From positions 1 through 34,727 of the IMG/VR virus record IMGVR_UViG_3300031539_000155: DNA of 34,727 nt; one strand, 5' to 3'. The position numbers were made by a program, and so were the translations under genes. Below the pieces are notes generated by a model. The model was given only the letters and a program-made list of their open reading frames with translations. It was not told the DNA's origin and did no database searches. The DNA is from a virus. Of the stretch, positions 1-34,727 are shown piece by piece; the first letter of the stretch is position 1, and every line of letters starts with the position of its first letter.

Positions 1-1920
1 ATTCAATTTGGTATCACCAAAATCAATAATGTTGACGGCTGGTTCTGGTCGAGGCGTTATGAGGATGGCTATCTGTGGCATGGGCGGGACATTCGCTTGA
101 AGGTTGGCCGTGTCGATGAGGCCTATGAAGATTTGGCAATCTTTTTTACGGGTGTTACACGCAAGCCTGTATGGGGGAATGTCGTTGAAATAGGCGTTAA
201 GGATGAGCGGGTTCTGCTAAATAAGATCCCCTGCGAATACTTTGATGAAGAAACTTATCCGATAGTCGAGAATGAATGGAAGGGTAAACGAATCCCTTAT
301 CTTCTTGGCCCCACCGAGGACATAAAGCCACCCCAAATAGATATCGAGAATCAGATATTTAAAGTTAGTCAGGCGGTATTCGACAGAAAAGTGTCCTGTG
401 CTTATTATTTAAATGATGGTTGTGGCGATCTCGCGGGCTGGACAGAGGATAATACGGGCGTAGGTGACGTATCTCAAGCAACATATGACGGCAAGTCCAC
501 ATTTTATTTTGCAATTCCGACAGATGACCCCGAGAATAATGTCAGAGCGAGGATCTATCGGGATGCAGGTTCCTTCCCCGTTAGTTATATCTTTGAGGTT
601 AGATGGTTTCACCGCTCTAATCTTGACACCGTAGCGGCCAATAAACACGTGGAGTTTGAAATTTGGAATGGTGTTATCAAACTCCATATCCGGATCGACA
701 TTAATAGCATTGATATCTGGGATGGGCTTGCCTTTAACTCGACCGCCGTTACAACCGCAGAGGGCGTGTGGTACACCTATAAATTCGACGTTGACGGTTC
801 AGTGTTAAACAGCGAAGTCGTTGACGTTTACCGCAACGGCACTTTGATTGTTAACAATGCAGACTGTTCCAATGCGGACACTGCTACCAATGGCAAGGTT
901 CAGATTACGGTGTATGGAGATGAGGGGGCTTATAGGCGTGGTTATGCAGATTATATCAGGGTCTATACGGAAACCGTTATCTCGGCTGGAACGACAATAG
1001 GGATCGAGGACATAACCCATGTCTACAAGACAACGGGTGCAGGTGTCAAGACAGAGCTTACGCTAGGCGCCGATTGGGCAAAAGACTTAAATAACGGAGA
1101 GTTTACCGTAAGTGCTGCGCTTGCCGAGGGAGACGTTATTACCTGTGACGCCTTTGGATTAAAGTGCGATTTTGAAGATTCGACCTTTACCCATCTTCCG
1201 GCAGATTTTCTTTATTTCCTTTATGTCACCCTGAATGGCATATCTAAATATCGCCTAGATATGGCGTCTCTCCATGACCTCAAAACAAATAGAGTACTCA
1301 TATGTGGCAAATGGATTAGCGAGGAGACAGATTCAATCGACTTCCTCATTGAGTTGAAGAAGACGGGCATTTTCCAAACGTATGTCAGGCTAGATGGAAC
1401 GATCGTATTCCACCGCTACAGCGACACCGTTCCTGATGATGCCCCCCACTATTACAACGAAGATTATGTAGAGAAGCCAAGAGAAGAGGAAGACACAGAC
1501 CAATGCTTTAAAGAGGTTACAATCAAATCATGTTACAGGCCCTATGGGGCATATTACGAATATGAAGAGGTGGCGAGGGAAGACAACGCCGAATGGAACC
1601 ACAAAGAGAAAGAACGGCTAACAATTGAGACAATCCTACAAACGCAGTTCCAGGCAAGGAATTTGAGGGACAATATTCTCAGCATGGTAAAAATTCCCCC
1701 TTCGGTCATAAGCGCAACGCTTAAAAGTAGCGCGCTGTTACTCAACCCGACTGATAAGATTTATCTGAATTATACCGAGAAGGACAGCGAGGGTAACGAT
1801 ATCACAATCTATGATGAAGAGGTTGTCAGGATTCTCTCGACTGATAAAGATTTAAATGCAGGCCATGTCCAAATTACGGCGATGAAGGACGTGGCTGACT
1901 TCTTCTGGACAATAACATGA
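1..1920 (+). CDS. Phage tail protein with LamG-like region (5' end missing)
   Basis: The frame is open from the first base of the window, so the gene is cut by the left edge; 639 residues are visible. A TTG at 97 is only an internal codon. The first 100 residues, with an IPYLLGPTED stretch, resemble the turn found in phage tail or baseplate proteins. Residues of about 120-325 look like a LamG/concanavalin-type beta-sandwich, with a short segment YADYIRVY at its end that is typical of such folds, so this part may bind carbohydrate. The C-terminal half returns to a tail-like beta-rich region. It overlaps the next gene by ATGA. Probable role is a tail-tip or host-contact structural protein. The assignment to tail is by pattern and neighbours, not by a database match. 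Confidence 0.6.
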   Translation: MQFGITKINNVDGWFWSRRYEDGYLWHGRDIRLKVGRVDEAYEDLAIFFTGVTRKPVWGNVVEIGVKDERVLLNKIPCEYFDEETYPIVENEWKGKRIPYLLGPTEDIKPPQIDIENQIFKVSQAVFDRKVSCAYYLNDGCGDLAGWTEDNTGVGDVSQATYDGKSTFYFAIPTDDPENNVRARIYRDAGSFPVSYIFEVRWFHRSNLDTVAANKHVEFEIWNGVIKLHIRIDINSIDIWDGLAFNSTAVTTAEGVWYTYKFDVDGSVLNSEVVDVYRNGTLIVNNADCSNADTATNGKVQITVYGDEGAYRRGYADYIRVYTETVISAGTTIGIEDITHVYKTTGAGVKTELTLGADWAKDLNNGEFTVSAALAEGDVITCDAFGLKCDFEDSTFTHLPADFLYFLYVTLNGISKYRLDMASLHDLKTNRVLICGKWISEETDSIDFLIELKKTGIFQTYVRLDGTIVFHRYSDTVPDDAPHYYNEDYVEKPREEEDTDQCFKEVTIKSCYRPYGAYYEYEEVAREDNAEWNHKEKERLTIETILQTQFQARNLRDNILSMVKIPPSVISATLKSSALLLNPTDKIYLNYTEKDSEGNDITIYDEEVVRILSTDKDLNAGHVQITAMKDVADFFWTIT

Positions 1921-2951
1921 TAGCTAAATCTCAAATCTTATGGCTTCAGGCTGTATCTATCCTCCACAATTTCGATGACTCCACCGTTGAGCGCATGGTA
2001 AGGCGTTATGGTCGAGTAGGGCTAGACGAAATGCGAGTCGGCCCTGGATGGGGATGGAAGAATAGCTATGGCTTCTATGTCATGCCCTTTAAGTGGTCAG
2101 CGGTGACGAGCATGTGGTTATGGAAGAAGCCTGATTATAGATGGGATGATAACCTTGTCAGGCTCAGAAAGCTCCTGTGGAAGACAAAGCTCTACCCAAG
2201 CGATCCCGAACGTAAGGAAAGGGCACACGCCAGAGTGCGATTTTCTTACATCGATCATTGCCTATACAAAGGTGACGATCCCTGGAACTTCTGGAAGTTT
2301 AATACAGGTGGCCCCAAGGGAATGTATGATGACTCTGATCGAGCATTCGGTTTATTCAAGGATTATATTGATCGCCTGTGGAATGCTGGAATCAGATGGT
2401 TTGATCTGGGGAATGAAATTAAATCACCCTATGAGGGGGATAGAAAGAAACTCTATGAATGGACCAAGCGATATGGCGTGAGGCATTTAGAATACATGCT
2501 GAAAAAAGGCGCAAAGCCGTTGTTTACGTTTTCTGCGAGTGAAGAGACTGCCCATGCTTATCGAGGCTGGATAGCTGATGAGATCGAGCCGAATATAATC
2601 TGTCAGATGCTACATGGCCAGATGATCCCAGAGAACTTGCCGGATAAGGAAAGCCTGTGGCACTTGGCTAAGATTGGGCTGTCCTGCGATGGCCTAAACA
2701 CCAAAAATCTTCCCCTCCATCGACAAGGGCTATGCACTGTAAGTAAGAAATATTGTGATAGCTCAGTCAATGAACACCAAAAGACTTGCAAGTTATTCCA
2801 TGAGATGGTTGGCGATAGGTTCCGCCTTTGGGAACACTTGCCACGTACGATTGATGAAAAGCAATCGCCTGATAATCTAAATCAGCATTGCGATGTGTCG
2901 GTAGTGTGGCGAGTGCCTAAATATGTTTATGGCGTTGACGTGAGGCGGTAA
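1917..2951 (+). CDS. Glycoside-hydrolase-like TIM-barrel protein
   Basis: This 344-residue protein starts at the ATG in the ATGA overlap with the tail gene. The segment IRWFDLGNEIKSPYEGD contains an Asn-Glu pair (N166-E167) after a hydrophobic strand, which is how the acid/base glutamate appears in clan GH-A glycoside hydrolases such as GH5. A second glutamate, E306 in RLWEHLP, is a candidate nucleophile. Strand-like segments such as RVRFSYIDH and KPLFTFSAS are spaced as in a beta/alpha barrel. There is no signal peptide. Translational coupling to a tail protein suggests a virion-associated enzyme or sugar-binding tail component that acts on a host surface glycan. Substrate is unknown and catalytic activity is an inference. 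Confidence 0.5.
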   Translation: MIAKSQILWLQAVSILHNFDDSTVERMVRRYGRVGLDEMRVGPGWGWKNSYGFYVMPFKWSAVTSMWLWKKPDYRWDDNLVRLRKLLWKTKLYPSDPERKERAHARVRFSYIDHCLYKGDDPWNFWKFNTGGPKGMYDDSDRAFGLFKDYIDRLWNAGIRWFDLGNEIKSPYEGDRKKLYEWTKRYGVRHLEYMLKKGAKPLFTFSASEETAHAYRGWIADEIEPNIICQMLHGQMIPENLPDKESLWHLAKIGLSCDGLNTKNLPLHRQGLCTVSKKYCDSSVNEHQKTCKLFHEMVGDRFRLWEHLPRTIDEKQSPDNLNQHCDVSVVWRVPKYVYGVDVRR

Positions 2952-3248
2952 GTGTGTAGGGGAATCTGGGAAAAAATCCTTGGTTATAATTCAAGACACC
3001 TAAAGGGAAAGAAGCTTACAGATGTCAAGTTGATGTCTGGAGAGATCGTGAAGGTTGATTCCTGCATAGCCTCCCTGGTTCAAATATTAAATGACTATAA
3101 AATAAAAACACGATATTCCTGTTGTGGGCATGGGGCGCTTTCAAATTCAGGAATTATTATTGATGAAAAAAATATTGAAATACATAAACACCCAACGGTT
3201 ATTGAGCTAATATTCCCCTATCCAGGAGATAAGAAGGCAAGGCGATAA
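2952..3248 (+). CDS. Small conserved phage protein with SCCGHG motif (paralogue of 8982-9254)
   Basis: This 98-residue protein starts at a GTG directly after the previous stop codon. It begins MCRG and contains KVDSCIASLVQILNDY followed by SCCGHG. The gene at 8982-9254 has the same architecture (MCKWG, VDACIAPLVQALNDYG, CCCGHG). This is a family I know from many phages of unrelated hosts; its function is not established. The paired cysteines and histidine may bind a metal. It is the last plus-strand gene before an AT-rich segment with minus-strand genes, and lies far from its paralogue in the early region. Confidence 0.7.
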   Translation: MCRGIWEKILGYNSRHLKGKKLTDVKLMSGEIVKVDSCIASLVQILNDYKIKTRYSCCGHGALSNSGIIIDEKNIEIHKHPTVIELIFPYPGDKKARR

Positions 3249-3526
3249 CGTATCATATATGTATGCTTTTAGAATTGAGTACGCATGTACTCAGGATTGA
3301 GTAGTTGTGCGAATTACCTATAGATATGAAATTATATTGCGTATTTTGTCATTGCAATACGAAATATGAATACCAAATGGCATGAATCTTGCTAAAACCT
3401 TTAATGTATATGCGACTTTACACGCTTTAAGGCCGATTACATCTCGCCTGCTGCACTTTTATTGCAAAGCCTATGCCCACATACCATCTTGACCCAAATG
3501 AGACTAAACCGTTGCTATTTTTAGCA
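3249..3526. other. Intergenic segment between convergent genes
   Basis: No gene was found in these 278 bases, which separate a plus-strand gene from the 3' end of the minus-strand HNH gene. The segment is AT-rich by eye. It contains a perfect inverted repeat GAGTAC-GCAT-GTACTC near 3278-3293 and a 6-bp inverted repeat CGTATT/AATACG at 3340-3361. Neither is followed by a T-run, so neither is a convincing intrinsic terminator. Confidence 0.5.
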
Positions 3527-4177
3527 TCATTGCGAAATATTGTAAGGGGTTAATAAAAGGTGAGGTTGAGTTCCAATTGTTGATTTCAACCTACATATAA
3601 ATGACAAATATGGTGCCCATTTGTGACGATCAAAGCACGTTAATGGGTGACATTTTCGACAAAGAGTGATTAAATTAGATGGATGATTATTTTTCTTGTT
3701 ATAATCAATGTGGTGTACACAGAATTTTTTATCTGTTTCTATTTTATAGCAAATATTACAAGTAAAATTATCTCTTTCGCGAATTTGATATTTAAGTCGA
3801 TTATTGAACTCATGTGAATATGGTTCACGAGACTTGCCACCCTTCCAACCTGGGTGATTTTTACCTGATTTAGCTCTGGAGTTTTTTTCCCTTGCTTCTT
3901 CTGACATTATGCGCCCTTTACCAGCAACGCTTAATTTTTTTCGCACCTCAATTCTTTTGGCGGGATTTAAATTCCCTCGCATCCTCAATGAGAGCTTTAA
4001 TTTTGTTTCTGGACTACACGGTTTTCTTTTTTTGGGTGGCGAACATTCCTTTTTTAATTTTTTTATATAGGATTTTAATGAAAATTCTCGACTTGCGGAT
4101 TGTTCATAAATTTCCAGCCTTTTTATTAATGCTAATTTTTCTTGTTTTGTTAAAATCTTATTTTCCAATGATTTCAT
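3527..4177 (-). CDS. HNH endonuclease with NUMOD3-like N-terminal motifs
   Basis: This 216-residue protein has a basic N-terminal half with NUMOD3-like DNA-binding motifs, one around SPETKLKLSLRMRGN (residues 55-69) and one around MSEEAREKNSRAKSGKNHPG (91-110). The C-terminal HNH nuclease has zinc-binding pairs C140/C143 and C173/C176, the metal-binding histidines H155-H156, and a downstream Asn. These features match free-standing or intron-borne homing HNH nucleases. It is one of the only two genes I accept on the minus strand, and it lies in AT-rich DNA unlike the flanking regions. Both facts suggest recent arrival as a mobile gene. No Shine-Dalgarno site is obvious before the ATG at 4177. 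No split gene surrounds it, so it looks free-standing rather than intronic. Confidence 0.85.
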   Translation of the reverse strand: MKSLENKILTKQEKLALIKRLEIYEQSASREFSLKSYIKKLKKECSPPKKRKPCSPETKLKLSLRMRGNLNPAKRIEVRKKLSVAGKGRIMSEEAREKNSRAKSGKNHPGWKGGKSREPYSHEFNNRLKYQIRERDNFTCNICYKIETDKKFCVHHIDYNKKNNHPSNLITLCRKCHPLTCFDRHKWAPYLSFICRLKSTIGTQPHLLLTPYNISQ

Positions 4178-4182
4178 GTTGA

Positions 4183-4413
4183 TTATATTATAGCATTTAA
4201 TTGCTTTTTTATCAATGGGTTATCTGTGATAATAATATTATATTTATCTGTAATTTTTAATCGCCACAAATAGATTTTACAGAATAATATAGAAGTGACC
4301 AAAGCGTATCCATGCCCATTAACTTTCCATCCTTTAGCGAATTCTCGCAAATTCCCCAATTTTAATGCATCATTTTTCACAAAAGGGATTAGTCTGTCTA
4401 AAATTATTTTCAA
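4183..4413 (-). CDS. Hypothetical protein upstream of HNH endonuclease
   Basis: A 76-residue reading frame ends five bases before the HNH start codon, as in a two-gene operon. The start would be a TTG at 4413, with no clear ribosome site, so the true start is uncertain. The protein mixes basic and hydrophobic residues (for example a VTSILFCKIYLWRLKI stretch). I do not recognise a family. It could be a small partner of the nuclease or a chance frame in AT-rich DNA. Confidence 0.35.
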   Translation of the reverse strand: MKIILDRLIPFVKNDALKLGNLREFAKGWKVNGHGYALVTSILFCKIYLWRLKITDKYNIIITDNPLIKKQLNAII

Positions 4414-4430
4414 TTATTTTAAAGTTTTTC

Positions 4431-4459
4431 TTGACATTTGATATTTGTGAGTATATATT
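4431..4459 (+). promoter_or_regulatory. Sigma-70-type promoter for the ribbon-helix-helix gene
   Basis: A perfect -35 box TTGACA at 4431-4436 is followed, after exactly 17 bases, by TATATT at 4454-4459, one base off the TATAAT consensus. Transcription would start near 4466, only two or three bases before the ATG at 4469. The short inverted repeat GATAT (4440-4444) / ATATC (4461-4465) straddles the -10 box and could be an operator. Confidence 0.65.
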
Positions 4460-4468
4460 TATATCGAC

Positions 4469-4636
4469 ATGAAAAAACAAAGAAAAAATCGGAGAGGTAG
4501 AATTCCATTGTTAGTCGAGCTTTCACCGGAACTATATCGTAAGATAATGGAGTATTCTGAATCTCACGGGAATCAAACCAGGGCATCTATTGTAAGATAT
4601 GCCCTTCAATTATTTTTGACATATCATTCAAAATAA
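4469..4636 (+). CDS. Ribbon-helix-helix (CopG/Arc-like) DNA-binding protein
   Basis: This 55-residue protein has the layout of a minimal ribbon-helix-helix repressor. A basic N-terminal tail is followed by a beta-strand IPLLVELSPELY, helix A around YRKIMEYSESHG, a turn NQTRASIV, and helix B to the C-terminus. Such proteins act as dimers that insert the beta-ribbon in the DNA major groove and usually repress their own promoter. The gene has a near-consensus promoter at 4431-4459 but no Shine-Dalgarno site, since the predicted transcript begins almost at the ATG. It is the first gene of the rightward early block and is divergent from the HNH pair. It may control early transcription. Confidence 0.75.
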   Translation: MKKQRKNRRGRIPLLVELSPELYRKIMEYSESHGNQTRASIVRYALQLFLTYHSK

Positions 4637-4681
4637 TATGAAAGCCGAGCTAGACATTTCAATTCTTCAAAAGGTAAGTCC

Positions 4682-5137
4682 ATGAGAGAGATTAAGTTTC
4701 GATATCGCGTAGTGGTAGGTCGATCTGTTTGTGGTAAACCCTGTATCCATACGTATATTTTTACCTTAGATCAGATGGAAGACACGGAGAATGAATTTAC
4801 ATTCGTTATGGAAGAATACGGAAACAGGATTTTATCGCGGGATCAGTATACAGACTTAAAGGATAACACTAAATGGGAAGACCTAACCGAAACAGAACGT
4901 GCAAATTGGACAAGACAAGGTAACCTGCCCTCTGTGTGGAGTGGCAAGGAAATATACGAGGGGGACAAACTTGAATATTCCATAGATGGCCATAAACAGG
5001 CAGTCCCGTACATTATTGAGGATATGACAGATTGGTTTGAAGAAATGTACAACACCGATTCTTATTATCGCTGGGATAATCAAGGTAAGGTAATAGGCAA
5101 CATCTATGAGAATCCAAAATTATTGGAGAAGCCATGA
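4682..5137 (+). CDS. YopX family phage protein (copy 1)
   Basis: The 151-residue protein starts MREIKFRYR and ends with VIGNIYENPKLLEKP. It has a central GKEIYEGDKLEY. These are the three hallmarks of the YopX family, small beta-rich phage proteins of unknown function. Two shorter relatives lie at 13559-13885 and 14136-14522. Copy 1 has an extra insert of polar residues in the middle. A GGTAAG site precedes the ATG. It is the second gene of the early block. Confidence 0.85.
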   Translation: MREIKFRYRVVVGRSVCGKPCIHTYIFTLDQMEDTENEFTFVMEEYGNRILSRDQYTDLKDNTKWEDLTETERANWTRQGNLPSVWSGKEIYEGDKLEYSIDGHKQAVPYIIEDMTDWFEEMYNTDSYYRWDNQGKVIGNIYENPKLLEKP

Positions 5138-5173
5138 CAGGTTGTGTGGCGATATTTTATCAGCGATCCCGGG

Positions 5174-5191
5174 GGGAGTGGCAACGCTCCC
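5174..5191 (+). other. GNRA-tetraloop hairpin before a small membrane gene
   Basis: The sequence GGGAGTG-GCAA-CGCTCCC forms a 7-pair stem (one G-U) closed by a GCAA loop, a stable GNRA tetraloop in RNA. Further G-C and G-U pairs can extend it outward. It sits just before the GGAGGT ribosome site at 5197-5202 that serves the next gene. A 24-codon frame (5134-5208) runs through it but is probably not a gene. It may modulate translation or mRNA stability. Confidence 0.5.
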
Positions 5192-5207
5192 TCTGCGGAG
5201 GTAAATG

Positions 5208-5288
5208 ATGGCAATTATATCACTAATCTTGGTACTCCTCATAGGCTGGCTTATCTTTAAATGCCTTGAGGAAGAGGGGGAAGGATGA
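5208..5288 (+). CDS. Mini membrane protein
   Basis: A 26-residue frame begins at the second of two adjacent ATG codons, five bases after a perfect GGAGGT site, and ends in an overlap with the next gene's ATG. Residues 2-18 are almost entirely hydrophobic (AIISLILVLLIGWLIF), followed by an acidic tail (EEEGEG). It is a likely single-pass inner-membrane microprotein. Similar tiny membrane proteins are common in phages and mostly uncharacterised. The ribosome site and tight overlap are the main support. Confidence 0.55.
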   Translation: MAIISLILVLLIGWLIFKCLEEEGEG

Positions 5289-5494
5289 CTAAGCAAGAAA
5301 TACAAACATGGGTTGAGCAAATTCCTGATGACATCGTTGAAAAAGCCTATACGCTGGACCCTTGCAATAAACTCGTACAACTTGAGTATTCTAATGAAAT
5401 TATCAAAAAGTATCTTTTGGAAAGCCCTATTTCTTTTGACCCAAATGGCTTTATCTCAATTGAGCAGCCATATGGAATGCTCATTTTTACATGA
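5285..5494 (+). CDS. Hypothetical early protein
   Basis: This 69-residue acidic protein starts at an ATG overlapping the previous stop, with a GGGGGAAGG ribosome site. It begins MTKQEIQTWVEQIPDDIVEKA, looks helical in its first half, and has a proline/glycine-containing second half. I do not recognise the family. The next gene's predicted start lies 15 bases after its stop. Confidence 0.6.
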   Translation: MTKQEIQTWVEQIPDDIVEKAYTLDPCNKLVQLEYSNEIIKKYLLESPISFDPNGFISIEQPYGMLIFT

Positions 5495-5508
5495 TTCAAG
5501 GGGAAACA

Positions 5509-5874
5509 ATGAGCTTAGAAAACAAGGAAGTGGAAGAATTTAAGCAAGCTAAAAACAAAGCATTTACCAAAGCGCTTGCAGAAGTTCTGGAGGTAGCAGA
5601 GCCCTATGCCGATGCCAAGGAAGAGATAAGAGAGGCAGATGTAGAGATTGCCGAAAGACAGAGAAGGATTGGACAACTCGAAATGGAAATTAAGACTTTT
5701 GTCGCACATAGGGAAGAGAAAGAAAAAGAGATCAGGGAGATTATTAGAGACAGGGAAAAGCAAAAGCTTCTGATGGATGAGATTATTAACGGCACGGAAG
5801 AGAAGCCATACAGGTCAGAGGTTGAGGATGACCCGATCTCACAGGCGAAGAGGCAAGAGGAATTTAGTAATTAA
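5509..5874 (+). CDS. Coiled-coil hypothetical protein
   Basis: I place the start at the ATG at 5509, behind an AAGGGG ribosome site, rather than the in-frame ATG 18 bases upstream, which has no such site. The 121-residue protein is highly charged. Residues of about 35-95 are a long coiled coil rich in Glu, Arg and Lys heptads (for example EIAERQRRIGQLEMEIK). It precedes the AAA ATPase and SSB-like genes, so it may take part in early DNA metabolism. No catalytic motif is visible. Confidence 0.65.
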   Translation: MSLENKEVEEFKQAKNKAFTKALAEVLEVAEPYADAKEEIREADVEIAERQRRIGQLEMEIKTFVAHREEKEKEIREIIRDREKQKLLMDEIINGTEEKPYRSEVEDDPISQAKRQEEFSN

Positions 5875-5899
5875 CATAAAACCGATATAGGAGGTGTTT

Positions 5900-7000
5900 A
5901 TGGTATTACAAAAGGCTGTCCCCCAAATGGCCTATTTAAAATTGGGGATTTACGGTGAAGCAGGGTCAGGAAAAACCTTCACTTCAAGCAAAGTTGCCCT
6001 CGGACTTCACGGATTCATCAAGGCTAAAAAGCCCATCGGATTCGCAGACACGGAAACGGGAAGTGATTTTGTTCTGCCGATGTTCCGGGAAGCAAAAGTT
6101 GAGTTGGTTACTGCCAAAACCCGAGCCTTCGCTGATCTTCTCACCATCATTGACGAATCAGAGAAAGATTGCTCGGTCCTCATTATCGACAGTATAACTC
6201 ATTTCTGGAATGAGCTACTCACGGCCTACCAGGAGAAACACAATCTTAATCAGATCACGCTCCGGCATTGGATTCCATTGAAGCAGACGTGGAGGCAATT
6301 CACAGACAAATTCATTAATTCAAAGATTCACATTATTCTCGCTGGGCGCTCTGCCTTTATCTGGGATGATGTTGAAGACGAGGAAGGAGTTAAGGAACTC
6401 AAGAAAACAGGGACAAAGATGCGGGCAGAGACAGAAATGGGCTATGAGCCGAGTCTCCTGGTCGAAATGGAACACGTGAGGAAGTCGGCAAGAATAGGTG
6501 GAGGCTGGATTAATCGGGCATGGGTTGTTAAGGACAGGTTTAATGTCATCAACAGCCAACACTTTGATATGCCTACCTTCGAGAGTTTTCTTCCGCATAT
6601 CGAAAGCCTAAACCTGAATGGTGAACATATGGCAATCGATACCACCCGGAATTCACAGGGAATGTTCATAAACGATAGGTCCGGAGCTGCCTACATTCGG
6701 AAACATGATGAGTTGGTCGAGAAGATCAAGGCAGAAATTCACATCGCTTATCCAAGTCAGAACTCGGAACATAAGACAGAGCGGCTGAATTTGATGAAAG
6801 AGGTTGCCGGAACACGCTCATTTAAAGAAATCGAACACATGAAAAACGATATGCTTGAGGTTGTATTTGAAACACTCCAAGCCTTTAATGCACCTGCTAT
6901 TGTGGACTCAGAAATCCAAGAAGCGGTAGTACAAATTGAAAATGGAATTAAAGAGGTTGAAGAAGGCTTAAAGCCGAAAGCAAAGGAGAAGAAAAAATGA
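5900..7000 (+). CDS. AAA/RecA-fold ATPase, Sak4-like single-strand annealing/recombination protein
   Basis: The start is the ATG at 5900, five bases after a perfect AGGAGG site; an in-frame GTG at 5894 overlaps that site and is unlikely. The 366-residue protein has Walker A GEAGSGKT at residues 19-26 and Walker B-like VLIIDS at 93-98 followed by THFW. This is the AAA_24/Sak4 pattern of phage RecA-fold proteins that bind single-stranded DNA and promote recombination. A C-terminal helical, charged region follows. The next gene, joined by ATGA, encodes an SSB-like protein, and Sak4 proteins are known to work with phage SSBs. Role in recombination-dependent replication or repair is inferred from this pair. 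Confidence 0.75.
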   Translation: MVLQKAVPQMAYLKLGIYGEAGSGKTFTSSKVALGLHGFIKAKKPIGFADTETGSDFVLPMFREAKVELVTAKTRAFADLLTIIDESEKDCSVLIIDSITHFWNELLTAYQEKHNLNQITLRHWIPLKQTWRQFTDKFINSKIHIILAGRSAFIWDDVEDEEGVKELKKTGTKMRAETEMGYEPSLLVEMEHVRKSARIGGGWINRAWVVKDRFNVINSQHFDMPTFESFLPHIESLNLNGEHMAIDTTRNSQGMFINDRSGAAYIRKHDELVEKIKAEIHIAYPSQNSEHKTERLNLMKEVAGTRSFKEIEHMKNDMLEVVFETLQAFNAPAIVDSEIQEAVVQIENGIKEVEEGLKPKAKEKKK

Positions 7001-7461
7001 ACGGACTACCACCTTATGAACCACCACAGAGATTAGCAGAGGGCGAATATGGATTTATTATCAGTGAATATGAAAAGAGGAGATACCCAAGAAGAGATGG
7101 AAAGGGTGATTTCATTGTCGTGAAATTCATATTCAAAGTTGAAATGCCTGATGGAAGCATGGGGCAACACAGAGAGTCAATTCCATGCGGTGAGGATAGA
7201 TACAAAGATTTACTGTTTGCTATCGGGGCGACAAAAGGTGCAGATGGAAGCCCTCATCTATCCGAAACGATTAATATTGAAGGCTCAAGATTCGTTGCTC
7301 GAATCGTCTATGAACCCGATAAAAATGATGCGTCTAAATCATGGGCGAGAATATCACAAATTCAATATGAACCACCTGAATCGGATGAGGAAGAAGATGT
7401 GCCAATGCCGAACGGGAATAATGGCGAACCTGGAGAACCGGATGAAGAACTCCCGTTCTGA
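6997..7461 (+). CDS. Single-strand DNA-binding-like protein with acidic ELPF tip
   Basis: The 154-residue protein begins with a beta-rich domain (residues of about 1-120) that fits an OB-like fold or the phage DUF669 group. It then has a flexible acidic tail rich in Glu, Asp, Gly, Pro and Asn, ending DEELPF. Bacterial SSBs end in a similar tip (DDDIPF) that binds partner proteins. The combination of a beta domain, acidic linker and terminal Pro-Phe, encoded in ATGA overlap with a Sak4-like ATPase, supports an SSB role: coating single-stranded DNA during replication and recombination. The fold itself was not confirmed by search. Confidence 0.65.
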   Translation: MNGLPPYEPPQRLAEGEYGFIISEYEKRRYPRRDGKGDFIVVKFIFKVEMPDGSMGQHRESIPCGEDRYKDLLFAIGATKGADGSPHLSETINIEGSRFVARIVYEPDKNDASKSWARISQIQYEPPESDEEEDVPMPNGNNGEPGEPDEELPF

Positions 7462-7630
7462 GCGTCAACATTGGTGTGAGGGCTGCCTGGCATATCGCCC
7501 GGCACATTTTCGCAGAGCTGGCCGTTTCTTTGGCCATCTCCTACGTTGTCCTGATGGGCATGATGTAGATGAAAGCCAATGGATCGATTGGACTTTTCCC
7601 TATGCTGGGGGATCGGAGAACAGGGTTTGA
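7442..7630 (+). CDS. Small zinc-binding-like protein
   Basis: A 62-residue frame starts inside the 3' end of the SSB-like gene, behind a GGAG site. It contains CEGC near the N-terminus and a later CPDGH, which together make a plausible Cys/His zinc site, with a basic middle segment (FRRAGRFF). No family is recognised. It is one of many tiny Cys-pair proteins in this genome. Confidence 0.55.
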   Translation: MKNSRSERQHWCEGCLAYRPAHFRRAGRFFGHLLRCPDGHDVDESQWIDWTFPYAGGSENRV

Positions 7631-7713
7631 ATCCGCTTGAGATCATCTGGGTCTTTATTATCGCCTCGGCACTATTCGGGCTTTGGTGGCATTTGAAGAG
7701 GCGCAAGATATGA
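7627..7713 (+). CDS. Mini membrane protein (TTG start)
   Basis: A 28-residue frame begins at a TTG that overlaps the previous stop codon and lies downstream of a GGAG site. It has one hydrophobic segment (IIWVFIIASALFGLWW) followed by a basic end (HLKRRKI), the layout of a single-pass membrane protein with its C-terminus in the cytoplasm. The unusual start codon lowers confidence. Confidence 0.4.
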   Translation: MNPLEIIWVFIIASALFGLWWHLKRRKI

Positions 7714-7733
7714 CCCCCCTTTTTTATTTATAC

Positions 7734-7792
7734 GCAGGCCCCACTTGGAAGCCATGCTTTTTGCTTCCCTTATGTCCATGAGTGGGGTCTGC
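7734..7792 (+). ncRNA. Long bulged hairpin in intergenic gap (candidate structured RNA)
   Basis: Bases 7734-7745 pair with 7781-7792 over 12 positions (GCAGGCCCCACT with AGTGGGGTCTGC, one G-U pair). Inside, TGGA at 7746-7749 can extend this stem with TCCA at 7775-7778 across a two-base bulge. Alternatively, GGAAGC at 7747-7752 can pair with GCTTCC at 7763-7768. The two inner pairings exclude each other. The element fills most of a 99-base gap without a gene and ends shortly before the ribosome site of the gene at 7813. It could be a cis-acting switch, an attenuator or a small RNA. No known riboswitch class is recognised. Confidence 0.45.
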
Positions 7793-7812
7793 ATCTTATG
7801 TGGAGGTGAGAA

Positions 7813-8001
7813 ATGAATGAGATACAAGGAACAAAAGAGTCATTAGGGAACGCAATTAAGGGACGGTTATTGAGTGCCTTGGATTGTGTAAACAACTATG
7901 GATTACTCCGTATTTTCTACAAGGAATCAACCGCAAAAACAATTATGAAATCTTTAGATGAGATTGCAGAAATAGTTAAAAAGGTAGAATTAAATGGTTG
8001 A
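7813..8001 (+). CDS. Hypothetical early protein
   Basis: This 62-residue helical protein starts after a GGAGGTGAG ribosome site downstream of the hairpin at 7734-7792. It has an amphipathic pattern (ESLGNAIKGRLLSALD, and SLDEIAEIVKKVE at the end) and no cysteine pair apart from one Cys. No family is recognised. It overlaps the next gene by 8 bases. Confidence 0.6.
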   Translation: MNEIQGTKESLGNAIKGRLLSALDCVNNYGLLRIFYKESTAKTIMKSLDEIAEIVKKVELNG

Positions 8002-8188
8002 CTTCTACGGTGTATCGCCGCCTGAGCCTGATCCTAGCCCCTGCGAGAACTGTGATTCATATGACCTGATAGAGGGATGCGTAAAAGGCTACGTGCCGGA
8101 AACCTGTCCCGAGATATGCCACATGGATAAGAGCGAATGGGACGACCGCGAATACCACAGGCGAGTCGATGAGGGGGAGATAAGGTGA
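7994..8188 (+). CDS. Cysteine-rich small protein
   Basis: The 64-residue acidic protein has CENC at residues 17-20, then further cysteines in EGCVKGY, ETCPEICH. Five cysteines and a histidine in about 28 residues suggest one zinc site. It ends with a charged tail and overlaps the next start by ATG/TGA sharing. Function unknown; it belongs to the set of mini zinc-binding proteins of this phage. Confidence 0.6.
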   Translation: MVDFYGVSPPEPDPSPCENCDSYDLIEGCVKGYVPETCPEICHMDKSEWDDREYHRRVDEGEIR

Positions 8189-8649
8189 ACCATACCGAAG
8201 AGCTATCAAATATCCTTCTTATCAAGCAATATTTCATTAATTATCTTAAAAACAATAACAACGAATTAGGGCTTTTTGAGTTTGGGGTAGACCACAGAAG
8301 GTTTGATTTATTTTTGGTCAACGCAAATCAAAAACGATTCCGGGGGTTTGAATTTAAAGTATCTCGTTCAGATTTCCTGGCCGATAAAAATTCTGGCAAA
8401 TGGAAAAAATACCTCAACTATTGTCACACGTTCACTTGGGTTTGCCCCGATGGATTAATCCAGAGAAATGAGGTTGAACCCCCCGCTGGTCTTATATGGG
8501 TTTCAAAAAAAGAAAATCGGAGTTGGAGATATTGGAAAAAATGGGTGAAGCGCCCAGGTAATACAGGAGAGATTCCAAGAGATAAATTCGACAAGATAAT
8601 TTTGCTTTTCATAGACAGGGTGAAATTCAGGAAAGGGGATTTCTACTAA
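8185..8649 (+). CDS. MmcB-like PD-(D/E)XK nuclease family protein
   Basis: The start is a GTG at 8185 that shares bases with the upstream stop. Residues of about 35-110 carry RRFDLFLVN, then FRGFEFKVSRSDFLADK, then KWKKYLNYC and GLIWVSK. This order matches the MmcB group of DNA-repair-associated proteins, whose core is a PD-(D/E)XK nuclease fold; D41, E56 and K58 are the expected active-site residues and all are present. It probably acts on DNA in replication or repair. The 154-residue length fits the family. A second PD-(D/E)XK protein lies at 12601-12906. Confidence 0.7.
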   Translation: MNHTEELSNILLIKQYFINYLKNNNNELGLFEFGVDHRRFDLFLVNANQKRFRGFEFKVSRSDFLADKNSGKWKKYLNYCHTFTWVCPDGLIQRNEVEPPAGLIWVSKKENRSWRYWKKWVKRPGNTGEIPRDKFDKIILLFIDRVKFRKGDFY

Positions 8650-8810
8650 TGAACTGCGAAGCCTGCGGTGAAAACGAGGCCCTCACAACGCCTGTCTCTG
8701 AGATTGTGGGCGAGGTTATCGACTCAGGCAAGCGGTTCCTCTGCGACATCTGCATCACAAAGCCATCAGATGTCCTGGCGAGGATGATAAGGGAGAGAGG
8801 GGAGAAATGA
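8649..8810 (+). CDS. Mini zinc-finger protein
   Basis: This 53-residue frame begins in the TAATG overlap with the preceding gene and ends in an ATGA overlap with the next, both good signs of a real gene. It has CEAC at residues 3-6 and CDIC at 32-35, a spacing suited to a treble-clef or ribbon zinc site, and a basic helical C-terminus. Function unknown. Confidence 0.65.
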   Translation: MNCEACGENEALTTPVSEIVGEVIDSGKRFLCDICITKPSDVLARMIRERGEK

Positions 8811-8989
8811 CTGAATTAAGGTTGATGGATAAGGATGAATTTGTGCCGTTATTCCTTGAGATTACACGCCGATATTCAAGAGAGGAAATTGCTGTTCTTG
8901 TTTGGGAATTTGCTAATGGGGTATGGAAAGATGGATATAACCAGGGAAGAAATGATCCGGATTTTCTAGGAGATGCAGAAGATGTGTAA
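8807..8989 (+). CDS. Hypothetical early protein
   Basis: The 60-residue protein is acidic and appears helical, with an aromatic-rich centre (LVWEFANGVWKDGYNQG). It starts in an ATGA overlap with the mini zinc-finger gene and its end overlaps the next start. No family is recognised. Confidence 0.6.
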   Translation: MTELRLMDKDEFVPLFLEITRRYSREEIAVLVWEFANGVWKDGYNQGRNDPDFLGDAEDV

Positions 8990-9254
8990 ATGGGGAATAG
9001 ATAAAGAAATAACATTGTGCAAACCCTTGCCGATCAGCAAAAAGAAAAAAATAAAAGTTGACGCCTGTATTGCCCCACTTGTTCAAGCGCTTAATGATTA
9101 CGGAATTGAAACAATCGCTTGTTGTTGTGGTCATGGGAAAACAGGATTTTCTTATATCAGGATTCACCCGAAAAATTTACTGTTTACTGTATTCGATGAC
9201 ACATTAACCACACACCTGCAATTTCCTTATGAAAAGAGGGGGGAGAAGAGGTGA
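8982..9254 (+). CDS. Small conserved phage protein with CCCGHG motif (paralogue of 2952-3248)
   Basis: I choose the ATG at 8982, not the in-frame ATG at 8973, because the AGGAG site abuts the earlier codon, and because the resulting MCKWG start is the usual beginning of this phage family. The 90-residue protein has KVDACIAPLVQALNDYG and CCCGHGK, and is clearly related to the protein at 2952-3248. The Cys/His cluster may bind metal. Function in the family is not known. It lies directly before the replication initiator gene and overlaps its GTG start. Confidence 0.75.
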   Translation: MCKWGIDKEITLCKPLPISKKKKIKVDACIAPLVQALNDYGIETIACCCGHGKTGFSYIRIHPKNLLFTVFDDTLTTHLQFPYEKRGEKR

Positions 9255-10186
9255 ATAGACCTCCAGCATTTCAGTTTTATCCGAAAGATTGGCTTGATTT
9301 TAAAGTCATGCGAATGAGCTATGAAGCACAAGGTGTGTATATACGGATTCTCTGTCATATGTGGATAGACTCAAGAGATCAGTGTTCGATCATGAATGAT
9401 GATAAGGCCATTGCTGGAATGCTCGGAATATCGACAAAGAAGTGGCAAGTCATTAAAAAAGAGATTCAATATGATGGGGATTCATTATTACGAAAAAGAG
9501 GAAAGAAACTTGTTTCAAATCGTTTAAAAAAAGAAGCAAAAAAATTACAAAATTTTCACCGATCTCAACGAGAAAAGGGTAAGAAATCCGCAGAAAGTCA
9601 GTTTTTAAGGCGAACCACGGCTCAGCCACGGTTGAACAACGGTTCAACCACGGCGCAACCGGAAGACAACCCTTTATCTTCATCTTCATCTTCAACTACA
9701 TTAAATAATAAAGATAAGATTCTCACGAATCTTTTAATCGAACAAATCAGGCAAAACGATCCAAAGGCAAAAGCCCCAGAAAAGGATTCAAGTCTTTATG
9801 TGAAGTGGGTTGATCAGATACGTCTTTGCCGGGAACAAGATAAGAGATCCGAATCAGAGATTGAGGTTGCCATCCGATTCTCACAGGAAGATGATTTTTG
9901 GAAAGGGAACATCCTGTCCACAGCAAAGCTCAGAAAGCAAATGCCGACACTTCTGCTCCAGACTCAGAGATTTAAGCCAGACGAAATAGGCAAGGCTCCC
10001 CCACGAGAGAAATCCCCGGAAGAGAATAAGCGATTGGATCTCATCGAAAAGAGGCGATCCGAATTGATCGCAAAGCATAAATTTGATTTAGGCAATGCCG
10101 ATACGCTTGAGAAGAAAGAGGCTATTCAGGCATTGATCACCACACAAGTTGCCACCTACTCTCGGCAGCTGGAGGGGGAGAAATGA
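9251..10186 (+). CDS. DUF1376 replication-initiator-like protein
   Basis: The 311-residue protein starts at a GTG behind GGGGGGAGAAG. Its first 95 residues, beginning PPAFQFYPKDWLDFKVMRMS and including YEAQGVYIRILCHMW, are the DUF1376 domain, a winged-helix-like module of phage replication proteins related in layout to lambda O. A low-complexity linker (residues of about 120-155, with SSSSSS) separates it from a helical C-terminal region that would contact the helicase or loader. The linker DNA holds four 11-bp repeats and an AT-rich stretch (see 9615-9658), as expected for an origin inside its own initiator gene. It is probably the replication initiator of this phage. Confidence 0.8.
   Translation: MNRPPAFQFYPKDWLDFKVMRMSYEAQGVYIRILCHMWIDSRDQCSIMNDDKAIAGMLGISTKKWQVIKKEIQYDGDSLLRKRGKKLVSNRLKKEAKKLQNFHRSQREKGKKSAESQFLRRTTAQPRLNNGSTTAQPEDNPLSSSSSSTTLNNKDKILTNLLIEQIRQNDPKAKAPEKDSSLYVKWVDQIRLCREQDKRSESEIEVAIRFSQEDDFWKGNILSTAKLRKQMPTLLLQTQRFKPDEIGKAPPREKSPEENKRLDLIEKRRSELIAKHKFDLGNADTLEKKEAIQALITTQVATYSRQLEGEK
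9615..9658 (+). repeat. Four 11-bp iteron-like repeats, candidate replication origin
   Basis: Four direct repeats follow each other without gaps at 9615, 9626, 9637 and 9648: CCACGGCTCAG, CCACGGTTGAA, CAACGGTTCAA and CCACGGCGCAA. The period is 11 bp, about one helical turn and not a multiple of three, so it is not a by-product of a repeated peptide. The repeats also contain an 8-bp inverted repeat, GGTTGAAC/GTTCAACC. An AT-rich stretch (about 9670-9730) lies directly downstream. This layout resembles the iterons and unwinding region of the lambda origin within gene O. Confidence 0.65.
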
Positions 10187-10395
10187 ATCCATTAACCGAA
10201 GTTGAAATACTGCATGGCAAGCTACGGAAAGCATTAAGTGTCATGGATTTTCACAAAGAGAACTTCGAGGAATCAGAGGTTATATTTCGTTTGGAATCAG
10301 TTAAGGGAATGCTTATTATCGCCCTGAATGATGCTACCGTAATGAAAAAACTTTGGCAAGCTGACCATGATAGGCAACTGGAGGGGAAGGGATGA
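10183..10395 (+). CDS. Hypothetical early protein
   Basis: The 70-residue helical protein begins in an ATGA overlap with the replication gene and ends in another with the following lipoprotein-like gene. It contains a repeated charged/hydrophobic pattern (EVEILHGKLRKALSVM, MKKLWQADHDRQLEG). No family or motif is recognised. Position suggests a role near replication. Confidence 0.6.
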   Translation: MNPLTEVEILHGKLRKALSVMDFHKENFEESEVIFRLESVKGMLIIALNDATVMKKLWQADHDRQLEGKG

Positions 10396-10787
10396 AAAGA
10401 ATAATTTTTATGTGCCTCACCTGCCTGATCCTGGTGCTGATGTTCTGCAGGCCCACGTCTACGGTTCCGGCAAAGCTCATCCTCCATGCTCCCATGATTT
10501 GGATTTCTTACAATGGGGGAATGCCCTGTATGTATGGCAATGTAACAAATGTAGGGGGTGACACGGCATACAACGGAAGGCTTTATATTAATGCGAATGA
10601 GGGAGAGCGAGAATACATCACATTGCTGGGTGATATTGATCCGGGGGAGACAATTCCTGTTGAAGAAGATCTTGAGGGTTATACATTTGCGGACGATGTG
10701 AGATGCACATATCGGTTGGGCTGGGATTATCAGAGGCTTTTGGTATGCGTGAGCGTGGATAGCGATAGATTAAGTGGGGGGGATTGA
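10392..10787 (+). CDS. Secreted or membrane-anchored protein with CARDB-like domain
   Basis: The 131-residue protein begins MKRIIFMCLTCLILVLMFC, a signal or lipoprotein-type leader with two possible anchoring cysteines, although the lipobox is imperfect. The mature part looks like a single beta-sandwich: GNVTNVGGDTAYNGRLYI, then a turn and DIDPGETIPV, which is the N-x-G-x-x-A ... L-x-P-G-E pattern of CARDB/Ig-like domains. An exported protein made in the early region could alter the host envelope, for instance in superinfection exclusion. That role is an inference. It overlaps both neighbours. Confidence 0.6.
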   Translation: MKRIIFMCLTCLILVLMFCRPTSTVPAKLILHAPMIWISYNGGMPCMYGNVTNVGGDTAYNGRLYINANEGEREYITLLGDIDPGETIPVEEDLEGYTFADDVRCTYRLGWDYQRLLVCVSVDSDRLSGGD

Positions 10788-10951
10788 TGCTTGAATTTAT
10801 TTACTCCTGGGGAAACAACCCCAAGCGAAAACTCCTAAAGGGAAGGACTTGCAAAGTAATCGCCAGGGGCCGGATGAATAGTGCTTTGGTCGAATTTAAT
10901 AATAAGCAAAGAGAAATCATAAGCAGAAATGCTTTAAGGAGGAAGAGATGA
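10787..10951 (+). CDS. Small basic protein
   Basis: A 54-residue frame begins in a TGATG overlap behind GGGGGGGA and ends in ATGA with the next gene. It is very basic (many Lys and Arg; ends ALRRKR) and has an SH3-like strand pattern, GRTCKVIARGRM then NSALVEFN. It might bind nucleic acid. Family not recognised. Confidence 0.6.
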   Translation: MLEFIYSWGNNPKRKLLKGRTCKVIARGRMNSALVEFNNKQREIISRNALRRKR

Positions 10952-11106
10952 GCATGTATGACCAAGAAGGCAATCCCTTGGGATTATGGGATGTCTGTGA
11001 ATGGGTCATTGAAACGTATCCAGAGGATATTTTTGTAACTGGGCCAGAAGAGATTGTTGAGTTAAGAGAAGCCTGTAAAAAGATTCTCAGTAAGAGGAAG
11101 AGATGA
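10948..11106 (+). CDS. Hypothetical small protein
   Basis: The 52-residue acidic protein starts at an ATG preceded by AAGGAGGAAGAG and overlapping the previous stop. It has a compact helical pattern (LWDVCEWVIETYPEDIF, then EIVELREACKKIL). No family is recognised. It continues the chain of overlapping small early genes. Confidence 0.55.
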   Translation: MSMYDQEGNPLGLWDVCEWVIETYPEDIFVTGPEEIVELREACKKILSKRKR

Positions 11107-11288
11107 CCGAGCTAAAGAGTGAAAAAATTTTAACTCAAAAATGTGTTTATTACAACGGTAGGGGGAAATGTGCTTTTTGTGGTCAAGGAAGATGTGTTTA
11201 TGATAATGGGATGGTTCCATTTCCATATAGTTGTGGAGTCGAGAGACGGGCGGAAGAAGAGGCGATGTTCGGAGGGCAAGATGAGTGA
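11103..11288 (+). CDS. Cysteine-rich small protein
   Basis: The 61-residue protein has cysteines at QKCVYY, GKCAFCGQGRC and YSCGVE, enough for one zinc site. It starts in an ATGA overlap behind GAGGAAGAG. The next gene starts before its stop. Function unknown; part of the mini zinc-binding set, and followed by a similar-sized Cys-rich protein. Confidence 0.55.
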   Translation: MTELKSEKILTQKCVYYNGRGKCAFCGQGRCVYDNGMVPFPYSCGVERRAEEEAMFGGQDE

Positions 11289-11460
11289 AGTCGCTGGCGT
11301 AGAATGTACCAATTATTTCAGGGGGATAGATGGACGAGGCACTTGCGACACAGAATGTCAATGGTTTATAGGCAAAGAGAAGTGTCCCTGCAGCAAAGGA
11401 ACCGAAGCGTGGGATGGCAAAGAACATTACACAAAGATGAAGGAGGAGAACAATGGATGA
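11281..11460 (+). CDS. Cysteine-rich small protein
   Basis: A 59-residue frame starts at an ATG behind a GGAGGGC site and overlaps the upstream stop by 8 bases. Five cysteines (VECTNYF, GTCDTEC, KCPC) suggest metal binding. A longer frame open upstream to 11143 lacks a ribosome site and overlaps the previous gene, so I choose the later start. Function unknown. Confidence 0.6.
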   Translation: MSEVAGVECTNYFRGIDGRGTCDTECQWFIGKEKCPCSKGTEAWDGKEHYTKMKEENNG

Positions 11461-11950
11461 CTTAAACGAAAAGGAATTGTTGGATTGGATTGACAACCGT
11501 ATTTATTACACCAAAAAAATAAAATATGAGAATTGGGAAGAGGACATTGACTTACTAACCAATCTTCGCAAAGTTGTGGAGGGGCATTTCAAGTACAAAT
11601 ATCTGGACAATGACCCCGAGTGTTACCATGTAGCCGATCAAGGGCAGGGGGTGGATGAGGAATTTATTCGCCAAAAAGTAGATGAGCTTATGTGCGACGT
11701 AGACTCAGGAGATGAAGTTGCCAATCACAAATTTTTGCACGACTTCGCCAAACAACTTCTTACCCGACAGCCTGTGCAGGTGGATGAGGACGAACTAAGA
11801 GAATTGAGGGTAACGCTGGATGCTATGGAATCTATGTCTTTAGATCACGTTAAAACGAAAGTGGTACATGAACATAAGCAAAAATGGTTAGAAAGAATAC
11901 CAAAAGATTGTGCAAAAATCAAGCAACTCCTCAGAGGAGATAAAAAATGA
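11453..11950 (+). CDS. Hypothetical early protein
   Basis: The 165-residue acidic protein starts behind AAGGAGGAG. It seems largely helical, with charged N-terminal residues (DDLNEKELLDWIDNR) and a C-terminal helix with alternating Lys/Glu. A single central cysteine pair is not in a metal-binding spacing. No family is recognised. It overlaps the next gene by ATGA. Confidence 0.6.
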   Translation: MDDLNEKELLDWIDNRIYYTKKIKYENWEEDIDLLTNLRKVVEGHFKYKYLDNDPECYHVADQGQGVDEEFIRQKVDELMCDVDSGDEVANHKFLHDFAKQLLTRQPVQVDEDELRELRVTLDAMESMSLDHVKTKVVHEHKQKWLERIPKDCAKIKQLLRGDKK

Positions 11951-12342
11951 TCCCCTCTCCCTTCCCCGTACCCCATAGCGACAATGGCAAGGTGAGCCTT
12001 ATCACGGATACGCTTCTCTTGCATTGCGTTGGCAGTGAGAGTCCACATACCTGGAAAGCCCTTTTTAGGTATTTCAAACGATTCTATCCAGGACTTAATG
12101 AGAAAGAAATGCGGGACATCTGCCATGATAATTTACTGATCGGATGGGGGAAGGATGGCGTATATGTCGTAAACAGCATAGAAGAGATTGAGCAAGCGAT
12201 AAAAAGCCGGAGTAAGACGATTTGCTCTCACAAAGCATATATAAGAAAGCTGGATGATTACCGTCAATTTCTCTTTCGCAAACAAGAAGAGGAAGAGAGG
12301 CGAAAGCGAGAGGGGCAGAGTCCGCAGATGAGGTTGTTTTGA
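11947..12342 (+). CDS. Hypothetical protein with C-terminal sliding-clamp-binding motif
   Basis: The 131-residue protein has a winged-helix-like N-terminal part (GSESPHTWKALFRYFKRF ... DGVYVVNSIEEIEQA), followed by a basic helix rich in Glu and Arg, and ends QSPQMRLF. The last five residues match the bacterial beta-clamp-binding consensus QLxLF, with Met at the second place, which is tolerated. A clamp motif at the very C-terminus is typical of proteins recruited to the replisome. Its place among replication and repair genes supports this. The exact activity is unknown. Confidence 0.6.
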   Translation: MIPSPFPVPHSDNGKVSLITDTLLLHCVGSESPHTWKALFRYFKRFYPGLNEKEMRDICHDNLLIGWGKDGVYVVNSIEEIEQAIKSRSKTICSHKAYIRKLDDYRQFLFRKQEEEERRKREGQSPQMRLF

Positions 12343-12608
12343 TGAATTTTGGATATTGTGCCATATGTCGAAATGAAGCGACAGGTTTATATCAGCGCGA
12401 TAGATATAGCGAAAAAATTGGATTGTGTGATGAGCATTATAGGATTGAAATAAATCTTTTAAAAATGCTTGATTATCATAAACCAAGTTATGGAAAAGAA
12501 AAATTAAATATATCCGGGAGCGTGAAAGGCGTAACTACGACTGTTAAGCGGTACGATAGCCTAATGGGTGAAAATCCCTACCCCGGTCAAAAGAAAAAGA
12601 ATGGTTAA
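12342..12608 (+). CDS. Zinc-finger-like small protein
   Basis: I choose the ATG at 12342 in a TGATG overlap. The 88-residue protein has CAIC near the N-terminus and CDEH about 20 residues later, a C2CH zinc-site pattern, followed by a basic region. Function unknown. Its stop overlaps the start of the resolvase-like gene. Confidence 0.6.
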   Translation: MNFGYCAICRNEATGLYQRDRYSEKIGLCDEHYRIEINLLKMLDYHKPSYGKEKLNISGSVKGVTTTVKRYDSLMGENPYPGQKKKNG

Positions 12609-12906
12609 AACAGTACACAAGGGCTATCGCATAGAGAAGGCGTGTGAAGACGAGCTCAAGACAGAGGGGTATTTTACATGGAAAACGATTCGAGTACAGT
12701 ATCAGAACATCGATCTCTTTGGCCTCTTTGACGTTCTCGGCCTAGCTTCAGATGGTAGCCATTTGAAATTTATCCAATGCAAGTCGAATCGGTGTGACAA
12801 CAAGACGAGAGAAGCGATTAATAACCTTAAAATGCCGAAGTCATGCCGCAAAGAAATCTGGATTTGGAAAGATCGTAAGCATTGGATTAAAGAATATTAT
12901 GAATAG
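12601..12906 (+). CDS. Hjc/VRR-like PD-(D/E)XK nuclease, possible Holliday junction resolvase
   Basis: I prefer the ATG at 12601, as an upstream GTG (12568) would overlap the previous gene by 41 bases. The 101-residue protein has the archaeal-type Holliday junction resolvase layout: KGYRIEKACEDEL with E12, then IDLFGLFDVLGL with D44, then FIQCKS with Q59 and K61. In most relatives the penultimate acidic residue is Glu; here it is Gln, a substitution that also occurs in the wider PD-(D/E)XK group, so activity is likely but not certain. It would cut branched DNA from recombination, fitting the Sak4-like and SSB-like genes. Confidence 0.65.
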   Translation: MVKTVHKGYRIEKACEDELKTEGYFTWKTIRVQYQNIDLFGLFDVLGLASDGSHLKFIQCKSNRCDNKTREAINNLKMPKSCRKEIWIWKDRKHWIKEYYE

Positions 12907-12916
12907 GAGGTGACGC

Positions 12917-13237
12917 GTGTCGCGCAAGATTGAGATTAAAAAGGAACGGATTTTAGAGGCAGCGAATAGCTGTCCACAGGCGAAAGAGGTGTTGCGAAAG
13001 TTGTTTCCAGGGGCATTTCCGACAGAAAAAGAAAATATTAGCCACGAGATTGAGGTTAGCATTGTTCGGGGTGATCTTAGGGGAGGTGATGCCTTTGGTA
13101 TTCAGCTACAACATAGGGGTAATCATGTTGGATATATGGGCGATCAAGGGCCTGAGACCATTGATGAATATGAATCGACAACATCATTAATCGTTGATTT
13201 TGGGGCGAAATATCAAATCTTTAAAAAATCTAAATAG
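12917..13237 (+). CDS. Hypothetical protein
   Basis: The 106-residue protein starts at a GTG after a perfect AGGAGGTGA site. It begins with a basic helix (KIEIKKERILEAA) that ends in a CPQAKEVLRKLFPGAF segment, then a beta-rich half. The helix plus a PQAKEVLRKLFP pattern recurs in other small phage proteins I know only as hypothetical. No function is claimed. Confidence 0.6.
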   Translation: MSRKIEIKKERILEAANSCPQAKEVLRKLFPGAFPTEKENISHEIEVSIVRGDLRGGDAFGIQLQHRGNHVGYMGDQGPETIDEYESTTSLIVDFGAKYQIFKKSK

Positions 13238-13246
13238 GAGGTAAAA

Positions 13247-13504
13247 ATGTGTGATCCAAGTGCAGTTACTCTGATCTTGGGTTTCTCCCTCGGTGGCTTG
13301 ACGCTTGCGGGCGTTATCCAGCTTTTGAAGAATTGGACGAAGCTGACGGGTGTTTTAGCACAGGCGCTTTCTATGGTCGTGTGCTTTATCGCCGCTGCAG
13401 TCTATATCTTCTTCACCAAGGGAGACTGGGGTTGCCTGATTGTGTTCGGCCCGCAGTTGTATATCGCAACGCAGGCGATCTATCAGGTAGCGAAGAAGAG
13501 TTAA
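13247..13504 (+). CDS. Small multi-pass membrane protein, possible holin
   Basis: The 85-residue protein follows a perfect AGGAGGT site. It has three hydrophobic segments at about residues 7-26, 36-56 and 62-80, and a basic C-terminus (VAKKS), the profile of a class I holin. The lysis enzyme lies about 2 kb downstream, which is compatible but not adjacent. A general phage membrane protein is the alternative. Confidence 0.55.
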   Translation: MCDPSAVTLILGFSLGGLTLAGVIQLLKNWTKLTGVLAQALSMVVCFIAAAVYIFFTKGDWGCLIVFGPQLYIATQAIYQVAKKS

Positions 13505-13514
13505 GGTGACGGTT

Positions 13515-13528
13515 CCCGCTTCGGCGGG
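13515..13528 (+). other. UUCG-tetraloop hairpin
   Basis: CCCGC-TTCG-GCGGG forms a 5-pair GC stem with a UUCG loop, one of the most stable RNA tetraloops. It lies in the 54-base gap after the membrane protein and before a YopX-like gene. No T-run follows, so it is not a standard terminator; it may stabilise mRNA ends or slow polymerase. Confidence 0.5.
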
Positions 13529-13558
13529 GGGTGGGATAGGGGAAAACAAGGAGATGGC

Positions 13559-13885
13559 ATGAGCGGAAAAATTATAAAGTATCGTTACTTAGATAGCCGA
13601 GGCAAGATGAGATTTCACTCTATTAGAACTAGCGGTCTTTTTACGGGAAAAAAAGATATCAAGGGTAAGGAAATTTATGAGGATGATATTGTCCGGCACA
13701 AATCGGGACTAGGGAAAGAGCTTGGAAAAGAATACAAGTGGTGTGTTGGCGTGATTTGTTTCAGGGATGGGGGCTTTTTTATTGACTATTCCGGCAGGGG
13801 TGAAATCTTTAGATACCTTGATTCAATAGAAAAAGTCAAAATTATTGGAAATATGGATGAAAACCCTGGGCTTTTAGAGAAATAA
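13559..13885 (+). CDS. YopX family phage protein (copy 2)
   Basis: The 108-residue protein has the central IKGKEIYEDDIVRHK and the terminal KIIGNMDENPGLLEK of the YopX family. Its N-terminus is divergent (MSGKIIKYRYLDSRG). It is one of three paralogues in this window. Function unknown. The stop is directly followed by the ATG of the next gene. Confidence 0.75.
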   Translation: MSGKIIKYRYLDSRGKMRFHSIRTSGLFTGKKDIKGKEIYEDDIVRHKSGLGKELGKEYKWCVGVICFRDGGFFIDYSGRGEIFRYLDSIEKVKIIGNMDENPGLLEK

Positions 13886-14134
13886 ATGGCACGACTAAAG
13901 AACATCCCTGAACCCGGGGGCTATTTCCTCAATACCGATATTATCCAACTTGAACCAGGGGAAGGATTACATAAGCATATCTGCCGTTATCCGATGTGCG
14001 ATAAGGTGTTTTACAGCGATAATAAACATGTCCGTTATTGCTCTGATAAATGCAGATACCATCACCATAACACCACAGAGGAAGGCCATGCCTTCGTTGG
14101 TCTGGCGTGGTTAAGTCGGGAAAGGAGCACATAA
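13886..14134 (+). CDS. Zinc-finger-like protein with CSDKCRYHHHN motif
   Basis: The 82-residue protein has CRYPMC at residues 33-38 followed by CSDKCRYHHHN near 52-62, a Cys4/His-rich zinc site. The second motif is the one seen in small bacterial and phage zinc-finger proteins whose Cys pair is followed by Arg-Tyr-His. It may bind DNA. Function unknown. Confidence 0.6.
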   Translation: MARLKNIPEPGGYFLNTDIIQLEPGEGLHKHICRYPMCDKVFYSDNKHVRYCSDKCRYHHHNTTEEGHAFVGLAWLSRERST

Positions 14135-14135
14135 A

Positions 14136-14522
14136 ATGAGAGAGATTAAGTTTAGAGCGTGGATTATGCCAGACCATAATTTTGATATAGGGGAAGAATC
14201 TTATATGTATCAATGGTCATGGGATTTTTTCTCAGAAGATAGTCCAGTAACGAAATACACCAAGGCATTTCCGGGTTCATTTGGTCTATCTGATGTTATT
14301 CTCATGCAATATACGGGCTCGAATGATGTAACTGGCGAGGAAATTTATGAGGGAGACATACTGAACATTATATTTGATGATTCTATCGCCCCCGTTGTCT
14401 GGGAGGGGAATGGATTTTGGATTAAACAGAATCGTTTTGGGGGAAATTCATGGTTTCCAGTACCGGAAGCATGCAGAATCATCGGCAACATCTATGAGAA
14501 CCCAGAATTATTATCTAAATAA
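14136..14522 (+). CDS. YopX family phage protein (copy 3)
   Basis: The 128-residue protein begins MREIKFRAW, has TGEEIYEGDILN in the middle and ends RIIGNIYENPELLSK, all standard YopX features. Its first 18 coding bases are identical to those of copy 1 at 4682, and the end is close too. That DNA-level similarity over a few patches suggests duplication or recombination inside the family. Function unknown. Confidence 0.85.
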   Translation: MREIKFRAWIMPDHNFDIGEESYMYQWSWDFFSEDSPVTKYTKAFPGSFGLSDVILMQYTGSNDVTGEEIYEGDILNIIFDDSIAPVVWEGNGFWIKQNRFGGNSWFPVPEACRIIGNIYENPELLSK

Positions 14523-14534
14523 AAGGACATAAGC

Positions 14535-14882
14535 ATGAGCGAAGAGGCGATTAAGAAAAAACTGAATAAAGCCAAAAATGCAGTTTGTAGAATATTAAAA
14601 AGTGCGGACTATTCTTTTGAAAAAACAAGCAATAATATATATTGCATAGATGCCGCCAGGGATACCGAATATAGAAAAATTGCCATTGGAATAGCAGAGA
14701 TAAAAAACTGTCTTTGGTTTAAGACTCAAGTAAAACAATTGGCCGAATATCCCAATCCTGCTCCCGAAGTAACCTCTAAAGAAGTTTGGATTAGAGAGGG
14801 TGGAGAGCATGATTTTCGCGTATATTATCTTAAAAAAAATACATGGATAGACAAGCAAGGCAATCGATTGTTCCAAAATTAG
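14535..14882 (+). CDS. Hypothetical protein
   Basis: The 115-residue protein starts behind AAGGACAT. It is helical at first (AIKKKLNKAKNAVCRIL), then beta-rich with an aromatic segment (NCLWFKTQVKQL). The layout, a helix then a strand with KIAIGIAEIKN, slightly resembles small restriction-like nuclease folds, but no active-site set is visible. It is the last gene before the polypyrimidine tract. Confidence 0.55.
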   Translation: MSEEAIKKKLNKAKNAVCRILKSADYSFEKTSNNIYCIDAARDTEYRKIAIGIAEIKNCLWFKTQVKQLAEYPNPAPEVTSKEVWIREGGEHDFRVYYLKKNTWIDKQGNRLFQN

Positions 14883-14885
14883 CCT

Positions 14886-14948
14886 AGTCTTTTCCCCCTC
14901 TTTTTTAGTCTTTTCCCCCTCTTTTTTGTAAATCCCCCCCCTTTTTTT
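14886..14948 (+). repeat. Polypyrimidine tract with perfect 21-bp tandem duplication
   Basis: Bases 14886-14906 are repeated exactly at 14907-14927 (each starts AGTCTTTTCCCCCTC and ends with six T). A third pyrimidine run, eight C then seven T, follows at 14934-14948. The tract lies between the early genes and the sigma-like gene, in a 111-base gap. It could be a termination or pausing element, a protein-binding site, or a site of replication slippage. A similar six C then six T run follows the stop codon at 7713. Confidence 0.6.
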
Positions 14949-14993
14949 AAAAAACCCAATAACGGTGGATACTATTCATATGAAGAGGCAAGA

Positions 14994-15350
14994 ATGTATC
15001 AAAATCAAACAATAAATGAGTTGATAAAAGAATACATAGCGAATGAAGATGACAAGGTTTTTGAAGATTTGTTGACAGAATTATCAAGCCTCATTGATTC
15101 TCAATTAGCGAAAAATTATTCAAGCATGAAATCATTTTGGGAGGATATGAAACAAGGCGTTCTTTTAAAGCTGTGGGAAAACAGACGGAATTTATATTTA
15201 ATCAAAAGCAAAAATTTAAGCCAGTATTTTTATCGAAATATTCAGCGTTGGTTAAATCGGTCTTGTGCTCAAATTAGAAGACAATACGATTCTTTTCACT
15301 CAAATGTGATTCCATTTGAGGATTCCAAGCACCGAGCAAACATTCAATAA
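14994..15350 (+). CDS. Sigma factor region-2-like protein, possible phage transcription regulator
   Basis: The 118-residue protein starts behind AGAGGC. Residues of about 22-92 follow the sigma-70/ECF region 2 pattern: a helix LLTELSSLIDSQLAKNY, then SFWEDMKQGVLLKLWENRR (the E-D-x-x-Q-x-x-x-L-x-L-W signature), then NLSQYFYRNIQRWLNRS. Region 2 binds core RNA polymerase and the -10 element. No region 4 follows; only about 26 residues remain. The gene is first after the early region and before lysis and packaging genes, where a late-transcription factor would fit. A role in late transcription is an inference. Confidence 0.55.
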   Translation: MYQNQTINELIKEYIANEDDKVFEDLLTELSSLIDSQLAKNYSSMKSFWEDMKQGVLLKLWENRRNLYLIKSKNLSQYFYRNIQRWLNRSCAQIRRQYDSFHSNVIPFEDSKHRANIQ

Positions 15351-15381
15351 ATGGAATCACGATAGATGTAGGGCGGGTAAA

Positions 15382-15419
15382 TTATGCCACATAAAACCGC
15401 AGGCGGGGCGGTAGCATAA
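15382..15419 (+). other. Nested inverted repeat before endolysin gene
   Basis: TTATGC (15382-15387) can pair with GCATAA (15414-15419), and inside it ACCGC (15396-15400) pairs with GCGGT (15408-15412). The element ends 3 bases before the endolysin ATG, so a formed hairpin would cover the ribosome entry region. No normal Shine-Dalgarno site is seen there. Translational delay of endolysin is possible. Confidence 0.4.
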
Positions 15420-15422
15420 AAA

Positions 15423-15773
15423 ATGAGCAATACCTTAGAGCGAGTCAAGTTTAATCAAAAGTTTGCCATGTTGACCCTTCATGCGATGGTTAATGGCATT
15501 AATTTCATATGCACGTCCTACTCTCGCACACCAGCCGAGCAGAATGCCCTCTTCAAAAGGGGGCTAAGCAGGTGTGATGGATATGAGAAGAAATCATATC
15601 ACCAGCTAGATCGGGCGAGGGATATTGCCATTATTGATAAGGATGAACTTATCGCAAACGGCTATGATGATCACCCAGACTATACAGTTTTGGGTGAGGT
15701 TTGGGAATTACTTGGGGGCAGATGGGGTGGAAGCTTTGAGGGCTTCAGGGATGTTTTCCATTATGAGTATTAA
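15423..15773 (+). CDS. Endolysin, M15 family peptidase
   Basis: The 116-residue protein carries the M15 (VanY/L-Ala-D-Glu peptidase) zinc motifs: SYHQLDRARDIAI with H60 and D67, and FRDVFHYEY with H113. Upstream lies CTSYSRTPAEQNALFKRG, the standard substrate-side motif (S-x-R-T-x-x-x-Q-x-x-L). The enzyme cleaves peptide bonds in the peptidoglycan stem. There is no signal peptide, so release would need a holin. The length fits single-domain phage endolysins. A hairpin just before the start may limit its translation. Confidence 0.85.
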   Translation: MSNTLERVKFNQKFAMLTLHAMVNGINFICTSYSRTPAEQNALFKRGLSRCDGYEKKSYHQLDRARDIAIIDKDELIANGYDDHPDYTVLGEVWELLGGRWGGSFEGFRDVFHYEY

Positions 15774-15800
15774 AGTTGACGTAAGGTTCGAGGGGTAATC

Positions 15801-16742
15801 ATGGGTCACACGCACGGTTTTGAGTGGACGGAGCGGGCCAAAGAGCGCCTAAAAGAACTCGTTTCAATGGGTTTGCAGAATGACAAAATCTCAGAAATCA
15901 TGTCCGAAGAATTTAATTCTCAGATAACATTGACATCGGTAGCAACCGCTCGAAATCGATATGCCCTCATTAAAAACCTGATAAGCATTGACAATGAGAT
16001 TGACAGATATGAAGAGCCCTGGTTGCCTGATGATAATTATATGACCTGTTGTGATCTGCATTCCCCTTATCATTCTGAAATCTATATAAACCGACTACTT
16101 CAGATTGCTGACAAATTTAAGATTAGAAAGAACATTATTGTGGGCGATCTCTTTGATAATGATTTCGCAAAATGGGCGTTATTCAAACAAGCCAAAGATG
16201 AGGGGGAGACGGAGAGCACACTGGACAAAGAAATTATTCGGGTTGAGCCGGTCATCCAGGCGCTTGATTATTTTGATGAAAATGTATTGATTACAGGGAA
16301 CCATGAGTTTCGCATAGACCGACTTACGGGGGGAACAATCCAGAGTCGGCATATAATGAGGCTATTCTGGGGAGATAATTTTGCTCGAAAGATAACGGTT
16401 TCTCCATACGACAAGATGAGAATAGGGGATGATTGGCTTGTTGTCCATCCTGGCTCATATAGCCAAATAAGTGGATCTGTAGCGCTTCGCCTGGCAGATA
16501 AATATCACCGCAATATCCTAAATGCTCATGGTCATTTTGTGGCCCTGCGTTATGACCGGAGTGGTGAATATATGGGCATAGACCTGGGGGGCATGTTCGA
16601 CATTAACAAGATCGAATATATCAACAAGAAAACGACCACCCACCCGTTTTGGAACAACGGATTTGGCATGATTTATAACGGCAAGTTCTATCATTTTCAT
16701 GAAGGTACAGACTGGAATTTCTGGTTACGGGGGCAAGGATGA
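15801..16742 (+). CDS. Calcineurin-like metallophosphoesterase with N-terminal helical domain
   Basis: The 313-residue protein has a 65-residue N-terminal region with a helix-turn-helix-like pattern (RLKELVSMGLQNDKISEIMS), then a metallophosphoesterase core. The metal-binding motifs are all present: D85-x-H87, GDLFDN (115-120), GNHE (166-169), H216 and H243-G-H245. Phages use such enzymes in many ways, including as nucleases or phosphatases; the substrate here cannot be told. The location between endolysin and probable spanin genes is unusual. It overlaps the next gene by ATGA. Confidence 0.8.
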   Translation: MGHTHGFEWTERAKERLKELVSMGLQNDKISEIMSEEFNSQITLTSVATARNRYALIKNLISIDNEIDRYEEPWLPDDNYMTCCDLHSPYHSEIYINRLLQIADKFKIRKNIIVGDLFDNDFAKWALFKQAKDEGETESTLDKEIIRVEPVIQALDYFDENVLITGNHEFRIDRLTGGTIQSRHIMRLFWGDNFARKITVSPYDKMRIGDDWLVVHPGSYSQISGSVALRLADKYHRNILNAHGHFVALRYDRSGEYMGIDLGGMFDINKIEYINKKTTTHPFWNNGFGMIYNGKFYHFHEGTDWNFWLRGQG

Positions 16743-16921
16743 GCTTACCAATCGGCGATTTGCTTCAAATGATATATGAGCTTTTTAAGATTCTCAATAA
16801 GGACCAAAGTGAAAAATTTGAGAAAGAATGGGAAGAGGATAAGCAAAAGATTCTCAAGTGTCTGGAGATTGGCGATTCCGATTGCATTAATTCTTTTATC
16901 GCTAAGTATTCAAACTTGTAA
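16739..16921 (+). CDS. Small acidic protein overlapping a membrane-protein gene
   Basis: The 60-residue helical protein begins in an ATGA overlap with the phosphoesterase gene. It has a hydrophobic start (LPIGDLLQMIYELFKIL) and a charged remainder, with no clear membrane segment. Its 3' half is overlapped in another frame by the next gene. Function unknown; the overlap resembles nested lysis genes, though it lacks the membrane anchor of an inner-membrane spanin. Confidence 0.5.
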   Translation: MSLPIGDLLQMIYELFKILNKDQSEKFEKEWEEDKQKILKCLEIGDSDCINSFIAKYSNL

Positions 16922-17084
16922 GAAACCTGACCCTATCCTCTATCCGGTTGACTTGAATAAGGTGACGGTCCGCAAGCTTGAAAATGGCAATTGGGAGGTA
17001 AAAGAAGGCATGGTTTATGATTACCTTCGATTGCTGGCAGAGAACAAAATTTTAAAGGCTACGATCAAGGAATTGAGAAAGTAA
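16809..17084 (+). CDS. Putative lipoprotein / outer spanin-like protein
   Basis: I choose the GTG at 16809 because an AAGGA site stands five bases before it; an ATG at 16776 in frame has none. The 91-residue protein has a long basic start, a hydrophobic stretch LAIPIALILLSLSIQTC (residues 21-37), then KKPDPILYP, and a charged C-terminal helix. Cys37 after the hydrophobic core followed by KKPDP resembles a lipoprotein signal, though Thr before Cys is unusual. Phage outer spanins are such short, proline-bearing lipoproteins, often overlapping another gene as here. It would act in disruption of a Gram-negative outer membrane. Moderate certainty. Confidence 0.5.
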   Translation: MKNLRKNGKRISKRFSSVWRLAIPIALILLSLSIQTCKKPDPILYPVDLNKVTVRKLENGNWEVKEGMVYDYLRLLAENKILKATIKELRK

Positions 17085-17085
17085 T

Positions 17086-17301
17086 ATGACAGAGGCGGTT
17101 TGGGTAGCGATTATCGTTCAGTCATCGGTATTGTTGGGGCTGATCGTAAAGGCGGTTATGGATTACAGGGCAAAGAAGGCTGGCAACAATCCTCATCCCT
17201 GTGCTGATCATGGGAAGTGGCTGAAAGAGCTTGATGATAAGTTGGAAAAGCAGGGAAACCAAATAGCCAGGATAGAGGGAAAGCTAAATGGACTCCGATA
17301 A
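17086..17301 (+). CDS. Membrane-anchored coiled-coil protein (XhlA, spanin or holin-like)
   Basis: The 71-residue protein has one N-terminal membrane segment (residues 3-24, ending VKAVMDYRAKK) and a C-terminal coiled coil (LKELDDKLEKQGNQIARIEG). This is the profile of an XhlA-like lysis protein or of an inner-membrane spanin. It follows the lipoprotein gene by one base, which is the natural place for a spanin partner. No sequence feature decides between these roles. Confidence 0.55.
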   Translation: MTEAVWVAIIVQSSVLLGLIVKAVMDYRAKKAGNNPHPCADHGKWLKELDDKLEKQGNQIARIEGKLNGLR

Positions 17302-17487
17302 ATGTCAAGATCAAAAAGTGGCGGATCAAGCAAATGTGGGCGAAACACTGACAAGTGCAAAAGATACGCCCTTGAACAGCGACTCGAGAAAGGCCACATC
17401 AAGAGAATTAGAAAGCATATTGGACTCTATCCAAAGGATAAACAGGCTAGAGAAGCCTTAAAGGTGTGGGAAGGGAAATTAAGATGA
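17302..17487 (+). CDS. Small basic protein
   Basis: The 61-residue protein starts directly after the previous stop. It is rich in Arg, Lys and Ser, with a KCGRNTDKCKRY segment at the start and a basic helix (HIKRIRKHI). It probably binds nucleic acid or packages into the particle. No family is recognised. It overlaps the next frame by ATGA. Confidence 0.5.
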   Translation: MSRSKSGGSSKCGRNTDKCKRYALEQRLEKGHIKRIRKHIGLYPKDKQAREALKVWEGKLR

Positions 17488-17615
17488 AACATAAGATAGC
17501 ATTTTGGATAGCAAGGAGATTGCCACGCAGGGTGGGAGATTGGATGTTAAGAAAATTGGGATATAAATTCTCAATGGGAAACATGGTAATGGGAGTAATA
17601 ACGCCGAATGAATAA
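17484..17615 (+). CDS. Small basic hypothetical protein
   Basis: A 43-residue frame begins in an ATGA overlap behind GGGAAATTAAG and overlaps the next gene by 8 bases. It has an amphipathic basic helix (AFWIARRLPRRVGDWMLRKL). No family is recognised. Position and overlaps support it, but it is short. Confidence 0.4.
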   Translation: MKHKIAFWIARRLPRRVGDWMLRKLGYKFSMGNMVMGVITPNE

Positions 17616-17790
17616 AGCCATGTTCCTAGAAGCGGAGATAAAAGGAATCGAAACCCAGGGGTTTGCCTCAAAAGCCAAGGCGAGGATAACGATCGATCTC
17701 TACACGACAGATGATGAAAACATGGCAACGCTTAAGAGCCCATACGCCGATGACCAGCGAGTGACGGTGATATTGGCAGAGAAGAAATGA
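17608..17790 (+). CDS. Hypothetical protein, tandem paralogue A
   Basis: The 60-residue protein contains AKARITIDLYTTDDENMATL and ends VTVILAEKK. The next gene encodes a protein of the same length and pattern, so the two arose by tandem duplication. The alternation of strands suggests a small beta-rich fold. Function unknown; they sit just upstream of the terminase genes. Confidence 0.6.
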   Translation: MNKAMFLEAEIKGIETQGFASKAKARITIDLYTTDDENMATLKSPYADDQRVTVILAEKK

Positions 17791-17963
17791 AGGTAGAATT
17801 TGAGGCGTTGATTAAACAGAACACGATCAAGAGTCTTGTGTCAGGCGATAAGCAAGCAAGATTAACATTAGAGTTTGATGCCTCAGATGATGAAACAATG
17901 GATGGCATCAACAAGCTTCATAAAGCGGATGAAACCGTGAAGGTGATTATAGAAAGTAAATGA
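17787..17963 (+). CDS. Hypothetical protein, tandem paralogue B
   Basis: The 58-residue protein aligns over its whole length with the preceding one: KQARLTLEFDASDDETMDGI matches the A-R-x-T, D-D-E-x-M segment there, and both end with a V-x-V-I strand and Lys. It starts in an ATGA overlap. Identity is low, so the duplication is not recent or is under divergent selection. Confidence 0.6.
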   Translation: MKVEFEALIKQNTIKSLVSGDKQARLTLEFDASDDETMDGINKLHKADETVKVIIESK

Positions 17964-18259
17964 ACGAGCAGGTTAAACAAAGTAAAGAGAAAGCTAATCC
18001 GGCTTCTCGATTGCCGATTCCTGGACCTGGGCGGCCGAAGGGATCAAAAGACAAGATTTCTAAAAACATCAAAAATAACTTTGAGGCTGTTTTTGAGAAG
18101 CTTGGGGGGATTGACGGTTTTTATGCCTGGGCAAAGAAGCCAGGGAATCAGGGGCATTTTTATCAGATGTATTCAAAGATGTTGCCCTCCAATGTGGACG
18201 TCACCTCAAAAGAAGGAATTAAGTTTATTGTGGTTTATGACAAAAATGCAAAAGAATAA
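17960..18259 (+). CDS. Putative small terminase subunit-like protein
   Basis: The 99-residue protein has a basic N-terminal stretch PGPGRPKGSKDKISKN, a motif typical of DNA-binding phage proteins of the DUF5681 type found next to terminases. A helical region with FYAWAKKPGNQGHFYQMYSK follows, matching the F-Y-x-x-Y/W and LLP features of these proteins. It directly precedes the large terminase, its stop sharing a base with the TerL ATG. It would recognise the packaging site. Family assignment is moderate. Confidence 0.6.
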   Translation: MNEQVKQSKEKANPASRLPIPGPGRPKGSKDKISKNIKNNFEAVFEKLGGIDGFYAWAKKPGNQGHFYQMYSKMLPSNVDVTSKEGIKFIVVYDKNAKE

Positions 18260-19500
18260 TGCAAGTTGAAACACATACAAGAGAAGAGATAGTCAGGCTC
18301 CCCTATGAGCTCTTGGCCTGGCAGTTAAGGGTTAAGTCTGACCCTCACCGCTTTAAGGCGATCCCTGCGGGCAGGCGATCAGGAAAAACACATCTGCTCT
18401 GCGATCTACTTATTGAGGCTGCTCTCACATACGCTGCCGGGCTCCCCTGCTGGTATGTTGCGCCCACATATGGCATGGCGAAAGATATTGCCTGGTCGTT
18501 GCTTAAAGATTTTACGCGGGATTTTTACAGGGCCGGACTTGTGCTTCGATATTATGAGACAGAATTGCGGATTGATTTTCTCAATGGTGCATCTATCCAC
18601 CTCAAGGGTGCTGATAATCAGGACTCGCTCCGTGGCCGAGGGCTTGGATTTCTCGGCATAGACGAGATTGCGCTCATGCATAAAGATGTGTGGCTTAAGG
18701 TGCTGCGCCCCGCAACCTCAGATCACCAGGCTCCGGTTGTCTTTATCGGGACACCCAAGGGATACAACTATTTTCATGACCTCTGCGAGATGGAAAATAG
18801 AGACCCGGCACAATGGAAGAAGTTTCACATTAAAACCTCTGAGGCTGGAACAATATCTCTAAAAGAAATAGAACAGGCAAGGCGTGATCTTGATGAGCAA
18901 TCGTTCCGTCAGGAATACGAGGCATCATTTGAGACGTTCGCAGGCCAGATATTTCGATGGGATGAGGTTGAATTACCGACAAATGGCTTTAAATTCGATG
19001 AAATTATCTATGGGGGTGACTTTGGATATTCTGTTGACCCAGCATTTGTAGGGCGCCTATATCGCAAATCAAATGAATGGTGGGTACAAGAGCTTATTTA
19101 TGAAACAGGGCTTACGAATCAGGCGCTTGCCCGGGAAATGAAAAGACATGGAATTCAACCATATGATGAATGTTATTTCGACTCAGCTGAACCGAAATCT
19201 ATAGACGAGATGACTATAGAAGGGCTAAACATTAAACCATCTTTAAAGGGGCCAGATAGCGTTAGGGCTGGGATCGATTTCTTGAAGAGCCTGATAATCC
19301 ATATTGTTAAGGGGTCCCATAATATAAAACGAGAACATGATTCTTATTGCTGGAAGCAGGATAAGTCAGGGGCTAATTTGCCCGAGCCGGTCAAGTTTAA
19401 CGACCATGCTATGAGTGGCATTCGGTATGGGATTTATTCGCACTGCAAGCGTGCTGGAGTAGGCGCCGGCACTCTGCCATATTCCGTTTATCCTGATTAA
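18259..19500 (+). CDS. terL: Terminase large subunit
   Basis: The 413-residue protein is the packaging ATPase-nuclease. Walker A is AGRRSGKT (residues 37-44), Walker B is FLGIDE (131-136), and a motif III-like VFIGTPKG lies at 161-168. The RNase H-like nuclease has D254 in GGDFGYSVDPA, D308 in CYFDSAEP and D382 in FNDHAMSGIRYG. All key residues are present and the length is normal for a TerL. It cuts concatemeric DNA and drives it into the prohead through the portal encoded next. Confidence 0.95.
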   Translation: MQVETHTREEIVRLPYELLAWQLRVKSDPHRFKAIPAGRRSGKTHLLCDLLIEAALTYAAGLPCWYVAPTYGMAKDIAWSLLKDFTRDFYRAGLVLRYYETELRIDFLNGASIHLKGADNQDSLRGRGLGFLGIDEIALMHKDVWLKVLRPATSDHQAPVVFIGTPKGYNYFHDLCEMENRDPAQWKKFHIKTSEAGTISLKEIEQARRDLDEQSFRQEYEASFETFAGQIFRWDEVELPTNGFKFDEIIYGGDFGYSVDPAFVGRLYRKSNEWWVQELIYETGLTNQALAREMKRHGIQPYDECYFDSAEPKSIDEMTIEGLNIKPSLKGPDSVRAGIDFLKSLIIHIVKGSHNIKREHDSYCWKQDKSGANLPEPVKFNDHAMSGIRYGIYSHCKRAGVGAGTLPYSVYPD

Positions 19501-19512
19501 GGTGAGAATAAT

Positions 19513-21141
19513 ATGAGCATATTAGACATATTTGCGAAACCCGCACAGATACAGGAGATGAAGAAACAGACTGGTCTGCTCGAATTGCAGCTCAAGGAAT
19601 TGAGGGTCCACCACAATGAAGTTCAGGAAACGCTGGTCAAGGATATTCTCACGCTTACCGAAATGCAGAGCTCGGTTCGGGGGAACGATTATCAGACCTA
19701 TGAGAGTGCAGTTGAGGCGATATCTAATAAATATAATTGCTATGCTGATTGGGGTTGCTTGCATACGGGCATTATCGTCGACTTGCGGGCGGCCTTTATT
19801 CTTGGCGAGGGGGTTAAGATTTCTCATAACGCGGAAACCAGGGACGAAGCCGAGCGTGAGCTTCAATGGACAGAAGACTTCTTTTCCTGGAATGACTTCG
19901 ATGCGGAGGTAGCCCAGGAGATGGCGAAAGAGGCAGAGATAGAGGGGAAGGTTGCGATCAAGATGATTTATGAGCCCGTAGAATATGGGACAGACCCGGC
20001 GGCACAAGACGAACCTTGGCCCGGGATGGTGTCTGCCCGGTTCATTCCCTGGACTTCCAAAAAATACGAGATCGAGGCTGATCCGCAGGATTACAGCTAT
20101 TATACAAAAATGTCTTGGGGGGCGGGGGCAAATCGTGAAGCGGGGCAATTAAACGAAAATGAGTTCGTTTACAAGAAATTCGGTGGACGGATAAATAACC
20201 CCAATGAAGCGCAACCGAAGGTTATGCGTTGCCTGACACAGATAGACAGGCTTGATAAAGCATTGCGGGATTTGCGGGAGATAAATCACCTCTATGCAGC
20301 TCCCACGCCGGACTTCGAGATTCCTGCAGATTCACCAGGCGCCAGCAAACAGGTCGATGATCTTTTGAAGAAACTGACGGATATTAACTGGAAGATTGGC
20401 AAAGTGTTGGTTCATACGGGAACATTTACGATGAAGGGCACAGACCCCGGGGGCACCGATAACCTCATTAAAGAAATTGAAGTACTCCTAAAGATGATAT
20501 CGGGGACAACGGGCATTCCCATTCATTTCCTTGGTTTGCTCGATTTACTCAGTAACAGGGCAACGGGCGATAACACGAGAGAACTCGTTATGGCTGCCAC
20601 AGCCAGGGATCGGATGGTTTGGAAGGGAGTATACGAGGAGCTTATCACAAAATCTATAGAAATGTTCAATTACAATAATTATCGGCAGATGTCTCAAGGG
20701 AAGCTCGACCCGACGAGGATTAAAGTCGATATTCCGATGATTACGCAGGAGTATTGGGACAGGATAGAGAAGGTGCTTATCCCGGCATCAATGGGGGGAA
20801 TTATCAGCAAGGAACATACCGCCTCACAGATTCCGGGCGTGGACATGGATGCAGAAGCGGAGAGGAGAATAGAGAGAGAAAAGGAAGAGGCGAAACAGGC
20901 AAAACAGGAGATGGATTATTGGAGGACCCAGGCAGCAACTCAAACCCAGGAACCCCCATCTAGAAAATATGAAGCATTTTTAAGCGATACGCCATACGTA
21001 TCTACTATTGAAATTCCAATCAGCGTAGGCGTGAAAATACCAAAAGAAATAAAAGAAGAAAGCGAGGAAGAAAAACAAAATAAATTAGCACAAAAATTAG
21101 GCGGGAAACATCATGACCAAAAAATCAAATACGGGGAATAA
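19513..21141 (+). CDS. Portal protein
   Basis: The 542-residue protein starts behind AAGGTGAG. It has a coiled-coil N-terminus (residues of about 14-45), a central domain, and the segment KMISGTTGIPIHFLGLLDLL followed by a polar stretch, which is the helical stem/channel pattern of phage portals. A charged C-terminal extension (PKEIKEESEEEKQNK) ends the protein. It forms the dodecameric ring for DNA entry and is in the expected place after TerL. Its 3' end overlaps a zinc-ribbon gene by 29 bases. Confidence 0.8.
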   Translation: MSILDIFAKPAQIQEMKKQTGLLELQLKELRVHHNEVQETLVKDILTLTEMQSSVRGNDYQTYESAVEAISNKYNCYADWGCLHTGIIVDLRAAFILGEGVKISHNAETRDEAERELQWTEDFFSWNDFDAEVAQEMAKEAEIEGKVAIKMIYEPVEYGTDPAAQDEPWPGMVSARFIPWTSKKYEIEADPQDYSYYTKMSWGAGANREAGQLNENEFVYKKFGGRINNPNEAQPKVMRCLTQIDRLDKALRDLREINHLYAAPTPDFEIPADSPGASKQVDDLLKKLTDINWKIGKVLVHTGTFTMKGTDPGGTDNLIKEIEVLLKMISGTTGIPIHFLGLLDLLSNRATGDNTRELVMAATARDRMVWKGVYEELITKSIEMFNYNNYRQMSQGKLDPTRIKVDIPMITQEYWDRIEKVLIPASMGGIISKEHTASQIPGVDMDAEAERRIEREKEEAKQAKQEMDYWRTQAATQTQEPPSRKYEAFLSDTPYVSTIEIPISVGVKIPKEIKEESEEEKQNKLAQKLGGKHHDQKIKYGE

Positions 21142-21292
21142 GGCATTGGGAAAGAACGTTTCTAATTGTTGTGGGGCGAAAATGTATGAGAGCCGCCCTA
21201 TTGTGAAAGAGGGACGATGGGTGGCCCATTATTTTGTATGTAAAAAATGTCAAAATCTTTGTACGCCTGAAGAAAAAAATGCACAAGTTTAA
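21113..21292 (+). CDS. Mini zinc-ribbon protein 1
   Basis: A 59-residue frame overlaps the end of the portal gene and ends in a TAATG junction with the next gene. It has NCCGAK at residues 18-23 and CKKCQNLC at 43-50, making two cysteine pairs for a zinc ribbon. It is the first of three consecutive zinc-ribbon frames in the head region. Function unknown. Confidence 0.55.
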   Translation: MTKKSNTGNKALGKNVSNCCGAKMYESRPIVKEGRWVAHYFVCKKCQNLCTPEEKNAQV

Positions 21293-21468
21293 TGATGATA
21301 CAGAGCGGACAACTCGGCATAAAGGCAAGGCAGACTGTAAACATACCATGTCCGAGATGCGGAGCGAAAACGATGGATGTCCGCAAGGCTTGCTGTGGAG
21401 ACCGGAGGCGGGGGATTACGGCCATAAGGAAATGTATGAAGTGCAAATATAGGGTGCCAATAAAATGA
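21292..21468 (+). CDS. Mini zinc-ribbon protein 2
   Basis: A 58-residue frame with CPRCGAKTMDV (from residue 20) and CMKCKYRVPIK (from 48), two textbook zinc-ribbon knuckles, plus a middle CC pair. A different frame over the same bases is open from 21234 but has no Cys pattern and no ribosome site; this one is much better. It starts at the TAATG junction and ends in ATGA. Possibly a nucleic-acid or protein adaptor. Confidence 0.65.
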   Translation: MMIQSGQLGIKARQTVNIPCPRCGAKTMDVRKACCGDRRRGITAIRKCMKCKYRVPIK

Positions 21469-21644
21469 GCAAAGAAATCTTTACGACATGTCCAAATTGC
21501 CAAAATCGCATGAGGCTAGAATTTGTTCGTGACATTGAAGATGGCAACGCGGATTTTTTTAACCAAATAAAAGTAGCAGAAGAATACGAAGGCAAGTGCT
21601 TGCTTTGTTCTTTAGAAATGAGGGTTCGAAAACCAATAAAATGA
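21465..21644 (+). CDS. Mini zinc-ribbon protein 3
   Basis: A 59-residue frame begins in an ATGA overlap. It has CPNC at residues 9-12 and CLLC at 45-48, spaced by an acidic, helical middle. It ends RKPIK, as its neighbour ends RVPIK. It ends in another ATGA overlap. Function unknown. Confidence 0.65.
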   Translation: MSKEIFTTCPNCQNRMRLEFVRDIEDGNADFFNQIKVAEEYEGKCLLCSLEMRVRKPIK

Positions 21645-21922
21645 AATATATCATAGCCATCATAGCGGTTGAAGCGATTGTGAAGATATGGCTTGAGTCT
21701 GCGCTGTTCGATAAGCCGCGTGTGTGGATAGGCGTGAAAAGCGACATTCTGGGCGAATTTGTCACCTGTGGCTGGTGTTTGAGCGTATGGGTAGCAGGGG
21801 TTGCCTTTGTTTTTGTCTGTATCGGCCTCTGGTGGCTTTTTATACCCTTTGCAGTGCATAGGGTAAGTAATTATCTGCATGACATAGATGGGCTTATTAA
21901 GCGATCAGGATGGAGGAAATAA
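21641..21922 (+). CDS. DUF1360-like membrane protein
   Basis: I place the start at the ATG at 21641 in an ATGA overlap. The 93-residue protein has a first membrane segment (YIIAIIAVEAIVKIWL), then TCGWCLSVWVAGVAFVFVC, a C-x-x-C followed by a second membrane segment, then a basic end. The CxxC before a hydrophobic helix is typical of DUF1360-type phage and bacterial membrane proteins. Function unknown. Its presence in the head cluster is unexpected. Confidence 0.6.
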   Translation: MKYIIAIIAVEAIVKIWLESALFDKPRVWIGVKSDILGEFVTCGWCLSVWVAGVAFVFVCIGLWWLFIPFAVHRVSNYLHDIDGLIKRSGWRK

Positions 21923-22158
21923 TGGCAAATAAAATATTTAAAGTGATTAAACTTAATCGTTGTCTTTTTCCTATTAAAGAAGGGGAATACACGGCCGATG
22001 AATTGAGTGCAGAAACAGCAAAGCGAGAAGAAAAATTAAAAAAAGCCTCAAGAGAGGGAACACTCAGGTTAATTAACAGCCTTGATGTTCCAGATGATGC
22101 ATGGGGACGAGAAGATTTTCCGCCAAGAGAACGGAGGACCAATGCTAACTACAAATAA
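21922..22158 (+). CDS. Hypothetical protein in head gene cluster
   Basis: I choose the ATG at 21922 because a GGAGG site precedes it; an ATG at 21910 lies upstream but overlaps that site. The 78-residue protein has a strand-rich N-terminus (IFKVIKLNRCLFPIKEG), a charged helix and a polar end. No family is recognised. It overlaps the next gene. Confidence 0.55.
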   Translation: MANKIFKVIKLNRCLFPIKEGEYTADELSAETAKREEKLKKASREGTLRLINSLDVPDDAWGREDFPPRERRTNANYK

Positions 22159-22498
22159 AATCAAGGTGAAGGAACGCCCCATAGATAGCAAGTACCTTGA
22201 GGAAGAAAGGGACGAGAAGGGCGAACTGACAGGGAGTGTGATATCCGATATTCCGAGGCATGTAATCACGACCTCCCAGGAAAAAGTTAAGAATAGGCCT
22301 GCTCGGGTATTGCCTCATAATTTTACGGATCTCCGCACGGTTAGCCAGAAGAAGCCGAGAAGGACATTCATCCAATCCGCCGACCTGGAAGATATGCGGA
22401 GCAAGGCCAAGATGAAAAAGGCCAGGGAAGAGAAAGCTCGGCTCGATGCTGCCAAGAAAGTGGAGAAGAAGAAGCGGGCACGGAGGAAAAAGAAATGA
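22142..22498 (+). CDS. Basic hypothetical protein
   Basis: I choose the ATG at 22142, behind GGAGG, and not an in-frame upstream ATG at 22082. The 118-residue protein is basic and polar, ending in a lysine- and arginine-rich coiled helix (KVEKKKRARRKKK). The middle has prolines and a SQKKPRRTFIQ segment. It may bind DNA or RNA within the head region. Family not recognised. Confidence 0.55.
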   Translation: MLTTNKIKVKERPIDSKYLEEERDEKGELTGSVISDIPRHVITTSQEKVKNRPARVLPHNFTDLRTVSQKKPRRTFIQSADLEDMRSKAKMKKAREEKARLDAAKKVEKKKRARRKKK

Positions 22499-22683
22499 AG
22501 GCAGTAATTTGTCCTGTGTGTTGTGGGAGAGGAACTATTGTTAATACTGGACTTGGAGGAACAACGGCAGTTATAACCGAGATAAAATGTCATGGCTGTC
22601 ATGGCTGTGGCTGGGTTTGTGTTCCTGGAGATGGATGTCCTTATCCAGAAGGCGATGAAATCAGACCTATTTGGGGGAATTAA
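22495..22683 (+). CDS. DnaJ-type zinc-finger-like protein
   Basis: The 62-residue protein has CPVCCGRGTI and CHGCHGCGWVCV, two copies of the C-x-x-C-x-G-x-G motif of the DnaJ cysteine-rich domain. The intact domain has four copies; here only two are seen, with extra cysteines near the end. It could be a minimal zinc-binding chaperone-like or adaptor protein. It overlaps the previous gene by ATGA. Confidence 0.65.
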   Translation: MKAVICPVCCGRGTIVNTGLGGTTAVITEIKCHGCHGCGWVCVPGDGCPYPEGDEIRPIWGN

Positions 22684-22869
22684 ATGAAGTGGTTTCACCG
22701 TTGGCTTCTCAATCGCAGAATCAAACGAGCGCAGCGCCTTTTGGTGCTCATCGATGCGGGTGTTAAAAGAGTTGGGATGCCACGCCAGATGCGCAGGTCA
22801 TTATGGCGTGATTTTATAAACGGGAAGATAGACCGAACGGAAATCTTTGATTTGATAAAGGTGAAATGA
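22684..22869 (+). CDS. Small basic hypothetical protein
   Basis: A 61-residue protein starts at the ATG after the previous stop. It has an arginine-rich helical start (WFHRWLLNRRIKRAQRLL) and a more acidic end. No family is recognised. It may associate with DNA or membranes. Confidence 0.5.
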   Translation: MKWFHRWLLNRRIKRAQRLLVLIDAGVKRVGMPRQMRRSLWRDFINGKIDRTEIFDLIKVK

Positions 22870-22870
22870 G

Positions 22871-23071
22871 ATGAGATTCAGAAGAGACGTCAAGCCCGGC
22901 GATGTGGTCATAAAAAATAAGGGTGGATGGATGGTTCCGCTAGTTATAGCCGAACCCCCGATTGGAGAGATCGTATCTGTTTATAGGGATAACAAGGCGA
23001 CCGCATTCGGAATTATTCATTCAATAGGAGAGGGGAATTCTGTTGTCTGCGAGGTGAGGTTGTTATCATGA
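22871..23071 (+). CDS. Hypothetical small beta-rich protein
   Basis: The 66-residue protein has strands typical of an SH3-like barrel (DVKPGDVVIKNKGGWMVPLV, then GEIVSVYR). It starts one base after the preceding stop and overlaps the next gene by ATGA. No family is recognised. Confidence 0.55.
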   Translation: MRFRRDVKPGDVVIKNKGGWMVPLVIAEPPIGEIVSVYRDNKATAFGIIHSIGEGNSVVCEVRLLS

Positions 23072-24252
23072 AAATCCGCGCTCAACTTCACTGCATGGCC
23101 GAGTCAGAGATTATGGCCATGATCGGACCCGACAAGCTAGCCGAGATTAAGACTCGTGATAAATCTCCCACCATCAAGGCTTATGTCGTGGGCCATGAGG
23201 GGGAAGCGCGCGGCAATCTTGTCGGAGTGGGCAATATAGTCAAAACATGGTTTACCCAAATGGTGGAAAAGCTCACGGATAAAATCAAGATCGGCTTACA
23301 GCTATTCCACGGCCATGCTGCGACAAATGACACCACTGGCCGCATCCCCATAGGTGAGGTTGTTGGCCGAAAGCTTATGAATATAAAAGATCGATTATCA
23401 TCGGTTGTAGCCTGTTATATTTATCCCGACTATCGCAACTTGCCGCTAGATGTGGCAAGCATAGAAGCCGATGTCGATCTACGCGGAGATACCGCAGACA
23501 AGCTATATGTGGCCGATGTTAATGAGATAACCGGCATTGCTTTGGGCAACTCCCAGATAGAAACGCCTGGCTTTCCTGGGGCGGGACTTATTGGGCAACT
23601 CCAGGCAATGGCCGAGAAGAAATTCCGAATAACCCTTTTTAAAGGAGACAGCAACATGACCCTTGAAGAGCTAAAAAATGCAATTCAGGAGGCCAAGCTC
23701 ACGCCTACCGATATCTTTGATATGGAGGCGATTTTGGCTAACTCCCTTGTATCTGAGCAGATTAAGGAGAAAATCAAAAACGCGAAAGGCTATGATTACC
23801 GTAAAACGGAATCCCTGGTTGAAGAAAAAGCGGCCCTCCAAAAGCAAGTTGATGATGCAACCGCAAAAATCAAGCTACATGAGGAAACAGTCAAGACCCT
23901 GAAGCTCGAGACGGCCAAAACCAAAATAAGTTCTTTATTCGATACTCAAAAGACCGAACGCAAATTGGATGAGAGACAGTCAAAATTCATCCAGAACAGA
24001 CTCGGGGGGTTTACCCCACAAAAGGTCGAGGACCTAGAGAAAGAGCTTAATGGCTATCTGGATGCGGAGCTTAAAGAGTATGCGACGTATGCGAAAGATG
24101 TTTTTGGCATCGAGGTCAAGACAACGCCAGATCCCAACAAAGTGGGTAATGGCGGGACGGGGCCAGAGGGTGGAAAGCCTGGTGGAGGCGACGCTGGAAG
24201 CAAATACCTCGACCCCGCTCAGAATCCGTTTATCAAGACCGACGCCGTTTAG
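23068..24252 (+). CDS. Prohead protease fused to scaffold domain
   Basis: The 394-residue protein begins with a protease-like domain (residues of about 33-170). QLFHGHAATND with H81 or H83 is a candidate catalytic histidine, and ASIEADVDL with S131 a candidate serine. A coiled, charged scaffold-like domain (about 197-345) and a Gly-rich tail follow. An internal ATG at 23656, in frame and behind AAAGGAGAC, would make the scaffold part alone. It stands between the small-gene run and the decoration and capsid genes, where protease and scaffold normally occur. It would cut scaffold and capsid proteins during maturation. Confidence 0.65.
   Translation: MKIRAQLHCMAESEIMAMIGPDKLAEIKTRDKSPTIKAYVVGHEGEARGNLVGVGNIVKTWFTQMVEKLTDKIKIGLQLFHGHAATNDTTGRIPIGEVVGRKLMNIKDRLSSVVACYIYPDYRNLPLDVASIEADVDLRGDTADKLYVADVNEITGIALGNSQIETPGFPGAGLIGQLQAMAEKKFRITLFKGDSNMTLEELKNAIQEAKLTPTDIFDMEAILANSLVSEQIKEKIKNAKGYDYRKTESLVEEKAALQKQVDDATAKIKLHEETVKTLKLETAKTKISSLFDTQKTERKLDERQSKFIQNRLGGFTPQKVEDLEKELNGYLDAELKEYATYAKDVFGIEVKTTPDPNKVGNGGTGPEGGKPGGGDAGSKYLDPAQNPFIKTDAV
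23641..23658 (+). promoter_or_regulatory. Internal ribosome site and start for a scaffold protein
   Basis: AAAGGAGACAGCAACATG is a strong Shine-Dalgarno site with an ATG at 23656 that is in frame with the surrounding gene (codon 197). Translation from here yields a 198-residue protein equal to the scaffold region. This mirrors the lambda C/Nu3 arrangement, in which the scaffold is made from an internal start of the protease gene. Confidence 0.6.
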
Positions 24253-24291
24253 TGTGGTTATAGCCGAATAGTAGAAAAGTTTTAAGGGAGT

Positions 24292-24316
24292 GGGAAGGCG
24301 CTAGAGACGCCCTCCC
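24292..24316 (+). other. Strong hairpin between scaffold and decoration genes
   Basis: GGGAAGGCG pairs with CGCCCTCCC over nine positions with one A-C mismatch and a seven-base loop CTAGAGA. It lies in the 172-base gap before the decoration gene. No T-run follows, so a simple terminator is unlikely; it may protect the highly expressed capsid mRNA. A second, weaker stem (CGGG/CCCG) followed by a broken T-run lies near 24353-24370. Confidence 0.5.
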
Positions 24317-24424
24317 AAGGCCCAGAATGGAGGCAAGTTGTGGACATGCACTCGGGTATTCTAAAGCCCGTTTCATTTTACCCCACCTCTGCCTCTGGAT
24401 ACAAGAACTTTAAGGAGACAACAA

Positions 24425-24838
24425 ATGCCTGATGCATTAAGAACCGCCACCCCTATGGGTGATTGGCGGAGTTTTAAATTCACTGTCTCCGACTCCAGTG
24501 GGGTATTGGGGATAAAGGATGCGCGTGCCGATGGCGAATCCTACCTGTACCTCGTTGAAGACACTGTCGGAGCGGTACTAGAGTCTGCGGATGCCGATCA
24601 AGAAGCCGTCCTCATCTACCATGCTGAAAAAATCATGGTTCCTAAGATGGAAGAATCTTCGGACGTTTTCTTGCCAGGTGCCCGCGTTTATTGGGATCCC
24701 ACGACCAGGCTGGTCACGCCGACTTTCGACTCCGGTTATTACTGGATCGGAATCGCAACAGAACCCGCAACAGCCGATGACGAGTATGTTGAAATCGACC
24801 TCAAGGGCGAACGCGCCGAATTTGAGCTGGCGTTGTAA
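24425..24838 (+). CDS. DUF2190-like head decoration protein
   Basis: The 137-residue protein starts behind AAGGAGAC. It is beta-rich with a DVFLPGARVYWDPTTRLVT segment, then YWIGIATEPATADDEYVEIDL, matching the G-x-x-V-Y-W-D and I-G-x-A patterns of DUF2190 head proteins. In other phages such proteins cap or decorate the capsid. It stands right before the capsid gene, as expected. Confidence 0.7.
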   Translation: MPDALRTATPMGDWRSFKFTVSDSSGVLGIKDARADGESYLYLVEDTVGAVLESADADQEAVLIYHAEKIMVPKMEESSDVFLPGARVYWDPTTRLVTPTFDSGYYWIGIATEPATADDEYVEIDLKGERAEFELAL

Positions 24839-24849
24839 GGAGGAATGAA

Positions 24850-25992
24850 ATGAGAAGCAGAATATTTAAACTCAATTGGGAAGATTTCGATTATCGGAAT
24901 TCCGAAGACAGGAAGAATCTTGCAGGCGCCATGCAGTATTTCTGTGCATTGCCCAACAAGTTCTTGCCTGTTCTCCCTAATGGCAAGCCTCATCCATTTT
25001 CCAAAATTGAGGCGTTTGTCAAAGACCACAAGCAGATCCAGGAATTCACCCTTATGTCTGATGGATGGGTGAACGAGAAGGCTATAGACATCATCGAGAA
25101 ATTCCATCTTCTGACAAACTACGATAACGGGTTTGAGCAGATTTTTGACATCCGTGATTATAGTGGCACGAAAGCCAGCGGATTCGACATGGCTGCTGTT
25201 AAAAGCGGGCTGATCTTCCGTGAAGTCAAAGAGGGTGAAAAGCTCAAGGTCTACCAGGTGAGGGGCGCAAAAGAACGGGTAAGTTTCTGTTACTACGGAG
25301 GCGCACTCGGGTGGCATCGGAGACTTTTCGACGATGGAGATTGGTGGACACTCGAGGATAACGCCATCGAGTTCAGAAACAAGGCATATTCACGCAGGGC
25401 TGCCACATACTACGGATTACTCGAAGCGGCTGCCGATGAGAAGGGTTGCTGTGCGACGATACCGTCTGATTGTGATGATTGCGATTCTGACGCCCGAAGT
25501 ATCGCGACTTCGATCAACTATGCGGCAACGGACATTCTAGCCAAGGCAGCTGACAGGGGATTGAGTGTTGATATCGCCGGGACCACCTTTATCGTCCTGA
25601 CGCCCCTCCAGCTTCGTGGCCGAGTTCGGTACGCTCTCGGTCAGCGGATGCAGGCCTTCGCCGATTCCGAAAAGCTCATTGATTACAACTTCAAGCTAGT
25701 CACCACCATGATGCTTACACAGACCAACCGGATTCTAGTTATTCTTCCCGGACGGACGCTCAAGATCGGATACAGAATGGATCTCACGTTGTTTGATGAT
25801 TTCGACATCCTGAGTTTGACGGATACGGTTGCAGGATGGATGCGAGACGGAGGTTGTATCGGAGATATCGATCAGATCAACTGCATCGAGCTTACCGAAG
25901 AGAGTGGATCTTGTCCCGCCGCGTTATTCAGCCCGCAGGTTACGTGCGGTGAAATAACTGGCACCGCCGGAGTCGAGGACATCGCAGGATAA
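24850..25992 (+). CDS. Major capsid protein
   Basis: The 380-residue protein starts behind AAGGAGGAA. Its position after protease/scaffold and decoration genes, its length, and an acidic first half with alpha/beta layout fit an HK97-fold capsid protein. It has about ten cysteines, including the cluster GCCATIPSDCDDCDSD near residue 200 and several close to the C-terminus, which is unusual. The family match is by context more than by a recognised motif. Confidence 0.65.
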   Translation: MRSRIFKLNWEDFDYRNSEDRKNLAGAMQYFCALPNKFLPVLPNGKPHPFSKIEAFVKDHKQIQEFTLMSDGWVNEKAIDIIEKFHLLTNYDNGFEQIFDIRDYSGTKASGFDMAAVKSGLIFREVKEGEKLKVYQVRGAKERVSFCYYGGALGWHRRLFDDGDWWTLEDNAIEFRNKAYSRRAATYYGLLEAAADEKGCCATIPSDCDDCDSDARSIATSINYAATDILAKAADRGLSVDIAGTTFIVLTPLQLRGRVRYALGQRMQAFADSEKLIDYNFKLVTTMMLTQTNRILVILPGRTLKIGYRMDLTLFDDFDILSLTDTVAGWMRDGGCIGDIDQINCIELTEESGSCPAALFSPQVTCGEITGTAGVEDIAG

Positions 25993-26076
25993 GGAAATCT
26001 ATGCGGTAGGGGTTGATCAGGTGACTTGAGGGGTCGTGGATTCAACATAGACCCTTAGGCTGCAGGAAGACACTTG

Positions 26077-26093
26077 ATCGGCCCCAGGCCGAT
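26077..26093 (+). other. Perfect hairpin after capsid gene
   Basis: ATCGGCC-CCA-GGCCGAT is a perfect 7-pair stem with a three-base loop in the 113-base gap between the capsid gene and the accessory cassette. A second pairing, GGGTC (26031-26035) with GACCC (26050-26054), lies just upstream. There is no T-run, but the pair of stems could attenuate or process the transcript at the end of the capsid gene. Confidence 0.5.
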
Positions 26094-26105
26094 ATAAGAA
26101 AACAG

Positions 26106-26858
26106 ATGCTAACAACACAAAGCCCGGCAGTACAGAAAATCCTGCGTGAGCGGGAAAGCATACTGGCGGAGAACCGCGAGCGGGTGCGCTTGAAAATAAA
26201 TCCCTACCGCCCTGCGCATGAAGTCTTGAATGACGGGGCCTGGGATGGAGAGAGGTGCTTTATCATAGGCGGCGGACCCAGCCTCGAGGGGTTTGACTTT
26301 GAGAGGTTGCGGGGCCAGGGACGGGTTATCGCTATAAACAGGGCATTCGAGCATGCCCCATTTGCGGACATCTGCTTTTTCATGGACGCCTCGAGCAATA
26401 CGTTTTACGGCCTGCTTAAAAGAGGGAGCCTGGGAGCCGATGCGCTCCAGAAATGGGGGGAATTTCAGGGCTACAAGATTTATCTCAACCTGGTGGGGCG
26501 AAGGCTCGAGGATGTTTACAGCATCCGGAAGGCCGGCAGAGCGGGAATTTCCAACTCGATCGAAAAAGGTTTGTATCACGGAAACAACTCGGGCGTGGGT
26601 GCGATAGGGCTTGCGGTGTGCTTACGGGCGAATCCGATCTATCTGCTCGGATTTGACTGTAAGTTTACGGCTGGCAAATCGCATTTTCACGATGGCTATC
26701 CCAATAAGATGCCGGAAAGCACATTTAAGGGTTTCACCAGCAATTTTGGAATGACGGCGAAGTTCCTGGCTAAGATACAATTTAAGGTGATCAACCTCAA
26801 TCCTCAATCGGGGATGAGGTGCTTTCCTTTTTCAACGATAGATGAGGTGCTTGAATGA
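26106..26858 (+). CDS. DUF115 (MptE-like) family protein
   Basis: The 250-residue protein has CFIIGGGPSLEGFDFERL near residue 51, then an AINRAFEHAPFADICFFMD strand-helix-strand, and later GNNSGVGAIGLAVCL with IYLLGFDC. This is the DUF115/MAF pattern, a Rossmann-like fold related to 6-hydroxymethylpterin pyrophosphokinase MptE and to flagellin- and glycan-modification proteins. In this neighbourhood, with glycosyltransferases and a methyltransferase, it may help transfer or activate a sugar. The gene starts the accessory cassette; there is no strong ribosome site before the ATG. Confidence 0.75.
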   Translation: MLTTQSPAVQKILRERESILAENRERVRLKINPYRPAHEVLNDGAWDGERCFIIGGGPSLEGFDFERLRGQGRVIAINRAFEHAPFADICFFMDASSNTFYGLLKRGSLGADALQKWGEFQGYKIYLNLVGRRLEDVYSIRKAGRAGISNSIEKGLYHGNNSGVGAIGLAVCLRANPIYLLGFDCKFTAGKSHFHDGYPNKMPESTFKGFTSNFGMTAKFLAKIQFKVINLNPQSGMRCFPFSTIDEVLE

Positions 26859-27034
26859 GGGTATATGTCTCAACGTCGGTTATTTTTGGAGACCACAGCT
26901 TCTATTTTACTCCATTCCAATTCAATGCTAACTGGGGTACCTACAAAGGGCATCAACCATATATATTTATTGAAATATTTTGGATTGAGATTTTAATAGT
27001 TTTTGGTCGGACACAGAGGAAAACCAATGTCTAA
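26855..27034 (+). CDS. Hypothetical protein in accessory cassette
   Basis: A 59-residue frame starts in an ATGA overlap behind GAGGTG and overlaps the cupin start. It has an aromatic N-terminal half and a hydrophobic segment (YIFIEIFWIEILIVF). It may be membrane-associated, or the eroded remains of a larger gene. Base composition is more AT-rich than in its neighbours. Confidence 0.4.
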   Translation: MRVYVSTSVIFGDHSFYFTPFQFNANWGTYKGHQPYIFIEIFWIEILIVFGRTQRKTNV

Positions 27035-27398
27035 GCAAGGCAAGGTCTGGGGGACGACCCAAGAGATTTTTAACAACGGGATAGTCTCCATGAATCACCT
27101 CAAAATCAAAGAGGGTGGTTACTGCTCGGAGCATAAGCACGCGAAGAAAGCCAATATGTTTTTTGTTATTTCAGGAGAACTAGAAATTAAAATTTGGAAA
27201 ACAGGTGTACGTCAAGGCGGCATGGTTCCCGCTAGTGAATTTAGAGATTTAACCCTATTGACTGCCGGAGAGATGACAACAATTGAACCGGAGATTTTTC
27301 ACAAGTTCACGGCCATAACAGATGTTGAGTGTCTCGAAATTTATAGCATTAGTCTTTCTGAGGATATTGAGAGACGAACAGAGGGTGGTATAGCATGA
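27027..27398 (+). CDS. Cupin-fold protein
   Basis: I choose the ATG at 27027, behind AGAGGA. The 123-residue protein has the two cupin motifs: EHKHAKKANMFFVISGELEI with H36, H38 and E51, and a later motif with PEIFHKF containing H92, then a final strand. Metal ligands are in place. Single-domain cupins of this type occur in sugar metabolism (mannose-6-phosphate isomerase-like, or sugar epimerase relatives). Location suggests a part in making a modified sugar. It overlaps the radical SAM gene by ATGA. Confidence 0.75.
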   Translation: MSKQGKVWGTTQEIFNNGIVSMNHLKIKEGGYCSEHKHAKKANMFFVISGELEIKIWKTGVRQGGMVPASEFRDLTLLTAGEMTTIEPEIFHKFTAITDVECLEIYSISLSEDIERRTEGGIA

Positions 27399-28705
27399 GG
27401 GTCTTATTCATTCTCGATCCATTCCAGGTTGAACCGCTCGGAGTGGGCTACCTTGCCTCGGCACTTAGACAATCGGGAATCGAGGCCACCTGGATCAAGG
27501 CGAATGACAATAACCTTATTGGAAAGGTGCTGGATTATTCGCCGACCGCATTGGCCTATTCTATCACTACAGGCCAGCATCAGAGATTCATTGCGCTTAA
27601 CCGTAGAATTCAGGAGTTCTATTCGGCGATATCCGTTTTCGGCGGATCTCACCCCACATATTTCCCCGAAATGATAAAAAGCGAAGGCGTTGATATTATA
27701 ATACGCGGTGAGGCCGAACAGTCGCTTGTCGATACACTGAACGGCTTCCATGAAAAGGGCATGTCCCGGCGGATCGTTGGCTTCCACCCGCTCAATCAGA
27801 ACATTGACAGCATCGCGTTCCCCGACAGGGAATTCCTGTACAAGTACCCGGAAAATCTAAACAACCCCATTAAAAATGTCCTCACATCTCGAGGATGCAG
27901 ATTTAGTTGTCCCTATTGTTTTAATTCGATATATCGCGGGTTCTATCGCGGCCAAAAGTGGGTGAGATACCGCTCGCCTGAAAACGTCATCGAAGAATGT
28001 CTTGATCTTATGGAATATCCGCTCGGGATGATCTATTTCCAGGACGATGAATTTTTAACGAATCCAGAATTATACAGGCTTTTACGCCTTTATCGCAAAT
28101 ATGTCGGCATCCCCTTCCATTGTCAGATCAGGATTGAATTATTGGCCGATGATTTGGCCTGGGAGTTAAAAGATGCGGGATGCTGCGGGGTGACATTCGC
28201 CATAGAGAGTGGCAACGATTTCATGAGGCGCGAAGTCCTGGCCCGGAGGATGAGCAGGGAAACGATTATCAATGGCGCGGAATGTCTGCATAGGCATGGG
28301 ATTAAATTCAGAATCGAAAACATGATAGGCCTCCCTGGAGAGAACATCGATCAGATGCTTGATACGCTGGATATTAATATCCGATGCCGTCCCGACTATG
28401 GGTGGGCGTCGATTTTTCAGCCTTATCCGAGGCTTCCGCTTGCTGAATATGCAAGGGGTTTAGAGCTCTGGGACGGGAATGTTGATGATTTTTGCGAAAC
28501 ATTCTTCGAGAAAACGGCATTAAAAACGAACTTGGCCAAAGAAATCACAAATATTCAGCGATTATTCGGGCTTGCGGTCAGCTTCCCAATTCTCAAAAGG
28601 CTTATTCGGCGACTCGCAAAACTCCCCAATAATACATTTTATGACAGATTGTGTGCATGGTGGAAGCAAAGACGGTTTCGGCGATTGTATTCGGAGGCGC
28701 ATTAA
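27395..28705 (+). CDS. B12-binding radical SAM protein
   Basis: The 436-residue protein has an N-terminal B12-binding-like Rossmann domain (residues 1-130, with VFGGSHPTYFPE and IIIRGEAEQSLV), then the radical SAM site RGCRFSCPYCFN with C168, C172 and C175. The glycine- and acid-containing strand IYFQDDEF (about residue 210) and the segments IAIESGNDF-like (FAIESGND) and MIGLPGEN complete the fold. Such enzymes methylate or rearrange unactivated carbons. Phages rarely carry them. Together with glycosyltransferases it may modify a sugar or a virion protein. Confidence 0.85.
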   Translation: MRVLFILDPFQVEPLGVGYLASALRQSGIEATWIKANDNNLIGKVLDYSPTALAYSITTGQHQRFIALNRRIQEFYSAISVFGGSHPTYFPEMIKSEGVDIIIRGEAEQSLVDTLNGFHEKGMSRRIVGFHPLNQNIDSIAFPDREFLYKYPENLNNPIKNVLTSRGCRFSCPYCFNSIYRGFYRGQKWVRYRSPENVIEECLDLMEYPLGMIYFQDDEFLTNPELYRLLRLYRKYVGIPFHCQIRIELLADDLAWELKDAGCCGVTFAIESGNDFMRREVLARRMSRETIINGAECLHRHGIKFRIENMIGLPGENIDQMLDTLDINIRCRPDYGWASIFQPYPRLPLAEYARGLELWDGNVDDFCETFFEKTALKTNLAKEITNIQRLFGLAVSFPILKRLIRRLAKLPNNTFYDRLCAWWKQRRFRRLYSEAH

Positions 28706-29476
28706 ATGATAACCGCAATCACCCCTACGGGAGATCGGCCATTAGCTTTCGCGCTCTGCCAATACTGGATGAGCAGGCAGACGGTGAAGCCCGACCAGTG
28801 GATTGTCATCGATGATGGGAAGGTGCCCATGACGCCTTTCGTGCCAATGGAATATATAAGGCGAGAACCATTGCCGAGTGATCCCGAGCATACGCTTGTT
28901 GTCAACTTAAAAGTGGCCTGTCCGCTTATCAGGGGCGATAAAATCATAATCATCGAGGACGATGAATATTATGCGCCTGGGTATGTGGCAGAGATGGTAA
29001 CCGCGCTTGATCACCACGAACTCGCCGGGATTAAGCACGCTAAATATTATCACTTGGGTTCGGGCGGTTATTGTACGCATGCAAATATTAACCACGCATC
29101 CTTTGCCGAGACAGCTTTCAGGGCTTCGTTTTTGCCAATATTTAAACCATTTCTGGACATGGATATCCACACATTCCTTGATATACGGATATGGAGGAAA
29201 GTGAGAGGGATTGTTCACCTAAGGGCTCCAAGTCAAATGAAGAGGGATAGACGGGGATTTCTTTTTGTCGATGATCCGCCATTGTATTTAGGAGTCAAAG
29301 GATTACCTGGCCGAGTGGGGATTGGAATAGGTCATGATGAAAAACGCTATGCTCATCGTGACACCCCGGATCGTGATGTCTTAAAGAAATGGATACCGGG
29401 GGATTATCAGGTTTATTTGGATATTCTGAATAGCAAATTGACGGAGGAAAATTGTGACCCATACTTTTCTGTCTAA
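28706..29476 (+). CDS. GT-A type glycosyltransferase
   Basis: The 256-residue protein begins MITAITPTGDRPLAFALC, has WIVIDDGK (32-39) and IIIIEDDEYY (80-89), the nucleotide-sugar and D-x-D-like metal motifs of family-2-like glycosyltransferases. A later DDPPLYLGVKGLPGRVG segment is consistent with the acceptor side. The gene follows the radical SAM gene directly and its 3' end overlaps the methyltransferase gene by 23 bases. It would transfer a sugar to a glycan or protein. Donor and acceptor are unknown. Confidence 0.75.
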   Translation: MITAITPTGDRPLAFALCQYWMSRQTVKPDQWIVIDDGKVPMTPFVPMEYIRREPLPSDPEHTLVVNLKVACPLIRGDKIIIIEDDEYYAPGYVAEMVTALDHHELAGIKHAKYYHLGSGGYCTHANINHASFAETAFRASFLPIFKPFLDMDIHTFLDIRIWRKVRGIVHLRAPSQMKRDRRGFLFVDDPPLYLGVKGLPGRVGIGIGHDEKRYAHRDTPDRDVLKKWIPGDYQVYLDILNSKLTEENCDPYFSV

Positions 29477-30044
29477 ATTCAATGAGATTCTGCAGGCTGC
29501 GGATTCAAGCCGTCTGGTTCTAGGGCAATGTAGACCAGAATGGCAGGCGTTTTTAGAATATGCAGGTGCTTATTTCAGCAATAGGGGGATTGATCACCCT
29601 GTGGTGGTGGAGATTGGGACGCTGGATAATACACAAGAAAAGTTTTATGAGGGATTACTCGGAGCAGAACATATTGGAATTGAAATTAACCCAATAGCAA
29701 GAGGCAATCCTGAAATTATAGGCGATTCACGTTCGCCCGAGACTATTGAGAAATTAAAAACAAAACTTGCTGGCCGACCGATCGACCTTCTTTTCCTTGA
29801 CGGCGACCACAATTATGATTGCGTGAAATTCGAGTATGAGAATTATGGCCCGATGACAAAACACCTCATCGCTTTTCATGATTTAATTTGCATGGATAAA
29901 GGTGCTGGCACAGATGTTCATCAATTATGGCGAGAAATCTATGCAGCCGAGAAGAAGCATTGTCTACTTACATTCTATCGACACAATGATAGCGATATCT
30001 GGGCAGGGCATGAAATGGGGATCGGATTAATAGTGAAGGGATAA
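29454..30044 (+). CDS. SAM-dependent methyltransferase-like protein
   Basis: The start is a GTG behind a perfect GGAGG site. The 196-residue protein has VVVEIGTLDNT (50-60) as a SAM motif I, GIEINP (75-80), and IDLLFLDGDHNYDCVK (110-125) then FHD (141-143). This order matches the Methyltransf_24/cephalosporin-hydroxylase-like group, which often methylates sugars or small molecules. Its neighbours are two glycosyltransferases and a radical SAM enzyme. A glycan methyltransferase is most likely. Confidence 0.75.
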   Translation: MTHTFLSKFNEILQAADSSRLVLGQCRPEWQAFLEYAGAYFSNRGIDHPVVVEIGTLDNTQEKFYEGLLGAEHIGIEINPIARGNPEIIGDSRSPETIEKLKTKLAGRPIDLLFLDGDHNYDCVKFEYENYGPMTKHLIAFHDLICMDKGAGTDVHQLWREIYAAEKKHCLLTFYRHNDSDIWAGHEMGIGLIVKG

Positions 30045-30772
30045 TGCGAATAGAAATAATATCCATGTGGCACAATGAGGCATTTCTGGCCCCATTCTTT
30101 CTCAACCATTATGCCTATGCTGATAAAATTCATCTGATTATCGGAGGGGATACGACTGATAATACGCTCGAAATTTGCTCAAAGTATCCGAATGTGGAGA
30201 TTGAAGAATTTACATTCCCAGATAACTTGATTAATGACATATTGAAGATAAAAAAATTCAATGAATCCATAAAGGATTTTGATTGTAATTGGATTATTGC
30301 GCTCGACGCCGATGAACTCATCTTCCCGCCCAAACAGGAAGATACTAGAGAATTTCTGGCGAAACAAGAAGGCAATCTTTTATATGCCCCGATGTGGCAA
30401 GTTTATAGGCACGTCACAGAATCGGATTTAGACCCAAACAAGCCAGCGATATGGCAACGGCGACATGGCAATCCAAAGCTTCATCATATTAAACCAATAA
30501 TTGTTAAGCCAGAGGCGGAAATTGAGTGGGGAATTGGCCATCATAGTTATGAAAAGACTGACAAAATCAAGGAATCGCAGAATTCCTTCTTAGCTGTTCA
30601 TTGGGCGATGGCAGATGCGGATATGGCCATAGCGAGATATATCGCAGGGCGGAAAAATAGAATAAGTGAAGAAAACCGTGCAAATTATTATGGATATCAT
30701 ACTTATGAACTTACCGAGGAAAAGATAAGGGCAGAATGCGAAAATCACTTAAATGATCCGCTCGTGATTTAA
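30044..30772 (+). CDS. Family-2-like glycosyltransferase
   Basis: The 242-residue protein has the motifs of GT2/GT92-type glycosyltransferases: MWHNEAFLAPFFLNHYAYAD (8-27), IIGGDTTDNTLEI (32-44), and WIIALDADEL (83-92), where DAD would bind the metal. A later WRY-type tryptophan/histidine-rich segment (IGHHSYEK) could bind the acceptor. It shares a base with the previous stop. Role: transfer of a sugar in the accessory glycan pathway. Confidence 0.8.
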   Translation: MRIEIISMWHNEAFLAPFFLNHYAYADKIHLIIGGDTTDNTLEICSKYPNVEIEEFTFPDNLINDILKIKKFNESIKDFDCNWIIALDADELIFPPKQEDTREFLAKQEGNLLYAPMWQVYRHVTESDLDPNKPAIWQRRHGNPKLHHIKPIIVKPEAEIEWGIGHHSYEKTDKIKESQNSFLAVHWAMADADMAIARYIAGRKNRISEENRANYYGYHTYELTEEKIRAECENHLNDPLVI

Positions 30773-30773
30773 C

Positions 30774-31109
30774 ATGATAATTAATGGGCGATATCACAAG
30801 GGCTGTAACAAGGCGCACCTATCCTCTGCCGGACACGAGCCGATTTTCGGTCATCCGATGATAGGGACATTCAATGTCCGGACAAGTAAAAAGATTACAG
30901 ATTTTGTGCCGTCAATTGTATCGACAGAGTATGGCCGGAAATACTGGCATCTCAAAATTAACGGCGTATATGAGGCATGGGCGTTCAGGTGGGAAGGGAG
31001 CAAGATGCCCCCTACGACCTGGGAGCTGGTGAGCAAAGAAAGGCTTCCTGATTCATTAAGGCATGGAATGATACAAATTGAGATTTTAATGGAGCTTAAA
31101 TGGCAATAA
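30774..31109 (+). CDS. Hypothetical protein with DUF120 riboflavin-kinase-like pattern
   Basis: The 111-residue protein has FGHPMIGTFNVRTS, then KYWHLKINGVYEAWAFRW, and a GMIQIEIL end. The order G-T-x-N-V, strand, then a conserved polar loop with PPTTWELVS recalls the CTP-dependent riboflavin kinase (DUF120) beta-barrel, but it is shorter than that family and the match is weak. No catalytic claim is made. It closes the accessory cassette and overlaps the next gene. Confidence 0.45.
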   Translation: MIINGRYHKGCNKAHLSSAGHEPIFGHPMIGTFNVRTSKKITDFVPSIVSTEYGRKYWHLKINGVYEAWAFRWEGSKMPPTTWELVSKERLPDSLRHGMIQIEILMELKWQ

Positions 31110-31366
31110 AAGACAAGTTAAATTTAGCATGGCAGACCAACGAAGCGATGGATGCGGTATTCGAGGTGAGGGCGCAGATTGAGAATGCCTATAATGTTTT
31201 GGCGGAATCGATAGCAAGGATAAATGAGATTGTGGCGGGGTCGAGTTTTGATGACGTGGATGCTGAAATCAAGGTGGAGGGCGCTGCAATAATCTCTATC
31301 CTCAATCAGTCGAAAGCCGCGCTTGACGGACATGGCGATTTTATATTGTGGAGGAAACCTGAATAA
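31100..31366 (+). CDS. Hypothetical helical structural protein
   Basis: The 88-residue protein starts behind GGAG and overlaps the previous gene by ten bases. It appears helical throughout (VFEVRAQIENAYNVLAESIA), with an alternating pattern. It precedes a large structural protein and ends in a one-base overlap with it, so a particle or assembly role is likely. Confidence 0.5.
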   Translation: MAIKDKLNLAWQTNEAMDAVFEVRAQIENAYNVLAESIARINEIVAGSSFDDVDAEIKVEGAAIISILNQSKAALDGHGDFILWRKPE

Positions 31367-32904
31367 TGGCCATTGTTGTAACTTATGATGTTCCTACTAA
31401 TACCATTCAAGTGACGGGTGGTACGGTAGGGACACCCGCAACTTTTAATGACATTCAAGTTGCGAATGATGGTGGTGGATGGGGAGTCTGCTCTAATCCG
31501 TTTGCGGGGTGCTATAAGTCGGATGCTCATTTGAATATTGGAAATGGGGGTACGCCCACATATTTTTCAAGCCAGAAGGAAAGCATTTATTTCAATACGG
31601 GTGTTTATCCCAAGGTTGTTGCAAATGCAATCCTAAGAATAGGTCTCATTATTTCGGGCAGGACTTATAATGGGAGTGTTTGGTTTATCCAAAACACTAA
31701 TTCAACTGGAGGTATAGCACAGGGTGGAATTATATTGATTTATGCTTCGACAATATTTTGGGAGGCTAATTGGGGTCAATATGATGAACTTTCTAATAAC
31801 AATGCCAATAATAGCGTGACTGCAACGGATGCTATTTTTCATTCAACCTCAGATTGGGGACTAAGAATTGTTGGGGGCGATTGGATTTTTAACAGAGTTT
31901 TAGTAACGAGCGATGGATCATATGGTCAGCTTGGGGTGGTGGCCTCTCCTTCAGTTGTGCCGATAGATTTATTTGTAGCAATGAGACAAATTCAATTTTT
32001 AACCAATGCCATAACTATCAATAGATTAAAAATGGTTTCCACAGTAGCAAAATTAATAAATCCTTGGGATTCTAATGCGACTCTTGTCGATCCCCAATTT
32101 TTAGGTACTTTTCCTGCCATTCAAATCAATACTGATGGAGTTTGGCTTAAACTGATATATACCTGCAATATTCATATCGCTGATAAAGATGGGGCTAATA
32201 TAAATGGGGCGACCATAGCTTGTGAAGACCAGTTTGGAACACCTGTATTTTCTGTGAATACAGGTGCGGACGGTAAGATTGCCGAACAGACAATAATCTA
32301 TAAACAATGGATTGATACCACTGAAACCTTAACAACCTATTCCCCCCACGTATTCACAATCTCCAAAGCCGGATACGAAACGATGGTGCTGGATGCCATT
32401 ACTGTTGACGCTCCGATTGTGTGGCATCTGGAGCTTTTGCCGGAATTGGCAGAGGCGGACGTGAGGCTGGCCACGACTTTCGGGGAAGACAAGACAGGAG
32501 CGCTTGATTTGCCCCCGGTTAATGATGTTGAAAAAGGCGTCCAGTTTGATGGTCTGACAAAAACCGGGACATTCAAAGAACCCGGAGAGGTGAATGTTAA
32601 GAATGGAGTGGGATATGGGGCCAACGATATAGAGTTTACGGGTTCTTTTGCGCCTGATTTTCCAGCCGAAGAAGATGTTGAAGAGGGTGTTCAATATGAT
32701 GATTTGACAAAAACGGGCGATTTCCATGTGCCAGCCGAAGGTGATGTTGAGGTCGGGGTTGGATATGGTGCGGCCGGGACAGAATTCGAGGGGACTTATC
32801 TAGGATTGAGGGGGGAAAACCTGACCGCCGAGCTTGAGGAAAGCGTTGACCTAGTCGGGTGTTTGGAACAAAGGGTCGATCTCACAGGGGAGCTAAGATC
32901 ATGA
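31366..32904 (+). CDS. Virion structural protein with C-terminal P-x-E-x-D-V-E repeats
   Basis: The 512-residue protein has a Gly/Asn/Thr-rich beta N-terminal half (as in phage fibre or spike proteins). A carboxypeptidase-regulatory-like beta-sandwich follows (IHIADKDGANINGATIAC ... VNTGADGKI). Four imperfect repeats of about 25 residues come near the C-terminus: each has P-x-x-x-D/N-V-x-x-G-V-x-Y/F then F-x-G/T-x-F. These repeats are common in phage tail-associated proteins. It overlaps the next gene by ATGA. Probable particle component. Confidence 0.6.
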   Translation: MAIVVTYDVPTNTIQVTGGTVGTPATFNDIQVANDGGGWGVCSNPFAGCYKSDAHLNIGNGGTPTYFSSQKESIYFNTGVYPKVVANAILRIGLIISGRTYNGSVWFIQNTNSTGGIAQGGIILIYASTIFWEANWGQYDELSNNNANNSVTATDAIFHSTSDWGLRIVGGDWIFNRVLVTSDGSYGQLGVVASPSVVPIDLFVAMRQIQFLTNAITINRLKMVSTVAKLINPWDSNATLVDPQFLGTFPAIQINTDGVWLKLIYTCNIHIADKDGANINGATIACEDQFGTPVFSVNTGADGKIAEQTIIYKQWIDTTETLTTYSPHVFTISKAGYETMVLDAITVDAPIVWHLELLPELAEADVRLATTFGEDKTGALDLPPVNDVEKGVQFDGLTKTGTFKEPGEVNVKNGVGYGANDIEFTGSFAPDFPAEEDVEEGVQYDDLTKTGDFHVPAEGDVEVGVGYGAAGTEFEGTYLGLRGENLTAELEESVDLVGCLEQRVDLTGELRS

Positions 32905-33272
32905 GTGAATGGATAATAAAAAAAGGCAATACGGCGGTTCAGGATATCCCGATAAGAGATGCGGACGGAGTTCTGGTTGCGACCCTCGCACTTGCCGAAG
33001 AAATCAAGTTTCACATTAAGGTATTGGAGACAGGAGTTGCTTTAGTCGAGAAAACAGTGGGCGACGGGATTGAGGCCGATACGCCATCAGCCGGATATTT
33101 GAGGCTGACCTTAACCGCAGTAGAGACAGATCAAACCCCAAAGACCTATTACATGGGCCTACAAATAACATGGGGGTCTGGATTGGGGTCTGAGGTGAGG
33201 GAAGTCATCTTAAAGGTTGGCGGCGTAGCGACAGAGAAATTGAAGATTATCCAGGATATAGTCAACACATAA
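32901..33272 (+). CDS. Phage structural protein, BppU-like N-terminus
   Basis: I choose the ATG at 32901 in an ATGA overlap with the preceding gene, behind AGGGGAGC; a frame open 42 bases upstream has no better start. The 123-residue protein is beta-rich, beginning SEWIIKKGNTAVQDIPIRDADG, as in small phage baseplate or Ig-like proteins. It lies among structural genes. Exact role unknown. Confidence 0.55.
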   Translation: MSEWIIKKGNTAVQDIPIRDADGVLVATLALAEEIKFHIKVLETGVALVEKTVGDGIEADTPSAGYLRLTLTAVETDQTPKTYYMGLQITWGSGLGSEVREVILKVGGVATEKLKIIQDIVNT

Positions 33273-33282
33273 GGAGAATGAA

Positions 33283-33732
33283 ATGCCAGTAGGATATTTT
33301 GATGATTTAAACGATGCAAACTCCTATTTTGAGAATGAGCGACTTGAGACAGAGGCATGGGACGAGCTTACCGATGATGCGCTCAAAACGAAGGCCGCAA
33401 AAAATGCCTATACCCGCATTTATTATGACCCTCGATGGAGTCTGCCGACATATGCCGAGGCTTCTGCCCTTATTCTCTCAGAGCTTCAAAAGGCCAACGC
33501 AGAGATGGCCTATTATCTTGCACAGCACTTGGAAGATGAGGACAGGCGAAAGGGTCTCCAGGCGCAAGGGGTTATTACTGCGGGGATCACAAAAGAGCAG
33601 TATTCGGAGACGCATTTAATGGATCTTCCCGTCCCGCCTTTTGTAATAGCGATTTTAAAGCCCTGGTCAACAGAACGCTTTGCAGGCGTACTCGAGATAT
33701 CCAGGGATGATGATGAGGATATAACCTTCTAG
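33283..33732 (+). CDS. Head-tail connector protein (DnaT-like/Gp6-like)
   Basis: The 149-residue protein begins MPVGYFDDLNDANSYFENER and continues AWDELTDDALKTKAAKNAYTRI, the helical pattern of phage head-completion adaptors that join the portal to the tail (the family labelled DnaT-like or Gp6-like). The gene starts behind AAGGAGAATG and is in the right place after capsid genes, though the accessory cassette lies between. Its acidic C-terminus (ISRDDDEDITF) is usual. Confidence 0.7.
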   Translation: MPVGYFDDLNDANSYFENERLETEAWDELTDDALKTKAAKNAYTRIYYDPRWSLPTYAEASALILSELQKANAEMAYYLAQHLEDEDRRKGLQAQGVITAGITKEQYSETHLMDLPVPPFVIAILKPWSTERFAGVLEISRDDDEDITF

Positions 33733-33742
33733 GGAGCTAAAA

Positions 33743-34708
33743 ATGGACATATATTATCTTGTTTCCAATCTATTAATGTCACCATCGCTTTGGATGGCAA
33801 GTGCGTTATTTATAGCAGGCTACATATGGGTGGCCAAGGTAGATAATGTGGACAGGGTAATAGCTGCTCATGTGAATCTCTTGCAAACCGAAAAGATAGA
33901 CAGGGATGGTGAGATTCCATTCACTGGCACGAGCCAATGGGATAAGGGCGCTGATATAGCTTCGGCATCAACTTTAGCACCAGGCAATGATGGTAATTAT
34001 TTTGATGTAACTGGCACAACTAATATTATAGCAATTAATGCTGTACGTTCACAACCAGGCACTGTGATTAAGCTTCATTTTGATGGCATACTTACCATCT
34101 CACATCATGCCAACAATATTATTCTGCCAAACGGAGTGAATTATACAACCGCTGCTGGTGATGAGTTAGAATTCATTGAATATGCACCCGATGATTGGCG
34201 ATGCACGAATATTTCTCCGAGAAAATTAGATGATTTAGCTACACCAGATGACAATACTGATTTAGATGCTTCAATTACAAGACACGGTTTATTGAAAAAG
34301 TTGGACGACAATCCTTCTCATTATCTGAATGGTCAAGGCGCATGGATGGCTCCCCCAGGAACTGGAACATATACAATTACAGAGAAAGAGGATAATTATA
34401 GTGTACTTGTAGGCGACTGTTTGGCTGGAAGAGCATTGACTATGAACGCTGTGGTAGAAAAGACATTTTCACTGCCATCTGTTACTGCTCCTGATGATGG
34501 AGCAACAATAACTTTCATAAAAATTGGCACAGGGAAGCTTATAATTGCAGCCGCTGATGCTGATATGATTGGTGCTTCATCTGGGGGTGGTACAGTTTTT
34601 AATAATACGGCAGAAACTTATGCATCAGTAACATTATTACTAATCGGTGGTGCTGGTAATGCACAGTGGATAGTCATTGGCTATCATGGGAGCTGGGTGT
34701 TTACATGA
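33743..34708 (+). CDS. Fibre-like protein with N-terminal hydrophobic segment
   Basis: The 321-residue protein is beta-rich, with DNTDLDASITRHGLLKKL followed by HYLNGQGAWMAP, a motif seen in phage tail-fibre and receptor-binding proteins. Its N-terminus has a hydrophobic segment (residues 9-30, ending YIWVAKV) that looks like a membrane or signal anchor, unusual for a fibre. The final segment is WVFT. It could be a fibre, or a membrane-linked surface protein. It shares ATGA with a following gene. Confidence 0.6.
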   Translation: MDIYYLVSNLLMSPSLWMASALFIAGYIWVAKVDNVDRVIAAHVNLLQTEKIDRDGEIPFTGTSQWDKGADIASASTLAPGNDGNYFDVTGTTNIIAINAVRSQPGTVIKLHFDGILTISHHANNIILPNGVNYTTAAGDELEFIEYAPDDWRCTNISPRKLDDLATPDDNTDLDASITRHGLLKKLDDNPSHYLNGQGAWMAPPGTGTYTITEKEDNYSVLVGDCLAGRALTMNAVVEKTFSLPSVTAPDDGATITFIKIGTGKLIIAAADADMIGASSGGGTVFNNTAETYASVTLLLIGGAGNAQWIVIGYHGSWVFT

Positions 34709-34727
34709 AAAAAACAAAAATATTATG
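34705..34727 (+). CDS. Next gene, cut by the right edge
   Basis: An ATG in an ATGA overlap begins MKKTKIL before the window ends. The Lys-rich start with hydrophobic residues next could be a signal peptide, but seven residues are too few for a call. Confidence 0.35.

Follow-up and report, generated by a model that had tools for sequence, protein, structure and literature searches.

A phage theta-replication origin of the lambda O and pSK41 kind appears to lie embedded within the coding sequence of its putative initiator, a reading to which we assign a probability of roughly 0.85. The evidence was obtained from a 34,727-nucleotide stretch of viral DNA, referred to here as the window, and from relatives of one gene within it. 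This gene encodes a protein with an N-terminal domain of the DUF1376 type, a "domain of unknown function" present in many phages and prophages, where its genes are often labelled hypothetical or "primosomal". A first-pass annotation had proposed a replication origin inside the gene, and both DNA-level conservation among relatives and homology to lambda O support that proposal as a reading. The features on which the argument draws are the following:

9251..10186, + strand: putative replication initiator gene, 311 aa with a GTG start (open reading frame, sub-cut-off Pfam match to DUF1376, PHROG replication families)
9281..9616, + strand: winged-helix DUF1376-type domain, residues 11-122, proposed to bind iterons (AlphaFold2, fold matches)
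9615..9625, + strand: iteron 1, CCACGGCTCAG (read from the sequence, Tandem Repeats Finder)
9626..9636, + strand: iteron 2, CCACGGTTGAA (read from the sequence, Tandem Repeats Finder)
9637..9647, + strand: iteron 3, CAACGGTTCAA (read from the sequence, Tandem Repeats Finder)
9648..9658, + strand: iteron 4, CCACGGCGCAA (read from the sequence, Tandem Repeats Finder)
9635..9952, + strand: region resembling the lambda O C-terminal part, residues 129-234, proposed to recruit the helicase (tblastn, PHROGs)
9655..9671, + strand: two CAACC half-sites, still at 11-bp intervals and reaching the edge of the AT-rich stretch (CAAC...CAAC element as in homologs)
9672..9694, + strand: CTTCAT 6-bp tandem repeat, start of the proposed melting element (Tandem Repeats Finder; hexamer and heptamer repeats are likewise placed in relatives)
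9672..9730, no strand assigned: AT-rich stretch, proposed DNA unwinding element (75% AT, stability minimum of the gene)

The first-pass annotation described four head-to-tail 11-bp repeats that do not stem from repeated amino acids, followed directly by AT-rich DNA, and each part of this description was borne out. Tandem Repeats Finder reported a period of 11 with 4.4 copies at 9613-9660, and 9-10 of the 11 bases in each of the four copies (9615-9658) agree with the consensus CCACGGTTCAA. The array is the top lag-11 block of the 34.7-kb window, with 28 of 37 positions identical, a match that 300 dinucleotide-shuffled versions of the window never reached; among 3000 shuffles of the gene itself, none attained 28/37 at lags of 9 to 25. 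Synonymous-codon shuffles that keep the protein reached the lag-11 score of the array in only 18 of 10,000 trials, indicating that the repeats are independent of the encoded peptide. Immediately 3' of the repeats, AT content rises to 75% (9672-9730) versus 58% gene-wide, and the stability minimum of the gene, computed in 50-bp windows, begins exactly at 9672, the 50-bp stretch from that position falling within the least stable 0.3% of the window.

The array also lies where it had been placed with respect to the protein, in the linker between two domains. AlphaFold2 predicts the N-terminal 125 residues as a confident winged helix (pLDDT 92), followed by a low-confidence linker without secondary structure at approximately residues 124-152 (pLDDT below 50 at 133-152), with helices resuming from residue 153; the linker coincides with the iterons and the beginning of the AT-rich DNA. 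The fold of the N-domain matches predicted DUF1376 phage proteins with best TM scores of 0.72-0.78 and E values down to 1.6e-5, and the window protein shares with its homologs the conserved N-terminal motif FQFYPKDW. The Pfam profile PF07120 (DUF1376) scores 24.3 bits, under its 30.1 cut-off, and the Pfam search returned no other match, hence none to RepA_N. The best PDB folds for the N-domain are the N-domains of staphylococcal plasmid initiators, the matches being weak (E ~0.05, TM ~0.45); a PDB profile search by sequence returned nothing relevant, and NCBIfam yielded no match. Homology to the C-terminal part of lambda O extends over residues 129-234 (tblastn E=1e-6, 31% identity), and the PHROG matches of the protein comprise DnaD-like helicase loader, replisome organizer and O-like families. 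Among the scanned window proteins, no helicase or helicase-loader gene, including P-like loaders, was recognised, and small unannotated genes remain.

Conservation of the repeats at the DNA level, which the first-pass annotation had put forward as a check, was assessed on close homologs collected through a conserved N-domain peptide (28 non-redundant genes, the window gene included). CAAC...CAAC pairs spaced by 11 bp occur 27 times in these genes, against 3.9 +/- 1.8 expected from 500 synonymous shuffles (maximum 10), with 16 of the 28 lacking a pair at that exact spacing. No other spacing from 8 to 15 bp is comparably enriched, the runner-up being 12 bp (4 versus 1.0). As in the window, homolog arrays often end with CAAC right before a pyrimidine-rich repeat. 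For fine-scale conservation, no near-identical relatives were found, contig L002 being an identical copy of the window region.

The same organization extends to the wider family. The family set, consisting of DUF1376 genes found by N-domain profiles only together with genes from named phages, comprises 155 non-redundant genes; the collection was scanned with two subsets, a mixed DUF1376 alignment (A3) having proved too heterogeneous. Autocorrelation of linker DNA was compared with synonymous shuffles, using 159 other genes from the same loci as a control. At lag 11 the DUF1376 genes show a mean z of 2.14, with 31.6% of them reaching z>=3; signal was also found at lags 22 (20%), 7 (27.7%) and 14 (23.9%) and weakly at 6 (9%), versus at most 1.9% of control genes at every lag. 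The 11-bp block starts at a median of nt 322, and in 13 of the 14 genes carrying both blocks the 7-bp block begins between -13 and +38 nt from the end of the 11-bp block. The usual 7-bp unit is TAACCAA or TAAACCA, and many DUF1376 genes (e.g. L266, L275-L315, L336) show runs of these units immediately after the iterons, where they may constitute a single-strand loading element. Relatives with iterons number 56, and in 43 of them (9.9 expected) the 50-mer of lowest stability in the gene begins 0-120 nt to the 3' side of where the iterons start.

Iteron sequences differ by subfamily (GTTCAACnnCG, GCGAACGCAAT, GCAAATGCAnn, CCAGTCGGTTA and ATGCCAACCCA) while their spacing stays constant at 11 bp, and they track the N-terminal domain more than the C-domain. 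The correlation between iteron and N-domain similarity, controlled for the C-domain, is 0.21 (0 of 400 permutations), compared with 0.12 (p=0.03) for the C-domain controlled for the N-domain; physical linkage could account for part of the N-domain association. In some phages the DUF1376 gene adjoins an annotated DnaC-like loader or DnaB gene. One locus stands apart by eye: in a Candidatus Peribacteraceae assembly (L015, 5983-6951), the linker of a DUF1376-type initiator carries an apparent HNH-like cysteine-rich insert, with GGTTCAACC sites within and after it. As read by eye only, this insert recalls the origin-directed nuclease of phage ICP1.

The link between spacing and gene family was also recovered blind, by scanning all viral contigs for three GGTTSAAC sites at a set spacing. 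At 11 bp the scan returned 25 contigs, and in 22 the sites fall within a gene encoding a DUF1376-type N-domain; independent cases are fewer than 25 because seven of the contigs are near-identical to each other. A spacing of 10 bp returned four contigs, none with the match in a DUF1376-type gene, and 12 bp returned 59, of which two fall in DUF1376-type genes. The larger count at 12 bp was considered as counter-evidence and rejected, since the other 57 matches lie in other genes, those examined encoding repeated peptides (VEPx and GSTx, for example). Of the 25 contigs with 11-bp spacing, three lack a DUF1376 profile match: L034 has hits to O-like and primosomal PHROGs, L035, without any family match, has a linker of the same style, and L019 carries a GGTTSAAC array at 11 bp (~3911-3950) in an ORF without family match, being the sole match of the blind scan without initiator-like context.

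Taken together with the domain homologies, these observations lead us to infer that the protein binds the iterons, melts the DNA and recruits a helicase, and that the locus acts as an origin. In the mechanism we propose, the DUF1376 winged-helix domain would bind the 11-bp iterons at 9615-9671, at approximately one site per helical turn, so that initiators would be aligned along one face of the DNA. Their assembly would melt the weak stretch of 6-bp repeats and AT-rich sequence 3' of the iterons (9672-9730), and the lambda-O/DnaD-like C-terminal domain would then recruit the replicative helicase. The host is proposed as the source of this helicase, given that the window itself contains no recognised helicase or loader gene. 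A broader version of this scheme, which we advance tentatively and at slightly less than even odds, holds that DUF1376 proteins are a family of initiators carrying a two-part origin in their own linker, in which 11-bp duplex iterons that covary in sequence with the N-domain are followed by 6- or 7-bp repeats, TAACCAA among them, acting as a sequence-specific element for single-strand loading comparable in role to DnaA-trios. If so, the family would possess a portable origin-specificity cassette, swapped between phages.

The embedded-origin reading is itself weakened by the incomplete spread of the signal, with z>=3 at lag 11 in just about one DUF1376 gene in three and 11-bp CAAC pairs missing from 16 of the 28 closest homologs, and by the failure to recognise a helicase or loader gene in the window. 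Other accounts of the array must be weighed against it. The array might provide binding sites for the initiator or another repressor solely for the regulation of transcription or copy number, with the origin elsewhere. Sequence alone cannot separate a regulatory from an initiation array, and single GGTTSAAC sites also occur elsewhere in the window, at 8472 and 27427. However, the array sits deep within the gene and is followed by its least stable DNA, in the window as in 43 of 56 relatives, the neighbouring 6- and 7-bp repeats are unexpected for an operator, and no second initiator gene was recognised, leading us to consider a purely regulatory role improbable. The GC-skew minima that the first-pass annotation had suggested for locating the origin lend no support to this site; skew is uninformative here because it is positive throughout the window, with no turning point, and the plausible genes share one strand almost without exception. 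A pyrimidine-rich intergenic tandem repeat at 14885-14951 (two perfect copies of the 21-bp unit TAGTCTTTTCCCCCTCTTTTT) was considered as a rival origin; no recognised initiator adjoins it, and it is an unsupported candidate.

Functionless tandem duplication by slippage in a low-complexity linker is a still less probable source of the repeats. Repeats are tolerated in disordered linkers, and simple ones abound in the homologous linkers, but slippage does not predict a fixed 11-bp spacing with subfamily-specific sequences, let alone an additional constant spacing of 7 bp; within a reading frame, periods divisible by three should prevail, and the 12-bp arrays found and examined in other genes are peptide repeats. 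We give the least credence of all, scarcely any, to the repeats being a by-product of a repeated linker peptide kept for the sake of the protein. TTAQP does occur twice in the window linker, and several relatives have linkers of the GSTxVQPxxN type, yet a period of 11 is no multiple of a codon, peptide-preserving synonymous shuffles destroy the signal (18/10,000 in the window; mean z of 2.14 in the family), and GTTSAAC is found in all three reading frames of the linkers, with 11, 10 and 5 instances.

Elsewhere in the window, several features were observed in their own right. An HNH endonuclease gene with a NUMOD3 motif (3527-4177), likely a homing endonuclease, lies on the minus strand between neighbours on the opposite strand, in the AT-richest part of the window. 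Two separate YopX-family genes occur on the one contig (4682-5137 and 14136-14522), and an AAA_24 ATPase (5894-7000) has a Sak4-like recombinase match.

Origins within initiator genes are a known kind, as in lambda and pSK41. What appears to be new is that the DUF1376 family widely carries such putative origins, with 11-bp iterons followed by 6/7-bp repeats; in open-access PMC text we found no description of an embedded origin for DUF1376. If the embedded-origin reading holds, the family gains a likely function, and sequence would place the origin within ~100 bp in elements whose repeats are clear. The co-evolution of initiator domain and iteron likewise becomes directly testable, because iterons vary by subfamily while their spacing is fixed at 11 bp.

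The reading would also provide a testable position for an origin in Escherichia coli. In the Rac prophage of strain K-12, the DUF1376 gene ydaU has a linker with AT-rich hexamers and degenerate repeats of the GTTCAA type and, unlike the window gene, is followed by ydaV, encoding a putative ATP-binding protein. An active origin, oriJ, has been reported for Rac (PMC3945230). Our literature search found no text mapping oriJ to ydaU, and its location inside this gene is therefore a prediction. Among Rac-type prophages (L179, L180, L043) ydaU looks modular, the SA53 gene having the N-domain and linker in common with K-12 and a different C-domain, and the 442/2 gene having only the C-domain in common.

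Among characterized systems, lambda O and its origin offer a close parallel, with iterons in the middle of the O gene and an AT-rich element beside them (PMC7466680). The description of the window as a lambda-O layout in a different initiator family proved apt, because the C-terminal half of the protein is homologous to lambda O (E=1e-6, residues 129-234); in lambda O, too, the least stable 50-mer, from nt 437, is 3' of the iteron at nt 349. The two nonetheless differ in several respects: the N-domain of the window protein is of the DUF1376 type, its match to lambda O being confined to residues 129-234; the known lambda origin region, used as a positive control in the same kind of autocorrelation test, shows peaks at lags 20-24, whereas the window iterons are 11 bp; and no P-like loader was recognised beside the window gene. 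The RepA of PLE satellites, in which origin iterons covary with a DNA-binding N-domain that is separate from the C-domain (PMC8263062), shares with DUF1376 relatives the co-variation of iteron and N-domain, but it has a RepA_N domain and three iterons of ~30 bp (PMC8263062), unlike the DUF1376-type window protein. In pSK41 Rep, a RepA_N protein, an N-domain of ~120 residues binds four Rep boxes located centrally within rep, where the origin encodes the linker, and relationships of the RepA_N family to DnaD have been discussed (PMC5703833). The missing Pfam RepA_N match sets the window protein apart from pSK41 Rep, and although staphylococcal initiators are the top PDB folds for its N-domain, the match is weak (E ~0.05, TM ~0.45). 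The likeness in layout lies in the domain plan and in a candidate origin within the central linker of the gene, and pSK41 Rep is probably as close a precedent as lambda O.
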